64,000 nucleotides of DNA from Hydrogenophaga sp. (lineage in GTDB: Bacteria; Pseudomonadota; Gammaproteobacteria; Burkholderiales; Burkholderiaceae_C), in assembly GCA_016741995.1 (NCBI GenBank), contig JACVCO010000011.1, positions 62,001 through 126,000 of the forward strand, given 5' to 3'. The notes below the pieces were generated by a model that worked only from the letters and a program-made list of their open reading frames with translations, ran no database searches and had not been told where the DNA came from. Positions 1 through 64,000 of the stretch are shown one piece after another. Positions within the stretch are counted from its first letter, which is position 1, and every line of letters starts with the position of its first letter. Both the position numbers and the translations under genes were made by a program.

Positions 1-54
1 GACCACCACCAGTTGTCCGTCGCGCGAGCCGTCCTTGTAGGTGGCGAGTTTCAT
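1..54 (-). CDS. Fumarylacetoacetate hydrolase family protein, N-terminal fragment
   Basis: Only the first 18 codons lie in the window, reading MKLATYKDGSRDGQLVVV. This opening matches what I remember of fumarylacetoacetate-hydrolase-family proteins of Comamonadaceae, which cleave C-C bonds or isomerise products of aromatic ring breakdown. The ATG is preceded by a good ribosome binding site (AGGAG, seven bases upstream). It is divergent from an IclR-type regulator, a common arrangement for aromatic catabolic genes, so that regulator probably controls it. Identification rests on very little sequence. Confidence 0.6.
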   Translation of the reverse strand, partial: MKLATYKDGSRDGQLVVV

Positions 55-132
55 GCCGTTCTCCTGCTGCCTGTTGAATGACCGTTTGGGTGAGATGGTG
101 CCCCGCTCGATTCGGGAACATAATTACGAATA

Positions 133-147
133 GTGAAATCCATTCAC
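133..147. promoter_or_regulatory. Inverted repeat between FAH-family gene and IclR gene
   Basis: GTGAA-ATCCA-TTCAC is a perfect 5-bp dyad ending two bases before the proposed IclR start codon and lying in the 95-bp divergent gap. IclR proteins usually bind short palindromes in such gaps, so it is a candidate autoregulatory operator. No experimental support; the arms are short. Confidence 0.35.
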
Positions 148-149
148 CT

Positions 150-1037
150 ATGCGTAAGCGCGAGATTCTAGACCAAAGCCCGAACGACGACAGCGACGAT
201 GCCGAGCCCCAGCGCGCCGGCATCCAGTCGGTCGAGGTCGGCTTCGAGCTGTTGCAGGCCATGTCGCAGGCCGATGGCCCGCTGATGCTGCGCGACCTCG
301 CCGCCGCGGCGGGCATGAGCGCGGCCAAGGCACACCGCTATCTGGTGAGTTTTCAGCGCCTGGGCCTGGTGGCGCAAGACCCGTTGAGCACGCGATACGA
401 CCTCGGGCCGGCCGCACTGCGCCTGGGGCTCGCGAGCCTGGCGCGCGTCGACGCGGTGAAGCTCGCGCGTGAGCGTGTCGCTGATCTGCTGCAGGAAACC
501 GGGCACACAGTGGCCATCGCTGTCTGGGGCAACCAGGGCCCGACCATGGTGCACTGGGCCGAGGCACCGCAGGTGATGCCCGTGACCCTGCGCCTGGGCG
601 ACGTGATGCCCCTGCTCTCCTCGGCCACCGGCCGCTGCTTCGCGGCCTTCATGGGCGGCGAGGGCCGCGATGCGCAACGCCTGACCGCCATGACGCGCGA
701 GGAACTCGCGCGCCTGAAAAAGCTGCCGCGCCACGACGGCTTCACGGCCGAAGACCTGCCGCAAAGCCAGGCCGAGGTGCAGGCCATGCTGACCGAGGTG
801 CGCCAGCGCGGCGTGGCGCGCGTGGTGCACAGCCTGCTCCCCGGTGTGGGCGGCTTCTGTGCACCGGTGTTCGACGCGCAAGGCCACCTGGCGTTGGGCA
901 TGGTGGTGCTGGGCTGGGTGGCCACGCTCGACACCGACTGGGCCGGCGTGCCCGCCACCGCGTTGCTGCGCACCACCCGTCGGCTCAGCGCCGACCTCGG
1001 GCACCCGGGCGCCACAGCCAGGTCGCAGAGGGCATGA
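150..1037 (+). CDS. IclR family transcriptional regulator
   Basis: A 295-residue regulator. The N-terminal winged helix-turn-helix (about residues 25-85, with ARDLAAAAGMSAAKAHRYL-like spacing around LRDLAAAAGMSAAKAHRYL) is followed by the larger IclR effector-binding domain to about residue 280. I chose the ATG at 150 because the family normally has a short polar N-terminus; an in-frame ATG at 78 would add an unlikely stretch running back into the divergent promoter. The stop overlaps the next start (ATGA), so the downstream DUF3108 gene is probably translationally coupled. Likely target is the divergent FAH-family gene. Effector unknown, presumably an aromatic or other carboxylic acid. Confidence 0.88.
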   Translation: MRKREILDQSPNDDSDDAEPQRAGIQSVEVGFELLQAMSQADGPLMLRDLAAAAGMSAAKAHRYLVSFQRLGLVAQDPLSTRYDLGPAALRLGLASLARVDAVKLARERVADLLQETGHTVAIAVWGNQGPTMVHWAEAPQVMPVTLRLGDVMPLLSSATGRCFAAFMGGEGRDAQRLTAMTREELARLKKLPRHDGFTAEDLPQSQAEVQAMLTEVRQRGVARVVHSLLPGVGGFCAPVFDAQGHLALGMVVLGWVATLDTDWAGVPATALLRTTRRLSADLGHPGATARSQRA

Positions 1038-2098
1038 ACCCCACCCGCAGCGGCCCCTCCCCGCTCACCACCGCCCTGCTGGGCGCCGCCGTGCTGGCCG
1101 TGCACCTCGGTCTGATGGCCGATGACACCCACCCACGGACGCCCGCCGCCGCGGTCACGCCCGAGGCCCTTCCAACGGCGACCCCAACGGCCATCCACTC
1201 AACCGCACCCGTGGTCGTGACCCGGGTGCAGGTGGCAGTGGCAACACCCCCGTTGCCCGCCCGCGCCGCCACCCCGCCCCGGGCCACGGCACCCGTCGCC
1301 CAGCCCTTGAAGGCATCGGCAACAAGCGAACCTGTGCCACCCACGCAACCGGCCCTCGCCAGCGAAACCCCGGTTGCCGACCCGCCCGCCCGGGCGGCCG
1401 ACGAGGTGGTTCTGGCCCAAGCCCCGGCGACCGCCGCCGCGGCGCCAGCCGCGGGCGCTGCCCCACCCCCCAGCGACCCGCCGCCCAGCACCACCCTGCC
1501 CTACGAAGTCGCCGGCAAGGCGCGCGGCATCGACTACCAGGCCAAGGGCTCGTTGGAATGGCAGCGCGACGCCAAGGGTTACGAAGCGCGCATGGAGTTG
1601 TCCATGCGCTTTCTCGGCAGCCGTGTGCAGACCAGCCGCGGCGGCATCGGGCCCGAAGGCTTGCGGCCCGAGCGCTTCGCCGACAAACGCAGCAGCGAAC
1701 GCGCCGCGCACATGGATCACGTGAAGCGCCAGATCAGCTTCAGCAACAACGCCCCCGGCGCCGAACTGCTGCCCGGCATGCAGGACCGCCTGAGCCTTTT
1801 CATGCAACTGGCCGGTCTGATGCGCGCGCGCCCCCGCCAGGCGGGTGATGTGATCGAGTTCCAGGTGGTCGGCACGGGCGATGCGGAACTGTGGCGCTTC
1901 GATGTGGGTCCGATGGAAACGCTGGATCTGCCGGCCGGTGCCATCGAGGCACGGCGGCTCTCGCGCGCACCGCGCAAACCCCACGACAGCACCGTCGATG
2001 TCTGGCTTGCGCCCGCGCTGGGCCACCTGCCCGTGCGCCTGCGCGTCGCGCAATCGAACGGTGACGTGGCCGACCAGCGGCTCGCACGCCTGCCATGA
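1034..2098 (+). CDS. DUF3108 domain-containing protein
   Basis: 354 residues. A short N-terminal hydrophobic segment (about residues 10-27, ALLGAAVLAVHLGLMA) suggests a membrane anchor or uncleaved signal. It is followed by a long Ala/Pro/Thr-rich low-complexity stretch (about 30-150) and a C-terminal beta-rich DUF3108 domain (about 155-354). Family members are predicted periplasmic or outer-surface proteins of unknown function. The start overlaps the IclR stop by four bases; pairing of a DUF3108 gene with a regulator this tightly may just reflect genome compaction. The linker resembles periplasm-spanning regions of TonB-like proteins, which suggests the domain is held away from the inner membrane; that is inference. 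Confidence 0.8.
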   Translation: MNPTRSGPSPLTTALLGAAVLAVHLGLMADDTHPRTPAAAVTPEALPTATPTAIHSTAPVVVTRVQVAVATPPLPARAATPPRATAPVAQPLKASATSEPVPPTQPALASETPVADPPARAADEVVLAQAPATAAAAPAAGAAPPPSDPPPSTTLPYEVAGKARGIDYQAKGSLEWQRDAKGYEARMELSMRFLGSRVQTSRGGIGPEGLRPERFADKRSSERAAHMDHVKRQISFSNNAPGAELLPGMQDRLSLFMQLAGLMRARPRQAGDVIEFQVVGTGDAELWRFDVGPMETLDLPAGAIEARRLSRAPRKPHDSTVDVWLAPALGHLPVRLRVAQSNGDVADQRLARLP

Positions 2099-2202
2099 GT
2101 GCAGCAGCACCTGCCACCGGGTGGCGAATAAACGCCACAAGTCTTGAAAAAGTCTCCCCCGGGACCATCTGCGCCACATTGGGGATGCAGTCGCCCGGCA
2201 AT

Positions 2203-2220
2203 TTGCCGATATAACGGCAA
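2203..2220. promoter_or_regulatory. Dyad over a possible -10 element upstream of DUF3567 gene
   Basis: TTGCCG-ATATAA-CGGCAA is a perfect 6-bp inverted repeat with an A/T spacer that itself resembles a -10 hexamer. It sits 38 bases before the ATG at 2258 in an otherwise GC-rich 159-bp gap. Such placement fits an operator overlapping the promoter. The half-site CGGCAA recurs in the gap before the lipoprotein gene near 7780. Confidence 0.35.
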
Positions 2221-2257
2221 CAGGCCCGCCCCGCTCGATCGAAAGGAACCGCACCCC

Positions 2258-2542
2258 ATGCACATGCTTTACGACTCGGATGCTTTCGCGGTGGTCCATA
2301 TCCAGGCCAACGCCCCGGCAGAGGGCGAAGTGGCCGTGGCCGACGGGCCCCAGATTCCGCGCCACGGCTTCGAAATCGTGGACAAGCGCTCGGGCAAGGA
2401 GGTCTACCTCGATGGCTCGTGGGCCGAGCTGTTCCAGCAGCAGATCACCGAGTGGCAGCGCAACAGCCCGTCGCAGGAAGAGGTGGAAACCACGCTCGAG
2501 GGTTACGCCAGCCTGGCACAGAACCCCGTGGTCATGCACTGA
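2258..2542 (+). CDS. DUF3567 domain-containing protein
   Basis: A 94-residue acidic protein beginning MHMLYDSDAFAVVHI. It is recognised as the DUF3567 family, which is widespread in Burkholderiales and has no assigned function. The ATG at 2258 is favoured by AAGGA ten bases upstream and by the usual family length; an in-frame upstream extension would cross the promoter dyad. No signal peptide or membrane segment, so it is likely cytosolic. It is monocistronic, closed by a strong hairpin terminator. Confidence 0.85.
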   Translation: MHMLYDSDAFAVVHIQANAPAEGEVAVADGPQIPRHGFEIVDKRSGKEVYLDGSWAELFQQQITEWQRNSPSQEEVETTLEGYASLAQNPVVMH

Positions 2543-2561
2543 CCGCTTTCTCGCTCCCAAC

Positions 2562-2587
2562 AAAAGCCCGGCCTGCCCGGGCTTTTT
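2562..2587. terminator. Rho-independent terminator, probably bidirectional
   Basis: AAAAGCCCGG, a short loop, then CCGGGCTTTT forms a strong GC stem flanked by A and T runs on both sides. It lies between the convergent DUF3567 and AbrB-type genes and can serve both. Confidence 0.85.
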
Positions 2588-2591
2588 GCAT

Positions 2592-3719
2592 TCAGCGGTA
2601 GCGCCAGCGGTACACCGGCTCGGCCAGGATCAGCACCGCCACCAGCCGACAGACCTGGAACGCCGTGACCACCGGCACACCGAGTTGCAGCACCTTGGCG
2701 GTGATGGCCATTTCGGCGATGCCTCCGGGCGACGTGCCCAGCAGCATGGTCACCGGGTGCAGGCCGGTGAGCCGGGCCATGACCCAGCCGAAGCCCGCGC
2801 ACAGGCCCATCATGGCGAAGGTGGCCACCGCGACGGAGCCGAGCCAGCGAGGCGCCGTGTGCATGAACGCCGGCGTGAACCGCACGCCCAGGCTCACGCC
2901 GATGAAAAGCTGGGCAAGGTCGGTGAAGCTGCCCGGCAGGGCCGAGAGCTGCACGCCGGCCAGGGTGATGGCCATGGTCGTCACGAGCGCACCCATGAAC
3001 CACGGGTTGGCGCGGCCCAGCCACTGCATCGCCAGCGCACCGGCCAACGTGAGCAGGCCGAGCAGCGCCAGACCGTCGATCTGCACCACGCGAATGGCCG
3101 GGGGCAGCACGTCGATCCCGTGCACGCCGGCGGCCTGCAACGCGAAGGGAATGGTCACGGTGACGAGCAGCACGCGCAGGGTGTGGGCCGCGGCCACCAG
3201 GTCGGTGCGCGCGCCCTGGCGCTCGGCCAGCAGGGTCATCTCCGAAGCGCCGCCGATGGCGCCCGCGAAGTAGGTGGTGGCGATGAGGCGCTCGGGCGGC
3301 AGCCCGAGGTGCGCCGCGTGCAGGCGCCGCAACCAGGCCGCGAACCCCAGGCCCAGCAGCAGCGCCCAGGCCACGCCCAGCGCAATGGCCCACCACAAGC
3401 TGGCCACCAGCGCGCCCACCTCCGGTGTGAAGTACAGGCCCAGGGCGGCACCGATCACCCATTGCCCGGCGTTGCGCAAGGGAGCCCAGCTCTCGGTCGG
3501 CGCGCCCAGCACAGAGACGAGGGCCGTCGCCAGCAAGGGGCCGATCATCCAGGGGATGGGGGTCCCCAGCCAGGCGCACAAACGGGCGGCGGCGTAGGCC
3601 AGCAACAGTGTCAGGGCCGTGCGCGTCCAGGACGCGGGCGCGAAGGCAGAAAGCAGAGGCACAGGGGGAGAGGTCGGGGCGGCGCCAGGGCCGCGGGTCG
3701 GCCCGTAGTATCGGCGCAT
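2592..3719 (-). CDS. AbrB family inner-membrane protein (putative ammonia monooxygenase/transporter-like)
   Basis: 375 residues with about ten hydrophobic segments arranged as two similar halves. Each half carries the family's short proline/glycine loop (PIPWMIGPLLA in the first, ANPWFMGALVT in the second) and a GGxxEM-type motif (GAIGGASEMTL, then GTSPGGIAEMAI). This is the AbrB-duplication membrane family; its biochemical role is not settled, although it is often annotated as a regulator or ammonia monooxygenase. The ATG at 3719 has GAGGG eight bases upstream; a GTG at 3662 would give a more family-like short N-terminus but lacks a ribosome site. With the ATG, its first bases overlap the start codon of the divergent chaN gene. 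Confidence 0.82.
   Translation of the reverse strand: MRRYYGPTRGPGAAPTSPPVPLLSAFAPASWTRTALTLLLAYAAARLCAWLGTPIPWMIGPLLATALVSVLGAPTESWAPLRNAGQWVIGAALGLYFTPEVGALVASLWWAIALGVAWALLLGLGFAAWLRRLHAAHLGLPPERLIATTYFAGAIGGASEMTLLAERQGARTDLVAAAHTLRVLLVTVTIPFALQAAGVHGIDVLPPAIRVVQIDGLALLGLLTLAGALAMQWLGRANPWFMGALVTTMAITLAGVQLSALPGSFTDLAQLFIGVSLGVRFTPAFMHTAPRWLGSVAVATFAMMGLCAGFGWVMARLTGLHPVTMLLGTSPGGIAEMAITAKVLQLGVPVVTAFQVCRLVAVLILAEPVYRWRYR
3706..3711 (+). promoter_or_regulatory. Candidate -10 element (TAGTAT) for leaderless chaN mRNA
   Basis: TAGTAT ends six bases before the chaN ATG, which itself has no Shine-Dalgarno sequence. A start point six to seven bases downstream of a -10 would fall on the ATG, implying a leaderless message. 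One of several such arrangements in this window. Confidence 0.35.
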
Positions 3720-4512
3720 GAACCGATCCCTCGTCGCCGCCCTGTTCGCGGCCCTGGCGCTGACCGCCTGCGCCCATCGGCCACCGGCCCCCACCAGCCT
3801 GCCGGCCTTGCTTGAACACGCGTTGCCCACACCGCTGCTGCTGGTTGGCGAACAGCACGACGCCCCGGAACACCAGCAACTGCAACGCCAACTGGTGCAG
3901 GCCCTGGCCGAGCGCGGCCAGCTCGCGGCCGTGGTGATGGAGATGATCGAGGCCGGTCGCGATACACGCGGCGTGGCGCGCGATGCCGACGAAGCCGCGG
4001 TGCGCCACGCTCTCGGCTGGGACGACAAGCACAACTGGCCCTGGCCCACCTACGGGCCGGTGGTGATGGCCGCGGTGCGCGCGGGCGTGCCGGTGTTCGG
4101 TGGCAACCTGCCGCGCAGCCGCATGCGCGAGGCCATGGGCGATGCCACGCTCGACACCCGCGTGCCCGCGCCGGTGCTCGAACAACAGCGCGAGGCGATT
4201 CGCACCAGCCATTGCGATCTGCTGCCGGCCACACAACTCGCGCCAATGGCGCGCATCCAGCTCGCGCGCGACCGCGCTATGGCGCAGGAGGCGATGGCGC
4301 AGCTCGCGCCCGGGCGCACGGTGCTGCTGATTGCCGGCAACGGCCATGTGCGCAGCGACCTGGGCGTGCCGCTGCACCTGCCGCCAGGCCAGGCGCACCG
4401 CGTGTTGGTGGCCCGGGCGGGCGCGGCGGGCGCCGCGCTGCCGGCCCACGTCTATTGGGACACGCCCGCCCTGCCCGAGCGCGACCACTGCGCCGAGCTG
4501 CGCGAGCGCTGA
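3718..4512 (+). CDS. chaN: ChaN family lipoprotein (heme/iron-regulated)
   Basis: 264 residues. The signal peptide ends in a lipobox LTAC (Cys18), so the mature protein is a membrane-anchored lipoprotein. The body carries family features: VGEQHDAPEHQQLQ near residue 40, VVMEMIEAG near 75, and the C-terminal LLIAGNGHVRSDLGV. ChaN-type proteins bind heme as dimers and are thought to help heme or iron uptake. The gene stands alone, divergent from an AbrB-type membrane gene with overlapping start codons, and converges on an aminotransferase gene. No iron-uptake genes are next to it. Confidence 0.85.
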   Translation: MNRSLVAALFAALALTACAHRPPAPTSLPALLEHALPTPLLLVGEQHDAPEHQQLQRQLVQALAERGQLAAVVMEMIEAGRDTRGVARDADEAAVRHALGWDDKHNWPWPTYGPVVMAAVRAGVPVFGGNLPRSRMREAMGDATLDTRVPAPVLEQQREAIRTSHCDLLPATQLAPMARIQLARDRAMAQEAMAQLAPGRTVLLIAGNGHVRSDLGVPLHLPPGQAHRVLVARAGAAGAALPAHVYWDTPALPERDHCAELRER

Positions 4513-4524
4513 GCGCGCCGACGC

Positions 4525-5868
4525 TCAGGCCGGCAGGCGCTTGATGGCGTCGGCCAGCACCGAGACCATGGTCTCGATGTGCTCGCGCTCGACGATGTAG
4601 GGCGGCGCGAAGACCAGGTTGTCGCCCGCGTTGCGCACCAGCACGCCGCGGTGGAAGCAATCGAGGAACACATCGAACGCGCGCTTGCCCGGCATGCCCG
4701 CCTGCGGCGCGAGCTCCACCGCGCAGGCCAGGCCCAGGCTGCGGATGCCGATGACGTGCGGCAGGCCCTTGATGGCCGAGAACATGGCGTCGCTGAGCAC
4801 CTGGCCCATCTCGCCGGCGCGCGCGAACAGGTTCTCGCGCTGCATCAGCTCCAGCGTGGCGATGGCCGCCGCGCAGGCCACGGGGTGGCCCGAGTAGGTG
4901 TAGCCGTGGAAGAACTCGATCGCGTGGTCGGGCGCGTTGCCGTGCGCACCCATCATGGCGTCGTAGATGCGCTGGCTGCACACCACACCGCCCATGGGGA
5001 TGACACCGTTGGTGACGCACTTGGCGAAGTTGAGCATGTCGGGCTGCACGCCGTACCAATCGGCACCGAAGGCCGTGCCCAGGCGGCCGAAGCCGGTGAT
5101 GACCTCGTCGAAGATCAGCAGGATGCCGTGCTTGTCGCAGATCTCGCGCAGGCGCTTGAGGTAGCCCTTGGGCGGCACGTACCAGCCCGCGCTGCCGGCC
5201 ACCGGCTCCACGATCACCGCGGCCACGTTGCTCGGGTCGTGCAGCGGCAGGATGCGGTTCTCGAGTTCGAGCAGGATGTCCTCTTCCCACACCGGTTCCT
5301 GGTGCTGCACGAAAGCGTGCTTCACCGGGTCGTGGATGAAGCGCAGGTGGTCCACGCGCGGCAGCAGACTCGTGCCGTAGACCTTGCGGTTGGCCGGAAT
5401 GCCGCCCACCGACATGCCGCCGAAGCCCACGCCGTGGTAGCCGCGCTCGCGGCCGATGAAGAGGTTGCGGTGGCCTTCGCCGCGCGCGCGGTGGTAGGCC
5501 AGGGCCACCTTCATCGAGGTGTCGGCCGCCTCGCTGCCCGAGTTGCAGAACAGCACCTTGTTCAGGTCGCCGGGCGCCATGGCCGCGATCATCTCGGCGG
5601 CGCGGAAGGCCTTGTCGTTGCTCACGCTGAACGCGGTGGCGTAGTCCAGCGTGTCGAGCTGCTTCTTGATGGCCTCGTTGATGGGCTGGCGGTTGTGGCC
5701 CGCGCCCACGCACCACAGGCTGGAGATGCCGTCGATGACCTGGCGGCCATCGTGCGTGGTGAAGTGCATGCCGTCGGCCGCCACGAAGATGCGCGGGTCC
5801 TTCGCGAAGCTGCGGTTGGGCGTGAAGGGCAACCACTGGTTGTCCATGTTGAAGTCGTTGTAGGCCAT
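4525..5868 (-). CDS. Class III (omega-amino acid:pyruvate type) aminotransferase
   Basis: 447 residues, the usual size. PLP fold-type I with class III signatures: SGSEAADTSMK near residue 115, LIFDEVITGFGRLG near 245, and the Schiff-base lysine in FAKCVTNG at about residue 283. It transfers amino groups from omega-amino acids or amines such as beta-alanine to pyruvate or glyoxylate. The ATG at 5868 has GGAG eight bases upstream. It is divergent from purU, with about 130 bp between. Substrate cannot be decided from sequence. Confidence 0.9.
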   Translation of the reverse strand: MAYNDFNMDNQWLPFTPNRSFAKDPRIFVAADGMHFTTHDGRQVIDGISSLWCVGAGHNRQPINEAIKKQLDTLDYATAFSVSNDKAFRAAEMIAAMAPGDLNKVLFCNSGSEAADTSMKVALAYHRARGEGHRNLFIGRERGYHGVGFGGMSVGGIPANRKVYGTSLLPRVDHLRFIHDPVKHAFVQHQEPVWEEDILLELENRILPLHDPSNVAAVIVEPVAGSAGWYVPPKGYLKRLREICDKHGILLIFDEVITGFGRLGTAFGADWYGVQPDMLNFAKCVTNGVIPMGGVVCSQRIYDAMMGAHGNAPDHAIEFFHGYTYSGHPVACAAAIATLELMQRENLFARAGEMGQVLSDAMFSAIKGLPHVIGIRSLGLACAVELAPQAGMPGKRAFDVFLDCFHRGVLVRNAGDNLVFAPPYIVEREHIETMVSVLADAIKRLPA

Positions 5869-5982
5869 GGCGGCGTCTCCTGAGCGGGCGGTGATCCGGC
5901 GATTCTGGCACCGGCGCGCGCGCCGCGGGGGCGCCACTGCGGGCGGGCGGGCCAGGCCCACCGGGGCCCGCGAGCGGCCTGC

Positions 5983-5988
5983 GACAAT
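5983..5988 (+). promoter_or_regulatory. Candidate -10 element (GACAAT) of purU
   Basis: GACAAT ends nine bases before the purU ATG, which lacks a ribosome binding site, so the message would have a leader of only a few bases. Weak on its own; part of a pattern repeated across the window. Confidence 0.25.
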
Positions 5989-5997
5989 CGCGCTCCC

Positions 5998-6846
5998 ATG
6001 GAAAACACCTACGTCCTGACCCTGTCCTGCAAGGACCGCCCGGGCATCGTGCACGCGGTCTCCGGCTTCCTGTTCGAGCACGGCGGCAACATCGAAGAAG
6101 CCGCCCAGTACAACGACCACGACACCGGCCTGTTCTTCATGCGCGTGCAATTTGCCTGCACGCAATTGAGCCGCGCGCAACTGGGCGAGCGGCTCGCGGC
6201 CTTCACCGAGCCCTTCGGCATGCGCTGGGGCCTGCACCCGCTGGCGCAACCCATGCGCACGGTGATCTTCGTGAGCAAGGAAGGCCACTGCCTCAACGAC
6301 CTGTTGTTCCGCTGGAAGAGCGGGCTGCTGCCGCTGGACATCCGCGCCATCGTGAGCAACCACCGCGACTTCTATCAACTCGCGGCCAGCTACAACGTGC
6401 CCTTCCACCACATCCCGGTGACGGCGGCCACCAAGGCCCAGGCCGAAGCGAAGCAGCTCGAGATCATCCGCGCCGAAGACGCCGAACTGGTGGTGCTGGC
6501 GCGCTACATGCAGGTGCTTTCCAACGGGCTGTGCAGCGAGCTTGCGGGCCGCGCGATCAACATCCACCACAGCTTCCTGCCCAGCTTCAAGGGTGCCAAG
6601 CCCTACTACCAGGCGCACGACCGCGGCGTGAAGCTCATCGGCGCCACCGCCCACTACGTGACGGCCGACCTCGACGAGGGCCCGATCATCGAGCAGGACG
6701 TGGCCCGCGTGGACCACACCGACACGGTGGAAGACCTGACCGCGCTGGGCCGCGACACCGAGAGCCAGGTGCTGGCGCGCGCGGTGAAGTGGCACGGCGA
6801 GCACCGGGTGCTGCTCAACGGCCACAAGACCGTGGTCTTCAAATGA
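5998..6846 (+). CDS. purU: Formyltetrahydrofolate deformylase
   Basis: 282 residues. An N-terminal ACT regulatory domain (about 1-85, SCKDRPGIVHAVSGFLFEHG) is followed by a formyltransferase-fold domain with the catalytic set NIHHSFLPSFKGAKPYYQAH and the downstream acidic motif ADLDEGPIIEQD. It hydrolyses 10-formyl-THF to formate and THF, balancing one-carbon pools and supplying formate to PurT in some bacteria. In E. coli the ACT domain senses methionine and glycine. A LysR regulator starts 16 bases downstream and is probably cotranscribed. Confidence 0.95.
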   Translation: MENTYVLTLSCKDRPGIVHAVSGFLFEHGGNIEEAAQYNDHDTGLFFMRVQFACTQLSRAQLGERLAAFTEPFGMRWGLHPLAQPMRTVIFVSKEGHCLNDLLFRWKSGLLPLDIRAIVSNHRDFYQLAASYNVPFHHIPVTAATKAQAEAKQLEIIRAEDAELVVLARYMQVLSNGLCSELAGRAINIHHSFLPSFKGAKPYYQAHDRGVKLIGATAHYVTADLDEGPIIEQDVARVDHTDTVEDLTALGRDTESQVLARAVKWHGEHRVLLNGHKTVVFK

Positions 6847-6862
6847 GCGCGAGGCAGGCGCC

Positions 6863-7729
6863 GTGATCCGCATTCCCCCGATCCAGTGCCTGCTCACCTT
6901 CGAGGCGTTGGCGCGGCTGCGCAGCGTCACGCAGACGGCCGACGAGCTCAACGTCACGCCCAGCGCGGTGAGTCACCGCATCCGCCAGCTCGAAGAGGTG
7001 CTCGGCACCAAGCTGTTCGGTCGCGCCGATTTTTCGCTCACCACCGAAGGCATCGAGTACCTGGCGCACGTGCGCGAGGGCCTGGTCTCGCTGGCGCAGT
7101 TCCCGAGCCAGAAGGCCGCACCCGGGCGGCGCAAGCTGCGCCTGGCCGTCACCCCCACCTTCGCGCGCTCGATCCTGCTGCCGCGCCTGAAGCAGTTCAG
7201 CGACACCTACCCCGAGATCGACCTCACGCTGCAGGTGAGCATCCCGCTGCTCGACGTGGTGGCCGAGGACGCCGACCTGATGGTGCGCTTCGGCACCGGC
7301 CGCTACGCCGACGTGGAGCACCTGCTGCTGGCCAAGGACGAGGTCTCGCCCATGGCCTCGCCCGCCTTCGCGCGCGAGCACGGCCCGTTCGATGCACCGC
7401 AGGACCTGGAAGGCCTGCCCCTGCTGCGCAGCCCGCTGGAGCCCTGGCGCACCTGGTTCGCTGCGCACGACCTGGACTGGCCGGAGCCCAACGAGGGCTC
7501 GCAGTTCAACGACATCGGCCTGATGTGCGACGCCGCCGCCGCCGGCATGGGCGTGGGCCTGCTGCGTTACAAGCTCGCGGCGCCCTGGCTCGACAGCGGC
7601 GCGCTGGTGCCGTTGTATCCGCGCCGCGTGCCCAGCCCGCACGCGCACCACCTGTGCTGGCGCAGCGGCGCCATGGAACGCTGGGAATGCGCGGCGTTTG
7701 CACGCTGGTTGCAACAGGCGATGGGGTAA
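6863..7729 (+). CDS. LysR family transcriptional regulator, GcvA-like
   Basis: 288 residues beginning at GTG with GAGG nine bases upstream. The N-terminal helix-turn-helix is clear (LRSVTQTADELNVTPSAVSH, about residues 16-35), followed by a LysR substrate-binding domain from about 90. It resembles the GcvA subgroup, which controls glycine cleavage in enterics; adjacency to purU (a glycine/one-carbon enzyme) is compatible with that, but no gcv genes are here. LysR proteins usually act on a divergent neighbour, which this one lacks. Confidence 0.87.
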   Translation: MIRIPPIQCLLTFEALARLRSVTQTADELNVTPSAVSHRIRQLEEVLGTKLFGRADFSLTTEGIEYLAHVREGLVSLAQFPSQKAAPGRRKLRLAVTPTFARSILLPRLKQFSDTYPEIDLTLQVSIPLLDVVAEDADLMVRFGTGRYADVEHLLLAKDEVSPMASPAFAREHGPFDAPQDLEGLPLLRSPLEPWRTWFAAHDLDWPEPNEGSQFNDIGLMCDAAAAGMGVGLLRYKLAAPWLDSGALVPLYPRRVPSPHAHHLCWRSGAMERWECAAFARWLQQAMG

Positions 7730-7772
7730 ACGCCACATTGCCCCGGGCGCCGTGAAAACCCCCACAGCCACG

Positions 7773-7792
7773 ATGTAACGGCAACATTACAT
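7773..7792. promoter_or_regulatory. Dyad upstream of the lipoprotein-protease operon
   Basis: ATGTAA-cggcaaca-TTACAT is a perfect 6-bp inverted repeat with an 8-base spacer, 32 bases upstream of the lipoprotein ATG in a short A/T-richer gap. Size and symmetry suit a dimeric repressor or activator site governing the following five-gene operon. Confidence 0.4.
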
Positions 7793-7824
7793 TCGGGTCT
7801 CCGCACAGGGAGCGAGGGGATCGA

Positions 7825-8424
7825 ATGTTTTCAAGACTGGTGATCGTGGCGGCCTGCGTTGCCGCCACGGGTTGTGCCTCCGTGGTCAACGAGACGACAC
7901 ACCCGATGAAGGTGGAAACCCGCACCGAAACGGGTGAAAACGTCAGCGGGGCCGATTGCCGCATGGCCAACAACCACGGCAGCGCCAACTTCAAATCGGG
8001 CACCACCGTGCAGGTGCGCCGCTCCAGCGAAGACCTGGAGATCGTCTGCCGCCACCCCGACAATCCGGAAGCCACCGCCCGCGCCATCTCCCGCGTCAAC
8101 GGGGGCATGCTCGGCAACATCATCATCGGCGGCGGCATCGGCGCGATCATCGACCACAACCGCGGCACCGCGTACACCTACCCCGGCTGGCTGCAACTGG
8201 TGTTCGGCAAGTCGCTGGTGTTCGACCGCAACCACGAGACCGAAGGCCAGCCAGCGGTGGCCGGCAATTCGCGTCTGCAGACCGAGACCACCGCCAGCAG
8301 CGGCGGGGCCACGCCGGCCGCCGCCCCATCGGCACCTGCGGCGCCCAGCGCGGGTGCTTCAGGCACACGCGCCAGCGGGCCCGTGACGCTGGACGATCTC
8401 AGCGGCCTGATGCCGCAACGCTGA
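7825..8424 (+). CDS. Putative lipoprotein with glycine-zipper-like segment, first gene of protease operon
   Basis: 199 residues. Signal peptide with Cys17 in ATGC, a near-lipobox, so probably an outer-membrane lipoprotein. A central Gly/Ile-rich stretch (GGMLGNIIIGGGIGAIIDH, about 92-110) looks like a glycine zipper that could insert in a membrane. The tail (about 150-190) is Ala/Pro/Ser-rich. The domain before the zipper recalls small GTPase/IF-2-like mislabelled lipoproteins of pseudomonads; that is memory only. It ends seven bases before the first of four protease genes, which strongly suggests a shared transcript and perhaps a shared envelope location. Confidence 0.7.
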   Translation: MFSRLVIVAACVAATGCASVVNETTHPMKVETRTETGENVSGADCRMANNHGSANFKSGTTVQVRRSSEDLEIVCRHPDNPEATARAISRVNGGMLGNIIIGGGIGAIIDHNRGTAYTYPGWLQLVFGKSLVFDRNHETEGQPAVAGNSRLQTETTASSGGATPAAAPSAPAAPSAGASGTRASGPVTLDDLSGLMPQR

Positions 8425-8431
8425 GGTCGCG

Positions 8432-9670
8432 ATGGCACGTCGACACCTGATCGCCCTGGGCCTGGCCCTGGCGGGGCCCCTGGCCAGCGGCCAGGCGCCA
8501 CTGGCCCCCGAGGACCTGTTCGAGCGGATCTCCCCCAGCGTGTGGGTGGTGCGCACGTTCGACGCCGCAGGCCGCCCGCACATGCAAGGCAGCGCCGTGG
8601 CCATCGGCCCGGGCCAGCTCGTCACCAACTGCCACGTGCTGCGCCAGGCCAAATCGCTCACGGTGGGGCGCGAGAACGTGAGCTACGGCGCCACACTGGA
8701 GCACCCCGACCCCGAGCGCGACCTGTGCCAGATCAAGGTGGCCAACTTCACCGCACCGCCGGTGGCCATCGCGCCGGTGGATGCCTTGCGCGTCGGCGCA
8801 CGGGTGTACGCGATCGGCGCCCCGCGGGGGCTGGAAACCACGCTCAGCGACGGCCTGCTCTCGGGCCTGCGGCGCAATGCACAGGGCCAGCTCGACGCCA
8901 TCCAGATCACGGTGCCCCTGTCGAGCGGGTCCAGCGGCGGTGGCCTGTTCGATGCGCAAGGCCGCCTGATCGGCATCACCACGTTCGGTCTTCGCGAATC
9001 GCAGAACCTGAACTTCGCCCTGCCGGCGGCCTGGATCGCCGAGGTCCCCGAGCGCGCGCAGGCCGCTATCGCGGCACGCAGCACGGTCAAGGCCGGCAGC
9101 GATGTGGCCAGGGCGGCCGCACCCACCGGCGACCGCGTGTTCGAGTACCGGCTGACCGATCGACTGACCGGCCTGACCCAGCCGGTGGTGCTGCGCCTCG
9201 ACCGGGTCGATGGCGAGAACCTGGTGTTCAACCAGGGCACGCGCATCGAACGCAAGGGCGGCGGCCTGGTGTCGTTCACGCAGGCCCTGGGCGGCGAATT
9301 CGACCAGGCCTCGCCGCCGGAGGGCTGGATCAGCAAACCGCCCGAGGCGGGCCAGACCTGGACCCTTCAGTACGACCGGCGGGTGGACGCGCGCAACATC
9401 CTCATGAAGCTGACGGCGGTGGCGTCCGAAGACTCGCCCATCACGATCGGGCAACGCACGCTGCCGACGGTTCGTGTGCAGTTCCGCGGCTACACGCACC
9501 GGGGCAACAGCGGCTTCTACAACGCGGCCCCCTACCTGGCCACCGCCTGGTACTCGCCGGACCTCGGGCGCATCGTGCGCTTCGAGGCGAAGGCGCGCGG
9601 CAGCAGCCCGAACGCGTCGGTCTTCCACATCGACGAGCGGCTGGAGCTCATCGACATCCGCAGCGAGTGA
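8432..9670 (+). CDS. Secreted trypsin-like serine protease, array copy 1
   Basis: 412 residues. Signal peptide to about residue 20. The HtrA/trypsin-fold domain (about 25-210) has His68 (TNCHVL), Asp97 (PERDLCQI) and Ser168 (GSSGGGLFD), a complete triad. No PDZ domain follows; instead there is a beta-rich region (about 235-412) starting GDRVFEYRLTDR and ending in the array-wide tail DERLELIDIRSE. Expected to act in the periplasm or outside the cell, perhaps in protein quality control. It is the most upstream of four tandem paralogues and is spaced nine bases or less from its neighbours. Substrate unknown. Confidence 0.82.
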   Translation: MARRHLIALGLALAGPLASGQAPLAPEDLFERISPSVWVVRTFDAAGRPHMQGSAVAIGPGQLVTNCHVLRQAKSLTVGRENVSYGATLEHPDPERDLCQIKVANFTAPPVAIAPVDALRVGARVYAIGAPRGLETTLSDGLLSGLRRNAQGQLDAIQITVPLSSGSSGGGLFDAQGRLIGITTFGLRESQNLNFALPAAWIAEVPERAQAAIAARSTVKAGSDVARAAAPTGDRVFEYRLTDRLTGLTQPVVLRLDRVDGENLVFNQGTRIERKGGGLVSFTQALGGEFDQASPPEGWISKPPEAGQTWTLQYDRRVDARNILMKLTAVASEDSPITIGQRTLPTVRVQFRGYTHRGNSGFYNAAPYLATAWYSPDLGRIVRFEAKARGSSPNASVFHIDERLELIDIRSE

Positions 9671-9678
9671 GCCCACTC

Positions 9679-10905
9679 ATGCGGAGCAAGCACCTGATCG
9701 CCCCGGGCCTGCTGCTGATCGCCACCCTGGCCGGCGCCCAGACCCCGCTGGCCCCCGAAGCCCTGTTCGAACAGGCCTCGCCCAGCGTGTGGGTGGTGCG
9801 CACCGCCGACGCCGCCCAGCGCCCGCTGCGGCAAGGCAGCGCGGTGGTCATCGGCCCTGGCCGCCTCATCACCAACTGCCACGTGCTGCGGCAGGCCAAG
9901 TCGCTCACGGTGGGGCGCGAGAACGTCAGCTATGGCGCCACGCTGGAGCACGCCGACCCCGAACGCGATCTCTGTCAGATCAAGGTCGCCAACTTCCACG
10001 CCCCTCCGGTGGCGATCGCGGGGTCCGACGCCTTGAAGGTGGGTGCCCGCGTGTACGCCATCGGCGCGCCCCGCGGCATGGAGACCACGCTCAGCGACGG
10101 ACTGCTCTCGGGTCTGCGCCGCAATGCACAGGGCCAGCTCGACGCCATCCAGGTCACCGTGCCGCTGTCGGGCGGTTCCAGCGGCGGCGGCCTGTTCGAT
10201 GCGCAAGGCCGCCTGATCGGCGTCACCACCTACGGGCTGCGTGAGTCGCAGAACCTGAACTTCGCGCTGCCGGCCACCTGGATCACCGAGGTGCCCGAAC
10301 GCGCGCAGGCCGCGCTGGCCGCGCGCCAGGCCCCCCCGGCCGTGGCCAGGGCCGGCCCGACGGGTGACCGCGTGTTCGAGTACCGGCTGACCGACCGCAT
10401 GACCGGCCTGAGCCAGCCGGTGGTGCTGCGCCTGGACAAGGTGGATGGCGACACGCTGGTGTTCAACCAGGGCGAACGCATCGAGCGCAAGGGCGGCGGC
10501 CTGGTGTCGATCAAACAATTCCGGGGCGGCGAGTTCGATCTGGCGGCCCCATCCGAAGGCTGGATCAGCAAGCCGCCCGAACCCGGCCAGACCTGGACCC
10601 TGAACTACAACAAGCATGTGGATTCGCGCACCGTCTCGATGAACCTGACGGCCACCGTGCACGCCGACGCACCCGTCACCATCGGGGCGCGCACCTTTCC
10701 CACCGTGCGCGTGCAGTTCCGCGGCCACACGCACCGGGGCAGCGGCGGCTTCTACAACTCCAGCCCCTACCTGGCCAACGCCTGGTACGCGCCCGATCTC
10801 GGCCGCGTCATCCGCTTCGAAGCCAGCGCGCGCGGCAACGCGCCGAACGCCGCGCACCAGGCTGTCGATGAGCGGCTGGAGCTGATCGACATTCGCAGCG
10901 AATGA
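9679..10905 (+). CDS. Secreted trypsin-like serine protease, array copy 2
   Basis: 408 residues from an ATG eight bases after copy 1. The start was chosen because it aligns residue for residue with the other copies, so His68, Asp97 and Ser168 (GGSSGGG) keep the same numbers. Signal peptide to about 20; protease domain, short Ala/Pro linker (slightly shorter than in copy 1), then the same beta-rich C-terminal region. Long blocks of protein are nearly identical to copies 1 and 3, for example around GLLSGLRRNAQGQLDAIQ. All catalytic residues are intact, so it is not a pseudogene. Confidence 0.82.
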   Translation: MRSKHLIAPGLLLIATLAGAQTPLAPEALFEQASPSVWVVRTADAAQRPLRQGSAVVIGPGRLITNCHVLRQAKSLTVGRENVSYGATLEHADPERDLCQIKVANFHAPPVAIAGSDALKVGARVYAIGAPRGMETTLSDGLLSGLRRNAQGQLDAIQVTVPLSGGSSGGGLFDAQGRLIGVTTYGLRESQNLNFALPATWITEVPERAQAALAARQAPPAVARAGPTGDRVFEYRLTDRMTGLSQPVVLRLDKVDGDTLVFNQGERIERKGGGLVSIKQFRGGEFDLAAPSEGWISKPPEPGQTWTLNYNKHVDSRTVSMNLTATVHADAPVTIGARTFPTVRVQFRGHTHRGSGGFYNSSPYLANAWYAPDLGRVIRFEASARGNAPNAAHQAVDERLELIDIRSE

Positions 10906-10915
10906 ACGCCGCCCC

Positions 10916-12136
10916 ATGCTGAAAACCCTCGCCACCACAGCGGGCCTCGCCCTGGCGGCCAGCTTGGCCGGCGCCCAGGCCCCGCTGCCACCCGAAACCC
11001 TGTTCGAGCAGGTTTCGCCCAGCGTGTGGGTGGTGCGCACCACCGACGCCGAGCAGCGCCCGCTGCGGCAAGGCAGCGCGGTGGTCATCGGCCCCGGCCG
11101 GCTCATCACCAACTGCCATGTGCTGCGCCAGGCCAAGGGGCTGACCGTGGGCCGCGAGAACGTGAGCTACGGCGCTGCGCTCGAACACGCCGACCCCGAA
11201 CGCGACCTGTGCCAGATCAGGGTGGCCAACTTCCACACGCCGCCGGTGGTCATCGGCGCGGCAGACGGCTTGAAGGTCGGCGCGCGCGTGTATGCCATTG
11301 GTGCGCCGCGCGGCCTGGAAACCACGCTGAGCGACGGTCTGCTGTCCGGCCTGCGGCGCAATGCGCAGGACCAACTCGAAGCGATCCAGATCACGGTGCC
11401 CTTGTCGGGCGGCTCCAGCGGCGGCGGCCTGTTCGATGCGCAGGGGCGGCTGATCGGCATCACCACCTACGGGCTGCGTGAGTCGCAGAACCTGAACTTC
11501 GCGCTGCCGGCCACATGGATCGCCGAGGTGCCCGAACGCGCGCAGGCCGCGCTGGCGGCGCGCCAGGCGAACCAGGCCGCCCCGCAGGTGGCCCGGGCCA
11601 GCCCGACGGGTGACCGGGTGTTCGAGTACCGGCTGACGGACCGCCAGACACGCGCCACGCAGTCCATCGTCTACCGGCTCGACCGGGTCGATGGCGACAA
11701 GCTGGTGTTCAACCAGGGCACGCGCGTGGAGCGCCAAGGGGGCGAGGTGGTGTCCATCAGCAACCCCATTGGCGGCGAGTTCGATATGGCGTCGCCGCCC
11801 AATGGCTGGGTGAGCCAACGGCGGGCCCCCGGAGAGACCTGGCGCTTGAACTACACCAAACGGCCGGACACGCGCACCATCGAAATGAACCTCACCGCCC
11901 AGGTGCTCGAGGAATCCACTTTCACGGTGGGCACGCGCACACTGCCGGTGGTGAAAGTGCAGTTCCGCGGCTTCACGTCGCGCAGTGCATTCAACAGCGC
12001 GAGCAGCTACCTGGCACACGCCTGGTATGCCCCCGAACTGGGGCGCGTGGTGCGTTTCGAGGTCACCATGCGCAGCACGGGTAACAGCCTCGGTATTGAC
12101 GAATCCCTCGAACTCGTCGACATCCGCAGCGAGTGA
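10916..12136 (+). CDS. Secreted trypsin-like serine protease, array copy 3
   Basis: 406 residues. Signal peptide sequence differs most from the other copies (MLKTLATTAGLALAA) while the mature protease domain is close to copy 2. Triad His68, Asp97, Ser168 present. The linker before GDRVFEYRLTDR has an extra Asn/Gln-containing stretch, and the C-terminal region is the most diverged among copies 1-3 (RRAPGETWRLNYTKRPDT), with the Gly-rich hairpin near residue 355 shortened. Stop overlaps a possible GTG of copy 4, but the ATG at 12145 is the better start for that gene. Confidence 0.82.
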   Translation: MLKTLATTAGLALAASLAGAQAPLPPETLFEQVSPSVWVVRTTDAEQRPLRQGSAVVIGPGRLITNCHVLRQAKGLTVGRENVSYGAALEHADPERDLCQIRVANFHTPPVVIGAADGLKVGARVYAIGAPRGLETTLSDGLLSGLRRNAQDQLEAIQITVPLSGGSSGGGLFDAQGRLIGITTYGLRESQNLNFALPATWIAEVPERAQAALAARQANQAAPQVARASPTGDRVFEYRLTDRQTRATQSIVYRLDRVDGDKLVFNQGTRVERQGGEVVSISNPIGGEFDMASPPNGWVSQRRAPGETWRLNYTKRPDTRTIEMNLTAQVLEESTFTVGTRTLPVVKVQFRGFTSRSAFNSASSYLAHAWYAPELGRVVRFEVTMRSTGNSLGIDESLELVDIRSE

Positions 12137-12144
12137 GCACGCGC

Positions 12145-13344
12145 ATGCAGAACCAGCACCTGATCGCCGTCGGCCTGATGTTGAGCGCCACCCTGGCCGG
12201 CGCCCAGGCCCCGCTGCCGCCCGAAACCCTGTTCGAGCAGGCCTCGCCCAGCGTGTGGGTGGTGCGCAGCTTCGACGGCAACGGCCGCCCCCTGCTGCAG
12301 GGCAGCGGCGTGGTGATCGGTTCAGGCCGGCTCATCACCAACTGCCATGTGCTGCGCCAGGCCAGGTCGGTGAACGTGGGGCGCGAGAACGTGAGCTTTG
12401 GCGCCACGCTGGAGCACGCCGACCCCGAGCGCGACCTGTGCCAGCTCAGGGTGGCCAACTTCCACGCGCCTGCGGTGGCGATCGCCACTCCCGACGGCCT
12501 GCGGGTCGGGGCCCGGGTCTACGCCATCGGCGCGCCCCGCGGCATGGAGACCACCATCAGCGACGGCCTGATCTCCGGCTTGCGGCGCAACGCGCAAGAC
12601 CAGCTCGACGCCATCCAGATCACGGTGCCGTTGTCACCGGGGTCCAGCGGTGGAGGCCTGTTCGATGCACAAGGCCGCCTGATCGGCATCACCACCTTCG
12701 GGCTGCGCGACGCGCAGAACCTGAACTTCGCGTTGCCGGCCGCGTGGATCGCCGAGGTGCCTGCGCGTGCGCAGGCGGCGCTGGCCGCACGCAGCGCAGC
12801 CATGGCGGCTGCCGACGCGGCGAGAGCTGCCCCACCCACCGGCGACCGCGTGTTCGAGTACCGGCTGACCGACCGCCAGACCGGCACCAGCCAGATGGTG
12901 CTGCTGCGCGCGGACCCGGCCGCCCGACAGGGCGACGGCCCGGTGCCGATCACCCAGCCACTCGGCGGTGAGTTCGACCAGGCCGCGCCGCCCGAGGGCT
13001 GGATCGGCAAGGCACCGCAAGCTGGCCAGCGCTGGCCGCTGCGCTACGAGAAGCGCGCGGGCACGGGCAGCATCTCGATGGACCTGACCGCGGTGGCGTT
13101 CGACGACGCGCCGATGACGATCGCGCAGCGCACGCTGCCCATCGTGCGCGTGCAGTACCGCGGCCACACAACGCGCGGCAGCAGCGGTGTGTACTTCTCC
13201 AGCACCTACCTGGCGAATGCCTGGTACGCGCCGTCGCTCGGGCGCATCGTGAAGTTCGAAGCGGCCGCGCGCACCAGCCACATGGGTGCCTCGGGCTTCC
13301 ACATCGACGAGCGGCTCGAGCTCGTCGACATCCGCAGCGAGTGA
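12145..13344 (+). CDS. Secreted trypsin-like serine protease, array copy 4
   Basis: 399 residues from the ATG at 12145, which aligns with the other copies and preserves His68, Asp97 and Ser168 (SPGSSGGG); an upstream GTG at 12133 would add four residues. The C-terminal region lacks roughly ten to fifteen residues found in the others (the segment reading VDGDTLVFNQG in copies 2 and 3), replaced by a Pro/Ala-rich stretch. Loop residues next to the catalytic serine differ (SPG instead of SGG or SSG), hinting at altered specificity. It is the last gene before a convergent Hsp20 gene. Confidence 0.8.
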   Translation: MQNQHLIAVGLMLSATLAGAQAPLPPETLFEQASPSVWVVRSFDGNGRPLLQGSGVVIGSGRLITNCHVLRQARSVNVGRENVSFGATLEHADPERDLCQLRVANFHAPAVAIATPDGLRVGARVYAIGAPRGMETTISDGLISGLRRNAQDQLDAIQITVPLSPGSSGGGLFDAQGRLIGITTFGLRDAQNLNFALPAAWIAEVPARAQAALAARSAAMAAADAARAAPPTGDRVFEYRLTDRQTGTSQMVLLRADPAARQGDGPVPITQPLGGEFDQAAPPEGWIGKAPQAGQRWPLRYEKRAGTGSISMDLTAVAFDDAPMTIAQRTLPIVRVQYRGHTTRGSSGVYFSSTYLANAWYAPSLGRIVKFEAAARTSHMGASGFHIDERLELVDIRSE

Positions 13345-13377
13345 GCGCCACCCCTCGGGGCAACGCTCACCAGGGCC

Positions 13378-13800
13378 TCACTCCACCGTCAGGCGCTGGC
13401 CCGTTGCGGCGGCTTTCTTGGCCAGCGTGAGGTGCAACACGCCGTTGTCGTAACGGGCTTTGGACGCGGCTTCGTCGATGTCTTGCGGCAGCTGGAAGGC
13501 GCGCGAGACGGCACCGCGGTAGCGCTCGCTGCGCAGCACGCGTTCGCCATCGCCGCGTTGCACATCCTGCTGCTTCACCTCGGCGCGCAGCGTCACCACG
13601 TTGCCTTCGATGGTGATCTGGATGTCGTCCTTGGCCACGCCGGGCACTTCGGCGTCCACGGCGTAGGCGGTCGGGGTTTCCTTCACATCGAGCTTGATCG
13701 GCGCCGGCAGGCGCTCGCCATGCAGGGGCTTGACGAAGAAGCCGGGCGCGTCACGGAAGAAGTCGTCGAACAGGCTGGTGCGGGCAATGATTCCGGTCAT
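13378..13800 (-). CDS. Hsp20/alpha-crystallin small heat-shock protein
   Basis: 140 residues. Short N-terminal arm with FDDFFRDAPGFFVKP, then an alpha-crystallin domain (about 35-130) with the family's GVAKDDIQITIEGNVVTLRAE region and a C-terminal DNGVLHLTLAKK motif. It acts as an ATP-independent holdase that binds unfolding proteins. The ATG at 13800 has GGAGG eight bases upstream. Placement next to four proteases suggests a local envelope/protein-stress theme, though this gene is cytosolic and on the other strand. A heat-shock-type promoter candidate lies upstream. Confidence 0.93.
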   Translation of the reverse strand: MTGIIARTSLFDDFFRDAPGFFVKPLHGERLPAPIKLDVKETPTAYAVDAEVPGVAKDDIQITIEGNVVTLRAEVKQQDVQRGDGERVLRSERYRGAVSRAFQLPQDIDEAASKARYDNGVLHLTLAKKAAATGQRLTVE

Positions 13801-13860
13801 GGTGAAAACCTCCAGATTCGGGGCGGCGCTGCGACCACCGCGGCGCCAGTGCACCCAAGC

Positions 13861-13886
13861 TGATGACCACGTCCACGAATTTCAAG
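13861..13886 (-). promoter_or_regulatory. Candidate sigma-32 promoter for Hsp20 gene
   Basis: On the minus strand CTTGAAA (perfect heat-shock -35) is followed 12 bases later by GTCATCA, a poor but recognisable match to the CCCATnT-type -10. It lies about 60 bases before the Hsp20 ATG. The -35 is convincing, the -10 is not. Confidence 0.35.
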
Positions 13887-13942
13887 GCCCGGTCGTCAAC
13901 GCCGGTTGCAGGTTTTTTCAATCCACCCGGCGCCCCGCGGCC

Positions 13943-13948
13943 TACACT
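13943..13948 (+). promoter_or_regulatory. Candidate -10 element (TACACT) of glcD-like gene
   Basis: TACACT ends nine bases before the ATG at 13958. The start has no Shine-Dalgarno sequence, so a leader of two or three bases is implied. Confidence 0.3.
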
Positions 13949-13957
13949 GGCCGCGCC

Positions 13958-15460
13958 ATGAACGCCCCACCCCACCCCGATCACGCCGAGCGCCTGGCGC
14001 GCGCCGACCGCCAGGCCGAGGTGGTGCGCGCGCTGCAGCCGCTGCTGCCCGCCCACGCCCTGCTGTGGCAGAGCGAAGACACCATTCCCTACGAGTGCGA
14101 CGGCCTCACCGCCTACCGCGAGCGCCCGCTGGTGGTGGCGCTGCCAGAGACCGAGGCCCAGGTGGCGGCGGTGCTCAAGGCCTGCCATGCGCTGGCCGTG
14201 CCGGTGGTGGCGCGCGGCGCGGGCACCGGCCTGTCGGGCGGCGCCATGCCGCACGCACTGGGCGTGGTGCTCTCGCTCGCCAAGTTCAACCGCATCCTCG
14301 CCATCAACCCGCGGTCGCGCACCGCCACCGTGCAGGCCGGTGTGCGCAACCTGGCCATCAGCGAAGCGGCCGCGCCCTTCGGCCTGTACTACGCGCCCGA
14401 TCCGAGCAGCCAGATCGCCTGCACGATCGGCGGCAACGTGGCCGAGAACTCGGGCGGCGTGCACTGCCTGAAGTACGGGCTCACCATCCACAACCTGTTG
14501 CAGGTGCGCGGCTTCACCATCGAGGGCGAGCCCGTGGCCTTTGGCGGCGCGGCGCTCGACGCGCCGGGCCTGGACCTGCTGCCCCTGGTGACCGGCAGCG
14601 AAGGCATGCTGGCCGTGACCACCGAGGTGGTGGTGAAGCTGGTGCCCAAGCCCTTGCTCGCGCGCTGCATCATGGCCAGCTTCGACGACGTGCGAAAGGC
14701 CGGCGATGCCGTGGCCGCCGTCATCGCCGCCGGCATCATCCCGGCCGGGCTGGAGATGATGGACAAGCCCATGACGGCCGCGGTCGAGGATTTCGTGCAC
14801 GCCGGCTACGACCTGACCGCCGAAGCCATCCTGCTGTGCGAGAGCGACGGCACGCCCGAGGAGGTGGCCGAGGAGATCGAGCGCATGAGCGCGGTGTTGC
14901 GTGGCTGCGGCGCCACGGCCATCGCCGTGAGCCGCGACGAGGCCGAGCGGCTGCGCTTCTGGAGCGGGCGCAAGAACGCCTTCCCGGCCAGCGGGCGCAT
15001 CAGCCCCGACTACATGTGCATGGACTCGACCATCCCGCGCAAGCGCCTGGCCGACATCCTGCTCGCCATCCAGGCCATGGAGAAAACCTACGGCCTGCGC
15101 TGCGCCAACGTGTTCCACGCCGGCGACGGCAACCTGCACCCGCTGATCCTGTTCGACGCCAACGACCCCGACCAGTTGCAGCGCTGCGAGCGCTTCGGCG
15201 CCGACATCCTGGAGACCAGCGTGGCCATGGGCGGCACCGTCACGGGCGAGCACGGCGTGGGGGTGGAAAAGCTCAACAGCATGTGCGTGCAGTTCAGCGC
15301 CGAAGAGAACGAACAGATGTTCGCCGTCAAACGGGCCTTTGACACCAAAGGCTTACTCAACCCGGGCAAGGTCATCCCCACCCTGCAGCGTTGCGCCGAA
15401 TACGGGCGCATGCTGGTGCGTGGTGGGCGCCTGCAACACCCGGAACTGCCCCGCTTCTGA
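13958..15460 (+). CDS. glcD: FAD-linked oxidase, glycolate/D-lactate oxidase subunit GlcD-type
   Basis: 500 residues. The N-terminal FAD-binding (PCMH/VAO) domain has ARGAGTGLSGGAMPH near residue 90 and CTIGGNVAENSGG near 155. The C-terminal FAD-oxidase domain ends with NVFHAGDGNLHP and GEHGVGVEKL. GlcD oxidises glycolate (or D-lactate) and normally works with GlcE and GlcF; neither follows here, because the next gene is a sensor kinase. The product could therefore act alone as a D-2-hydroxyacid dehydrogenase, or its partners may be elsewhere. The start at 13958 follows the usual family N-terminus. Confidence 0.9.
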   Translation: MNAPPHPDHAERLARADRQAEVVRALQPLLPAHALLWQSEDTIPYECDGLTAYRERPLVVALPETEAQVAAVLKACHALAVPVVARGAGTGLSGGAMPHALGVVLSLAKFNRILAINPRSRTATVQAGVRNLAISEAAAPFGLYYAPDPSSQIACTIGGNVAENSGGVHCLKYGLTIHNLLQVRGFTIEGEPVAFGGAALDAPGLDLLPLVTGSEGMLAVTTEVVVKLVPKPLLARCIMASFDDVRKAGDAVAAVIAAGIIPAGLEMMDKPMTAAVEDFVHAGYDLTAEAILLCESDGTPEEVAEEIERMSAVLRGCGATAIAVSRDEAERLRFWSGRKNAFPASGRISPDYMCMDSTIPRKRLADILLAIQAMEKTYGLRCANVFHAGDGNLHPLILFDANDPDQLQRCERFGADILETSVAMGGTVTGEHGVGVEKLNSMCVQFSAEENEQMFAVKRAFDTKGLLNPGKVIPTLQRCAEYGRMLVRGGRLQHPELPRF

Positions 15461-15497
15461 GGGATATTTCGCCCATCGCCCGGCCCGACCTGTCGGG

Positions 15498-15503
15498 TAC
15501 AGT
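15498..15503 (+). promoter_or_regulatory. Candidate -10 element (TACAGT), leaderless sensor kinase mRNA
   Basis: TACAGT ends six bases before the ATG at 15510, which lacks a ribosome binding site; predicted start point coincides with the ATG. Confidence 0.35.
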
Positions 15504-15509
15504 CCGGCA

Positions 15510-18500
15510 ATGAGCGTCCTGCTGCCGCCCGGTCACGCGCAGCCTGCCCGCCGCGATGGCGAAGCCGGCAGCACCGAGCGTGAGCGCGCGCTGCTGCTGG
15601 AACTGCGCACCCTGCGTGCCGAAAACGAGTACCTGCGGCAACGCTACGCCCAGCAGCTCAATGGCCATGCGCTGGGTGCCACGGGCAACGCGCAAACCCC
15701 CTTTCCCGCCGATCTGCCGCTCCCCCTCGAAGCCGCACTGGAAGCCACGGGCGACGGCGTGCAACCCGCGCTGTTCGAGTACGAGGCCCTGTTCGCCACG
15801 CTCGGCAGCGTGTTCCCCATCGGCATCTTCCGCACCGACGAGGCCGGGCTGCTCACCCACGTGGACAGCCAGCTGCAGCAGATCTTCGGCATGCAGCGCG
15901 AGGAGTTCCCCAACTTCGGCTGGCTGGGCCGTGTGCACCCCGATGACCTCGAACGCGTGCAGTCGCACTGGGTGCGCGCCATCTCGCGCGGCGAAGGCCT
16001 GAGCCTGGAGTTCCGCCTGGTGCGCCCGGGCGAACAGGTGCGGCACCTGCTCGCGCGCAATGCGCCGCTGCGCGACGCGCAGGGTCGGCTCACGGGCCAG
16101 CTCGGTTTCGTGCAGGACATCACCACCCTGCGCGTGCTCGAAGCCGAATCGCGCATCAAGGAAGAACTCAACCGCCAGATCATCGCGAGCAGCCCCGACT
16201 GCACCAAGGTGCTCGACCTCGAAGGCCGCGTGGTGCAGATCACCGAACAGGGGTGCCGGCTCGTCGAGGTCGACGATTTCGAGCAGGTGCGCCTGAGCGA
16301 CTGGACCGGTTGGTGGCCCGAGGAAAGCGCCACGCTGGCGCGCGAGGCCGTGGTCGCGGCGCGCCAGGGGCGAAGCTCGCGCTTCATCGCCCACGGCAAC
16401 ACGTTCAAGGGCACGCCCAAGTGGTGGGACACCGCCGTCACGCCGATCTCCGACAACCACGGGCAACCGGCGATGATGCTGGTCATCTCCCGCGACATCA
16501 CCGAGCAGCACCGGCAGCAGGAAGAGATCCGCCGCTTCAACGCCGAACTCGAAAAGCGCGTGAAGGAGCGCACCGACGAACTGGCCGACGCCAAGGAACG
16601 CGTGAGCATGGCGCTGGCCGAGGCGCAGTCGCTCTACAACCAGGCACCGTGTGGCTACCACTCGCTCGACGCCCACGGCACCTTCGTGCTGATCAACCGC
16701 ACCGAGCTCGAATGGCTCGGCTACGAGCGGCACGAGGTGATCGGCCAGTTGCATTTGCGCGATGTGCTGCTGCCCGAGCAACTGGACCACACGCTGAGCC
16801 GCCTGCGCGAGCTGATCGATGGCCACAAGATCGAGCCCACCGAGGTGACCCTGCGTCGGCGCGACGGCAGCACCTTCGTCGCGCTGGTCAGCAGCACCGC
16901 GGTGCGCGACCACAAAGGGCGCTTCGTGCGCACCAACAACACGCTGATCGACATCACCGCGCGCAAGGTGGCCGAAGACGCCCTGGCGGCCCAGGGCCGG
17001 TTCCTGCAGGCGATGACCGACACCGTGCCGGTGCAGCTCGCCTACTTCGATCGCAACATGGTCTGCCGCTTCGCCAACGCGAGCTATGCCCGCTGGCGCG
17101 GGGGCGTACCAGCGGATGTCGTGGGCCTGCATCTGCGCGACATCGCACAACCCCGGTACTACGAGCCCGCGCGCGAGCGCCTGGCCGCTGCACTGGCTGG
17201 CGCGCCCCAGCGCTTCGAAGGCGAGCGTGCCTTCCCCGATGGCCACACCTTCTACGCCAGCATCGAATACACGCCATTCGTCGTCGATGGCGCGGTCCAC
17301 GGACTGATCATCCAGATGCTCGACATCACCGAGCGCAAGGCGGCCGAAGACCGCGTCGCGCAGGCCAACCAGCAGCTCGGGCGCGCGCTGGAGCAGGCGC
17401 GCACGCTCTACAACGGGGCGCCCTGCGGCTACCACTCGCTCGACATCAACGGCACCTTCGTCTCGATCAACGACACCGAGCTCGAATGGTTGGGCTACCA
17501 GCGCGACGAGGTGGTGGGCAAGCTCAACTTCCGCGACGTCATTCCGCCACACCAGGTGGCGCTGCTCGAGGCCCGGATGGGCCGCATGTTCGCCAACGAC
17601 GCGATCGAGCCCGTCGAGTACGAGATGCAGCGCCGCGACGGCCGCCGTTTCTTCACGCTGCTGTCGTCCTCGGCGGTGCGCGACACGCAGGGCAACTTCC
17701 TGCGCAGCAACACCACGGTGGTCGACATCACGCGCCGCAAGGCCGCCGAAGAGGCGCTGCGCGAGCAGCAACGCTTCCTCAAGAGCATCACGGACCGCGT
17801 GCCCGGCCTGATCGCCTATCTCGATGCGGGCCTGCATTTCCGCTTCGCCAACGCCGAACACCTGCGCGTCTACGGCATGGACCCGCAACGCATCCTGGGC
17901 GAGCACATCAGCCGCTGCGTGGCCCCCGACGTCTGGGCCGACATCGCGCCCCGCATGGCCACCGCCCTGGCCGGAACGCCCCACCACTTCGAGACATGGC
18001 GCCGCACCGTCGACGGCAGTCCGATCTTCGTGAGCGCCAGCTACCTGCCCGATCTCGACGACCAGGGCCGTGCGCGGGGCATCTTCGTCCAGATCATCGA
18101 CATCACGGAACGCAAGCGCATCGAGGAACGCGTGAGCCACCTCAACGAGGAGCTCGAGTTGCGCATCCAGGAGCGCTCGGCCGAACTGCTCGAAAGCGAA
18201 CAGCGCTTCCGCCTGATGGTGGACAACCTGCGCGACTACTGCATCTTCTTCATGGATGCGAACGGCTTCATCACCGACTGGACCGACAGCGCCCAGCGCA
18301 TGGACGGCTACTCACCGGTGCAGATGCTGGGCCGCCACTACGGCGTGCTCTTCGACCCCGCCGATCCCGAGGCAGGCAAGGGCGACGCCGAGCGCATGCT
18401 GCGGCTGGCGGCCTCGCGCGGCCAGCACGACGTGCAGAGCTGGCTCACGCGCAAGGACGGCTCACGCTACTGGTCGCACTCCGTGCTGATCGCCCTGCGC

Positions 18501-19370
18501 GACCAGCGCGGCGATCTCAAAGGCTTCGCCAAGATCAACCGCGACATGACCGACGCGAAGCAGCTCGACGACCTGATGCACAACATCAACGACGAGCTGG
18601 AAAAACGCGTGGTCGAGCGCACCGAGCAGCTGCTCGCGGCGAACCGCGACCTGGAATCCTTCTCGTACTCGGTGTCGCACGACCTGCGCTCGCCGCTGCG
18701 CCACATCTCCAGCTTCGTGAGCCTGCTCGAGGAACACCTCGGCGTGCAGCGCGACGAGACCACCACCCGCTACCTCGGCACCATCGGCAACTCGGCGCGG
18801 CACATGAGCCAGCTGATCGACGGCCTGCTCGCCTTCTCGCGCCTGGGCCGGGCCGCGGTCAACATCGCCCCCGTGGACATCAACCACCTGGTCAGCGCGG
18901 TGGTCTCGCAGATTGCCCACGACACCGAGGGCCGGGTGGTCGACTGGCAGATCGCCCCCGACCTGCCCCTGGTTCACGGCGACGCGCTGCTGCTGCGCGA
19001 AGTCTGGGCCAACTTGCTGGGCAACGCATTCAAATACACGCGGCCGCGCGAGCGCGCCGTGATCGACGTGGGCTGGCACCTGGAACCGGTGCGCGGCTAC
19101 GTGTTCTCCGTCCGTGACAACGGCGTCGGTTTCGATACAAAATATTCCCAGAAGCTCTTCGGCGTCTTTCAGCGCCTGCACCGGGCCTCGGAGTTCGAAG
19201 GAACCGGGATCGGTCTGGCGCTGACGCGACGCATCGTCGAGCGACACGGTGGCAGCGTCTGGGCCGAAAGCCGATTGGGCGAGGGCAGCGTGTTCCACTT
19301 CTCGTTACCGATCGATGGCCCCCGCCCGCCGGAACACACTGACTCGATGCCGGCCCCGCTCGAACCATGA
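15510..19370 (+). CDS. Multi-PAS sensor histidine kinase
   Basis: 1286 residues, no membrane segments, so a cytosolic sensor. Order: coiled coil (22-52), seven PAS/PAC units between about 95 and 1012, HisKA with His1057 (SVSHDLRSPLRH), then a HATPase domain with N box NLLGNAFKYT near 1168, G1 DNGVGFD near 1203 and G2 GTGIGLAL near 1231. PAS3 and PAS5 are near copies (QAPCGYHSLDAHGTF against GAPCGYHSLDINGTF), showing an internal duplication of a two-PAS unit. The HisKA subtype resembles that of bacteriophytochromes. It ends ATGA-overlapped with its response regulator. Ligands of the PAS domains cannot be told; no heme- or flavin-specific motif was identified. Confidence 0.92.
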   Translation: MSVLLPPGHAQPARRDGEAGSTERERALLLELRTLRAENEYLRQRYAQQLNGHALGATGNAQTPFPADLPLPLEAALEATGDGVQPALFEYEALFATLGSVFPIGIFRTDEAGLLTHVDSQLQQIFGMQREEFPNFGWLGRVHPDDLERVQSHWVRAISRGEGLSLEFRLVRPGEQVRHLLARNAPLRDAQGRLTGQLGFVQDITTLRVLEAESRIKEELNRQIIASSPDCTKVLDLEGRVVQITEQGCRLVEVDDFEQVRLSDWTGWWPEESATLAREAVVAARQGRSSRFIAHGNTFKGTPKWWDTAVTPISDNHGQPAMMLVISRDITEQHRQQEEIRRFNAELEKRVKERTDELADAKERVSMALAEAQSLYNQAPCGYHSLDAHGTFVLINRTELEWLGYERHEVIGQLHLRDVLLPEQLDHTLSRLRELIDGHKIEPTEVTLRRRDGSTFVALVSSTAVRDHKGRFVRTNNTLIDITARKVAEDALAAQGRFLQAMTDTVPVQLAYFDRNMVCRFANASYARWRGGVPADVVGLHLRDIAQPRYYEPARERLAAALAGAPQRFEGERAFPDGHTFYASIEYTPFVVDGAVHGLIIQMLDITERKAAEDRVAQANQQLGRALEQARTLYNGAPCGYHSLDINGTFVSINDTELEWLGYQRDEVVGKLNFRDVIPPHQVALLEARMGRMFANDAIEPVEYEMQRRDGRRFFTLLSSSAVRDTQGNFLRSNTTVVDITRRKAAEEALREQQRFLKSITDRVPGLIAYLDAGLHFRFANAEHLRVYGMDPQRILGEHISRCVAPDVWADIAPRMATALAGTPHHFETWRRTVDGSPIFVSASYLPDLDDQGRARGIFVQIIDITERKRIEERVSHLNEELELRIQERSAELLESEQRFRLMVDNLRDYCIFFMDANGFITDWTDSAQRMDGYSPVQMLGRHYGVLFDPADPEAGKGDAERMLRLAASRGQHDVQSWLTRKDGSRYWSHSVLIALRDQRGDLKGFAKINRDMTDAKQLDDLMHNINDELEKRVVERTEQLLAANRDLESFSYSVSHDLRSPLRHISSFVSLLEEHLGVQRDETTTRYLGTIGNSARHMSQLIDGLLAFSRLGRAAVNIAPVDINHLVSAVVSQIAHDTEGRVVDWQIAPDLPLVHGDALLLREVWANLLGNAFKYTRPRERAVIDVGWHLEPVRGYVFSVRDNGVGFDTKYSQKLFGVFQRLHRASEFEGTGIGLALTRRIVERHGGSVWAESRLGEGSVFHFSLPIDGPRPPEHTDSMPAPLEP

Positions 19371-19852
19371 ACAAGAACGCCGATGCCATCCTGCTGGTCG
19401 AGGACAACCCCGACGACGCCGAGCTGACCAAGCTCGCCCTTTCACGCCATGGCCTGGAGGGCCGCGTCACGCACGTCTCCGACGGCATGCAGGCGCTGGA
19501 CTACCTGTTCCGGCGCAACCAGTTCGCCAACCGCCCGGGCAGCCACCCGGTGCTGGTGTTGCTGGATCTGAAGATGCCGCTGCTCGACGGCATCGGGGTG
19601 CTCAAGGAAATCAAGAGCTCCGACCAGTTGCACAACATTCCGGTGGTGGTGCTCACTTCGTCCACCGAGCCCAGCGACCTGCTGCGGGCCTATGACGCCG
19701 GCACCAACGCCTACATCGCCAAACCGACCGAGTTCTCGCAGTTCCTCAGCGCCATGAAGCACGTGTGCGAGTTCTGGGTGCACATCAACCAGACCGCGCC
19801 GCCGCTGGCCTCCGCCGGGGTGCGCAGCACGGGCTTCGGCGAACTGCTCTGA
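19367..19852 (+). CDS. Single-domain response regulator (Rcp1-like)
   Basis: 161 residues, one receiver domain with acidic pocket Glu12-Asp13, phospho-acceptor Asp67 (LLDLKMPLLDG) and the conserved Lys in AYIAKPTEF. No output domain; a C-terminal tail of about 20 residues. The insertion between beta-strands (FRRNQFANRPGSHP) is typical of Rcp1-type regulators that pair with phytochrome-like kinases. Start codon overlaps the kinase stop, so the two are translated together and form a cognate pair. The downstream target is likely another protein, perhaps the GGDEF-EAL protein 2.4 kb away; that link is speculation. Confidence 0.93.
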   Translation: MNKNADAILLVEDNPDDAELTKLALSRHGLEGRVTHVSDGMQALDYLFRRNQFANRPGSHPVLVLLDLKMPLLDGIGVLKEIKSSDQLHNIPVVVLTSSTEPSDLLRAYDAGTNAYIAKPTEFSQFLSAMKHVCEFWVHINQTAPPLASAGVRSTGFGELL

Positions 19853-19859
19853 ACCCGGC

Positions 19860-21677
19860 TCACCAGGGGTCCACGTAGCGCGGCGCGGTGTCCTCGCGCA
19901 CACGGGCGCCTTCCAGTCCCCGCAACAGCCAGTCGCGCGTCTCCGCCGGGTCGATCACGGCGTCGACCTCCAAGGTGGTGGCCATCGGGATGGCCGCCCC
20001 CTGGGCCACCTGCCGGGCCAGCAGTTCGTCGAACAGCGCCTGACGGCGCGGCCCCTCGGGCAGGGCCTCCAGTTCCTTGCGGTAACCCAGGCGCACCGCA
20101 CCCTCCAGGCCCATGGCGCCGAACTCCGCGCTCGGCCAGGCGACGGTGAAACCGGGGGCATGGAAGCCACCACCTGTGAGCCCCATCGCCCCCAGGCCAA
20201 AGGCCTTGCGCAACACCACGCTGAAAAAGGGCACGCGCAAGGCGGCGGCAATCACGAACAGGCGGCTCACGTGGCGCACCTGGGCGCGCGACTCCACCTC
20301 GGGGCCCACCATGAAACCGGGCGTGTCGACCAGGCTCACCAGCGGCAGGCCGCGCGCGTCGCACAACTGCATGAAGCGCGCGAGCTTGTCGGCCGCGTCG
20401 GCGTCGACCGCCCCACCCAGGTGCTGCGGGTTGCTCGCGACAAAGCCCACCGGCCGCCCGGCCAGGCGGCCCAGGCCCGTGTGCACGGCCTGGCCGAAGC
20501 CGTCGCGCAGCCAGACCACGCTGCCCTCGTCGGCCAGACCCAGCACCACGGGGCGGCTGTCGTAGCTGCGCAGCCGGCTCTCGGGCAGGGCATGGCGCAG
20601 CGCGGCCGAGGCCGGTGCCACGCCGGGAGCCGTGGCGCCCTGGAACAGGGCCAGGCATTGGCGGGCCCGGGCCACCGCCGCGGCCTCGTCGTCAACCAGG
20701 ATGTCGATCGCGCCGTTGCCGTGCTGCACAGGTGCGGGGCCGATGTCCTCGGGCCGGTACTGGCCGAGGCCGGCGCCCTCCACCATGGCCGGCCCGCCCA
20801 TGCCGATGTTGGCGCCCCGGGTGGCGATGATCAGATCGCAGCAACCCAGCAGGGCCGCGTTGCCCGCAAAGCAGCGCCCTGCCGCAATGCCGATGCTGGG
20901 CACACGGCCCGAGAGGCGCGCCATGGCGGCAAAGGTGCCCACATGCAGCCCGGCCACGATCGGCATGTCGGTGTCGCCCGGGCGCCCGCCCCCGCCTTCG
21001 GCGAACAGCACCACCGGCAGGCGCTGGTCGAGCGCGATGCCGAGCAGGCGGTCGGTCTTCTGGTGGTTGCGCATGCCCTGCGTGCCCGCCAGCACGGTGG
21101 CGTCGTAGGCCAGCACCGCGGTGCGCGCGCGCTCGGCACCGAACTGCGCGGCATTGACCGAACCGATGCCGGTCACCATGCCATCGGCCGGCGTGTTGGC
21201 GATCAGGTCTTCCTCGCTGCGGCGCGCACGCTGCGCGGCCACCGCCAGCGCCCCGTACTCGATGAAGCTGCCCGGGTCGCACAGATCGGCCACGTTCTCG
21301 CGCGCGGTGCGCAAGCCCAGGGCATGGCGGCGCGCCACGGCCTCGGGGCGCGCGGCGTCGGCCACGAAGGCCATGCGTTCACGCCAGCGTTGAAGGTCTT
21401 CGCGCTCGGTCGGTGCGGTGGGTTCGGTTGCTTGCGCCAGCGCAGCCGGCGCCCGGGATGCCGTGGCGTCGGCGGCCTCGATGCGCCAGAGCGGTTCGCC
21501 GACCTGCACCGCATCGCCCGCGGTCACCAGGCAATCGACCAGCCGGCCATCGGCGTCGGCGCGCAACTCGTGCTCCATCTTCATGGCCTCGACGACCAGC
21601 AGCGGCTGGCCGCGGTGCACCGCGTCACCCGGCCGGGCGAGCCACTCGACGACCTGGGCCTGCAGTGGCGAGAGCAA
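19860..21677 (-). CDS. Biotinyl domain-carboxyltransferase fusion (acyl-CoA carboxylase type)
   Basis: 605 residues. A biotinyl domain comes first (about 1-70; biotinylated Lys33 in EAMKMEH), followed by a two-part crotonase-fold carboxyltransferase (about 110-600) with the acyl-CoA and carboxybiotin pockets (EGGGGRPGDTD; VDTPGFMVGPEVE; GAMGLTGGGFHAPGF). It would pass CO2 from carboxybiotin to an acyl-CoA. The start is a TTG at 21677 with no clear ribosome site; an in-frame stop lies only 33 bases further upstream, so there is little room for a longer N-terminus. No biotin carboxylase gene is nearby. It may be a remnant of a three-domain carboxylase or use a carboxylase encoded elsewhere. Confidence 0.83.
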   Translation of the reverse strand: MLSPLQAQVVEWLARPGDAVHRGQPLLVVEAMKMEHELRADADGRLVDCLVTAGDAVQVGEPLWRIEAADATASRAPAALAQATEPTAPTEREDLQRWRERMAFVADAARPEAVARRHALGLRTARENVADLCDPGSFIEYGALAVAAQRARRSEEDLIANTPADGMVTGIGSVNAAQFGAERARTAVLAYDATVLAGTQGMRNHQKTDRLLGIALDQRLPVVLFAEGGGGRPGDTDMPIVAGLHVGTFAAMARLSGRVPSIGIAAGRCFAGNAALLGCCDLIIATRGANIGMGGPAMVEGAGLGQYRPEDIGPAPVQHGNGAIDILVDDEAAAVARARQCLALFQGATAPGVAPASAALRHALPESRLRSYDSRPVVLGLADEGSVVWLRDGFGQAVHTGLGRLAGRPVGFVASNPQHLGGAVDADAADKLARFMQLCDARGLPLVSLVDTPGFMVGPEVESRAQVRHVSRLFVIAAALRVPFFSVVLRKAFGLGAMGLTGGGFHAPGFTVAWPSAEFGAMGLEGAVRLGYRKELEALPEGPRRQALFDELLARQVAQGAAIPMATTLEVDAVIDPAETRDWLLRGLEGARVREDTAPRYVDPW

Positions 21678-21710
21678 TGGAAGGAGCGGAGGTCGAGCGC
21701 TGAACAGCGC

Positions 21711-22016
21711 TCAGTAGATGTCGGAATCGGCCCACTGCGACGAGGGGCCGAACTCCTGCTGCTTGGCGGGCACGTTGAGGTTGAGCACGAACACCACCTC
21801 GCCGCCGAAGCGGCCCACGCCCAGGCTCTTCATGAGCTGCTGCTCCTGCTCCGGGCGCTCCATGCGCAGGAAGCAGATGGCCTGCTTGGTGCCTTCGTGC
21901 ATGGCCGTGAGGATGTCCAGGCGCGTGATGCGGCCGAACTCGCTGCACAGCTGGTGCAGGGCGGATTTCAAGCTGGTCACATCGCTGTGCTGCCTGAGTT
22001 CTGCAAGTGCGCTCAC
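21711..22016 (-). CDS. Small RRM-like putative RNA-binding protein
   Basis: 101 residues, GTG start with AGGGGA ten bases upstream. The pattern of strands and helices, with KQAICFLRM resembling an RNP1 strand and FGGEVVFVLNL as a last strand, recalls a single RRM fold; similar small proteins in Comamonadaceae are, as I remember, labelled RNA-binding protein. The assignment is tentative. It is 33 bases upstream of the carboxyltransferase TTG and probably cotranscribed. Its leader contains a long-range inverted repeat that covers the ribosome binding site. Confidence 0.6.
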   Translation of the reverse strand: MSALAELRQHSDVTSLKSALHQLCSEFGRITRLDILTAMHEGTKQAICFLRMERPEQEQQLMKSLGVGRFGGEVVFVLNLNVPAKQQEFGPSSQWADSDIY

Positions 22017-22026
22017 CTTGTCGATT

Positions 22027-22127
22027 CCCCTGGTCTGGTCTGGCTGGTTCGCTTGCCTGTCGATCCCTGAGCAAACGATGTGCCAGCGACATCTGAATGA
22101 CGTTGCGAGGGCATCGTAGACCAGGGG
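22027..22127 (-). promoter_or_regulatory. Long-range inverted repeat that can mask a ribosome binding site
   Basis: CCCCTGGTCT (22027-22036) and AGACCAGGGG (22118-22127) are perfect 10-bp complements 81 bases apart. In the minus-strand transcript the upstream arm can pair with AGACCAGGGG, which contains the Shine-Dalgarno sequence of the RRM-like gene. Structure is inferred from base complementarity only; a transcription start upstream of 22127 is required. Confidence 0.4.
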
Positions 22128-22247
22128 CTACAGAAAGTCACAAGTATGTTACAAAAATTCGCCGTGCCCGGCCGCACTGTGCAGCAGTTCACGCGCGCGC
22201 CCACCGTTGTCCAACGAAATGCCACATGCGCACCGGGCAGCGCTCGC

Positions 22248-22253
22248 TATCCT
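22248..22253 (+). promoter_or_regulatory. Candidate -10 element (TATCCT) of GGDEF-EAL gene
   Basis: TATCCT ends nine bases before the ATG at 22263, which has no convincing ribosome binding site. Confidence 0.3.
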
Positions 22254-22262
22254 AGGCCTTCC

Positions 22263-25193
22263 ATGCGACGCCCGACCCACGATCCCGCTCCTGCCCCCTT
22301 GGCCCATCCCCACAACGTCGAATTCCGCGATGCTTTCGACCGCGCGGTGCACCATCTGGTGCGTGAAGCCGACATCACGGCGGCGCTGGTGCTCGAACGC
22401 CAGGGCAAGGCATGGAAGGCGTTGGGTTGCGCCGGGCTGGATGCGGCCCAGACGGCCGTGGCCTGCGAACTGTGCGAGAGCCTCGGGGCGACCGAGGAAT
22501 GGATCGCCGATGCGGGGCGCGAAGCCCGGTGGGTGCACCTGGACCTGGGCCGCGGACGACGCGGCCTGCGCCACCTGCACTGGCTGCCCATGGAGCGCGC
22601 CGCTGGCGCGGCCATCCTGCTGATCGACGCGCAGCCGCGAGAAGAGCGGCGCGACAGCCCCGCGCTGCACCTCCTGTGCGAACAAGCCTGCGACCTGTTG
22701 CTGGCGGTCCGCCGCGCCCGCGAGTCGCTCGCGGCCCAGGCGATCCAGCAGCGCAACCACCAGAGCCAGATCGCGCTGATCGAGCGCTCCGCCGGTCTGG
22801 GCAGTTGGTCGATCGAAACGAATGGCCAGCGACTGGAAAGCTCGCCCGGTCTGCTGACCCTGCTGGGCCTGGGCGAAGACACCCGGCCCACAACGCTGGA
22901 AGAGATGCTGGAGCGCCACGCCCCCGAATGGCGCAACGGCCTCAAGCAGCGCATCGAGCGCTGCGCGCTGCGCGCCGAGCCCTTCGACGAAGAGGTCCAG
23001 ATCGTGCTCGACGGCGTCGGCCCGAAGTGGGTGCGCACCGTGGGCGACGCCGTCTGCGACGAAGCCGGTGATGTGGTTCGGGTGCAGATCGCGGTGCACG
23101 ACATCTCGGCCACCAAACAGGCGCAACAGGAAACACTGCGCCTGGCCATGCGGCTCACCACCACGCTGGCCAGCATCACCGAAGCCTTCGTCACGCTGGA
23201 CCGCCAGTGCTGCTTCACCTACCTGAACCAGGAAAGCGAGCGGCTGCTGCAGAAAACCACCGCCGACCTGCTGGGCCTGGAGCTCTGGCACGACTTCGCG
23301 CCCGCGGTGGCGCAGCGCCTGAAGGAGCAACTGAACCGCGCGCTGCAGACCAACCGGCGCGTCGAGCTGGAAGACTGGTTCCCTGCGCTGGGCAAGTGGC
23401 TCGAGGTGCGCGCCTACCCCTTCGCCGAGGGCCTGGCGGTGTACTTCCGCGACGTGACCGAACGGCGCCGCTCGCAGGAGCAGCTGATGCTGCTGGAAAC
23501 CAGCGTCGCGCGGCTCAACGACATCGTGCTGATCGCGGAGACCGGCGGCGACCAGAACGAGCCGCGCATCGTGTTCGTCAACGACGCCTTCGAGCTGCAC
23601 ACCGGCTACACGCGCGCCGACGTGCTGGGCCAGTCGCCCAAGCTGCTGCTCGATCTCGACCCCACCGTGACCAAGCTGCAGGACATCGCCCGGGGTTTGC
23701 GGGACACGCAGAAGGCACGCACCGAATTGATGGTTCGCCGCAAGAACGGCGCACTGTTCTGGGTCGAACTCGAGGTGGTTTCGGTGCAGGCCAGTGCCGA
23801 CGAAGTGACGCACTGGGTGGCGGTGGGGCGTGACATCACGCAGCGCAAGACGGCCGAGGACATGATCCGCCACCTGGCCTTCTACGACCCGCTGACCGAT
23901 CTGCCCAACCGCCAGCTGTTGATGGACCGCCTGCAGAAGGCGCTGGCCAGCAGCGCGCGCAGTGGCCACCACGGCGCGCTGCTGTTCATCGACCTCGACA
24001 ACTTCAAGATCCTCAACGACACGCTGGGCCACCAGATGGGCGACCAGTTGCTCAAGAAGGTGGCCATGCGCCTGAGCGCCAGCGTGCGCAAGACCGATCT
24101 GGTGGCGCGCCTGGGCGGCGACGAGTTCGTGGTGATGGCCGACGACCTGAGCGACGACCCGCAGGCCGCGGCACACAAGGCGCGCGTGCTGGCCGAGAAG
24201 GTGCTCAACACGCTGCGCGAACCGTTTGCGCTGGTCGGTCACCACCATTTCGCCACGCCCAGCATCGGCGTCACCATCTTCAGCGGCACGCGGGCCGACG
24301 TGGGTGAACTGCTCAAGCAGGCCGACCTGGCCATGTACCAGGCCAAATCGATGGGCCGCAACACGCTGTGCTTCTTCGACCCGGCGATGCAGGCCTCGAT
24401 GAGCGCGGACGCGCGCACCAGCTCCGACCTGCGCGACGGCCTGCGCCGCGGCGAGTTCGTTCTGTATTACCAACCGCAGGTGGACCGCGCCGGCGTGATC
24501 ACGGGTGTGGAGGCGCTGCTGCGCTGGAAGCACCCCGAGCGCGGGCTCACCTTCCCGGCCGACTTCATTCCCGTGGCCGAGGACACCGGCCTGATCCTGC
24601 CGCTGGGCCAGTGGGCGCTCGAAACCGCCTGCGCGCAACTGGCCGTCTGGGAAAAACGCCCCGAGACCGCGAACCTGAGCATCGCCGTCAACGTGAGCGT
24701 GCGCCAGTTCCGCCACCCCGATTTCGTGGACTCGGTGGTGGCCTGCATCCGCAACAGCGGCATTCGCCCGCACCGGTTGAAGCTGGAACTCACCGAAAGC
24801 CTGCTGGCCGATCGCATGGAGATCACGATCGAGAAGATGGGCATGCTCAAGGCCCTGGGCGTGACGCTGTCGCTCGACGACTTCGGCGTCGGCTATTCGT
24901 CGCTCTCGGTGCTCAAGCGGCTGCCGCTCGATCAGCTCAAGATCGACAAGGCCTTCGTGGCCGACCTGCTGACCGACCCGAACGACGCGGCCATTTCGCG
25001 CGCCATCATCGCGCTGGCGCAGTCATTGAGCCTGCAGGTGGTGGCCGAGGGCGTGGAGACGGTGGAGCAGCGCGACTTCCTCACCTACCAGGGCTGCGAC
25101 CAGTTCCAGGGCCACCTGTTCTCCAAGCCGCTGCCGATCGAGGCGCTGGATGCGTTGCTCGCCAACCCCCTGGCGGGCATGGTGGTGATGTGA
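22263..25193 (+). CDS. PAS-GGDEF-EAL cyclic-di-GMP turnover protein
   Basis: 976 residues. N-terminal region of about 170 residues unassigned (possibly GAF-like), then three PAS-like units to about 545, a GGDEF domain with intact GGDEF at 618-622 and an RxxD inhibitory site (RKTD) five residues before it, and an EAL domain with EALLRW at 750, DDFGVGYSS and KIDKAFV. All signature residues for cyclase and phosphodiesterase are present, so either activity is possible. No membrane segments. I chose the ATG at 22263 over an in-frame ATG at 22146, which would add an unlikely basic stretch running through the promoter. It is divergent from the RRM-like gene. Confidence 0.92.
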   Translation: MRRPTHDPAPAPLAHPHNVEFRDAFDRAVHHLVREADITAALVLERQGKAWKALGCAGLDAAQTAVACELCESLGATEEWIADAGREARWVHLDLGRGRRGLRHLHWLPMERAAGAAILLIDAQPREERRDSPALHLLCEQACDLLLAVRRARESLAAQAIQQRNHQSQIALIERSAGLGSWSIETNGQRLESSPGLLTLLGLGEDTRPTTLEEMLERHAPEWRNGLKQRIERCALRAEPFDEEVQIVLDGVGPKWVRTVGDAVCDEAGDVVRVQIAVHDISATKQAQQETLRLAMRLTTTLASITEAFVTLDRQCCFTYLNQESERLLQKTTADLLGLELWHDFAPAVAQRLKEQLNRALQTNRRVELEDWFPALGKWLEVRAYPFAEGLAVYFRDVTERRRSQEQLMLLETSVARLNDIVLIAETGGDQNEPRIVFVNDAFELHTGYTRADVLGQSPKLLLDLDPTVTKLQDIARGLRDTQKARTELMVRRKNGALFWVELEVVSVQASADEVTHWVAVGRDITQRKTAEDMIRHLAFYDPLTDLPNRQLLMDRLQKALASSARSGHHGALLFIDLDNFKILNDTLGHQMGDQLLKKVAMRLSASVRKTDLVARLGGDEFVVMADDLSDDPQAAAHKARVLAEKVLNTLREPFALVGHHHFATPSIGVTIFSGTRADVGELLKQADLAMYQAKSMGRNTLCFFDPAMQASMSADARTSSDLRDGLRRGEFVLYYQPQVDRAGVITGVEALLRWKHPERGLTFPADFIPVAEDTGLILPLGQWALETACAQLAVWEKRPETANLSIAVNVSVRQFRHPDFVDSVVACIRNSGIRPHRLKLELTESLLADRMEITIEKMGMLKALGVTLSLDDFGVGYSSLSVLKRLPLDQLKIDKAFVADLLTDPNDAAISRAIIALAQSLSLQVVAEGVETVEQRDFLTYQGCDQFQGHLFSKPLPIEALDALLANPLAGMVVM

Positions 25194-25199
25194 GCGCGC

Positions 25200-26540
25200 T
25201 CAGACGTTGAGCAGCAGGAAGCGCCGCTCCCACGGGCTCACGACGTCGAAGTACTCGCGGTACTCGGTGTCCTTGATGGCGGCGTAGGTCTGGATGAAGT
25301 GCTCGCCGAAGAGCTCCACCAGTGGCTTGCATTGCATGAGCTTTTCCACCGCGTCGTCCAGATGGCGTGGCAACTGGTGCGGCTGTTCGTACGCGCTGCC
25401 GGTGAGCGGCTCGCTGGGCTTGATGCCCTGCCTCATGCCCAGGTAGCCACAGGCCAGGCTGGCCGCCAGCGCCAGGTAGGGGTTCACGTCCACGCCCGCC
25501 AGGCGGTTCTCCACCCGGCGCGCCTGCGGGCCGGAGTGCGGCACGCGCAGCCCGCAGGTGCGGTTGTCGTAGCCCCAGCTCAGGTTGATGGGCGCCGAGG
25601 TGTAGCGCGAGAGCCGCCGGTACGAGTTGACGTAGGGCGCAAAGAAGGCCGTGGCCGCGGGCAGGTAGGTCTGCAGGCCGCCGATGAAGTGGAAGAACCG
25701 GTCGGACGCCTCGCCATCGGCGCGGCTGAAGATGTTCTGACCGTCGTCGATGCCCACCACGCTCTGGTGGATGTGCATGGCGCTGCCGGGTTGGCCCTGC
25801 ATGGGCTTGGCCATGAAGGTGGCGTACATCTGGTGACGGATCGCCACCTCGCGGATGGTGCGCTTGAACAGGAACACCTGGTCGGCCAGCGGCAGCGGGT
25901 CGCCGTGGTCGAGGTTGATCTCCATCTGCGCCGTGCCCATCTCGTGGATCAGCGTGTCGAGCTGGATGCCCTCGGCCTCGCACCAGTCGTACATGACATC
26001 GAAGATGTCGTCGTACTCGTTGATGGCGTCCATCGAGAAACTCTGCATGCCCGCTTCGGTGCGGCGCGTGCGGCCCACCGGCGCCTTGAGCGGGATGTCC
26101 TCGTCGGGCTCGACCTGCACCAGGTAGAACTCCATCTCGGGCGCCACGATGGGCTTCCAGCCTTCGTCTTCGTAGAGCTTGAGCACACGGCGCAGCACGT
26201 TGCGCGGCGACAGGCTCACCGCCTTGCTGTCGAACGAAAAGCAGTCGTGGATGATCTGCGCGGTGGGCTCCTTGGCCCAGGGCACCGGGCGCAGCGTGGC
26301 CGGGTCGGGCCGCAGCAGCATGTCGGGATCGGCCACCGAGGTGTAGTCCTTCTCGGGGTAGTCGCCGGTCACCGTCATGGTGAGCACGGCCTCGGGCAGG
26401 CGCAGGCCCACGGCCGGGTCGTACTTGTGGCGCGGCACGATCTTGCCGCGCGCCTGACCCGCCATGTCGGGGATCAGGCACTCGACCTCGGTGATGCGGT
26501 GTTCATCGAGCCACTGCTGGATGTGCTGGGCGTCTGTCAT
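25200..26540 (-). CDS. Glutamine synthetase family protein (gamma-glutamylputrescine synthetase-like)
   Basis: 446 residues, the length of the short GlnA-like/PuuA subgroup rather than housekeeping GlnA. Metal and substrate motifs are present: PEMEFYLV near 139, HEMGTAQMEINLDHGD near 205, GSAMHIHQS near 260, NRTCGLRVP near 335. The adenylylation-site Tyr loop of GlnA is not evident. It joins glutamate to an amine, classically putrescine. ATG at 26540. It lies 27 bases after the JmjC-like gene on the same strand and may share a transcript with it and the acyltransferase. Nearby class III aminotransferase (21 kb away) is not evidence of a polyamine pathway. Confidence 0.88.
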   Translation of the reverse strand: MTDAQHIQQWLDEHRITEVECLIPDMAGQARGKIVPRHKYDPAVGLRLPEAVLTMTVTGDYPEKDYTSVADPDMLLRPDPATLRPVPWAKEPTAQIIHDCFSFDSKAVSLSPRNVLRRVLKLYEDEGWKPIVAPEMEFYLVQVEPDEDIPLKAPVGRTRRTEAGMQSFSMDAINEYDDIFDVMYDWCEAEGIQLDTLIHEMGTAQMEINLDHGDPLPLADQVFLFKRTIREVAIRHQMYATFMAKPMQGQPGSAMHIHQSVVGIDDGQNIFSRADGEASDRFFHFIGGLQTYLPAATAFFAPYVNSYRRLSRYTSAPINLSWGYDNRTCGLRVPHSGPQARRVENRLAGVDVNPYLALAASLACGYLGMRQGIKPSEPLTGSAYEQPHQLPRHLDDAVEKLMQCKPLVELFGEHFIQTYAAIKDTEYREYFDVVSPWERRFLLLNV

Positions 26541-26567
26541 GGGTGGTTGGCCGTAAAGGCGCTGATG

Positions 26568-27626
26568 TCACCAGTTGGTGATGCGGGGGTTGTCGAACCG
26601 GTATTCGTTGGGCACCGCGATGTTGGAGTACGAGAAGGACAGGCTCACGTCCAGCGAGCTGACCTGGTGCCACCAACCCAGCGGCAGGAACACGGTTTCG
26701 CCGGGCTCGACCACCACCTCCAGCACCGTCGCCTGGGCGTACAGCGGGAAGCGGCCGAGGTCAGGACGGTCCATGTCGACCGGGCTGTAGACATCGAAGT
26801 GGTTGTAGAGCAGCGGCGTCTGCAGGGGCGAGATGAAGCGCCAGCGTTTGCGGCCCACGATCTGCGTGTGACAGAGCATGAGGGTGTCGTGGTGCAGGGG
26901 CGTGACGGTGCCGGCCGGCCCGAACCAGAACGACGCGCGCCGCGCCAGTTGCGCCCGGTCGCAGAACACGGGCAGCGAGCCGATGTCGTCCAGCAGGGGA
27001 GCAAAACCCGGCCGGCCGAGCATCTCGTTGTTCGCGGTCAGGTAGTAGTCGTTGGTGGCGCCACCCGAGAGCACGCGGTCCACGAAGTCGGCCAGGCGCG
27101 TGGTGCGCTGGTGGTCAAGCTTGTTGGCCTCGTAGTTGGGGTCGGCACTGCGTTCGGCCTGCACCTCCACGTCCAGATGCCCGAAGCGCGCACGCAGGTC
27201 CTGTGGCGACCAGCGTTGCATCGCGGGCCAGTCACGCGCCACATCGGTCAGCACCACGGGCCGGCTGCCGATGACGTACTTCCCCATGAACTCGTCGAGA
27301 GAAACGCGGCTGCGCTTTTCGACATGGCCGTAGAGCGGATCGAGCTCGAGCAGGCGCTGCTGGTTGGCCATCACCGAGGCCTGCTTGGTCTGCAGCTGCT
27401 GGAACTTGCGCGCGGCCAGGAAGGCCGGGTCGCTTTCCATGGCACGAATGGCGGGCTCGCACTCGGCCGGATCGAGCCCGGCGTTCGCCATGGTGACCAG
27501 CATCGATTCGGGGGTGCAGTCGCGCAACCGGTTCTCGGCAATCCACTGCCGCCAGCCGGCATCGAGCGGGCGGTAGGCGCTGGCGGCGTCCAGGGGCCGG
27601 GGAGCGGAGGGAATGGTCGAATTCAT
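26568..27626 (-). CDS. Cupin-like/JmjC domain oxygenase
   Basis: 352 residues. An N-terminal helical region of about 110 residues precedes a JmjC/cupin_8 domain (about 120-345) with an HxD iron motif at His245-Asp247 (PLHHDT) and a distal His320 in GWWHQVSS, giving a plausible Fe(II)/2-oxoglutarate 2-His-1-carboxylate site. Family members hydroxylate protein or small-molecule substrates; which one here is unknown. The ATG at 27626 overlaps the acyltransferase stop by four bases (ATGA), so the two are translationally coupled. Confidence 0.85.
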   Translation of the reverse strand: MNSTIPSAPRPLDAASAYRPLDAGWRQWIAENRLRDCTPESMLVTMANAGLDPAECEPAIRAMESDPAFLAARKFQQLQTKQASVMANQQRLLELDPLYGHVEKRSRVSLDEFMGKYVIGSRPVVLTDVARDWPAMQRWSPQDLRARFGHLDVEVQAERSADPNYEANKLDHQRTTRLADFVDRVLSGGATNDYYLTANNEMLGRPGFAPLLDDIGSLPVFCDRAQLARRASFWFGPAGTVTPLHHDTLMLCHTQIVGRKRWRFISPLQTPLLYNHFDVYSPVDMDRPDLGRFPLYAQATVLEVVVEPGETVFLPLGWWHQVSSLDVSLSFSYSNIAVPNEYRFDNPRITNW

Positions 27627-28873
27627 GCGGATTGGACAAAGGGTGGGCGCCCGCGCAACCGTCGCCGCCATGGCACTTCCACGAAACGGTAGCAAAGCAC
27701 CGAAGCACCCACCGTGGCCAGCAACGCGGCGGCGTGCACAAGGGGCGTGCCCAGGGCGCCGAGAAGCTTGAGGCTGAGCACCGTCACCACCGACCAGTGG
27801 ATGATATAGAGCGAGTAGCTGGCCTCACCCAGCAGCACCAGCTTCGGGTGCTCCAGCCAAGGGCTCAGCCAGGTCGGCCCGGACGCCACCGCGAGGATCA
27901 TCCCCACGAAAGGCAGGATGAAGGCCGCCTGCTTGATGGACACATCGAACAGCCAGCGCATCGCGCTCGGGCCGCTGTAGTCCGCGGTCATCACGCGCGC
28001 CACGATCAGCAGCAGGCACAGGCCCAGCAGCACATGGCGGCGCGTCGGGGTGTGCAGCCCCAGCCCGACGGCGTGCGGGAGACCATCCGACCGCCCGGCC
28101 AGCAGGAAGGCGTGCCCCGCAAGGCAGCCCGCCAGGAACTCGCTGTAGCGAAGGAGCGGGTTGTAGGTCAGCACCAGGTACTGGGTGCCGGCCTCCACGC
28201 GCCAGACGAAGTTCATCGCATACAGCACCGCCGCGTACAGCAGGGCGCCCATCAGCACCGCCACCGGCAGGGCCCAGAGGTACCAGGCCACCCCGCGGCC
28301 GCGCCCGAACAGCGCCGCGCAGAGCCAGGGGAAGGTGGCGTAGAAGAAGAACTCGGCCGCCACACTCCACGCGGGTGTGTTCCAGAACATCGCGAAGGGC
28401 ACGGACGGCACCCAGGCCTGCAGGCCGACGGCGTTGAGCAACCACGAGGCCCAATAGGTGTGGGCCACTTCACCGAGCTGGTCCACCGACGCGCGCTCCA
28501 GCAGGTGCCAGGGGGTGTCGAGCAACAGGCCCAGCAGGTAGACGGGGTAGAGGCGCGCAAACCGGAAGCGCAGGAACCACCCGACGCGCGCTTCCGTGAC
28601 GCCGCCGGCAAACCATTCGCGGTACCGGTACGTCAGGATGAAGCCGCTGAGCACGAAGAAGAAGGTGACGCCGTACTGGCCACCAATGACGAGTTGCCGC
28701 AGCCACTCGGGCATCGGCCCCAGCAGGTCGCGGTAGTGCAGGACCACCACCGCCAGCGCGGCGAAAAAACGCAGGCTGGTGAGTGCCTGCAGGTCGGGAC
28801 GCGCGCTGTGCGGCTCCACGCCCGGGGCCGCCGGGGCGGCGGCGTCGTCCGGCGGCCGGTGTTGTTGTGCCAA
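27623..28873 (-). CDS. Acyltransferase 3 family membrane protein (OafA/YrhL-like)
   Basis: About 416 residues with around ten hydrophobic segments. It opens with the family motif LTSLRFFAALAVVVLHY, where the His after the first helix is the conserved catalytic candidate, and continues with FFFVLSGFILTYRYR and SLYIIHW. Such proteins transfer acyl groups to surface polysaccharides or other extracytoplasmic acceptors. The start is uncertain: a TTG at 28873 or a GTG at 28819 are the plausible choices, since residues further upstream are Arg-rich and not family-like. Stop overlaps the JmjC-like gene start. Confidence 0.85.
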   Translation of the reverse strand: MAQQHRPPDDAAAPAAPGVEPHSARPDLQALTSLRFFAALAVVVLHYRDLLGPMPEWLRQLVIGGQYGVTFFFVLSGFILTYRYREWFAGGVTEARVGWFLRFRFARLYPVYLLGLLLDTPWHLLERASVDQLGEVAHTYWASWLLNAVGLQAWVPSVPFAMFWNTPAWSVAAEFFFYATFPWLCAALFGRGRGVAWYLWALPVAVLMGALLYAAVLYAMNFVWRVEAGTQYLVLTYNPLLRYSEFLAGCLAGHAFLLAGRSDGLPHAVGLGLHTPTRRHVLLGLCLLLIVARVMTADYSGPSAMRWLFDVSIKQAAFILPFVGMILAVASGPTWLSPWLEHPKLVLLGEASYSLYIIHWSVVTVLSLKLLGALGTPLVHAAALLATVGASVLCYRFVEVPWRRRLRGRPPFVQSA

Positions 28874-28976
28874 GGTGCCCGCCCCATCGGTGGATCGGCA
28901 GCGGCGCAACCCCCTGCTGCGCCGGCTCCGACGGCCCCCATGGTAGCGAGGGGCGCGCCGGCGCCAGGGCCATTCC

Positions 28977-31970
28977 TCAGCCGATGAACAGCGCCACGTT
29001 GCCACCCGCCGCGGTGGTGTTGATGGTCAGCGTCTGCTCGGCGCAGAAACGCACCAGGTAGTTCGGCCCACCGGCCTTGGGGCCGGTGCCCGAGAGCCCT
29101 TCGCCCCCGAAAGGCTGCACGCCCACCACGGCGCCGATGATGTTGCGGTTCACGTAGACGTTGCCCACGCGCGCCTGGGCGGCCAGGGCCAAGGCGCGGC
29201 TGTCGATGCGCGTCTGCAGCCCCAGCGTGAGGCCGAAGCCCAGGGCGTTGATCTGCTCGATCACCGCGGCCGGGTCGCCCGACCAGCGCACCACCTGCAG
29301 CACGGGGCCGAAGATCTCCTGCGTTGCCTCGGCGATCGACGCCACTTCGACCATCTGCGGCGCCAGCGCATCGGGCGGCAGGCCGTCGCGTTCGGGCAGC
29401 AACGCGCGGCCCCGCGCACGCAAGGCCTGCGCCGCGCTCGACACACCGGCAAAGGCCTCGGCGTCGATCAACGGGCCGAGATCGGTGGCGACGTCGGCCG
29501 GGTCGCCCACCACGAGCTCGGCCGCCGCACCGCGCACCATGGCAATCACGGTGTCGGCCACGGCCTCGTGCACGCACAGCAGGCGCAGTGCCGAGCAGCG
29601 CTGCCCCGCGCTGCGGAACGCGCTCTGCACCACGGCGTCGGCCACCTGCTCGGGCAACGCGGTGCTGTCCACCAGCATGGCGTTGATGCCGCCCGTTTCC
29701 GCAATGAGGGGCACGATGGGCCCGTCCTTGGCGGCGAGCGCGCGCTGGATGGCCTTGGCCACCGGCGTGGAGCCGGTGAACACCACGCCGGCCACGCCGG
29801 GCTCGGCCACCAGCGCCGCGCCCACGGTCTCGCCCGGGCCGTGCAGCAGCTGCAGCGCGTCGGCGGGCACACCGGCGGCGTGCAGCAAGTCCACCGCCAC
29901 ACGCGCGATCGCGGGTGTCTGCTCGGCGGGTTTGGCCAGCACGGTGTTGCCCGTGGCCAGCGCCGCGGCCACCTGGCCGGTGAAGATGGCGAGCGGGAAA
30001 TTCCAGGGGCTGATGCAGACCCAGGCACCGCGGCCGGTGAGCCGCAGCGTGTTCGATTCGCCCGTGGGCCCGGGCAGTTCAACGGGCGCCTGCACGCGCT
30101 CGGCCTCGTCGGCGTAATAGCGCAGGAAGTCCACCGCCTCACGCACCTCGGCGATGGCGTCGCCCCAGGTCTTGCGCGCTTCCTTCACCAGCAACGCACA
30201 CAGCGCGGGCAGGCGCTGCTGCATCGCGTCGGCGGCGCGGCGCAGGCAGGCAGCGCGCTGGGCCACGGGCACGCGGTGCCAGGTGGCAAAGGCCTGCTGC
30301 GCGCGCCGCACGGCGGCGGGGGCATCGGCGGCCACCGCCTCGGCCACCGCGGGCACGGTGGTCGCCGCCCAGGCCGTGAGCAGGCGCGCGCGATCGGTGG
30401 CCACCGCGAGGTCGAGCCCCGCGCTGTTGGGGCGCGCCGCGCCATAGAGCGCGCCCGGCAGCGGGAGCGCCGGCGCACCTTCCTCGGCGCGGCAGCGCGC
30501 GATCGGCGAGGCCAGCAGTTCGTCGAGCCCCACGCGCTCGTCGGCCAACTGGTGCACGAAGGACACGTTGGCGCCGTTCTCGAGCAGACGGCGCACGAGG
30601 TAGGCCAACAGGTCGCGGTGCGCACCCACGGGCGCGTAGACGCGGCAGCGCACCGACGGATCGCGCAGCACCTCGCGGTAGATGCCTTCGCCCATGCCGT
30701 GCAGGCGCTGCAGTTCGAAGGCCGCGCCCGCGTGCCGCGCCATCTGCACGATGGCCGCGATGGTGGTGGCGTTGTGGGTGGCGAACTGCGGGTAGATCGC
30801 GTCACCGGCGTCGATCAGCGCCTGCGCGCAGGCGAGGTAGCTCACGTCGGTGCGGTGCTTGCGCGTGAACACCGGGTAGCCGGCCAGCCCGAGCTCCTGC
30901 GCGCGCTTGATCTCCGCGTCCCAGTAAGCCCCCTTGACCAGGCGGCACATCAGGCGCACGCCGTGGCGCCGCGCGATGGCGGCGACCTCGTCGATGAGCT
31001 CGACCGCGCGCGTCTGGTAGGCCTGCAACGCCAACCCCAGCCCACCCCAGGAAGGGCACTGCTGCGCCACGCGCGCCACCAGCGCCTCGAACACATCCAG
31101 CGAAAGCTCCAGGCGCTCCACCTCTTCGGCGTCGATGGTGAGGTTCAGGCGCGCCGCGGCCGCGCGCTCGCACAGCGTCCACACGCGCGGCACCAGGGTC
31201 TGCAGCACCCGCTCGCGCTGGGCGTGCTCGTAGCGCGGGCACAGGGCGCTGAGCTTGATCGACAGGCCGTCGTTGCGCGCGGGGTCGGCCATCGGGTCGG
31301 CACCGGCGGCAATGGCTTCGATGGCGTGCGTGTAGCTCGCCAGGTAGCGCTGCGCATCGGCCTCGGTGCGCGCGCCCTCGCCCAGCATGTCGAAGCTGTG
31401 GCAGCGGTTGGGCTGGGCCGCGCGCGCGGACTGCGCCAGCCGCAGCGCTTCTTCGATGCTCTGCCCCAGCACGAACTGGCGGCCCAGCAACTGCACCGCG
31501 CGCAGCGTGGCCGCCACCACGGTGCGTGCGCCCAGGCGCGCGATCAGGCCACCGCCCTCGCCGTCCGCGGGCAACCAGCGTTTGCTCCAGCCGATGGCGG
31601 TGGACGACAGGCGCGCGAGCACCGCATCGCCCGAGTCCGCGAAATCGGCACGGCCCAACTGGTCGGCGGTGAGCGCGATCGCGGTTTCGGTGTCCGGCAC
31701 GCGCAGCAAGGCTTCCGCCAGCCGCATCAGTGCCATGCCCTCGGCGCTGGAGATCGGGTATTCCTTCAGCAGGCGCTCCATGGCCCAGAAGGGCGGCGGG
31801 TTCTCGCGCACCGCTTGCGCCCAGGGCGTGGCCATGGCCACCACCGCCGGCCAATCGGGCCCGGTGCTCAGGCGCTCCAGGCGATCGGCCAGCACCCCGG
31901 CCTCGGGCCGGTACGGGTCGGGGAGGCGGTCGGCGTGGTCGACGAAGGGTTGGGTTTCGGGGTGGAGCAT
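28977..31970 (-). CDS. putA: Bifunctional proline dehydrogenase/L-glutamate gamma-semialdehyde dehydrogenase
   Basis: 997 residues. The N-terminal half holds the proline dehydrogenase barrel (about 160-480; LMCRLVKGAYWDAEIKRAQ and RVYAPVGAHRDLLAYLVRRL bind FAD and substrate). The second half is an aldehyde dehydrogenase with ISPWNFPLAIFTG, the general base in AETGGINAM and the nucleophilic Cys in SAGQRCSALR near residue 790. It oxidises proline to glutamate with substrate channelling. It lacks the ribbon-helix-helix DNA-binding domain of enteric PutA, so control must come from elsewhere, most likely the divergent Lrp/AsnC gene 114 bases away. Confidence 0.95.
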   Translation of the reverse strand: MLHPETQPFVDHADRLPDPYRPEAGVLADRLERLSTGPDWPAVVAMATPWAQAVRENPPPFWAMERLLKEYPISSAEGMALMRLAEALLRVPDTETAIALTADQLGRADFADSGDAVLARLSSTAIGWSKRWLPADGEGGGLIARLGARTVVAATLRAVQLLGRQFVLGQSIEEALRLAQSARAAQPNRCHSFDMLGEGARTEADAQRYLASYTHAIEAIAAGADPMADPARNDGLSIKLSALCPRYEHAQRERVLQTLVPRVWTLCERAAAARLNLTIDAEEVERLELSLDVFEALVARVAQQCPSWGGLGLALQAYQTRAVELIDEVAAIARRHGVRLMCRLVKGAYWDAEIKRAQELGLAGYPVFTRKHRTDVSYLACAQALIDAGDAIYPQFATHNATTIAAIVQMARHAGAAFELQRLHGMGEGIYREVLRDPSVRCRVYAPVGAHRDLLAYLVRRLLENGANVSFVHQLADERVGLDELLASPIARCRAEEGAPALPLPGALYGAARPNSAGLDLAVATDRARLLTAWAATTVPAVAEAVAADAPAAVRRAQQAFATWHRVPVAQRAACLRRAADAMQQRLPALCALLVKEARKTWGDAIAEVREAVDFLRYYADEAERVQAPVELPGPTGESNTLRLTGRGAWVCISPWNFPLAIFTGQVAAALATGNTVLAKPAEQTPAIARVAVDLLHAAGVPADALQLLHGPGETVGAALVAEPGVAGVVFTGSTPVAKAIQRALAAKDGPIVPLIAETGGINAMLVDSTALPEQVADAVVQSAFRSAGQRCSALRLLCVHEAVADTVIAMVRGAAAELVVGDPADVATDLGPLIDAEAFAGVSSAAQALRARGRALLPERDGLPPDALAPQMVEVASIAEATQEIFGPVLQVVRWSGDPAAVIEQINALGFGLTLGLQTRIDSRALALAAQARVGNVYVNRNIIGAVVGVQPFGGEGLSGTGPKAGGPNYLVRFCAEQTLTINTTAAGGNVALFIG

Positions 31971-32084
31971 GGCGCGGATACCGGTGGGCGATGGCTGTGA
32001 ATGTGCGTATGCTCTCGCCTTGGATGCCGAGTTTTTGACTTTATTTTTATCACCACACCGGTTTTTATTCTGACCAACAGCGAA

Positions 32085-32546
32085 ATGACCGACCTCGACC
32101 GCATCGACCTCAAGATCCTGCGCCTGCTGCAGGACGACGGCCGCCTGACCAACCTCAAGCTCGCGGAATCGGTGGGCCTGTCGGCCACCGCGGTGCTCGC
32201 CCGCACCCAGCGCCTGCAGCGCGACGGCTACATCACCGGCTACGAGGCGCGGCTCGACCCCCACAAGCTCGGGCGCGGCATGCTGGTCTTCGTGGAGGTG
32301 CTGCTCGACCGCACCACCCCCAATGTGTTCGAAGCCTTCAAGGCCGCGGTGCAGGTGCGCGACGAGATCCTCGAATGCCACATGGTGGCCGGCGGCTTCG
32401 ACTACCTGCTCAAGACCCGCATGGCCGACATGGCGGCCTACCGCGATTTCGCGGGCAGCGTGCTGTGGCAACTGCCCGGCGTGCGCGAAACGCGCACCTA
32501 TGCCGTGATGGAAGAGGTCAAGCACAGCAGCCGCCTGCCGGTCTGA
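32085..32546 (+). CDS. Lrp/AsnC family regulator, probable proline-utilisation activator
   Basis: 153 residues. Helix-turn-helix at about 20-45 (LTNLKLAESVGLSATAVLAR) and a C-terminal RAM/ligand-binding domain with VAGGFDYLLKTR. Divergent from putA; in several proteobacteria such a neighbour (PutR) activates putA in response to proline, so the same role is inferred. The ATG at 32085 gives the usual family length; the gap before it contains TATTCT and runs of A/T (TTTATTTTTATCACC), typical of Lrp-type binding regions. No Shine-Dalgarno sequence is apparent. Confidence 0.88.
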   Translation: MTDLDRIDLKILRLLQDDGRLTNLKLAESVGLSATAVLARTQRLQRDGYITGYEARLDPHKLGRGMLVFVEVLLDRTTPNVFEAFKAAVQVRDEILECHMVAGGFDYLLKTRMADMAAYRDFAGSVLWQLPGVRETRTYAVMEEVKHSSRLPV

Positions 32547-32580
32547 CGCATCCCCCGCCCGGGGCTTGGCGCACGCGGCG

Positions 32581-32601
32581 GCGGCCGACAGAATCGGCCG
32601 C
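32581..32601. promoter_or_regulatory. Strong GC hairpin between Lrp and DUF3617 genes
   Basis: GCGGCCGA-cagaa-TCGGCCGC is a perfect 8-bp stem with a five-base loop, 26 bases before the DUF3617 start. No T run follows, so it is either a Rho-assisted terminator for the Lrp gene or a leader structure of the next gene. Also contains AGAAT, which might be part of a -10. Confidence 0.4.
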
Positions 32602-32627
32602 ATCGCCACCCACCGCCGGAGCCCGAC

Positions 32628-33173
32628 ATGCCACGCCTCGCCCCCACCGTTCTCGCACTCGCGCTGTGCGCACCCCTGCTGGCCGCGGGCCAGGCCGTCA
32701 AGCCCGGGCTCTGGGAGGCCACGCAGAAGATGGGCGGCAACGCCAAGGCCGACGCCGCCATGGCGCAGATGCAGCAGCAGATGGCCAGCATGAGCCCCGA
32801 GCAGCGCAAGATGATGCAGGACATGCTCGCCAAGCAGGGCATGGCCATGCCCGGCACCGCCCCGGGCGGCGGCATGAGCATGCGCTACTGCCTCACGCCC
32901 GAGATGGCGGCGCGCAACGAGCCCCCGCCGGCGGCCGAAGGCAAATGCACCTCGAAGGTGACCCACCGTTCGGCCAGCGAAATGAAGATGACCTTCCAGT
33001 GCACCGAACCGCCCTCCAGCGGCGACGGCACCTTCCGCTTCCAGGGCGACGGCGCCTACACCTCGGTGGTGAACGTCGTCACCCAGGTGGCCGGCAAGCC
33101 CGAGCGCACCACGATCGAAGGTTCGGCCAAGTGGGTGAGCGCGAACTGCGGGGCGGTCAAGCCGCGGCCGTAG
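32628..33173 (+). CDS. DUF3617 domain-containing exported protein
   Basis: 181 residues. Signal peptide to about residue 20 (ALALCAPLLAAGQA), then VKPGLWEATQKM, the DUF3617 opening. A Met/Gln-rich helix (about 42-75) is inserted before the Cys-containing core (RYCLTPEMA, GKCTSK, FQCTEP). Function unknown; family proteins are periplasmic. Ribosome site GGAG six bases before the ATG. The 3' end overlaps the convergent yggS gene by 17 bases. Confidence 0.85.
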   Translation: MPRLAPTVLALALCAPLLAAGQAVKPGLWEATQKMGGNAKADAAMAQMQQQMASMSPEQRKMMQDMLAKQGMAMPGTAPGGGMSMRYCLTPEMAARNEPPPAAEGKCTSKVTHRSASEMKMTFQCTEPPSSGDGTFRFQGDGAYTSVVNVVTQVAGKPERTTIEGSAKWVSANCGAVKPRP

Positions 33174-33891
33174 GGCCTGCCGCCCCGGCGTCCTTCAGGG
33201 CGCGGTGGCCGAACACGGCCCGCCCCACCCGCACCATCGTGGCGCCCGCGGCCACGGCGGCTTCCAGATCGTCACTCATGCCCATCGACAGCGTGTCGAG
33301 CGCGTGGCCGCGCGCACGCAGGTCTTCGTAGGCATCGCGCACACGCAGGAACAGGGCCTTCTGCGCGCCGAAGTCGGGTGACGGCTCGGGAATGCTCATG
33401 AGGCCGCGCAGCCGCAGGCCCGGCAACGCCGCCACGGCATCGGCCAGCGCCGGCAGTTCCGCTGGCGCCACGCCCGACTTGTTCGCGCCACCGTCCACGT
33501 TGAGTTGCAGGCAGATGTTGAGCGGTGCCAGGCCACCGGGGCGCTGCTCGCTCAGGCGCTGGGCGATCTTGAGGCGGTCGACCGATTGCACCCAGTCGAA
33601 ATGCGTGGCCACCACGCGCGTCTTGTTGCTTTGCAGCGGCCCGATGCAGTGCCATTCGATGGCCTCGCGCGGCAGCATGTCGGCCAGTGCGGCGATCTTC
33701 TCGATGCCCTCTTGCACATAGTTTTCGCCGAAAGCCGTCTGGCCGGCGGCATGGGCCTGACGGACGGCGGCGGGTTCGAAGGTCTTGGAAACCGCCAGCA
33801 AAGTAACCTCAGCGCTGCTCCGCGAAGCGGCTTCGCAGGCCCGCCACAGACGCTCCCGCACATGCTGGAGATTGGCGGCGATGCTCGTCAT
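33157..33891 (-). CDS. yggS: YggS family PLP-binding protein (PLP homeostasis)
   Basis: 244 residues, the standard length. Single-domain alanine-racemase fold with PLP lysine Lys36 in LLAVSKTFEP, FGENYVQEG, HCIGPLQSNK and a C-terminal LSMGMSDDLEAAV phosphate-binding motif. It buffers free pyridoxal phosphate. The start is 40 bases from the divergent pilT start, a yggS/pilT arrangement also known in pseudomonads. The 3' end overlaps the DUF3617 gene tail to tail. Confidence 0.94.
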   Translation of the reverse strand: MTSIAANLQHVRERLWRACEAASRSSAEVTLLAVSKTFEPAAVRQAHAAGQTAFGENYVQEGIEKIAALADMLPREAIEWHCIGPLQSNKTRVVATHFDWVQSVDRLKIAQRLSEQRPGGLAPLNICLQLNVDGGANKSGVAPAELPALADAVAALPGLRLRGLMSIPEPSPDFGAQKALFLRVRDAYEDLRARGHALDTLSMGMSDDLEAAVAAGATMVRVGRAVFGHRALKDAGAAGPTAAA

Positions 33892-33931
33892 AATCGTTTG
33901 CAACCTAGAGAACCAGGACGGAAGACCCGGG

Positions 33932-34975
33932 ATGGACATCACCCAACTGCTGGCATTCAGCGTCAAGAACAAGGCATCCGATCTGCACCTCTCTGCCGGG
34001 CTGCCACCCATGATACGGGTGCATGGCGACGTGCGACGCATCAACGTCGATGCGCTCGACCACAAGGCTGTTCACGCCATGGTGTACGACATCATGAACG
34101 ACAGCCAGCGCAAGCAGTACGAAGAGTTCATGGAGTGCGACTTCTCGTTCGAGATCGAGGGTCTGGCGCGTTTTCGCGTCAACGCCTTCAACCAGAACCG
34201 CGGCGCCGGCGCCGTGTTCCGGACGATCCCGAGCAAGATCCTCACGCTCGAGCAACTCAACGCGCCCAAGATCTTCGCCGACCTGGCGCTGCGCCCGCGC
34301 GGCCTGGTGCTGGTCACCGGTCCCACGGGTTCGGGCAAATCGACCACGTTGGCCGGCATGGTCAACCACCTCAACGAAACCGAGTACGGCCACATCCTCA
34401 CCGTGGAAGACCCGGTGGAATTCGTGCACGACTCCAAGAAGTGCCTGGTCAACCAGCGCGAGGTCGGCCCGCACACGCTGAGCTTCTCCAACGCCCTGCG
34501 CTCGGCGCTGCGCGAAGACCCGGACGCCATCCTGGTGGGCGAGATGCGCGACCTCGAAACCATCCGCCTGGCCATGACGGCCGCCGAAACGGGCCACCTG
34601 GTCTTCGGCACGCTGCACACCTCGAGCGCCGCCAAGACCATCGACCGCATCATCGACGTCTTCCCCGCGGAAGAAAAAGACATGGTGCGCGCGATGTTGT
34701 CGGAATCGCTGGTCGCGGTCATTTCTCAAACGCTGTGCAAGCTCAAGGACGGCAGTGGCCGCGTGGCCGCGCACGAGATCATGCTGGGCACCAGCGCCAT
34801 CCGCAACCTGATCCGTGAAGCCAAGGTGGCCCAGATGTACTCGGCCATCCAGACCGGCAACAGCGTGGGCATGCAGACGCTGGATCAGAACCTGGCCGAT
34901 CTCGTGCGCCGCAACATCATCAGCCCGGCCGAAGCGCGCGGCAAAGCCAAGATTCCCGAGAATTTCCCCGGATGA
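33932..34975 (+). CDS. pilT: Type IV pilus retraction ATPase PilT
   Basis: 347 residues. N-terminal PAS-like domain (MDITQLLAFSVKNKASDLHL), Walker A GPTGSGKSTT near 130, Asp box and Walker B VGEMRDLETI near 200, His box FGTLHTSSAAKT and the C-terminal AIRNLIREAK motif that is needed for retraction. Hexameric ATPase at the cytoplasmic base of type IV pili. ATG at 33932 is family-consistent. Followed 29 bases later by pilU, so they form one transcript. Confidence 0.97.
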   Translation: MDITQLLAFSVKNKASDLHLSAGLPPMIRVHGDVRRINVDALDHKAVHAMVYDIMNDSQRKQYEEFMECDFSFEIEGLARFRVNAFNQNRGAGAVFRTIPSKILTLEQLNAPKIFADLALRPRGLVLVTGPTGSGKSTTLAGMVNHLNETEYGHILTVEDPVEFVHDSKKCLVNQREVGPHTLSFSNALRSALREDPDAILVGEMRDLETIRLAMTAAETGHLVFGTLHTSSAAKTIDRIIDVFPAEEKDMVRAMLSESLVAVISQTLCKLKDGSGRVAAHEIMLGTSAIRNLIREAKVAQMYSAIQTGNSVGMQTLDQNLADLVRRNIISPAEARGKAKIPENFPG

Positions 34976-35004
34976 ACACCGCCCAACACTGAGGCACCCG
35001 CACC

Positions 35005-36141
35005 ATGGAACGCGATCAGGCATCCAAGTTCATCAACGATCTGCTGCGGCTCATGCTCAGCCGCGGCGGCAGCGACCTGTTCATCACGGCCGAGTTTCCG
35101 CCCGCGATCAAGGTCGATGGCGCGGTCACCAAGGTGTCGCCCCAGCCGCTGACGGCGGGCCACACGCTGGCACTGGCGCGATCCATCATGAACGACAAGC
35201 AGGCCGCGGAGTTCGAGCGCACCAAGGAGTGCAACTTCGCGATCTCGCCGCCGGCGATCGGGCGCTTCCGCTGCAACGCCTTCATCCAGCAGGGCAAGGT
35301 CGGCCTCGTGCTGCGGACGATTCCCGCCGTGCTGCCCACGATCGACAAGCTCGGCCTGCCCCAGGTGCTGAAAGACGTGGTCATGTCCAAGCGCGGCCTG
35401 TGCATCCTGGTGGGTGCCACGGGTTCGGGCAAATCCACCTCGCTCGCCGCCATGGTCGATTGGCGCAACGAGAAATCCCACGGCCACATCATCACGGTCG
35501 AAGACCCGATCGAATTCGTGCACCCGCACAAGAACTGCGTGGTGACGCAACGTGAGGTGGGGCTGGACACCGACAGCTGGGAGATGGCGCTCAAGAACAC
35601 GCTGCGCCAGGCCCCCGACGTGATCCTGATGGGTGAGATCCGCGACCGCGAAACGATGGAGCACGCGATCCAGTTCGCCGAAACCGGCCACCTGTGCCTG
35701 GCCACGCTGCACGCCAACAGCGCCAACCAGGCGCTTGACCGCATCATCAACTTCTTCCCCGAAGAGCGCCGGCCGCAGTTGCTGATGGACCTGTCGCTGA
35801 ACCTGCGCTCGCTGATCTCGCAGCGCCTGGTGCCGCGCCAGGACAACAAAGGCCGCTTCGCCGCGGTCGAGATCCTGCTCAACTCCCCCCTCATTTCCGA
35901 CCTGATCTTCAAAGGCGAAGTGGCCGAGATCAAGGAAGTGATGAAGAAGAGCACCAACGCCGGCATGCAGACCTTCGACCAGGCGCTGTTCGATGCCTTC
36001 GAGGCGAACCTCATCACCTACGAAGACGCGCTGCGCAACGCCGATTCGCTCAACGACCTGCGCCTGCAGATCAAGCTCAACAGCCAGCGCGCGAAGACGC
36101 TCGACCTCGCCGCAGGCACCGAGCACCTGACGATCGTCTGA
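35005..36141 (+). CDS. pilU: PilT-dependent type IV pilus ATPase PilU
   Basis: 378 residues, a PilT paralogue with Walker A GATGSGKSTS near 133, Asp box VEDPIEFVHPHKN, Walker B MGEIRDRETM and His box LATLHANSANQ. The longer C-terminal tail ends in GTEHLTIV. PilU assists PilT in forceful pilus retraction and needs PilT to work. No other pil genes are in this window. Confidence 0.96.
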   Translation: MERDQASKFINDLLRLMLSRGGSDLFITAEFPPAIKVDGAVTKVSPQPLTAGHTLALARSIMNDKQAAEFERTKECNFAISPPAIGRFRCNAFIQQGKVGLVLRTIPAVLPTIDKLGLPQVLKDVVMSKRGLCILVGATGSGKSTSLAAMVDWRNEKSHGHIITVEDPIEFVHPHKNCVVTQREVGLDTDSWEMALKNTLRQAPDVILMGEIRDRETMEHAIQFAETGHLCLATLHANSANQALDRIINFFPEERRPQLLMDLSLNLRSLISQRLVPRQDNKGRFAAVEILLNSPLISDLIFKGEVAEIKEVMKKSTNAGMQTFDQALFDAFEANLITYEDALRNADSLNDLRLQIKLNSQRAKTLDLAAGTEHLTIV

Positions 36142-36195
36142 TCGCCTCTGGGTACCATCTCCGGGTTGCACAACGCCAACCCAGGAGATGTACCC

Positions 36196-37089
36196 GTGAA
36201 CCCCAAGACCTACGAACCCACCCCATCCCGCCGCGTCGCTTTTCTGGGCCTGGGGGTGATGGGCAGTCCCATGGCGGGCCACCTGGCCCAGGCCGGCCAC
36301 CAGGTCACCGTCTACAACCGCACCGCCGCCAAGGCCGACGCCTGGGCGAAGCAGCATGGCGGCTCCTTCAAGGCCACGCCGCGCGAGGCCGCCGCGGGTG
36401 CCGACATCGTCTTCTGCTGCGTCGGCAACGACGCCGACCTGCGCTCGGTGACGCTCGGGGCCGACGGCGCCTTTGCCGGCATGAAGTCCGGCGCCATCTT
36501 CGTGGACCACACCACCGCCTCGGCCGACGTGGCACGCGCGCTGTACGCCGCGGCCCAGGCACTGGGCATCGCCTTCGTCGACGCGCCCGTGTCGGGCGGT
36601 CAGGCGGGCGCCGAGAACGGGTTGCTCACCGTCATGTGCGGCGGCGACCAGCCCGCGTTCGACACCGTGAAGCCCGTGGCGATGGCGTTTTCTCGCGCGT
36701 TCACGCTCATGGGTGCCAGCGGCGCGGGCCAGCTAACCAAGATGGTCAACCAGATCTGCATCGCCGGCCTGGTGCAGGGCCTGTCGGAGGCGATCGCCTT
36801 CGGCCAGAAAGCGGGTCTGGACGTGAACCTCGTGCTCGACGTGATCGGCAAGGGTGCGGCCCAGAGCTGGCAGATGGACAACCGCGGCAAGACCATGGTG
36901 GCGGACCAGTTCAACTTCGGCTTCGCGGTGGACTGGATGCGCAAGGACCTGGGCCTGGTGCTCGATGAAGCCAAGCGCAACGGCGCGCGCCTGCCGGTGA
37001 CCGCGCTGGTGGACCAGTTCTACGCCGACGTGCAGGCCATGGGCGGCCAGCGCTACGACACGTCGAGCCTGATCAAGCGGTTGAAGTAA
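36196..37089 (+). CDS. NAD(P)-dependent beta-hydroxyacid dehydrogenase (3-hydroxyisobutyrate dehydrogenase family)
   Basis: 297 residues. Rossmann motif FLGLGVMGSPMAGHLAQAGH at the N-terminus, substrate loop DAPVSGGQAGAENG, and catalytic Lys in the GQLTKMVNQI helix near residue 175. These enzymes oxidise 3-hydroxyisobutyrate, tartronate semialdehyde, glyoxylate-type or similar compounds; the exact one is not determined. The GTG at 36196 is preceded by GGAG at ideal spacing and is preferred to a TTG 30 bases upstream. Stands alone between pilU and the convergent dolP-diaA operon. Confidence 0.9.
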   Translation: MNPKTYEPTPSRRVAFLGLGVMGSPMAGHLAQAGHQVTVYNRTAAKADAWAKQHGGSFKATPREAAAGADIVFCCVGNDADLRSVTLGADGAFAGMKSGAIFVDHTTASADVARALYAAAQALGIAFVDAPVSGGQAGAENGLLTVMCGGDQPAFDTVKPVAMAFSRAFTLMGASGAGQLTKMVNQICIAGLVQGLSEAIAFGQKAGLDVNLVLDVIGKGAAQSWQMDNRGKTMVADQFNFGFAVDWMRKDLGLVLDEAKRNGARLPVTALVDQFYADVQAMGGQRYDTSSLIKRLK

Positions 37090-37098
37090 GGCGCGCGG

Positions 37099-37129
37099 CG
37101 CACCGCGCCGGCCTCACTGGCGCGGTGCG
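37099..37129. terminator. GC-rich hairpin between convergent genes
   Basis: CGCACCGCGCC and GGCGCGGTGCG form a perfect 11-bp stem with a nine-base loop. It lies between the dehydrogenase stop and the dolP-like stop codon and overlaps the latter. There is no T run, so intrinsic termination would be weak. Confidence 0.45.
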
Positions 37130-37779
37130 GTGCTGGCGGGCGCCACCGGCTGCGCCGCCGGGGAGGGTGCCAGGCGCTGCAGTTCTTCCTCGCTGAGGAT
37201 CTCGAAGACGCGCACCACGCGCTGCACGCCATCGATGTTGCGCGCCACTTCCGTGGCGCGGTCCGCCTCGCGCTGCGTGACCCGGCCCAGGAGGTAGACC
37301 ACGTTGTGGGTGGTGGTCACCTTGATCGCGGTGACCGGCAGGTCGCGCGCGTCGACGAAACCGGCCTTGACCTTGCCCGTGATCAACGAGTCCGTGGTGC
37401 GCTGGGACAGGCCCGGCGTGTTCATGACTTTGATCTCGTTCACGATGGTGCGCACGTTGTCCACGCCCCCCACGATGCGCTCGGCCTCGGCGCGCGTGGC
37501 GTCGCTGTTCGCCTCGCCGGTAAGCAGCACCTGGCGGTTGTAGCTGGCGACGGCCACATTGGCGCGGCCGCCGAGTTGATCGCGCAGGCGGCTGCTGGCG
37601 CGCAGTTCGATGGATTGGTCGTCGAGCTGAGCGCCCGAGGTGCGGCGGTCGGTGGCCACGAGCACGGTGCCCATTGCGGCACCGCCCAGCACCAGCGGGG
37701 CGCAAGCAGACAGCACGGTGGACAGGGCGACCACGGCAAGCGCGGTGACGCCAGGGCGGGGCAGTCGGTTCAGGATCAT
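37114..37779 (-). CDS. dolP: Dual BON-domain lipoprotein (DolP-like)
   Basis: 221 residues. Lipobox LSAC (Cys26) after a short signal peptide; then two BON domains (about 50-120 and 125-195) that bind phospholipid head groups; a Pro/Ala-rich tail. DolP (YraP) sits in the outer membrane at the division site and supports its integrity. The gene follows diaA with a 4-base ATGA overlap and has GGAG before its start, which matches the E. coli yraN-diaA-dolP order and supports the name. Confidence 0.9.
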   Translation of the reverse strand: MILNRLPRPGVTALAVVALSTVLSACAPLVLGGAAMGTVLVATDRRTSGAQLDDQSIELRASSRLRDQLGGRANVAVASYNRQVLLTGEANSDATRAEAERIVGGVDNVRTIVNEIKVMNTPGLSQRTTDSLITGKVKAGFVDARDLPVTAIKVTTTHNVVYLLGRVTQREADRATEVARNIDGVQRVVRVFEILSEEELQRLAPSPAAQPVAPASTAPRQ

Positions 37780-38396
37780 GCGGGGTTCTCCGTTTCGATC
37801 GAAGGGGGGTCGGGCAGGCCGAGCAGTTGGGCGTCGATGCCATCGGCCAGGCAATGCAGCACCAGCAGGTGAAGTTCGAGCACACGCGCGGGTTGATCGT
37901 GGGGTGCACACAGGTGCACGTCGGTGTCGCGCAGTTGCGCGGCAAGTCGGCCACCGCGCGCGCCGGTGAGGGCCACGACGGTCATGTCGCGCTCGTGCGC
38001 GGCCTCGACCGCCGCCACGAGATTGCCGGCCTGGCCATCGGGGCTGATCACCAGCAGCACGTCACCGGCCTGCCCGAGCGCGTGCACCTGGCGCGCGAAC
38101 ACCTGACGGCCATCGAAGTCGGTGGCGATCCCGGTGATCGACACGGCATTGGCCGCGAGCGAACAGGCCGCGAGACCAGGGCGCTCGCGCTCATGGCGTC
38201 CCAGCACGTGGGCCGCGAAGAGCTGCGCCAGCGCCGCACCTGCGCCATTGCCGCAGGTGAGCAGCTTGCCGCCACCGGTGAGCCCGGCCAGCAGGGCGGC
38301 CACGGCGGCTTCCACCACCGGCGCGAGTGCTGGCGCACTCTGGTATTTCAGGTCGGCGCTGTCGATGAAGTGCTGCTGGATGCGCTGCAGAAGCAT
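37776..38396 (-). CDS. diaA: SIS-domain protein, DiaA/GmhA-like
   Basis: 206 residues with a sugar-isomerase (SIS) fold: GGKLLTCGNGAGAALAQ near 42, then a Ser/Thr-rich phosphosugar site and VVALTGARGG. Close relatives are phosphoheptose isomerase (GmhA) and the DnaA-binding initiator factor DiaA. The gene order (yraN, this gene, dolP, with rsmI divergent) matches the E. coli diaA locus, so DiaA is preferred over GmhA. The central N(G)AGAALAQ site has Ala where GmhA enzymes carry Ser (NGGSA), consistent with a non-catalytic role; this point should be checked by alignment. Confidence 0.85.
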   Translation of the reverse strand: MLLQRIQQHFIDSADLKYQSAPALAPVVEAAVAALLAGLTGGGKLLTCGNGAGAALAQLFAAHVLGRHERERPGLAACSLAANAVSITGIATDFDGRQVFARQVHALGQAGDVLLVISPDGQAGNLVAAVEAAHERDMTVVALTGARGGRLAAQLRDTDVHLCAPHDQPARVLELHLLVLHCLADGIDAQLLGLPDPPSIETENPA

Positions 38397-38423
38397 GGGG
38401 CGATGATAGCGGCGGGCTTGGTA

Positions 38424-38792
38424 TCAAAACGCTTCACCGGCGTCGAAGGCCGCGCGCAACCACTGCGGCACGCCCTCGCCGTCGATGAGCACCGCATCAA
38501 AGCGGCACCGTGGTATGGATTGCATTCGCGCCAGAAAGTGCCGCGCCGCGAACACGATGCGCCGCTGCTTGACCGCGCCAATGCTCGCGGCGGCCCCGCC
38601 GTGCCCGACCGAGCGGCGCTGGCGCACCTCGACGAAGACCAGCGTGCCATCGGGCTCCCGCATAATCAGATCGATCTCGCCACCGCCCCGCCCGGGTGTG
38701 CGGAAGTTGCGCATCACGAGCCGCATGCCCTGGGTGCGCAGCAGCGCCAGCGCAGCGTCCTCGGCCTGCTGCCCCACCGCCGTCGACGCCAT
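38424..38792 (-). CDS. yraN: YraN family endonuclease-like protein (UPF0102)
   Basis: 122 residues. Restriction-endonuclease-like fold with GRGGGEIDLIMREPDGTLVFVEVRQR containing the E-D-ExK-type metal site (here EVRQR, Gln in place of the usual Lys). Function uncertain; it may act on branched DNA. Start at 38792 is chosen over an upstream GTG at 38819 that would abut rsmI. The stop is 28 bases before the diaA start. Divergent from rsmI as in many proteobacteria. Confidence 0.88.
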   Translation of the reverse strand: MASTAVGQQAEDAALALLRTQGMRLVMRNFRTPGRGGGEIDLIMREPDGTLVFVEVRQRRSVGHGGAAASIGAVKQRRIVFAARHFLARMQSIPRCRFDAVLIDGEGVPQWLRAAFDAGEAF

Positions 38793-38819
38793 CGACGGAC
38801 GCTTTCCGAAGCCCCACAC

Positions 38820-39734
38820 GTGTCTCTCCCTTCGATCGATCTGCTCTCCGCCGCGCGCCAGGCCGCGGGGGCGCAGCATTGTCCGCAAGGGGCGCTCTAC
38901 ATACTCGCCACCCCCATCGGCAACCGCGCCGACATCACCTTGCGCGCGCTGCACGTGCTCGATCTCGTTGATGCGGTGGCCTGCGAGGACACGCGCCACA
39001 CCGCGGCCCTGCTGCAGGCCTACGGGCTGCACAAGCCGCTGATCGCGGCACACGAACACAACGAGCGCGAAGCCGCGCAAGCCGTGATCGAGCGCCTTCG
39101 CCAGGGCCAGCGCGTGGCCTACGTGAGCGACGCCGGTACGCCCGGCGTGAGCGACCCGGGCGCGCGCCTGGTGGCCGAGGTGCGCGCCGCGGGCCTGCGC
39201 TGCGTGCCGTTGCCGGGCGCGAGCAGCGTCACCACGCTGCTCAGCGTGTCCGGCGAGGTCGCGGGTGAGGGGCGCTGGCGCTTCGTCGGCTTTCTGCCGC
39301 CCAAGGGCGCCGAACGCGAACGCGCGCTGCAGGCGCTGGCCACATCACCCGAAGCCAGCGTGCTGCTGGAAGCGCCGCACCGCATCGAGGCCCTGGCGCA
39401 ATCGCTCGCCCAGCACCTGGGCGAGCGCGCGGTCACCGTCGGGCGTGAGCTCACCAAGCAGTTCGAGGAAGTGCACACCGCGCCCGCGGCGCAGCTGCCC
39501 GCGTGGCTGGCCGCGAACCCGCAGCGCACGCGCGGCGAATTCGCGCTGCTGGTGCACGCAAGTGCACCAGGGCCGGCAGAGGACGATGCGATCGATGCCG
39601 AGGCCTTGCGCGTGCTGGACGCGCTGCTCGGCGAATTGCCGCTCAAGACGGCGGTGAAGCTGGCGGCGCAGATCTCGGGCGCGCCGCGCAACGCGCTGTA
39701 CGAGGCCGCGCTCGCGCGCAAACCTCAGGGCTGA
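38820..39734 (+). CDS. rsmI: 16S rRNA 2'-O-methyltransferase (C1402)
   Basis: 304 residues. Signature motifs LYILATPIGNRADIT, CEDTRHTAALL, YVSDAGTPGVSDPG and VPLPGASSVTTLLS in order, as in the tetrapyrrole-methylase-fold RsmI family. It methylates C1402 of 16S rRNA with S-adenosylmethionine. A GTG at 38820 is the only start that suits the family; no Shine-Dalgarno sequence is seen. Its 3' end overlaps the convergent small membrane gene by ten bases. Confidence 0.94.
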   Translation: MSLPSIDLLSAARQAAGAQHCPQGALYILATPIGNRADITLRALHVLDLVDAVACEDTRHTAALLQAYGLHKPLIAAHEHNEREAAQAVIERLRQGQRVAYVSDAGTPGVSDPGARLVAEVRAAGLRCVPLPGASSVTTLLSVSGEVAGEGRWRFVGFLPPKGAERERALQALATSPEASVLLEAPHRIEALAQSLAQHLGERAVTVGRELTKQFEEVHTAPAAQLPAWLAANPQRTRGEFALLVHASAPGPAEDDAIDAEALRVLDALLGELPLKTAVKLAAQISGAPRNALYEAALARKPQG

Positions 39735-40045
39735 CGCGAGCGGCTGGCGTCGTCGATCTCGCGCGCCTCGACGTCCACCACATCGGTATGCGCGGCCGGG
39801 CGGCCGGTTTGCACCGGCCCGCGCCAGTTGCCGCGGGCGTAGTGCTGCGAGCGCTCGCGCATGCGCGCGAACAGCACGGCCGGTGCGGGCTTGCGGCCGG
39901 TGACGAGCGACCAGACCGAGATGCCGAGCACCACGAGCAGCGAGGCCAGCAACAGGCTCAGGAGAAACACCGCGGCGGCCAGCCCCAGCGCGAGACGCAA
40001 CACGGTGCGGCCCAGGCGGCCCAGCAGGTCGGCAAAAGCGTTCAT
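39725..40045 (-). CDS. Small membrane protein, unknown
   Basis: 106 residues from the ATG at 40045 (an in-frame GTG at 40102 is also possible). One or two hydrophobic helices (about 15-48, TVLRLALGLAAAVFLLSLLL) are followed by a basic then acidic polar tail ending EIDDASRSRQP. I do not recognise a family. The tail-to-tail overlap with rsmI and clean codon use support it as a real gene. Topology suggests a small inner-membrane protein with its tail in the cytosol. Confidence 0.62.
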   Translation of the reverse strand: MNAFADLLGRLGRTVLRLALGLAAAVFLLSLLLASLLVVLGISVWSLVTGRKPAPAVLFARMRERSQHYARGNWRGPVQTGRPAAHTDVVDVEAREIDDASRSRQP

Positions 40046-40168
40046 GGGTGAAAGAGCGGATGCGGGCACGGGAGTTCCGGGGGTGGTGGACACCTCGCCC
40101 ACCTGCGGCCGGGCGCGGCTCTTGCAAGGACCGCCTGTCGGCCCACCCGGTCAGCCACCCCCGACTGC

Positions 40169-40174
40169 TATTCT
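40169..40174 (+). promoter_or_regulatory. Candidate -10 element (TATTCT) of DUF502 gene
   Basis: TATTCT ends ten bases before the ATG at 40185; no Shine-Dalgarno sequence, so a leader of only a few bases is implied. Confidence 0.35.
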
Positions 40175-40184
40175 CGCTGCGCCC

Positions 40185-40787
40185 ATGAAAACGCGACTCA
40201 CCCAATACTTCGTGCGTGGCCTGCTCACGTTCCTGCCCGCGGCCCTCACCGTCTACGCGCTCTATCTGCTGGTGGTCTGGACGGAGTCGCTCGCGATCCG
40301 GCTCATCCGCCCCTTCATCGGCGATTTCTACCTGCCCGGGCTGGGCATCGTGATCGTGGCCGCACTCATCTTCGGCCTCGGCGTGCTGGTGTCGCAGCCC
40401 GCCTTCGCGCGCCTGCTCTCCTGGGTGGAACTGCCGTTCACCAACCTGCCGGTGATCAAGAGCATCTACTCCTCGCTCAAGAACTTCGCCGATTACTTCG
40501 CCCCGCAAGACAAAGACAAACCCCAGCAGCAGCAGGTGGTGCTGCTGCGCGCCCCGGGGCAGGACGCGTCCATCGTGGGCCTGGTCACGCGCCAGTCGTT
40601 CAACGGCCTGCCGGGTGCGCTCGGCGAGCTCGATCAGGTCGCCGTCTACCTGCCCATGGGCTACATGATCGGCGGCTACACCCTCTTCGTACCCCGCACC
40701 TGGGTCACGCCGATCGACATGTCGGTCGAAGAGGCCATGCGCTCCTCGCTGATCGCGTGGATGTCGTCGAACCGCGAGTCGGAATGA
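40185..40787 (+). CDS. DUF502 family membrane protein
   Basis: 200 residues. Two transmembrane helices (about 8-30 and 48-70) and a cytosolic or periplasmic domain with FTNLPVIKSIYSSLKNF and LPMGYMIGGYTLFVPRTWV. The last motif is diagnostic of DUF502. Function unknown in bacteria; the family is related to plant COV proteins. Between a Gln run (QQQQVV) and VTRQSF lies a conserved beta segment. Monocistronic. Confidence 0.9.
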   Translation: MKTRLTQYFVRGLLTFLPAALTVYALYLLVVWTESLAIRLIRPFIGDFYLPGLGIVIVAALIFGLGVLVSQPAFARLLSWVELPFTNLPVIKSIYSSLKNFADYFAPQDKDKPQQQQVVLLRAPGQDASIVGLVTRQSFNGLPGALGELDQVAVYLPMGYMIGGYTLFVPRTWVTPIDMSVEEAMRSSLIAWMSSNRESE

Positions 40788-40833
40788 GTGCACCGCGCGG
40801 AACTCCGGCCCGCGCCCGCGTTTCGAAGCGCCC

Positions 40834-41463
40834 ATGCCCACCCCCACCCTCTTGCGCCGCGCCCTGATCGTGGGCGCCGCCGCCGGCCTCGCGGCCCCCG
40901 CCTGGCTGAGCCCCGCCATCGCCCAGGCGCGCACGCTGCGGCGCACACCGGGCCAGACCGAAGGCCCGTTCTACCCGGTCGAGATCCCCACCGACCACGA
41001 CGCCGACCTGCTGCGCAATGGCCAGGTGCGGTACGCCAAGGGCCAGGCGGTCTGGCTGGATGGCACGGTGGTGGACCTCGATGGCAAGGCCATCGCCGGG
41101 GCCACGGTCGAGATCTGGCAGTGCGATGTGAACGGCCACTACCACCACCCGGGCGACGGCGGCAAGGCCGACCCGGCCTTCCAGGGCTTCGGCCGCACCG
41201 GGGTGGATCGCGACGGCCGCTACCGCTTCCGCACCATCCGCCCGGTGCAGTACAGCAGCCGCACGCCGCACATCCACGTGAAGGTGAAGCTCGACACGGC
41301 GGAGTTGCTCACCACCCAGCTCTACGTGCAGGGCGATCCGGGCAACGAGCGCGATTTCCTCTGGCGCCGCCTGAACGAGGCCGACCGCACGGCGATCACC
41401 GTGCCGTTCGGGGCCGTGGCCGACGGCCTCAAGGCCACATTCCCCATCGTCGTGCAAGCGTGA
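40834..41463 (+). CDS. Exported intradiol ring-cleavage dioxygenase family protein
   Basis: 209 residues. An N-terminal twin-arginine-like signal (RRALIVGAAAGLAAPAWL) is followed by an intradiol dioxygenase domain with the four iron ligands in place: Tyr103 (NGHYHH), Tyr130 (DGRYRF), His146 and His148 (PHIHVK). Cytosolic family members such as protocatechuate 3,4-dioxygenase cleave catechols; an exported single-subunit form must act in the periplasm, on an unidentified aromatic or possibly lignin-derived compound. No aromatic pathway genes adjoin it. Folding before export would suit the Tat route, since the site binds Fe(III). Confidence 0.87.
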   Translation: MPTPTLLRRALIVGAAAGLAAPAWLSPAIAQARTLRRTPGQTEGPFYPVEIPTDHDADLLRNGQVRYAKGQAVWLDGTVVDLDGKAIAGATVEIWQCDVNGHYHHPGDGGKADPAFQGFGRTGVDRDGRYRFRTIRPVQYSSRTPHIHVKVKLDTAELLTTQLYVQGDPGNERDFLWRRLNEADRTAITVPFGAVADGLKATFPIVVQA

Positions 41464-41474
41464 GGCGCCGCGGC

Positions 41475-41480
41475 TACGCT
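41475..41480 (+). promoter_or_regulatory. Candidate -10 element (TACGCT) of membrane hydrolase gene
   Basis: TACGCT ends eight bases before the ATG at 41489, which has no ribosome binding site. Confidence 0.3.
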
Positions 41481-41488
41481 CGCGGCCC

Positions 41489-42505
41489 ATGGATTCACTG
41501 ACGCAAATTGCTCTCGGCTCGGCCGTCGCCGTGGCCACCATGGGCCGGCGCACCGCCGTGTGGAAGGCCGCGGCCTGGGGCGCCGTCGCCGGCACCCTGC
41601 CCGACCTCGACGCCTTCATCGACCACGGCGACGCCGTGCTCAACATGGTGCTGCACCGCGGCGAATCGCACGCGCTGTTCTTCCTCACGCTGTTCGCGCC
41701 GCTGATGGCCTGGCTGGTCAGCCGCATCCACGGCGAAGGGGCGTTGTTCAAGCGCTGGTGGCTCGCGCTGTGGCTGGCGCTCATCACGCACCCGCTGCTC
41801 GACACCATGACGGTGTACGGCACGCAGTTGCTGCTGCCCTTCACCAACCACCCGTTCGCGGTGGGCAGCGTGTTCATCATCGACCTGGCCTACACCCTGC
41901 CATTGCTGATCGGCGTGATCGTGGCGGTGGCCAGCCCGCGCATCGGCTTCAAGGCCAACGCCCTGGGCCTGCTGCTCAGCAGCGCCTACCTGGTGTGGAG
42001 CGTGATCGCGCAGCAGCACGTGACGCAGGTGGCGCGGGCCTCGCTGCAGCGCCAGGGCATCGCGGCCGAGCGGGTGCTGGTGACGCCCGCGCCGTTCAAC
42101 ACCGTGCTGTGGCGCGTGGTGGCGATGGGGGCCGATGGCTACGCCGAGGGTTACCACTCGCTGCTCGACGCCTCGCCCGAGATCGAATGGCGTCGCTACG
42201 ACAACGGCGCGGCGCTCGGGCAACGCCACACCGGCGTGGACGGCTTGCGCCGCATCGCTGCCTTCAGCCATGGCTACTACAAGGTGGACGAACGCGATAG
42301 CCGCCTGTTCGTGACCGATCTGCGCATGGGCCAGGAGCCGAGCTACATCTTCCGCTTCGACCTCGGTACCGAGGCCGAACGCGCCAACGGCCCGCGCGCT
42401 GCGCAGTTGGTGGGCGAACGCGGCGATCTGCGGGCCGGCATGGCGTGGCTGTGGCGGCGTATGCTGGGCGAGCCGCTGCCGCCGCCGGGCATGTCGGCGC
42501 GCTGA
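41489..42505 (+). CDS. Membrane-bound metal-dependent hydrolase (YdjM/YbcI family, DUF457-like)
   Basis: 338 residues. Opens with the family signature MDSLTQIALGSAVAVA and carries histidine/aspartate motifs near each helix end (GTLPDLDAFI, HRGESHALFF, THPLLDTMTVYGT) that would bind a metal at the membrane surface. About five transmembrane helices in the first 190 residues, then a soluble C-terminal domain (about 195-338). Some relatives (LexA-regulated YdjM) respond to DNA damage. Substrate unknown. Confidence 0.88.
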   Translation: MDSLTQIALGSAVAVATMGRRTAVWKAAAWGAVAGTLPDLDAFIDHGDAVLNMVLHRGESHALFFLTLFAPLMAWLVSRIHGEGALFKRWWLALWLALITHPLLDTMTVYGTQLLLPFTNHPFAVGSVFIIDLAYTLPLLIGVIVAVASPRIGFKANALGLLLSSAYLVWSVIAQQHVTQVARASLQRQGIAAERVLVTPAPFNTVLWRVVAMGADGYAEGYHSLLDASPEIEWRRYDNGAALGQRHTGVDGLRRIAAFSHGYYKVDERDSRLFVTDLRMGQEPSYIFRFDLGTEAERANGPRAAQLVGERGDLRAGMAWLWRRMLGEPLPPPGMSAR

Positions 42506-42516
42506 ACGTCAGCCAG

Positions 42517-44736
42517 TCAGACGTCCACCGTCTCGCGGCCCTGGCGCCGCTGCAGCCGGTACGGCGGCAGGCCCTGCAGCATGCGCCGGCCGTAGGCCTG
42601 GCGCAGCAGCCGCGCGTCGTAGCAGACCACGGTGGCTTCGTCGGTTTCGGTGCGCAGCGCGCGGCCCGTCCACTGCAGCAAGCGTGCGCCGGTGGCGGGC
42701 ACCACCAGCTCACTGAACGGGTCGCGGCCCTGGGCCTTGAGCCAGTCGGCACGCGCCTGGCCCACCGGGTCGCTCGGCGAGGCGAAGGGCAGCTTGGTGA
42801 TGAACACCCACTCGCAAAGCTCGCCCGGCAAGTCCAGGCCTTCGCCGAAGGATTGCAGGCCGAACAGGATGGACGCCTCGCCATCGCCCACGCGCTGCGC
42901 GTGGCGCTTGAGAAGCACCGTGCGCGACGCTTCGCCCTGCACCAGCACGCGCTCGCGCAAGGCCGCGTGCGACCCGCGTTCGAGCAGGCCGGTGGCGGCC
43001 CGCATCTGCGCGCGCGAGGTGAACAGCACCAGCGCGCCGCGCTTCACTTCGCGCAGGTCGGCCATCAGCAGCTCGAGCATTTCGCGCGTGTAGCCATCCA
43101 CATCCTTGGGGTCGGCCGTGGTCTGCACCACCACCAGCCGGCCCTGCTTCGCGTGGTCGAACGGGCTTTGCACGGCGCGTGTGGTGGCGGCCGCGTCCCA
43201 GGCCAAGCCGGCCTCGTGCAGGAAGTGGTTGAAGTTGCCGCAAGTGACGAGCGAGGCCGAGGTGACCACCGCGCCGCGCACGTGCTTCCACAGGTGGTGG
43301 TGCAGCAGGCTGCCGGGCTGCAGCGGGCAGGCGTGCGCGCTGAGGGTGACCATGCCGTGCTGCACGCCGGCCTGCAGCCACTTGGCCAGCGGCGGCGCGC
43401 CCGCCTCACCCGCCTGCAGCCACAAACCCGCGGTTTCGTGCAGGCTCTGCAGGCGCGGCGCAAAGCGGCCGATGCGCGCGTAGTGCTCGGCGCTGCGCGT
43501 GGCTTCGCCCGGGTTCTCGCGCGCGTTGGCGCGCAGTTGCACGGCCAGCGCCTCGGCCAGCTTGAGCAGCACGCCCGCGTGCGCCTGCAGCGTGGCCAGG
43601 GGTTCATGCCATTCGGCGGGCAGCGCACCGCCCTCGAAGCGGTGCGTGAGCGGCGGCGCCTCCGAGGCCAGGTCGCGCACCGCGGGGCCCACCGCGGCCA
43701 TGCCCAGGCGCGCCAGGTCGGCCAGCGCCGCCTTGGCGCCGCGCGCGTGTTCGTTCAGGTCCACGCCGTGCGGGTGCACGATCGCTTTCGCCACCTCGTC
43801 GAAGGCCTTGGGCAGGCGGTCGAGCCAGGTGCCGTGCATCAGGTCCATGTGCGCGGTGAACTGGCCCTGCGCCACGTCGGGCAGGTGGTGCGCTTCGTCG
43901 AGCACCAGGTAGCAGTCCTGCGGCTTGGGCAGCGCGTGCAGGCCCAGGGTGGAGAGCAGCAGGTCGTGGTTGACGACGATCACCTGCGCGTGCGCGAGCC
44001 GGTTGCGCGCCTGGTAGTAGCTGCAGCCGTTGTAGGCCGGGCAGTGGCGCGCGGTGCAGGTGTGGCGCTCGGCGGCCACGGGGGCCCACAAAGCGCCATC
44101 GGGTGGTTCGGCCAGGCGGTCGCGGTCGCCGTCCCAGTCGCCCTGGTCGAGCGCGATGGTCCACTGGCTGTACTGCTGCGTGCGCTGGGCCGCGTCGCCC
44201 GTGGCCTTGCCACCGCCCTCGCCTTCGAACAAGTCGGCGCCCGCCTCGTCGCCCGCGGCGAGTTGATCGAGCTTCAGGCGGCACACGTAGCGCCCGCGCC
44301 CCTTGGCGAGCGCGAAGTTGAAAGGCTGCGGCATGAGCGCCGACAGGGCCGGCAAGTCCTTGGCGATGAGCTGTTCCTGCAGCGCCACGGTCGCGGTGCT
44401 GATGAGCACGCGTTTGTCCTGCGCGAGCGCGAGCGGGATCACCGTGGCCGCGTAGGCGGCCGATTTGCCCACCCCCGTGCCGGCCTGCACCACCGCAATG
44501 CCGCGGTCGGGCCGGCCCGCTTCGCTGGAGACGCTGTCGTCGCCCAGCTTCACGCCCGCCAGCGTTTCGGCGATGAAGGCCGCCATTTCGCGCTGGCCTT
44601 CCCGCGCGCGGAACCCCGGCGCGCGCGCCACCACGTGGTCGAAAGCGGCCAGGGCCAGCGCCTCGCGCGCCAGGGCGCCGTCGGGCAGGGGCGGGGTGGG
44701 GGAATCGGTCGACGCGTCGGGCATGGAGGCCGGCAT
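42517..44736 (-). CDS. dinG: DinG-type ATP-dependent DNA helicase
   Basis: 739 residues. Superfamily 2 helicase with Walker A AGTGVGKS (85-92), DEAH box at 280-283, four cysteines for an iron-sulfur cluster (Cys152, Cys227, Cys232, Cys238) between motifs I and II, and a C-terminal QSFGEGLDLPGE / QWTGRALRT pair (motifs V and VI). DinG unwinds R-loops and other structures ahead of replication. The start could be 44736 or the next Met at 44724; both are close to the divergent patatin gene (56 bp). The N-terminus lacks a nuclease domain. Confidence 0.92.
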   Translation of the reverse strand: MPASMPDASTDSPTPPLPDGALAREALALAAFDHVVARAPGFRAREGQREMAAFIAETLAGVKLGDDSVSSEAGRPDRGIAVVQAGTGVGKSAAYAATVIPLALAQDKRVLISTATVALQEQLIAKDLPALSALMPQPFNFALAKGRGRYVCRLKLDQLAAGDEAGADLFEGEGGGKATGDAAQRTQQYSQWTIALDQGDWDGDRDRLAEPPDGALWAPVAAERHTCTARHCPAYNGCSYYQARNRLAHAQVIVVNHDLLLSTLGLHALPKPQDCYLVLDEAHHLPDVAQGQFTAHMDLMHGTWLDRLPKAFDEVAKAIVHPHGVDLNEHARGAKAALADLARLGMAAVGPAVRDLASEAPPLTHRFEGGALPAEWHEPLATLQAHAGVLLKLAEALAVQLRANARENPGEATRSAEHYARIGRFAPRLQSLHETAGLWLQAGEAGAPPLAKWLQAGVQHGMVTLSAHACPLQPGSLLHHHLWKHVRGAVVTSASLVTCGNFNHFLHEAGLAWDAAATTRAVQSPFDHAKQGRLVVVQTTADPKDVDGYTREMLELLMADLREVKRGALVLFTSRAQMRAATGLLERGSHAALRERVLVQGEASRTVLLKRHAQRVGDGEASILFGLQSFGEGLDLPGELCEWVFITKLPFASPSDPVGQARADWLKAQGRDPFSELVVPATGARLLQWTGRALRTETDEATVVCYDARLLRQAYGRRMLQGLPPYRLQRRQGRETVDV

Positions 44737-44791
44737 TGTCGCCGCTGCCCGGTGGTGGCCCAGGGGAAATGCTGCAGTGCAACAATGTGCC

Positions 44792-45859
44792 ATGGCCATT
44801 CGCAAACCCCCCACCCACCAACGCATCGATCTGGCCCTGCAGGGCGGCGGCTCGCACGGCGCCTTCACCTGGGGCGTGCTCGACCGCCTGCTCGAAGACG
44901 AGGGCCTGGAGATCGCCGCGATCAGCGGCACCAGCGCGGGCGCCATGAATGCCGTGGCGCTGGCCGCGGGCCTGATGGAAGGCGGGCGCGAAGGCGCGCG
45001 CACCGCCCTGCGCCGGTTCTGGACACGCGTGGGCGAGCTCTCGCCGTTCAGCACCGCCGCCGCCCCGGCCACGCCCTGGCTCGATCCCGCCAGCCCCTGG
45101 GCCGCTCCCTGGGCGGCGCCGATGCGGGCGTACTCGCAGTGGCTGGGCGCCCAGGTCTCGCCCTACCAGCTCAACCCGCTCAACCTCAACCCCCTGCGCC
45201 GCATCCTGCTCGACACGGTGGATTTCGACCGCGTCTGCCAATGCCACAAGACACGGCTGTTCATCGCCGCCACGCAAGTGCGCACCGGCGAGTTGCGCGT
45301 GTTCGCCCAGCACGAACTCACGCCCGACGTGGTGCTCGCCTCGGCCTGCCTGCCGCTGCTGTTCCAGGCGGTGGAGATCGACGGCGAGGCCTACTGGGAC
45401 GGCGGCTACGCCGGCAACCCCTCGCTGCTGCCGCTGGTGCTCGACAGCCCGGCCGACGACCTGCTGGTGGTGCAGATCAACCCGGCCGAGCGCGCCGCGC
45501 TGCCGACGAACGCAGGCGACATCCTGGACCGCATCAACGAAGTGACCTTCAACGCCAGCCTGCTGCGCGAACTGCGCTCGATCGCGCTGCTCAAGCAGCT
45601 GCTGGCGGCCGAAGGTTGGGCCGCGCAGCGCCTGCGCAGCCCGGTGCTGCGCGGCATCGCCCGGCTGCGGCTGCACCGCGTGGACGGCGGCGACGAACTC
45701 GCCGCGCTGGGGGCGGGCAGCAAGACGCGCACCGACCCGGCGTTCCTGCAACGGCTGTTCGAGCAAGGCCGCGGCGCCGCCAGCGCGTGGTTCGAGCAGC
45801 ACCGCTCGGCCCTGGGCAAGCGCGGCACGCTGGAGCTGGGCGCCATACTCGGCGCCTGA
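44792..45859 (+). CDS. Patatin-like phospholipase
   Basis: 355 residues. Oxyanion loop GGGSHGAF (18-25), nucleophile Ser48 in GTSAG and Asp203 in DGGYAGNP form the patatin Ser-Asp dyad. No signal peptide, so a cytosolic or membrane-associated lipid hydrolase, though related enzymes in other bacteria are effectors. The segment QLNPLNLNPLRRILLDTVDF is typical of a bacterial subgroup that may act on storage-granule or membrane lipid. Followed 22 bases later by a GNAT gene. Confidence 0.9.
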   Translation: MAIRKPPTHQRIDLALQGGGSHGAFTWGVLDRLLEDEGLEIAAISGTSAGAMNAVALAAGLMEGGREGARTALRRFWTRVGELSPFSTAAAPATPWLDPASPWAAPWAAPMRAYSQWLGAQVSPYQLNPLNLNPLRRILLDTVDFDRVCQCHKTRLFIAATQVRTGELRVFAQHELTPDVVLASACLPLLFQAVEIDGEAYWDGGYAGNPSLLPLVLDSPADDLLVVQINPAERAALPTNAGDILDRINEVTFNASLLRELRSIALLKQLLAAEGWAAQRLRSPVLRGIARLRLHRVDGGDELAALGAGSKTRTDPAFLQRLFEQGRGAASAWFEQHRSALGKRGTLELGAILGA

Positions 45860-45881
45860 CCACCAATCTCATCGAACGACC

Positions 45882-46169
45882 ATGACGCTCGCCATTGAAC
45901 ACCAGGAAACCGACAAGACCGGGGCCTTCTTCTTCCAGCAGAACGGCCGCCGCCTTGCCGAAATGACCTACAGCCGCACCAACGCCACGCTGATCATCAT
46001 CGACCACACCGAGGTGGATGAAAGCCTCAAGGGCCAGGGCGCCGGCCGCCAGTTGCTCGACGCGCTCGTGGCCTGGGCCCGCGAGACCAAGACCCGGGTG
46101 ATCGCCCTCTGCCCGTTCGCGAAAGCCCAGTTCAACAAGGATCCGTCAATCCGCGACGTGTTGAACTGA
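45882..46169 (+). CDS. Small GNAT-family N-acetyltransferase (YidJ/NATD1-like)
   Basis: 95 residues, the short GNAT variety. The acetyl-CoA pyrophosphate-binding segment is LKGQGAGRQLLDALVAWARE (about 48-67), a good Q/RxxGxG/A motif, and the sequence ends in CPFAKAQFNKDP, typical of this subgroup. Targets unknown. Possibly cotranscribed with the patatin gene. Confidence 0.9.
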   Translation: MTLAIEHQETDKTGAFFFQQNGRRLAEMTYSRTNATLIIIDHTEVDESLKGQGAGRQLLDALVAWARETKTRVIALCPFAKAQFNKDPSIRDVLN

Positions 46170-46231
46170 GCACGGGTTCCTGCGGGGGAGGTGGGGCACA
46201 AATGGGCCGGGAAACCTGACCTATTTCAAGC

Positions 46232-46258
46232 TCAAATTGTTGGCATGCGTACCGATGA
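46232..46258 (+). promoter_or_regulatory. Sigma-28 (FliA)-like promoter for chemoreceptor gene
   Basis: TCAAATTG-N11-ACCGATGA matches the flagellar consensus TAAAGTTT-N11-GCCGATAA at most positions, with the exact 11-base spacer. It sits about 90 bases upstream of the chemoreceptor GTG, where a class 3 flagellar promoter would be expected. Confidence 0.6.
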
Positions 46259-46348
46259 TAGGGCTGTCAGTTGTTTGTCAGTCCCTCAAAGCCCGTTGTC
46301 GCACACGGCAACGGCGCGCCCATCCACCGCTTTCCAGAGACCCCCCGC

Positions 46349-47920
46349 GTGAACGCCATCAAGAACCTGAAGGTCGGCACCCGCCTGATCGCCTCCTTCC
46401 TCCTCCTCAGCGCCCTCTGCGGCCTGGTCGGGGCCATCGGCATGCTCAACATGAGCCGCATCAGCGACATGGCCGACGTCATGTACGAGAACGAGCTGAT
46501 GGGCCTGTCGCACATCAAGGAAGCAAACATCAACCTCATCTACGCCGGACGCGCGCGCTCGAACGCGCTGCTGGCCACCAGCGACGAAGAGCGCCGCCGC
46601 TTCGTGGAGCTGACCGACAAGTCCATCAAGACCGCCATCGACTACGTGGGCAAGGCCGAACCGCTGTTCGCCGCGCCCGAGGCCAAGAAGCAGATTGCCG
46701 ACATGACGGCCCTCTTCACCCAGTACCAGACCGACATGGGCACCATGCTGCGGCTGGCCAACCAGGAGGCGCTCGCGGCACAGCGCTCGGGCGAGCTGCA
46801 AAGCGTGATGGACAAGACCCGCCAGCAGAACGCCGCGCTGGACGACATGATGACCGGGCTCTCGCAGCGCAAGGAAAACAACGCCAAGGAAGCCGCTGCG
46901 GCCACCACCACGCTCTACCAGAACAGCGTCGCGATGATGCTGCTGGTGATCGCTGGCGCCGTGGGCGTGGGCATCGCGCTCGGCGTGTTCATCAGCCGCG
47001 GCATCACGCGCCCGCTGCAACAGGCCGTGAAAGTGGCCGAGACGGTGGCCGAAGGCGACCTGACCTCGAAGATCACCGTCACCAGCACGGACGAAACCGG
47101 CCAGTTGCTCGGTGCGCTCGGGCGCATGAACACGTCCCTGGTTCGCATCGTGGGCGGTGTGCGCACCAGCGCCGAATCGATCGCCACCGGCTCCACGCAG
47201 ATCGCCACGGGCAACAACGACCTGAGCCAGCGCACCGAGGAACAGGCCAGCAACCTGCAGCAGACCGCGGCCTCGATGGAGCAGATTTCCAGCAACGTGC
47301 GCCAGAGCGCGGACAGCGCTCGCACCGCCAACGAACTGGCCACGCAGGCCAGCGAATCCGCCCGCGATGGCGGCCGGGTGGTGGGTGAGGTGGTTCAGAC
47401 CATGCAGGGCATCAGCCAGAGCTCGCGCAAGATGGCCGACATCATTGGCGTGATCGATGGCATCGCGTTCCAGACCAACATCCTGGCCCTGAACGCCGCG
47501 GTGGAAGCCGCGCGCGCCGGTGAACAGGGCCGTGGCTTCGCCGTGGTGGCCGGCGAGGTGCGCAACCTCGCGCAGCGCAGCGCCACCGCCGCCAAGGAAA
47601 TCGCCGCACTGATCCAGACGAGCATGGAAACGGTCGAGCAAGGCGCCCGCCAGGCCAACGGCGCAGGCGAGCGCATGCAAAGCATCGTCGACCAGGTGCG
47701 CCGCGTCACGTCGATGATGGGCGAGATCTCCTCCGCCAGCACCGAGCAGACGCAGGGCATCGGCCAGGTGAGCGACGCCGTGAGCCAGCTCGATCAGGTG
47801 ACGCAGCAGAACGCCGCGCTGGTGGAAGAAAGTGCCGCCGCCGCCGACAGCCTGCGCAGCCAGGCCGCCCGCCTGAGCGATCTGGTCGGCGTGTTCAAGC
47901 TGCCGCACAGCGACACCTGA
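46349..47920 (+). CDS. Methyl-accepting chemotaxis protein
   Basis: 523 residues. Two transmembrane helices (about 10-30 and 195-215) flank a periplasmic four-helix-bundle domain; a HAMP domain (about 217-268) precedes the signalling coiled coil with the hairpin tip [20 protein letters not shown]. No CheR-binding pentapeptide at the C-terminus (ends LPHSDT), and no periplasmic ligand motif recognised. The GTG at 46349 is favoured; a TTG 78 bases upstream would add a non-family N-terminus. It is followed by a strong terminator. Confidence 0.93.
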
Positions 47921-47938
47921 GACGGGCACACTGCCTGC

Positions 47939-47961
47939 AAGCCGCGCCGTGTGCGCGGCTT
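47939..47961. terminator. Bidirectional hairpin between MCP and marC genes
   Basis: AAGCCGCGC-cgtgt-GCGCGGCTT is a perfect 9-bp stem with a five-base loop located between convergent genes. No long T run follows on either side. Confidence 0.65.
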
Positions 47962-48641
47962 CAGCGCATGGGCAGGCTGCGCAACAACTCGCTCACGCCG
48001 TCCCACACGATCTGCACGCCCAGGCACAGCAGGATGAAGGCCGACAGGCGCAGGAAGATGATGGCGCCCGCCTCGCCCAGGGGGCGCAACAGGTGCTCCG
48101 CGTAGCGGAAGGCCAGGTACAGCAACGCGCCGATGGCCAGCAACGCGAACACGCCACCGCCGATGTTGGCCAGCGCCAGCGTTACGCGGTCGTTGCTCAA
48201 CGACACGCCCACCGTGATGGCCGCGGCGATCGAGCCCGGCCCGCAACTGATGGGAAACGTCAGCGGGTAGAAGGCCTGGCGGCGCGCCATCTCGGGCGTG
48301 AAGGCCTCGGCCAGTTCGGTGCGGCTGTCGGTGGTGGACTGCGTGGCCGTGAGCAGGCGCCACGCGGTGGCCGCCAGGATGAGCCCGCCGCCCACGCGCA
48401 CGATGGGCAGCGAGATGCCGAAGAAGGCCAGCACGTGCGAACCCACCACCATGCTGCCCAGCATCAACGCGAACATGTTGCGCGCGATCTTGCGCGCCAG
48501 CATGGCCCGCGTGCGCGCCGACGCGCCCTCGGTGAGGCCGAGGAAGATCGGCGCCGTGGCCGCCGGGTTCAGGATGGGCAACAGCGCGGCAAAGACGAAC
48601 AGGAAGCTCTTGCCGAAGGCGAGCGCGAGCTCGGTCGTCAT
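47961..48641 (-). CDS. marC: MarC family membrane protein
   Basis: 226 residues with six transmembrane helices and the family elements FAALLPILNPAATAPIFL and FYPLTFPISCGPGSIAA. MarC/NAAT family; once linked to antibiotic resistance but its real role is unclear. The neighbour is a BCCT transporter gene that ends 17 bases before this one starts, suggesting joint transcription. Confidence 0.9.
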   Translation of the reverse strand: MTTELALAFGKSFLFVFAALLPILNPAATAPIFLGLTEGASARTRAMLARKIARNMFALMLGSMVVGSHVLAFFGISLPIVRVGGGLILAATAWRLLTATQSTTDSRTELAEAFTPEMARRQAFYPLTFPISCGPGSIAAAITVGVSLSNDRVTLALANIGGGVFALLAIGALLYLAFRYAEHLLRPLGEAGAIIFLRLSAFILLCLGVQIVWDGVSELLRSLPMR

Positions 48642-48657
48642 GGCCGCGAACCGCCGC

Positions 48658-50184
48658 TCAGGCCTGGCCGGGCTTGACCATGTCCTGCAGGCGCCGGCGC
48701 ATCAGCTTCTCGCGCCGTTCCTGCGCATCCCAGTCTTCGCGCACGCCGCGCCACAGCGCGATGGCCATGAGCACGATCACCGCCGCGAACGGCAACGCGA
48801 ACACGATGGTGGCCGTCTGCACCGCCTTGAGCCCGCCCGCGAGCAGCAGCGAAATGGCGATGCCGGAGATCAGCACCCCCCAGACGATTTTCACGCGGTT
48901 GGGCGGGTTCTCGTTGCCGCCGGTGCTCATCATGCCCAGCACCAGCGTGGCCGAATCGCCCGAGGTGACGAAGAACACCACCACCAGCACCGTGGCCACC
49001 ACCGACATGATCGCGCCCAGCGGCAGCGCGTCGAGCAGCGCGAACAGCGCGGTGGACACGTCGGCGCCCACGGCTTCAGCGATGGGGATGTTGCGCATGA
49101 TCTCGAAGTGCAGCGCCGTGCCACCGAACACCGAGAACCACAGGAAGCCGGCCAGCGTGGGCGCCAGCACCGTGCCGAGCACGAACTCGCGGATGGTGCG
49201 CCCGCGCGAAACGCGCGCGATGAACAGGCCCACGAACGGCGCCCAGCTCACCCACCAGGCCCAGTAGAAGATCGTCCAGCCGCCGACCCAGCCGCTGTCG
49301 CGGAACGGCGTCATGCGCAGGCTCATGCGCACCAGCTCGCTTGCGTAGCTGCCCAGCGTGCTGGTGAAGGTGTCGATGATGGCCACCGTGGGGCCGAGCA
49401 CGAACACGGCGAGCGCCAAGCCTGCGGCCATGAGGAGGTTGGCGTTGGACAGCCACTTGATGCCGCGGCTCACGCCCGACACGGCCGAGCCCACGAACAG
49501 CACGGTGGTGACGACGATGATGCCGACCTGCCATGCGGGGTTCACCGGCACGCCCGCCAGCGCGGCCAGGCCGCTGTTGATCTGCAACGCCCCCATGCCC
49601 AGCGACGCCGCCACACCGAAGGCGGTGGCGATGACGGCCAGCACGTTGACCACCGGGCCAAGCCGCCTGGCAAAGCCCCAGGGCAACGACTCCACGGCCG
49701 TGCTCACGAGCGCGAGGCCGCCCTTGCGGAACTGGAAGAACGCAATGGCCAGCGCCACGATGCTGTACACCGCCCAGGGGTGCAGGCCCCAGTGGAAGAA
49801 GCTGTAGCGCATGGCAGCACCCGCGGCCTCGGGCGTGTTGGGCTCGATGCCCGGTGGCGGTGCGCCGTAGTGCGAGATCGGTTCGGCCACGCCCCAGAAC
49901 ACCAGGCCGATGCCCATGCCCGCGGCGAACAGCATCGAGAACCACGAGCCGAGCGAGAACTCGGGTTCGTCGTCTTCCGCGCCGAGCTTGAGATCGCCAT
50001 AGCGGCTGAACGCCAGCACCACCGTCAGGATGACGAGGCCCAGCACCACCCACAGGTAGAACCAGCCGAAATCACGCGTGATGGTGGCGAGCAGCGTGTC
50101 GAACACCGAGCCCAGGGAAGCCGGGGACACGACGCCCCACAGAACGATGGCCAGGATCACCCCGACCGAGACGATGAGTTGCAT
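48658..50184 (-). CDS. BCCT family betaine/carnitine/choline transporter
   Basis: 508 residues, twelve predicted transmembrane helices. Family signatures are clear: FAAGMGIGLVFWGVAEPISHYG near 90, the Trp-rich substrate box FYWAWWVSWAPFVGLFIARVSRGR near 300, and FVTSGDSATLVL near 405. It takes up quaternary ammonium compounds with Na+ or H+. The start at 50184 has GGAGGAG upstream. The C-terminal tail is short, so osmosensing of the BetP kind is less likely. Probably cotranscribed with marC. Confidence 0.93.
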   Translation of the reverse strand: MQLIVSVGVILAIVLWGVVSPASLGSVFDTLLATITRDFGWFYLWVVLGLVILTVVLAFSRYGDLKLGAEDDEPEFSLGSWFSMLFAAGMGIGLVFWGVAEPISHYGAPPPGIEPNTPEAAGAAMRYSFFHWGLHPWAVYSIVALAIAFFQFRKGGLALVSTAVESLPWGFARRLGPVVNVLAVIATAFGVAASLGMGALQINSGLAALAGVPVNPAWQVGIIVVTTVLFVGSAVSGVSRGIKWLSNANLLMAAGLALAVFVLGPTVAIIDTFTSTLGSYASELVRMSLRMTPFRDSGWVGGWTIFYWAWWVSWAPFVGLFIARVSRGRTIREFVLGTVLAPTLAGFLWFSVFGGTALHFEIMRNIPIAEAVGADVSTALFALLDALPLGAIMSVVATVLVVVFFVTSGDSATLVLGMMSTGGNENPPNRVKIVWGVLISGIAISLLLAGGLKAVQTATIVFALPFAAVIVLMAIALWRGVREDWDAQERREKLMRRRLQDMVKPGQA

Positions 50185-50424
50185 GGGTTTTCTCCTCCAG
50201 AGTGCGTGGCGCGCGGCCCGATGTGGCAGAGGCACCCGGTGTGCAAGGCCGTCCAGGGGATCGGCGCCGGGGCTGTCAGCAAGGGCCGGCAGAAGTGGTT
50301 GCGTGTGCAACCAATCGCCAGGCAGCCTTTGATTATTGGCATGGAAAAGTCTTTTTCAAGGGGCCAATTCCGCCCCATCTGCGCCGATCTCGCGGTCCAA
50401 TCGCCATCAGCACCCGGAGACAAC

Positions 50425-52113
50425 GTGAACGAACTGCAGACCGCACAACAACAAGGCAAGGCCATCAACGTGGACGTGTTGATCGCGGGCGCGGGCCCTT
50501 GCGGCCTCATGCTCGCCAACGAGCTCGGCCTGCGCGGCATCACCTGCCTGCTGGTGGACCCGAAAGCCACCACCGCCTTCAACCCGCAGGCCAACGCCAC
50601 GCAGGCGCGCACCATGGAGCACTTCCGGCGCATCGGCATCGCGAACCAGATCCGCGCGCTCGGCCTGCCCGCCGACCACCCCACCGACATCGCCTACTTC
50701 ACGCGCTTCGCCACGCACGAACTGGCCCGCCTGCGCCTGCCCACCGCCGCGCAGGCCAGCGAGCACGTGCGCGGCCTGCGCGGTGCGTGGAACGCGGCCG
50801 AGCTGCCGCACCGCGTGTCGCAGAAGTTCGTGGAGGCCGTGCTGCGCGAGCACGCCGAAGCGCGCACCGACCGGCCCGTGGCCTTCGGCTGGAAGCTGCT
50901 CGACTTCGAACAGAACGACGCGGGCGTGAGCGCGCGCGTGGCCCCGACCGAGGGCGACGGCGAACCGGTGCGTGTTCGTGCGCGCTACCTCGTGGGCGCC
51001 GACGGCGCGCGCAGCACCGTGCGCCAGGCGCTCGGTATTGCGTACAGCGGCGCCACCGGCGTGCAGCGCGCCTTCATGGGCGGGCGCATGTTCGCGGTGT
51101 ATCTGCGCGCGCCCACGTTCTACGAACAGCTGCCGCACGATCTGGCCTGGATGTACGTGAGCGTGAACCCCGAGCGCCGCGTGTTCATGGCCTCGGTGGA
51201 CGGCCGCGGCGAATTCGCCTTCCACGCCGCCGTGCACCCCGACGAAGACCCGAGCGGCTGGACGCACGATGACGCGCAGCGCCTGTTCGCGCAAGCGAGC
51301 GGCATGAACCTGCCCATCGAGATCCTCTCCACCGGCACCTGGATCGCCGGCCATTCGCTCGTGGCCGAGCGCTACCAGCATGGCCGCGTGTTCATCGCCG
51401 GGGACGCGGCCCACCTGTTCACGCCCACCGGCGGCCTGGGCTACAACACCGCCGTGGGCGACGCGGTGAACCTGGGCTGGAAACTCGCGAGCGTGCTGCG
51501 CGGCCATTCGCGCCCCGAGCTGCTCGACAGCTACGACGCCGAGCGCCGCCCCATCGGCGTGCGCAACACCACCTACGCGCGCGGCTTCGCCGACTCCATC
51601 GGCGGCTACCAGACCACCCCCACCCTCGAAGCCGAAGGCCCCGAAGGTGACGCGCTGCGCGCGCAAGCGAGCGAGGTGCTCAACGCGCACGTGCGCCGCG
51701 AATTCAACATCCCCGGCGTGACCTTCGGCGAGCGCTACGACGGCTCACCCACCGTGGCGAGCGACGGCAGCGCGCCGCCACCCGACAGCGCCAACGACTA
51801 CCAGCCCAGCACCTGCCCCGGCGGGCGCCTGCCGCACGTGTGGCTGGGTGGGGAGCGTTCGCTGTACGACGAACTGGGCTTCGAGTGGACGGTGCTGGCA
51901 CCGGGTGCGCTGCGCGAGGTGGCGCAGGCGCTGGTTGAAGCGGGCAAGGCAGCGGGGCTGGACGTGACGCTGCGGTTGTGCGACGAGCCGGAAGCGCGCG
52001 AGACCTTGGGCGACGCGGTGCTGGTGGTTCGGCCGGACCAGGTCATTGCTTGGCGAGGTGGCACGGCGCCCGAGCCGGGTTCGGTCTGGCGGCGCGTGGC
52101 CTGCACGCCCTGA
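50425..52113 (+). CDS. FAD-dependent aromatic monooxygenase (MhpA/PHBH class A type)
   Basis: 562 residues. FAD Rossmann motif GAGPCG near 23, LVDPKA, the DG motif VGADGARSTVR near 192 and the GD motif IAGDAAHLFTPTGGLGYN near 330. The C-terminal domain (about 400-562) is thioredoxin-like as in phenol hydroxylases. Hydroxylates an aromatic acid, phenol or polyketide-like compound using NAD(P)H. GTG start with GGAG six bases upstream. The 240-bp gap before it holds an A/T dyad GAAAA-gtct-TTTTC (50344-50357) that could be an operator. Substrate not decided. Confidence 0.88.
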   Translation: MNELQTAQQQGKAINVDVLIAGAGPCGLMLANELGLRGITCLLVDPKATTAFNPQANATQARTMEHFRRIGIANQIRALGLPADHPTDIAYFTRFATHELARLRLPTAAQASEHVRGLRGAWNAAELPHRVSQKFVEAVLREHAEARTDRPVAFGWKLLDFEQNDAGVSARVAPTEGDGEPVRVRARYLVGADGARSTVRQALGIAYSGATGVQRAFMGGRMFAVYLRAPTFYEQLPHDLAWMYVSVNPERRVFMASVDGRGEFAFHAAVHPDEDPSGWTHDDAQRLFAQASGMNLPIEILSTGTWIAGHSLVAERYQHGRVFIAGDAAHLFTPTGGLGYNTAVGDAVNLGWKLASVLRGHSRPELLDSYDAERRPIGVRNTTYARGFADSIGGYQTTPTLEAEGPEGDALRAQASEVLNAHVRREFNIPGVTFGERYDGSPTVASDGSAPPPDSANDYQPSTCPGGRLPHVWLGGERSLYDELGFEWTVLAPGALREVAQALVEAGKAAGLDVTLRLCDEPEARETLGDAVLVVRPDQVIAWRGGTAPEPGSVWRRVACTP

Positions 52114-52137
52114 GCGTCGGCGGCTTGACGCCTCGTC

Positions 52138-52608
52138 TCAGCGCCGCGCCGTCAACCGCCCATACAGCCACCCACCCAACACCGCGCCCGCCGCCATCGT
52201 CAACAAACCCGGCCCGTGCCGCGTGGCGTCGATGAACACCGGCATCGGGGCCGCGGCGTCCACCGCGCGCACCGCGGCCACCATGCCCACGCCGGCCGCC
52301 AGCGCCAGCAGCGTGGTACGCCAGCCCGGCCAGCGCCGGCCCAGCCAGTGGCCCACGGTGAGCGCGGGCAGCCAGCCCGCCGCCAGAATGCCCGCGTACA
52401 AGAGCGCGAAGCCCAGCAGGTCTTGCCCGGTGGTGCGGGCGCGTACGGCCAGCGGAATGTCCACCCCCAGCGCGGCCAGGGCCTGCAGGTTCCACTGCGT
52501 CTGCACCACCGAACCCCAGGCCGCGGCCAGCAGCCACGCCAACAACAATGGCACCAGGTGGCGCGCCCAGCCGCGGTGTGCAGAATCGCTTGCGTTGCTG
52601 TACTTCAT
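52138..52608 (-). CDS. Small integral membrane protein, unknown
   Basis: 156 residues with about four hydrophobic helices and short loops (first helix HLVPLLLAWLLAAAWG, last helix GLLTMAAGAVLGGWLYGRL). No family recognised. The ATG at 52608 sits 12 bases from the divergent sugar dehydrogenase start, so the two promoters must overlap the opposite coding sequences. Residues upstream of this start are not membrane-like and are probably untranslated. Confidence 0.7.
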   Translation of the reverse strand: MKYSNASDSAHRGWARHLVPLLLAWLLAAAWGSVVQTQWNLQALAALGVDIPLAVRARTTGQDLLGFALLYAGILAAGWLPALTVGHWLGRRWPGWRTTLLALAAGVGMVAAVRAVDAAAPMPVFIDATRHGPGLLTMAAGAVLGGWLYGRLTARR

Positions 52609-52620
52609 ATCGATCACGTC

Positions 52621-53727
52621 ATGGCCTACCGGGCAGCCTTTATAGCGTTTGCACTCGCGTTGTTGATGCCGGCCCACGCCGCCGGCTACCGCATCGACAC
52701 CGTGGCCAGCGGGCTCGAGCACCCGTGGTCGCTGGCCTTTCTGCCCGGTGGCCGAATGCTGGTGACCGAACGCCCCGGCCGCCTGCGCCTCATCGAACCC
52801 GGCACGGACGGCAAGCCCCAGTTGCGCCCCGAACCCATGGGCGGCGTGCCCGCGGTGCTGGCGCGCGGGCAGGCGGGCCTGTTCGACGTGGTGGTGGACC
52901 CGGCCTTCGACACCACCGGCCATGTGCTCTTGTCCTTCGCGCACGGCACACCGGGCGCGAACCACCTGCGCGTGGTGCGCGCGCGCTTCGATGGAAAGCA
53001 ACTGCAGGCGGTGCAACCCGTCTTCACGTCACAACCGGCCAAGGCCGACACGCAGCACTTCGGTGGCCGCATGGCCTGGCTGCCCGACGGCAGCGTGCTC
53101 ATCGGCATGGGCGACGGCAACCTCGACCGCACCGACGCGCAACGCCTGCACACCCACCTGGGCAAGCTGCTGCGCATCCACCCCGACGGCAGCGTGCCCG
53201 CCGACAACCCCTTCACCACCCGCCCCGGCGCGCGGCCCGAGATCTACAGCCACGGGCACCGCAACCCGCAAGGGCTGGTCGTCGTCAACGGCGTGCCCTA
53301 CGCGCACGAACACGGCTCGCGCGGCGGCGACGAACTCAACCGCATCCGCCCCGGCGCCAACTACGGCTGGCCCATCACCACCGGCGGCATCGACTACACC
53401 TACGCCCGCATCACGCCCTACCGCAGCCTGCCCGGCATCGAACCCCCGCTGGTGGAATGGACCCCCTCCATCGCCCCAGCCGGCCTCACCTGGTACGACG
53501 GCGCGCTGTTCCCCGCCTGGCGCGGCAGCCTGTTCGTGGCGGCACTCAAGGAACGCAGCGTGCGCCGCGTGCCGCTGGCGAACGGTGTGCCCGGGCCGCA
53601 GGAGCTGCTGTTCACCGAACTCGGTGAGCGGATTCGTGATGTGCGGGCGGGGCCGGATGGGGCGCTGTACTTGCTGACGGACAGTGCGCAGGGGCGGGTG
53701 CTGCGGGTGGTGGCGGAGGGGCGTTGA
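52621..53727 (+). CDS. PQQ-dependent sugar (aldose) dehydrogenase, YliI/Asd-like
   Basis: 368 residues. Signal peptide to about 20 (AFIAFALALLMPAHA), then a six-bladed propeller opening ASGLEHPWSLAFLPGGRMLVTERPGRLRL. It carries the GSDH-family strands DVVVDPAFDTTGHVLLSF, HFGGRMAWLPDGSVLIGMGD and SHGHRNPQGLVV. Oxidises aldose sugars in the periplasm with PQQ as cofactor, although some relatives lack strong activity. PQQ biosynthesis genes are not in this window. It is the last typical high-GC gene before the island. Confidence 0.93.
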   Translation: MAYRAAFIAFALALLMPAHAAGYRIDTVASGLEHPWSLAFLPGGRMLVTERPGRLRLIEPGTDGKPQLRPEPMGGVPAVLARGQAGLFDVVVDPAFDTTGHVLLSFAHGTPGANHLRVVRARFDGKQLQAVQPVFTSQPAKADTQHFGGRMAWLPDGSVLIGMGDGNLDRTDAQRLHTHLGKLLRIHPDGSVPADNPFTTRPGARPEIYSHGHRNPQGLVVVNGVPYAHEHGSRGGDELNRIRPGANYGWPITTGGIDYTYARITPYRSLPGIEPPLVEWTPSIAPAGLTWYDGALFPAWRGSLFVAALKERSVRRVPLANGVPGPQELLFTELGERIRDVRAGPDGALYLLTDSAQGRVLRVVAEGR

Positions 53728-54282
53728 GTGGGGTGCTGATCGGACAGCCGCTCATGTGAAGCGGTATTCGCCTATCGAGTGACGGCATTGCAGCGGCTGC
53801 CGTCAGTCGCTCGTTGGATGCGAATGTCAGCAAGTTGCTGCTCTGCGTCATTCCAATGAGAGCTAGTGCAAATTGATGGACCTTGCTCGCGCTTGGCGGG
53901 TGGCGCCGAGCGCCTGCGAAGCCCCCTCGATCGATATCGTGAACAAAGCGTTGAAAGTGAGCGGTACGGAGTGCCGGGTCCAGTTTTCGCCGGTTTTTCT
54001 GTGCCGCTTTCCGGAGCGTTTCCCAAATTCCCGCGTAGCTGAAGAGCGCGCTAGACCCGAGTAGAGCGCGCAGCCACGTACAAGGGTTCCCGGCGCAGCC
54101 ATTGGTCCAGCGACGACTTGCCGACTGCTATGGGCGTTCTGGGTTCTTGCACTCAAAAACACCTTCAAGGCGTGACGGCGTCGCTGTGTCAATCACATTG
54201 GCGATTTGCGCAGCTAACTTTTGGCTACCATGAAGACAATGGTCTCCGGCAGTCGGAGACTGCTAGTCCATGGAGAAAAGCG
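53728..54282. other. Gene-poor left flank of low-GC island
   Basis: 555 bases with no gene that I can support. Short ORFs on both strands lack ribosome sites and look composite. It contains a perfect 7-bp dyad GACGGCA / TGCCGTC (53781-53804, ten-base loop) and, at its right end, a second dyad described separately. Composition shifts from the neighbouring high-GC genes at about 53740. No integrase, insertion-sequence end or tRNA was recognised. Confidence 0.7.
54242..54260. promoter_or_regulatory. Perfect dyad in the leader of the island's first gene
   Basis: GTCTCCG-GCAGT-CGGAGAC, 7-bp arms with a five-base centre, ends 22 bases before the ATG at 54283. It could be an operator or an RNA hairpin just upstream of the Shine-Dalgarno sequence (GGAGAAAA at 54271). 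The first island protein carries DNA-binding-like regions, so self-regulation is possible. Confidence 0.45.
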
Positions 54283-55515
54283 ATGAGCGATAAGAAGGGT
54301 TCCAGCGCGTCTAATTCCGGGCTTGATCCGAAGAAACCTTGGGTGATGCCATCCGCGGCGTCCAAGGAAACCCCAATTGCGCAAAGGGCACCGGCAGCAA
54401 AAAAAACCGCGGCCAAGAAAGCCCCCGCCAAGAAAATGCCTGTCAAAAAGACGGTCGCCGCAAAGAAGGGCAAAGCTCAGAAGGCGGAAGCGGCAAAAAG
54501 CAAACGCACGTTTCCACAGCGATCGTTGGAGGACTGCTACAAGCTTGCGCACGCATTGCGCGAGTACAACGGAGGCAACTCGTGGACCCCCCAGAACTTG
54601 GCCGAATCGATGGGGCAAAGCGCGAGTAGCAGCGGCTTCTTTTACTTGACTGCTGCGTCACGAGACTATGGCCTGACAACCGGCACACGCGCGGCGACAA
54701 AAATCGAACTGTCCACGCTAGGTCGCGAAGCTGTGTATCCCAAGGCTTCGGGTGATGAACTCAAGGCGTTGATGGCTGCCTTCCGAAATATCGAGCTATT
54801 CGCCAAAGTCTACGACTACTACAACGGCGGCAATCTGCCCGAAGTGCAGTATCTGAAGAACACTTTGAAGACGGAGTGGGGTGTTGACGAGGCTGATCAG
54901 GATGACTTCTACGATCTGTTCCAGAGAAATCTTGCATTCCTGAAGTCTAAAGGTGATCTTCGGTCAGTAAGCTCGGGTGCAGTCGGCACGGCCAAAGCAA
55001 GTGGCGCGTCAATTGTGCTTGGGGAGTCCGCTAAGGCTGGAAGCTTGGTCGCGTTCATTGCGATGCCGTTCTCCGAAAAGACCACGGCATACAAGCAAGG
55101 CTATTTCGATGAAGTACTCAAGCACCTGATCACGCCTGCCGCTAGTCGCGCAAATTTCAACTCGCGCACGGCGAAGAAGGCAGGGAGCGAAGTCATTCAG
55201 TCTACTATCGTGAACGACTTGTTCAGTGCAGACTTGGTGATCGTCGACCTTACTGAGCACAACCCGAATGTCCTGTTTGAGCTTGGTATGCGCATTGCAT
55301 TCAATAAGCCGGTGTGCTTGATTCGGGCCAAGGGAACGGCACCGATCTTCGATATTGACCACATGCTGCGTGTTTACGATTACAACCCGTCAATGTGGCC
55401 GTCAACGCTTGAGGTAGACATTCCCGGTCTCTCCGATCACATCGCGAAGACGTGGGAAGGTAGGGACGAGAATCGTTCATATCTGACGATGCTCCGAGAC
55501 AATAAGTCGGAGTAG
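54283..55515 (+). CDS. Island protein A: H1-like tail, winged-helix-like middle, deoxyribosyltransferase/TIR-like C-terminus
   Basis: 410 residues, not assigned to a known gene. Residues 36-75 are a Lys/Ala/Pro-rich stretch (PAAKKTAAKKAPAKKMPVKK) like bacterial histone-H1-like tails. Residues 78-225 form a helical domain with two similar halves containing YNGGN (at 95-99 and 180-184), perhaps winged helices. Residues 254-370 have VAFIAMPF, DLVIVDLTEHNPNVLFELGM and NKPVCLI, the pattern of nucleoside-deoxyribosyltransferase-like and related TIR-like nucleotide-binding folds seen as effectors in bacterial conflict systems. Start chosen by GGAGAAAA seven bases upstream. GC and codon use are lower than in the flanks, indicating transfer. 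The N-terminal half suggests nucleic-acid contact, the C-terminal half nucleotide processing or sensing. Confidence 0.72.
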   Translation: MSDKKGSSASNSGLDPKKPWVMPSAASKETPIAQRAPAAKKTAAKKAPAKKMPVKKTVAAKKGKAQKAEAAKSKRTFPQRSLEDCYKLAHALREYNGGNSWTPQNLAESMGQSASSSGFFYLTAASRDYGLTTGTRAATKIELSTLGREAVYPKASGDELKALMAAFRNIELFAKVYDYYNGGNLPEVQYLKNTLKTEWGVDEADQDDFYDLFQRNLAFLKSKGDLRSVSSGAVGTAKASGASIVLGESAKAGSLVAFIAMPFSEKTTAYKQGYFDEVLKHLITPAASRANFNSRTAKKAGSEVIQSTIVNDLFSADLVIVDLTEHNPNVLFELGMRIAFNKPVCLIRAKGTAPIFDIDHMLRVYDYNPSMWPSTLEVDIPGLSDHIAKTWEGRDENRSYLTMLRDNKSE

Positions 55516-55574
55516 TTCTGCGCGTGCTGCAAATTTCTCGAACAAGGCTTGAAAGATGACCAGGAGGGTAGGGA

Positions 55575-55745
55575 ATGGGGTCCACGAAACATCTGCTGGG
55601 GTCGCGTGAGTGGCGGGCCGACGGTAAACTTTTCGGCGATACGCCGATTCGTCTATTTGAGACCGGGGCGACGCCGATGCACTTGCCCGGTAGTCGGCAA
55701 GAGGGCAACAGCGTCATGGTTTGCAGTTCATGTTGGACGCGGTAG
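55575..55745 (+). CDS. Small 56-aa ORF inside the island
   Basis: ATG preceded by AGGAGG with exactly seven bases between, the strongest ribosome site in the island. The product begins MGSTKHLLGSREWRADGK and ends MVCSSCWTR, with a CxxC pair that could bind metal. It lies in the 279-base gap between proteins A and B. The alternative reading frame over this stretch, continuous with protein B, is rich in Arg, Cys and Trp and looks non-coding. No homologue known to me. It might be an antitoxin-like or regulatory peptide; this is inference. Confidence 0.5.
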   Translation: MGSTKHLLGSREWRADGKLFGDTPIRLFETGATPMHLPGSRQEGNSVMVCSSCWTR

Positions 55746-55794
55746 GCAAGGTGATAACTGTCCGCACCAGTCAGACCAAGGCATCCGCGAGACA

Positions 55795-57351
55795 ATGAGA
55801 ACACTCTATGCAGTTTCCATCGGGCTTTCAGTTCGCGACGATGCCCTTAAGGCGTGTGATCTTCTGTCGACTTGGATTGACGACTGGTACAAGCGCCGAG
55901 GCATCGTCTTCTGCGCTCCGCCGCTGGACGCGGCTGGAGCTTCCTCTCACGAACCAGCCGATGGCCACATGTTCCGTTGTGCCGTTCGCGCGTCCAGTCG
56001 GCAGCCTGCAAAGAGCCTTGTGGAAATCGATTGGCACTATCCAGACGACTATGACAAGGGGCTGGCCTGGAACGTCCAGATTCGAATGCTCCTCAGTGCT
56101 GCCGGCGCCGCGATCACGCTGCAACTCGGCGTGGTAGGAACACAGTTCTCTATTCAGCCCGCAAGCATCAAGCTTGGGCCACCGAGAATTGTTAGAGAGC
56201 TCACTGCACTCGGCTCGGCTACCCTGGGGGGATTTCCGTATACAAGCCATCCGCAGATGGTGCGCGCGGAGACGCTTGAGCCGATTGTTGACGCGCTGCT
56301 GGACGTCAAGCGCCCGTTCCCCATCATCCTGGTGTCGCACGACTTGACGACAGAACGCCCGTTTGTCGATGTAGATCGCCTCGCGGCAGGGCTGGCAGGT
56401 CTCATGAGGGTCTACGAACTGGCGGACCGATGGGCAGCATTCCGGCTCACAGACGAACTCGGCAAACCACTCTCCTGCTATGCAGGTGCTGTGCGAATCT
56501 ATTGGCCGGGCTTGTCTCTTGTTGACGACCCGTTCAAGCATCCAGCTTGGATGCCTTGGCGCCTCAAGCAGCTAGGCCATACAGACGAGCTTGTGTCTCA
56601 CCTGTTTGCCACCGGTGCGGAAGCTACGGCATACAGGTTCTTAGAACCTCTCGACCTGGTGGAGTTGCGCGGCGAGATTGACGAAGACGAGCGTCAGGCG
56701 CGCCGCAATGAATCATTCAGTGACGCCGATAAATTGCTTGAGCAACTGATTGATGCGGAAGACACCCTCAAGGATGTACGCCAGCAGCTGGCGCTTTCTC
56801 AAACCGAGAATCAAACGCTGCGTCAAAACCTAGATGCACTTCTCGGGGCGCCCACCGCCGCGCGAGCAAACCTTCCGTCCGGACCTGCTGAGGAGGATCA
56901 GTTGGACGATCCGGAGAGCGTCGCGGATGCGGTTGCTCTTGTTCGAGATCAGACCAAGCATTTGGTATTTCTTGAGTCAGCGGTTGAATCCGCTTGTGAG
57001 TCGCCTTACCGAACGCCATCGCGAGCGCTCCAAGCCCTTCAAGCCATCGACGAGGTCGCCGGTCTCTGGGTCGATGGCCTGTCGGGAGGAAAGACACCCG
57101 GGCCACTGAAGACGCTCTTCCGCCAGCGTGGCTTTGAGTACAAGGACGACATCTCGCAAACTTCTCGCGGCAAGTGGGGCACCGAGTACGAAGCAAAGTA
57201 CAAGGGTCAGACGATAGATATATCGCCTCACATCACTATTGGCGCCAAGCAAGCGGACACCTGCCTCTCGGTTCACATGCACTGGGACAAAGAGTCCAAG
57301 AAAGTAGTCATCGCTCACGTTGGTCGACACAAGACGAACACCAAGACGTGA
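55795..57351 (+). CDS. Island protein B: large protein of unknown function with central coiled coil
   Basis: 518 residues, family not recognised. Residues 1-290 form an alpha/beta region with PIILVSHDL (176-184), VDVDRLAAGLAGLMRVYEL (191-209) and LSCYAGAVRIYWPG (226-239), reminiscent of uncharacterised proteins of bacterial conflict loci that I have seen in other phyla. Residues 295-350 are a charged coiled coil. Residues 395-518 are a separate domain ending HMHWDKESKKVVIAHVGRHK, which looks like a compact beta-rich or nuclease/RelE-like fold. ATG at 55795 is chosen because upstream in-frame sequence is not protein-like; ribosome site is weak. Lower GC, as for protein A. Same strand and order suggest a shared operon. 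Confidence 0.65.
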   Translation: MRTLYAVSIGLSVRDDALKACDLLSTWIDDWYKRRGIVFCAPPLDAAGASSHEPADGHMFRCAVRASSRQPAKSLVEIDWHYPDDYDKGLAWNVQIRMLLSAAGAAITLQLGVVGTQFSIQPASIKLGPPRIVRELTALGSATLGGFPYTSHPQMVRAETLEPIVDALLDVKRPFPIILVSHDLTTERPFVDVDRLAAGLAGLMRVYELADRWAAFRLTDELGKPLSCYAGAVRIYWPGLSLVDDPFKHPAWMPWRLKQLGHTDELVSHLFATGAEATAYRFLEPLDLVELRGEIDEDERQARRNESFSDADKLLEQLIDAEDTLKDVRQQLALSQTENQTLRQNLDALLGAPTAARANLPSGPAEEDQLDDPESVADAVALVRDQTKHLVFLESAVESACESPYRTPSRALQALQAIDEVAGLWVDGLSGGKTPGPLKTLFRQRGFEYKDDISQTSRGKWGTEYEAKYKGQTIDISPHITIGAKQADTCLSVHMHWDKESKKVVIAHVGRHKTNTKT

Positions 57352-57678
57352 GTCGCACTCAACGGGAGCACATGCCCGCAATGCAGCACCGAAATTTGGT
57401 TCGCTAGCCCTTGTTGCCGCTTGCGATCCAACGCTCTTACCGAAGATGGCGAAGGGCATGTCGGTCTCGACCTGACCATGCCCAGGACGAGCAGCGTCCA
57501 GATAAACCCAGTCCGCCAGCCGCAGCCCAGTACACCCGCAAAGAGAGCAAAACAGCACAAGGTGCGCCAACGAATACCTAGGGGACAGTCGCTATATTCC
57601 CTTCGTACTTCCGCAACCAGTCTTCAGAGGTCACTCACCGCAAGACACGCACCCCATCCTCGCCCGAAGACGATTCCC
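57352..57678. other. Gene-poor right flank of low-GC island
   Basis: 327 bases without a supported gene. The minus strand has overlapping open frames with hydrophobic stretches (for example LVLFCSLCGCTGLRLADWVY) but no ribosome site and no family match; it might be a decayed gene. The composition returns to genome-typical near 57650. No direct repeat matching the left flank was found by eye. Confidence 0.65.
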
Positions 57679-58206
57679 TCACCTCTCATCATCCGGGTTG
57701 TCCCTCGCCAACGGCGCCGCCCCCGCCAGCAGCTCATCCGCCTTCCCCTGCACCATCCCCACCATGCGGTCCAGCGCAGCGCGCTCGTCCGCAGACAGCC
57801 CCGCCACCAGCGCCTGGTTGATCGCGCGGATGCGGGGGAACAGGTCGCCGTGCACGCGGTGGCCTTCGTCGCTCAGGTACATCTGCACCTCGCGCCTGTC
57901 GTTGGGTTTGGGGCGGCGTTCGATGAGTTTCTTGTCGGCCAGCAGCGTTAACGTGCGCGATGTGCGGGCGCGGTCGAGCATGGCGCGTTCGGCCAGTTCG
58001 GACGACAGCACGCCTTCGTTCTCCGCCAGGAAAGAAAGCACGCGCCATTCGCGCCGCGTGAGGCCGTGCAGGCTTTCGCAGAGTTGCACCACCTGGCGCC
58101 CGGCGGTGATGTGGATGCGGTAGAGCCGGTAGAGCAGGAACTCGGCCTGGTGCTCGGGGTGGGCCAGCGTGTCGCGCGGATCGCGGGGTCGGGTGTCGGC
58201 AGGCAT
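57679..58206 (-). CDS. MarR family transcriptional regulator
   Basis: 175 residues. Winged helix with SLHGLTRREWRVLSFLAEN, ELAERAMLDRARTSRTLTLL as the recognition helix region and the wing RRPKPNDRREVQMYLSDEG. MarR dimers usually repress a divergent operon and release on binding an aromatic or phenolic ligand. Start at 58206 is preceded by GGGGGA. The divergent gene is a Bug receptor that begins a sulfatase/SulP cluster, the likely target. Confidence 0.92.
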   Translation of the reverse strand: MPADTRPRDPRDTLAHPEHQAEFLLYRLYRIHITAGRQVVQLCESLHGLTRREWRVLSFLAENEGVLSSELAERAMLDRARTSRTLTLLADKKLIERRPKPNDRREVQMYLSDEGHRVHGDLFPRIRAINQALVAGLSADERAALDRMVGMVQGKADELLAGAAPLARDNPDDER

Positions 58207-58221
58207 GAGGGTTATCCCCCG

Positions 58222-58247
58222 CAATGATTGATTTCTGCAATCCATTG
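58222..58247. promoter_or_regulatory. Nested dyad in MarR/Bug divergent gap, candidate MarR operator
   Basis: GATTG-atttctg-CAATC forms a 5-bp dyad directly flanked by a second pair CAAT / ATTG, giving an extended near-palindrome of about 26 bases. It sits 16 bases from the MarR start and 66 bases from the Bug receptor start. Size and symmetry suit a MarR dimer. Confidence 0.5.
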
Positions 58248-58313
58248 TGAATGCCTAGCATGGCCGGTTCCACAGGGGAAACACCCCGAACCACAACGAG
58301 CCGGAGACACACC

Positions 58314-59279
58314 ATGCACACCATGCCCATCACCCGCCGCCTGCTGCATGCCGCGTTGCTGAGTGCGTTTGCCCTGGGCGCGCACGCGCAGGACAAGACC
58401 CCGCTGAAGATCGTGGTGGGCTTTCCGCCCGGGGGTTCGGCCGACACGCTGGCGCGCCTGATCGGCGAGAACCTGCGCGATCAGTACGGCCCGATCGTGG
58501 TGGAGAACCGGCCCGGTGCGGGTGGGCGCATTGCGCTGCAGCAGGTGAAGCGGGCCGAGCCCGATGGCCAGACGGTGATCGTGCTGCCCAGCGGGCCGAT
58601 GGTGCTGTTCCCGCACGTCTACAAGAAGCTCGACTACGACGCGGTGAAGGATTTCACCCCGGTCTCGCTGATTGCGAACTTCCAGTTCGGCGTGGTGGCC
58701 GGCCCCGCGAGCAAGGCCAGGAACGTGGGTGAGATGGTGGCCGCCGCCAAGGCGCAGCCGGGCGTTGCTTCCTACGGCACGCCGGGCCTGGGCACGCTGC
58801 CGCACTTCATGGGTGTGCTGTTCGAGCAGCAGGTGGGCGCCAAGCTCAACCACGTGCCGTTCCAGGGCGGCGGGCCGGCCAACACGGCGCTGCTCGGCGG
58901 CCATATCGATTACAAGTTCGACGTCGTGTCCGAAACGGCCGAGCTGCACCGCGCGGGCAAGGTGCGCGTGATCGCCGTGACCGGTGCAACGCGCGACCCG
59001 CAGGTGCCCGAGGTGCCCACGCTCAAGGAGAGCGGCGTCGACATGGTGGCCACGGCGTGGTTCGCCATGTACGGCCCCGCCAACCTGAACCCCGCCACGC
59101 GCGACCGGCTGCAGCAGGCCGTGAGCGCGGCGGTGAAATCGCCCGCCCTGAGCGAACGCCTCAAGGGCCTGGGTTACGAACCGGTGGGCTCCACCGCGGC
59201 CGAGCTGGCCGCGGCGCAGGCCGCCGACCTCAAGCGCTGGGAGGCCCCGATCAAGGCCACCGGCGTGCAGCTCGACTGA
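58314..59279 (+). CDS. Bug/TctC-type tripartite tricarboxylate transporter substrate-binding protein 1
   Basis: 321 residues. Signal peptide to about residue 25 (HAALLSAFALGAHAQ). Family motifs KIVVGFPPGGSADTLARLI, VVENRPGAGGRIA, and LNHVPFQGGGPANTALLGGHIDY. Bug receptors bind carboxylated compounds in the periplasm and pass them to TctA/TctB. No TctAB genes are adjacent, so it may use a transporter elsewhere or act as a sensor receptor. First gene downstream of the MarR dyad. Confidence 0.92.
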   Translation: MHTMPITRRLLHAALLSAFALGAHAQDKTPLKIVVGFPPGGSADTLARLIGENLRDQYGPIVVENRPGAGGRIALQQVKRAEPDGQTVIVLPSGPMVLFPHVYKKLDYDAVKDFTPVSLIANFQFGVVAGPASKARNVGEMVAAAKAQPGVASYGTPGLGTLPHFMGVLFEQQVGAKLNHVPFQGGGPANTALLGGHIDYKFDVVSETAELHRAGKVRVIAVTGATRDPQVPEVPTLKESGVDMVATAWFAMYGPANLNPATRDRLQQAVSAAVKSPALSERLKGLGYEPVGSTAAELAAAQAADLKRWEAPIKATGVQLD

Positions 59280-59317
59280 ACGTTCCGTTTCAGTCCTTTC
59301 CCCCTGGAGATGCCGAC

Positions 59318-60286
59318 ATGACCGCTCGCCGCCGCGCCCTGCTGGGCCTGGCCCTCGCCGCCGCTTTCATCGCCCCCGCCGCCCACGCACAGGCCACCTG
59401 GCCCGCGCAGACGGTGCGTTTCGTCAACAACTTCCCCGCCGGCGGCCCGTCCGACATCCTCGCGCGTTCGGTCTCGCAGGTGCTGCAGGAATCGCTCAAG
59501 CAGAGCTTCGTGGTGGAGAACAAGCCCGGCGCGGCCGGCAACATCGGCGCGGCGGATGTGGCCAAGGCCGCGGGCGACGGCAACACGCTGCTGTTCGGCA
59601 TCGACACCGTCTTCACCATCAACCCACACGTCTACCCCAACCAGGGCTTCAAGCCGGCGGACCTGAAGCCCGTGATCGTGATGGCCTCGTCGGGCCTGCT
59701 GATCGGCGTGAACCCGGCCACCGGTTTGAAGACGCTCCCGCAGCTGGTGGAACAGAGCAAGGCCAAGGCCTTCAACTTCAGCTCGGCCGGCAGCGGCAGC
59801 CCGGGCCACTTGGCGGTGGAGGTGTTCGCCGAAGCCACCAAGCACAAGCTCGGCCACATTCCCTACCGCGGCAACACACCGGCCGTCACGGCCGTGCTCT
59901 CGGGCGAGGTGGACGGCGGCACGCTGGCCACGCCCGGCATGCTGCCGCACGTGAAGACCGGCAAGATCACCGCGCTCGCCGTCACCAGCCGCCAGCGCTC
60001 GGCGCTGGCGCCCGACATCCCCACCGTGGGCGAGTTGGGCCTCAAGTCGCTCGAGCAGGAAGTGCTCTACGTGGTGATGGCGCCCGCCAGCACGCCGGAC
60101 GCGCTGGTGCAGCAGATCGCCAAGGCCATTGGCGACGCGCTGCAGCGCCCCGACGTGAAAGCGCGCATGGACAACCTGGACCTGTTCTACGAAGGCCTCA
60201 CCGGCGCCGCCGCCGCCAAGCGCCTGGGCGACCTGAACGCGCGCTACGGCCAGTTGGTGAAAGCCACCGGCATGAAGGTGGAGTGA
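59318..60286 (+). CDS. Bug/TctC-type substrate-binding protein 2
   Basis: 322 residues. Signal peptide to about 24; motifs VRFVNNFPAGGPSDILARSV, VVENKPGAAGNIGAADVAKA and LGHIPYRGNTPAVTAVLSGEVD. A second Bug receptor immediately after the first, only distantly similar to it. Two receptors in a row without membrane partners suggest different ligands or a duplication followed by divergence. Start has GGAG eight bases upstream. The sulfatase gene begins seven bases downstream. Confidence 0.92.
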   Translation: MTARRRALLGLALAAAFIAPAAHAQATWPAQTVRFVNNFPAGGPSDILARSVSQVLQESLKQSFVVENKPGAAGNIGAADVAKAAGDGNTLLFGIDTVFTINPHVYPNQGFKPADLKPVIVMASSGLLIGVNPATGLKTLPQLVEQSKAKAFNFSSAGSGSPGHLAVEVFAEATKHKLGHIPYRGNTPAVTAVLSGEVDGGTLATPGMLPHVKTGKITALAVTSRQRSALAPDIPTVGELGLKSLEQEVLYVVMAPASTPDALVQQIAKAIGDALQRPDVKARMDNLDLFYEGLTGAAAAKRLGDLNARYGQLVKATGMKVE

Positions 60287-60293
60287 GCGCAAC

Positions 60294-61619
60294 GTGAGCC
60301 GACCCAACATCGTCTACATCGTCTGCGACGACCTGGGCTACGCCGACCTGGGCTGCTACGGCGGGCGCGACGCCAGCTTCGGCCGCGTGTCGCCCCACAT
60401 CGACGCGCTGGCCGCGGGCGGCCTGAAGTTCAGCGAGGGTTATTCGAACTCGCCCGTGTGCTCGCCCACGCGCTTTGCGCTGATGACGATGCGCTACCAG
60501 TACCGCCTGCGCGGCGCCGCGGAAGAGCCCATCAACAGCAAGGCCCGCAAGAGCCAGACGCTGGGCCTGCCGCCCGAGCACCCCACGCTGCCCTCGCTGC
60601 TGCGCGACGCGGGCTACCGCACCGCGCTCATCGGCAAGTGGCACCTGGGCTACCCGCCGGCCTTCGGCCCGCTGCGTTCGGGGTATCAGGAATTCTTCGG
60701 CCCCATGGCCGGGGGCGTGGACTACTTCACCCACTGTTCCAGCACCGGCGACCACGACCTGTGGTTCGGCGAAGAAGAGAAAGCCGAAGAGGGCTACCTC
60801 ACCGACCTGTTGAGCCGCCGCGCAGTGGACTACGTGAATCGCATGGCCGACGGCGCGAAGAGCGGCACGCCCTTCATGCTGAGCCTGCACTACACCGCGC
60901 CGCACTGGCCCTGGGAGACGCGCGACGACGAACACGTGGCGCCCGAGGTGGCGAAGAACCTGTTCCACCTGCACGGCGGCAACGTGGAGAGCTACCGCCG
61001 CATGATCCACCACATGGACGAAGGCATCGGCTGGATCATGGACGCGCTCAAACAGCACGGCCTGGCCGAGAACACCATCGCCGTCTTCACCAGCGACAAC
61101 GGCGGCGAGCGCTTCTCCGACAGCTGGCCGCTGGTGGGCGGCAAGATGGACCTCACCGAAGGTGGCATCCGCGTGCCGTGGATCGTGCACTGGCCCGCGC
61201 AGGTGCCCGCGGGCAGCAGCACCGCGCAGCACGGCATGAGCATGGATTTCTCGCGCACGCTGCTCGACGCGGCGGGCGTGGCCGCGGCTGCATCGCACGC
61301 GCCCGACGGCGTGTCGCTGCTGCCGGTGTGGCGCGACGCGACGCAACGCATCGAACGCCCCATGCACTGGCGCATGAACCACCGCGGCCAGCGCGCGCTG
61401 CGCGAAGGCGACTGGAAGTACCTGCGCGTGGACGGCCACGACTACCTGTTCAACATCGCCAAGGACGCGCGCGAGCGCGCCAACCTGGCGACGCGCGAAC
61501 CCGAGCGCCTGGCCGCCATGCGCGCGCGCTGGGAAGCCTGGAACGCCACCATGCCGCCCATTCCCGACGACGCCACGGTGAGCCTGGGCTACAGCAGCAA
61601 GGACATGCCGCAGCGGTGA
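60294..61619 (+). CDS. Type I (formylglycine) sulfatase
   Basis: 441 residues. N-terminal metal-binding IVCDDLGYADLGCYGG (Asp12, Asp13), the formylglycine site Cys56 in CSPTR followed by the GKWHLG motif near 115, and the late DNGGERFSD metal site near 260. It hydrolyses sulfate esters. GTG start with GGAG upstream. No signal peptide is seen, so it acts in the cytosol on an imported substrate, which fits the two Bug receptors upstream. The gene for a formylglycine-generating enzyme (FGE) is not here. Next gene is a SulP transporter. Confidence 0.93.
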   Translation: MSRPNIVYIVCDDLGYADLGCYGGRDASFGRVSPHIDALAAGGLKFSEGYSNSPVCSPTRFALMTMRYQYRLRGAAEEPINSKARKSQTLGLPPEHPTLPSLLRDAGYRTALIGKWHLGYPPAFGPLRSGYQEFFGPMAGGVDYFTHCSSTGDHDLWFGEEEKAEEGYLTDLLSRRAVDYVNRMADGAKSGTPFMLSLHYTAPHWPWETRDDEHVAPEVAKNLFHLHGGNVESYRRMIHHMDEGIGWIMDALKQHGLAENTIAVFTSDNGGERFSDSWPLVGGKMDLTEGGIRVPWIVHWPAQVPAGSSTAQHGMSMDFSRTLLDAAGVAAAASHAPDGVSLLPVWRDATQRIERPMHWRMNHRGQRALREGDWKYLRVDGHDYLFNIAKDARERANLATREPERLAAMRARWEAWNATMPPIPDDATVSLGYSSKDMPQR

Positions 61620-61635
61620 ACGCCGCCCGCCTCGT

Positions 61636-61641
61636 TACGAT
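61636..61641 (+). promoter_or_regulatory. Candidate -10 element (TACGAT), leaderless SulP mRNA
   Basis: TACGAT ends six bases before the ATG at 61648, which has no ribosome binding site; the predicted start point coincides with the ATG. This could give SulP its own promoter inside the operon. Confidence 0.3.
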
Positions 61642-61647
61642 CGCGGC

Positions 61648-63318
61648 ATGACCCGCTGGCAACGCCTGTTCCCGTTCCTGCAATGGCCGCGCCCCGACGC
61701 GGCCTTGTTGCGTGGCGAGGCGCTCGCCGGCCTCACGGTCGGGTTGATGGTGATTCCGCAGGGCGTGGCCTACGCCGCGCTCGCGGGCATGCCCCTGGTC
61801 ACGGGCATTTACGCGGCGCTGCTGCCGGCGCTCATCGCGGTGCTGTTCTCGGCCTCGCCGCGCCTGGGGGTGGGGCCCACCGCCCTCACCTGCCTGCTGG
61901 TGGGCAGTTCGCTTGCGCCGCTGGCCACGCCGGGCAGTGCCGAATGGGTGCAGCTCGCGGTGTGGCTGGCGCTGCTGTCGGGCCTGCTGCAGGTGCTACT
62001 GGGTGCGGTGCGCTACGGCTGGTTGCTCAACCTCGTCAACTCGCCGGTGCTCATGGCCTTCACGCAGGGCGCGGCGGTGCTGATCATCGGCTCGCAATCG
62101 CCCGCGCTGCTGGGCTTTGCCAACGGCACCGCGCTGTTCGCGTGGCAGGGCTGGCACCCGGCGTCCATGGCGTTCGGCCTGGGCGCGCTGGTGGCGCTGG
62201 TGGCGGCGCGCCGGCTGCGGCCGGGTTTGCCTTCAGTGCTGGTGCTGGTGCTCGCGAGCGCGGGGCTGGCCCGCCTGCTGGGCTTCGAGGCCGGGGGCGG
62301 TGCCGTCATCGGCACGCTGCCGCAGGGCCTGCCCGCGCTGGTGCTGCCCGGCTGGCCGGGCTGGGAAACGCTGAGTGCGCTGGTGCTGCCCACGCTCATG
62401 ATCACGCTGGTGAGTTTTCTGGAAACGGCCAGCAGCGCCAAGGTGGACAACGGCCGCCGCGGCGTGCGCTGGAACCAGGACCAGGACCTCATCGGCCAGG
62501 GCCTGGCCAAGATCGCGTCGGGCTTCACGGGCGCCATGCCCACCAGCTCGTCGTTCTCGCGCTCGGCGCTCAACCTGTACGCGGGCGCACAGACCGGTTG
62601 GGCCTCGGTGTTCACGGTGGGCGTGGTGCTGCTGGCGCTGCTGCTGGCCATGCCGCTGCTGCACCACGTGCCGCTGGCGGTGCTCGCGGCCATCGTGGTG
62701 CTGCCGATCTGGGGGCTCATCAAGCCGCGCGCGTTCACGCAGCTGTGGCGCCTCTCGCGCGTGGAGGCGCTGATCGCCGGCGCCACCTTCGCCATCACGC
62801 TGCTGGCCGCGCCGCGGCTGTACTGGGGCGTGCTCGCGGGCGTGGTGATGGCGCTCACGCACTTCCTCTACCTGCGCCTGCACCCGCGCATCATCGAAGT
62901 GGGCCTGCACCCCGACGGCAGCCTGCGCGACCGCCACCTGTGGCAACTGCCGCCGCTGGCACCGAACCTTTACGCGCTGCGCATGGACGCTGCGCTCGAC
63001 TTCGCCACCGCGAGCGGCTTCGAGCGCGCCATCGCCGAGCACCTGCAAGAGCACCCCGGCACCGAAGGCGTGATGCTGATCGCGCACCCGATCAACTGGA
63101 TCGATGCCACCGGCGCCGAGACCTTCGGCCGCGTGCGCGAACAACTCGACGACCGCCGCATCCACCTGCACCTGGTGGGCATCAAGCTGCCGGTGGAGAC
63201 GGTGCTGCGGCAAGCCGGCCACCTGGACGCGAGTGAGCGCCTGCACCTGTACCGCACCGAGACGGAAGCCTTGCAGGCGCTGAACACCACACCACCGGCG
63301 CCCACCGACACCCACTGA
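61648..63318 (+). CDS. SulP family sulfate/anion transporter with STAS domain
   Basis: 556 residues. About eleven to twelve transmembrane helices with VGLMVIPQGVAYAALAGMP near the N-terminus and TGAMPTSSSFSRSALN mid-protein, both SulP landmarks, then a C-terminal STAS domain (about 430-540) with GVMLIAHPINWIDATGAETF. Moves sulfate, bicarbonate or dicarboxylate. Following a sulfatase, it could export freed sulfate or import the sulfated substrate; a bicarbonate role is also possible. 28 bases from the sulfatase stop. Confidence 0.92.
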   Translation: MTRWQRLFPFLQWPRPDAALLRGEALAGLTVGLMVIPQGVAYAALAGMPLVTGIYAALLPALIAVLFSASPRLGVGPTALTCLLVGSSLAPLATPGSAEWVQLAVWLALLSGLLQVLLGAVRYGWLLNLVNSPVLMAFTQGAAVLIIGSQSPALLGFANGTALFAWQGWHPASMAFGLGALVALVAARRLRPGLPSVLVLVLASAGLARLLGFEAGGGAVIGTLPQGLPALVLPGWPGWETLSALVLPTLMITLVSFLETASSAKVDNGRRGVRWNQDQDLIGQGLAKIASGFTGAMPTSSSFSRSALNLYAGAQTGWASVFTVGVVLLALLLAMPLLHHVPLAVLAAIVVLPIWGLIKPRAFTQLWRLSRVEALIAGATFAITLLAAPRLYWGVLAGVVMALTHFLYLRLHPRIIEVGLHPDGSLRDRHLWQLPPLAPNLYALRMDAALDFATASGFERAIAEHLQEHPGTEGVMLIAHPINWIDATGAETFGRVREQLDDRRIHLHLVGIKLPVETVLRQAGHLDASERLHLYRTETEALQALNTTPPAPTDTH

Positions 63319-63420
63319 CGCCGCCGGATCGGACGAATGTCACGGCGAGGCGCCCGCAGATCGCGCGCGGCGGCGCAACGCGTGCACAGGCCGGCAGCCA
63401 GGGTCTACATTGCGTGACCT

Positions 63421-63437
63421 GCCCGGCCCCGCCGGGC
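63421..63437. promoter_or_regulatory. Perfect GC hairpin just before ribosome site of PAS gene
   Basis: GCCCGGC-CCC-GCCGGGC has 7-bp arms and a three-base loop, six bases before the GGAG of the next gene. A stem this stable so close to the ribosome site could limit translation, or be a weak terminator for sulP. No T run follows. Confidence 0.4.
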
Positions 63438-63453
63438 CCCGCCGGAGACACGG

Positions 63454-64000
63454 TTGCCCGATCCCCGCCCCCACGCGTTCACGCCGCAGGAACAAGCCGA
63501 ACTCGACGCGCTGGCCGCGCTCGTGCAGGGCGCGATCATGGTGTACGACGTGGACGCCACGGGCCTGGGCCGGCTCATCCACATCAGCGACGGCTGCATC
63601 GACCTCTGGGGTCTGGACGCGGCAACCATCCTGGCCGACGAGGCCGCGATCTGGTTCATGGCGCCGCGCGAGCAGCGCCGGCTGCTGCGCCATTCCTTCG
63701 GCAACGCGACACGGCAGAACCTGCCCTGGGCGCACGAGTGGCGCATCCTGAACGCGCGCAACGAAACGCACTGGCTGCGCGGCATGGGCAAGCCGCGCCC
63801 GCGGGCCGACGGGCATGTGCGCTGGACGGTGTTCATCAACGACGTGACCGACAGCGTGCGCGCCCGCGCGCTGGACATGGCCAGCGACGACCGCTTCCGC
63901 CGCATCTTCGACAGCATTCCCAGCATCGCGGTGCAGGCCTACGGGCCGGACATGATCGTGCGCTACTGGAACAAGGGTTCCGAGCGGGTCTATGGCTACA
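63454..64000 (+). CDS. PAS-domain sensor protein, 5' part
   Basis: Open to the window end (182 codons seen). TTG start with GGAG six bases upstream. Two PAS-like units: residues about 15-120 (GAIMVYDVDATGLGRLIHIS and MGKPRPRADGHVRWTVFIND) and the start of a second from about 140 (RFRRIFDSIPSIAVQAYG). The first PAS core ends with the usual DVTDSVRAR linker. It is probably a sensor kinase or GGDEF protein; the output domain lies outside the window. Confidence 0.75.
   Translation, partial: MPDPRPHAFTPQEQAELDALAALVQGAIMVYDVDATGLGRLIHISDGCIDLWGLDAATILADEAAIWFMAPREQRRLLRHSFGNATRQNLPWAHEWRILNARNETHWLRGMGKPRPRADGHVRWTVFINDVTDSVRARALDMASDDRFRRIFDSIPSIAVQAYGPDMIVRYWNKGSERVYGY

Follow-up and report, generated by a model that had tools for sequence, protein, structure and literature searches.

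A low-G+C accessory island in Hydrogenophaga sp. carrying two candidate anti-phage genes, one NDT/TIR-like and one a diverged HEC-07 member

RESULTS

Gene content, composition and borders of the island

In the window (the whole 64,000-nucleotide stretch of DNA that was analysed), two large genes, here called A and B, lie on the same strand between a dehydrogenase gene and a MarR gene. This agrees with the preliminary description, and the likely starts are ATG 54283 (410 aa) and ATG 55795 (518 aa), open reading frames being simple calls and start codons putative. The features are as follows.

52570..53727, + strand, left neighbour, glucose/sorbosone dehydrogenase (GSDH; PF07995, 5.1e-112)
53720..57685, no strand, island; approximate limits at which homology to sister genomes ends on both sides
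54283..55515, + strand, gene A, 410 aa, basic tail, N-domain and NDT/TIR-like C-terminal domain
54283..54507, + strand, A residues 1-75, lysine/alanine-rich tail (21 K+R, 4 D+E)
54499..54978, + strand, A residues 73-232, N-domain common to 23 collected proteins (profile searches)
55045..55497, + strand, A residues ~255-405, Nuc_deoxyrib_tr/TIR-like domain with NPNVLFEL motif and Glu333 (codon 55279-55281)
55575..55745, + strand, 56-aa ORF between A and B, open reading frame only
55795..57351, + strand, gene B, 518 aa, HEC-07 candidate defence protein (PDLC04161, E 1.2e-38)
56620..56910, + strand, B residues ~276-372, coiled-coil-like linker (weak matches, best E 0.045)
57037..57348, + strand, B residues ~415-518, C-terminal domain (His479, Gly483 and His512 invariant in 12 aligned members)
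57679..58245, - strand, right neighbour, MarR-family regulator (PF12802, 7.9e-17)

The G+C content of positions 53728-57678 is 56.5%, as against a mean of 69.3% (sd 1.5, minimum 65.5%) for 521 segments of 3,951 bases outside the island, a difference of about 8 sd, the segments being overlapping and non-independent. The transition is as abrupt as first described: in 200-base steps from 53,401 to 54,000 the fraction falls from 0.735 through 0.665 to 0.57, and on the right, near 57,600, it climbs back from 0.585 to 0.66. Third codon positions are 64% G+C in gene A and 63% in gene B. The genes are 279 bases apart, and the end stretches of the island outside them measure 555 and 327 bases. A simple sigma-70 scan returned 0 promoter-like sites (mean of shuffles, 1.5), no Rfam family reached its gathering score, the tRNA scan of the window found none, the terminal repeats sought were only poor ones, and comparison with plasmids yielded no close DNA copy, only a single 160-base match at 70%. 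No transposase was seen by eye among the ORFs; within the island, the family scans covered A and B.

Low G+C, together with the end of sister homology at about 53,720 and 57,685, bears out the proposal of an acquired-looking insertion, and we read it as an accessory island gained by acquisition. The conflict/defence type suggested for the two genes is supported as well. On the MarR side, A and B are both missing from 9 of 9 sister loci fetched. A clean empty site flanked by the sugar dehydrogenase and MarR genes, a pattern that had also been envisaged, is not what the sisters show: the dehydrogenase block occurs without the other flanks of the window in the six sister loci fetched for it, and a BCCT transporter abuts MarR in 4/9. 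Across the genus, full-length B was found in 1 of 40 genomes, its own, and the N-domain of A in four, the three besides its own carrying no effector by motif; full-length B, and A with its effector, are missing from the 39 other genomes.

Gene A joins a basic tail and an N-domain to an exchangeable enzyme domain

The preliminary description had credited A with a histone-like tail and a nucleotide-processing-like fold, and profile comparison upholds a basic tail followed by a nucleotide-processing-like domain. The tail was considered and rejected as a true histone H1-like HC2 (17.7 against a cut-off of 40 bits; 22.8 against 135 bits in a second scan). Library scans with the N-domain gave no match above a curated cut-off, the best below it being DUF7226 (0.002, one relative), DUF5343 (0.026, one relative) and QatB (0.14, A itself), and no solved structure fell below E 0.04. 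Assignment to DUF5343 was discarded at 0.3% in a profile comparison with two members, the Pfam match being weak and confined to one relative. The N-domain is probably a winged-helix-like sensor.

The C-terminal domain matches Nuc_deoxyrib_tr (PF05014) at E 2.6e-5 and 24.8 bits, below the Pfam gathering cut-off of 28.8, and a PADLOC TIR effector model at 3.4e-5. Its profile matched 13 PDB sequences (E 0.0024-0.46), namely 12 DNPH1/Rcl-type N-hydrolases and one nucleoside 2-deoxyribosyltransferase. Glu333 is invariant in 7/7 aligned C-domains and aligns with the ELG of DNPH1, at the position of what we take to be the catalytic Glu of the NDT/TIR superfamily.

Among the 23 N-domain proteins, window included, five carry an NDT-like effector (the window gene, entered in the N-domain tree as the cut-short row L098, being classed by hand), eight a Cap12/Pycsar-type TIR domain and ten neither by motif; in this set L145 runs off the end of its contig, and L146 (797 aa) is counted in the last class with its other part outside the motif reading. 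Pfam confirmed PF10137 in all five TIR-type relatives scanned (1.7e-15 to 1.3e-18); of the other three, L118 was assigned by PADLOC TIR models and two by motif. The TIR domain also occurs behind a basic tail. By profile and motif, the C-terminal domain is exchanged within the A family. Against 50,697 phage records (E 0.01), A gave 53 matches, of which the 20 listed all fall in the C-domain; a viral scan with A found nothing.

Gene B is a diverged HEC-07 member

B had been described as a multi-domain orphan, a view not supported in the light of its match to the HEC-07 model PDLC04161 (E 1.2e-38, profile positions 138-551 of 553), obtained with a 600-aa ORF starting at 55549. Three further HEC-07 models match at 2.1e-15 to 9.2e-7 (weakest), and the relatives L049 and L149 match their models nearly end to end. 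B is 40-44% identical to three Burkholderiales relatives and 19-27% to the other eight aligned; by profile, it is a diverged member of the family. No paper in the collection searched names HEC-07, and its defence role is therefore taken from the listing in PADLOC.

The linker was assigned from weak matches, mostly coiled-coil chains, among the best 60 of 102. Neither Pfam nor the PDB gave a match to the C-terminal domain, and for B as a whole no solved structure fell below E 0.04. A RelE/HigB-like fold for this domain, an idea formed by eye, was rejected at 0.7% in a profile comparison (three controls 0.2%, self 100%). Since the domain recurs behind other N-termini, it may be the effector, and in relatives it resembles the C-terminus of NsnC.

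Relatives of B lie on two IMG/VR contigs, one with a terminase gene, and others adjoin IetS (2.7e-281) in a mobile island, within a block that is 99.95% identical over 16,667 bases between two genomes with different flanks. These provide both phage-borne and island-borne copies of the candidate family. B itself had no match in annotated phage records, viral scans with its near group (two) and with L049-type HEC-07 found nothing, and nor did a first scan of genome contigs with B. Among the neighbours of B in the window, A alone was found to be defence-like.

A and B usually occur apart

The genes had been presented as a single module, which a comparison of loci does not support. No N-domain gene occurs at 16/17 of the other full-length B loci, and B is missing from 17/18 of the other N-domain loci. 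In these counts L043 is omitted as coinciding with L066, and L066-L068, which are duplicates of a single island, enter as three. The scans covered loci of 6 kb and above, leaving aside, among others, L120 (a 3.3-kb contig with full-length B) and the N-domain loci L145, L146, L168 and L169. Scattered, independent occurrence, which had been named as the outcome that would speak against a module, is mostly what is seen. The exception is L117, on a phage contig, where 1.8 kb separates a gene of A architecture from a HEC-07 gene; the two are on opposite strands and have small genes between them. The protein of A architecture aligns with A by BLASTP at 28% over 318 residues (1e-26) and is still recovered (3.8e-20) by an N-domain profile from which both L117 and the window had been left out. 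Uniform placement predicts about 0.001 such pairs over 20 loci and about 0.0009 over 17, figures that understate the chance of A-B pairs because defence genes cluster. Of 399 genomes of the order, 18 were matched by B and 11 by the N-domain; two besides its own had both, with B matches weak and on other contigs. Of 299 family genomes, one other (G177) was matched by both A and B as single-protein queries, on different contigs.

DISCUSSION

On balance we favour a reading, held with modest confidence, in which the acquired island carries two mostly independent single-gene anti-phage candidates, the NDT/TIR-like A and the HEC-07 protein B. A probably senses infection and cleaves glycosidic bonds of NAD+ or nucleotides. 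Its N-domain would recognise a sign of infection, either a phage protein or nucleic acid, and its basic tail may anchor it to nucleic acid; the C-terminal domain, presumably upon oligomerisation, would then break an N-glycosidic bond via Glu333, most likely that of NAD+, and the infected cell would stop before phage release. In B, an N-terminal half is predicted to be joined to the putative effector domain through the coiled-coil-like stretch.

One N-domain with two types of enzyme domain is a pattern characteristic of sensor modules in the immune systems of bacteria, and a sensor common to two effector types would offer a direct route to asking what it detects. Exchange of effectors behind Abi N-terminal domains, which are fused to TIR, NDT and other toxins, was already proposed in 2013 (PMC3710099). 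As in the AbiJ-NTD1-5 proteins of the same source, one N-terminal family is combined, among A and its relatives, with varied toxin domains including TIR and NDT, whereas the Pfam scans of A and its relatives listed no AbiJ-NTD match, no HEPN domain was found in them, and A bears a basic tail in front. The antiphage protein Swarozyc (DUF4062) is reported in a 2026 preprint (PMC13174449) to combine a TIR-like NADase distantly similar to NDT with a helix-turn-helix/winged domain that binds phage portal; A resembles it in pairing a TIR/NDT-like enzyme domain, with conserved Glu, and an auxiliary domain. It differs in its basic tail, in an N-domain that, as far as the scans go, belongs to another family, and in having no listed DUF4062 match, to be read with the HMMER filters dropping most matches above ~0.1. 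The Cap12/Pycsar TIR effectors (PF10137; PADLOC PDC-S35) share their domain with A relatives that have the same tail and N-domain; A itself bears an NDT-like domain instead, and its direct neighbours, B and GSDH, are not cyclases. To DNPH1/Rcl and the nucleoside 2-deoxyribosyltransferases A is related by superfamily profile and the aligned Glu, although the match is weak and A has two added regions.

For B, four models of HEC-07 (Hma-embedded candidate, PADLOC-DB v2) match, and B forms a diverged branch. The C-terminal domain of several HEC-07 relatives matches the C-termini of PADLOC's NsnC, whereas B of the window has no listed match. NsnC is, we assume, a component of Menshen. Menshen has been described with DUF262 and an OLD nuclease, and NsnC is not named in the part of that paper at hand (PMC10952713).

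A wider proposal, tentative and in our estimate rather doubtful, is that A represents a family, so far unnamed, of immune receptors made of a single protein. These would combine a basic-tailed N-terminal sensor with exchangeable NAD/nucleotide glycosidases, either NDT-like or Cap12/Pycsar TIR, and would work with HEC-07 on phages and in some islands.

Alternatively, A may defend through an effector whose target is not NAD+ but deoxynucleotides, as for DNPH1, or the bases of DNA. The best solved relatives of its C-domain are DNPH1/Rcl, base removal from DNA has been proposed for the NDT domains of Abi proteins (PMC3710099), and DNA would be a fitting partner for a basic tail; two A-family TIR proteins, found in different families, also have a ribonucleotide reductase small-subunit gene as neighbour, though these carry the other effector. 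We regard this as unlikely, given that the same N-domain bears the Cap12/Pycsar TIR domain in A relatives, basic tail included, and that DUF4062, itself distantly NDT-similar, is reported as an NADase (PMC13174449).

That A and B are one two-component system, a sensor and an executor travelling together, is improbable. Their adjacency on one strand in the window and the L117 pair, given the small number expected by uniform placement, argue for it; the predominance of separate loci, the opposite strands and intervening genes at L117, the 279-base gap in the window, and the few order and family genomes with both, matched on different contigs, argue against. Least probable of all is that neither gene serves defence, A being instead a regulator that binds DNA and whose nucleotide-binding domain has degenerated, and B some kind of cargo gene: the tail is like H1-like proteins in composition, another such repeat stretch occurs in the same genome, and the B C-domain lacks Pfam and PDB matches, but all the C-domains compared keep the Glu and its motif unchanged, A relatives bear TIR effector domains, and the HEC-07 listing and the phage-contig and IetS contexts point the other way.

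A PADLOC scan of five genes next to A-family members, drawn from four loci, identified two of defence type at L161 (a methyltransferase and a GajA/OLD-type protein) and one at L117 with a marginal HmaA match (0.0092), the other two being without match. Other A-family neighbours appeared by eye to be mostly ordinary.

An island of deviating composition at a probably variable site

The low-GC island of the preliminary description is real, with 56.5% G+C at 53,728-57,678 against a mean of 69.3% elsewhere in the window (sd 1.5, minimum 65.5%, from 521 overlapping windows matched to it in length). It contains two genes on one strand:

54,283-55,515 (+): gene A, 410 aa; basic tail, N-domain (residues 73-232), NDT/TIR-like C-terminal domain
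55,795-57,351 (+): gene B, 518 aa; by its sequence an HEC-07 protein (Hma-embedded candidate, PADLOC)

The flanking MarR protein was searched in 40 genus genomes and nine of the best loci were fetched. The comparison for an empty site suggested earlier gave no clean one: B, the N-domain and the NDT-like domain have no profile match in any of these nine loci, and the dehydrogenase block on the other side (52,142-53,719) lies without the window's other flanks in all six loci fetched for it. MarR-side homology starts at 57,685-57,686 in three of the nine (L089-L091) and further in for six; the aligned ends of a BCCT transporter and MarR are 340-532 bases apart in four (L093, L094, L096, L097), and other ORFs adjoin MarR in the remaining five. 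We infer a variable site, with the A-B island one among several inserts. Across the 40 genomes, full-length B is confined to its own genome (assembly of 3.57 Mb, 29 contigs, 82% complete), the C-terminal domain of B alone is found in three others, and two further genomes match weakly at about positions 309-390. The N-domain occurs in four, its own included; one match is strong (a 276-aa protein in G208, without effector by motif) and the other two are weaker.

A and B are mostly found apart

Regular co-occurrence of A and B, expected of the module suggested at first, is not seen. Among loci of at least 6 kb, with varying flank lengths and the window's own excluded, an N-domain gene accompanies B in one of 17 full-length B loci and B accompanies the N-domain in one of 18, the single locus in both counts being L117. 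Its A-type gene is identified as a true relative of A by BLASTP (1e-26) and by a profile excluding both proteins (3.8e-20). Within 399 order genomes, B matches occur in 18 and N-domain matches in 11; both are present, besides the own genome, in G430 and G565, where the B matches are weak and on other contigs. Since the two are mostly apart across loci and order genomes, an obligate pair is unlikely; the two may be occasional partners. At L117:8001-13297, on a phage contig, an HEC-07 gene, the A-type gene and a serine recombinase lie inside 5.3 kb.

Gene A and its family

The C-terminal part of A matches Nuc_deoxyrib_tr (2.6e-5, under the gathering score), a PADLOC TIR effector model (3.4e-5) and PHROG 3634, of unknown function (3.9e-20). 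Of the PDB sequences matched by a profile of this domain from seven relatives (0.0024 to 0.46), 12 are of DNPH1/Rcl type and one is a nucleoside 2-deoxyribosyltransferase. Glu333, within NPNVLFEL, is invariant in all seven, and we take the corresponding Glu to be catalytic in DNPH1 and TIR enzymes. A catalytic role for such a Glu is stated for DUF4062 and TIR NADases in PMC13174449, and a title cited in PMC3710099 names Glu98 as the nucleophile of one NDT.

The N-domain profile gathered 23 distinct proteins. Classified by motif, with hand labelling, five of them have an NDT-like domain (window A, L117, L144, L145, L148), eight a Cap12/Pycsar TIR domain (PF10137 by Pfam in all five scanned) and ten neither. 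In the tree the TIR members form a single well-supported clade (99/99), with the NDT members unresolved. Such an arrangement is like that of the AbiJ-NTD proteins, for which exchange of effectors behind a common N-terminal domain was proposed in 2013 (PMC3710099); the N-domain of A and scanned relatives has no Pfam match to AbiJ-NTD.

Residues 1-75 of A are lysine-rich (K+R 21, D+E 4), with all HC2-type matches under curated cut-offs. Counted over at most 35 residues ahead of the N-domain, net charge lies between +2 and +13 in the 13 effector-bearing proteins and between -3 and +3 in the ten that lack an effector. This post hoc comparison is of related proteins, several of them with short tails, and both groups include values of +2 to +3. 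The effector-bearing proteins being the more positive, a basic tail tends to accompany the effector. Elsewhere in this genome, a repetitive stretch (G000:C27:17124-17374; loci L002-L005), perhaps an H1-like gene, resembles the DNA of this tail.

A is most likely a one-protein sensor-executor of predicted function, in which the N-domain would sense and the C-domain would cleave NAD+ or a nucleotide at a glycosidic bond. As substrate, NAD+ is favoured by the relatives' Cap12/Pycsar TIR domain and by the report of Swarozyc, a TIR-like NADase whose winged auxiliary domain binds the phage portal (PMC13174449). The less likely alternative, an effector that acts on deoxynucleotides or DNA bases, is favoured by the profile matches to DNPH1 and by the proposal made in 2013 that such domains act on DNA (PMC3710099).

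TIR-type genes of the family adjoin a ribonucleotide reductase small-subunit gene at L155:5438-8332 and L157:7944-10343 (two different families). Behind the A-type gene at L161:4528-9648, which has a basic tail and an NDT-like domain, come a short ORF of AAA/OLD type and a methyltransferase-like gene, both matched by PADLOC models.

Gene B and HEC-07 relatives

B is likely a second, separate candidate defence gene. PMC12988326, citing a preprint, reports antiviral activity for several Hma-embedded candidates including HEC-06; the term HEC-07 was not found in the literature searched. Residues invariant across 12 aligned members include His479, Gly483 and His512. The C-terminal domain, at which several relatives match NsnC, recurs in proteins whose N-terminal part is not matched by the B profile, and looks like an exchangeable defence module. 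Proteins of this kind include some from three same-genus genomes.

Loci of HEC-07 relatives
L152:8704-9816; L153:8834-11419; L163; L164: HEC-07 C-terminal domain, N-terminal part unmatched
L066:2606-19272 (also L067, L068): 16.7-kb block; KfrA-type, IetS, weakly trypsin-like, HEC-07, WYL, three further genes

In L066, L067 and L068, the block that holds the B relative also contains IetS, a WYL gene and a gene with weak similarity to trypsin. Between L066 and L067 the identity is 99.95% across 16,667 bases, with dissimilar sequence outside, and L068 is 94-97% identical in pieces; the hosts are Pelomonas aquatica and a groundwater Burkholderiales MAG, and the flanks differ. The last three genes of the L066 block, after WYL, have no Pfam or PADLOC match above cut-offs. 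The block is, judging from sequence, a mobile defence island with a three-gene set of unassigned role. Two B relatives are on IMG/VR contigs, one of which, L117, has a terminase gene. Downstream of a Variovorax HEC-07 gene, a small ORF (L041:12249-12548) resembles, by eye, part of the N-terminal half of HEC-07.
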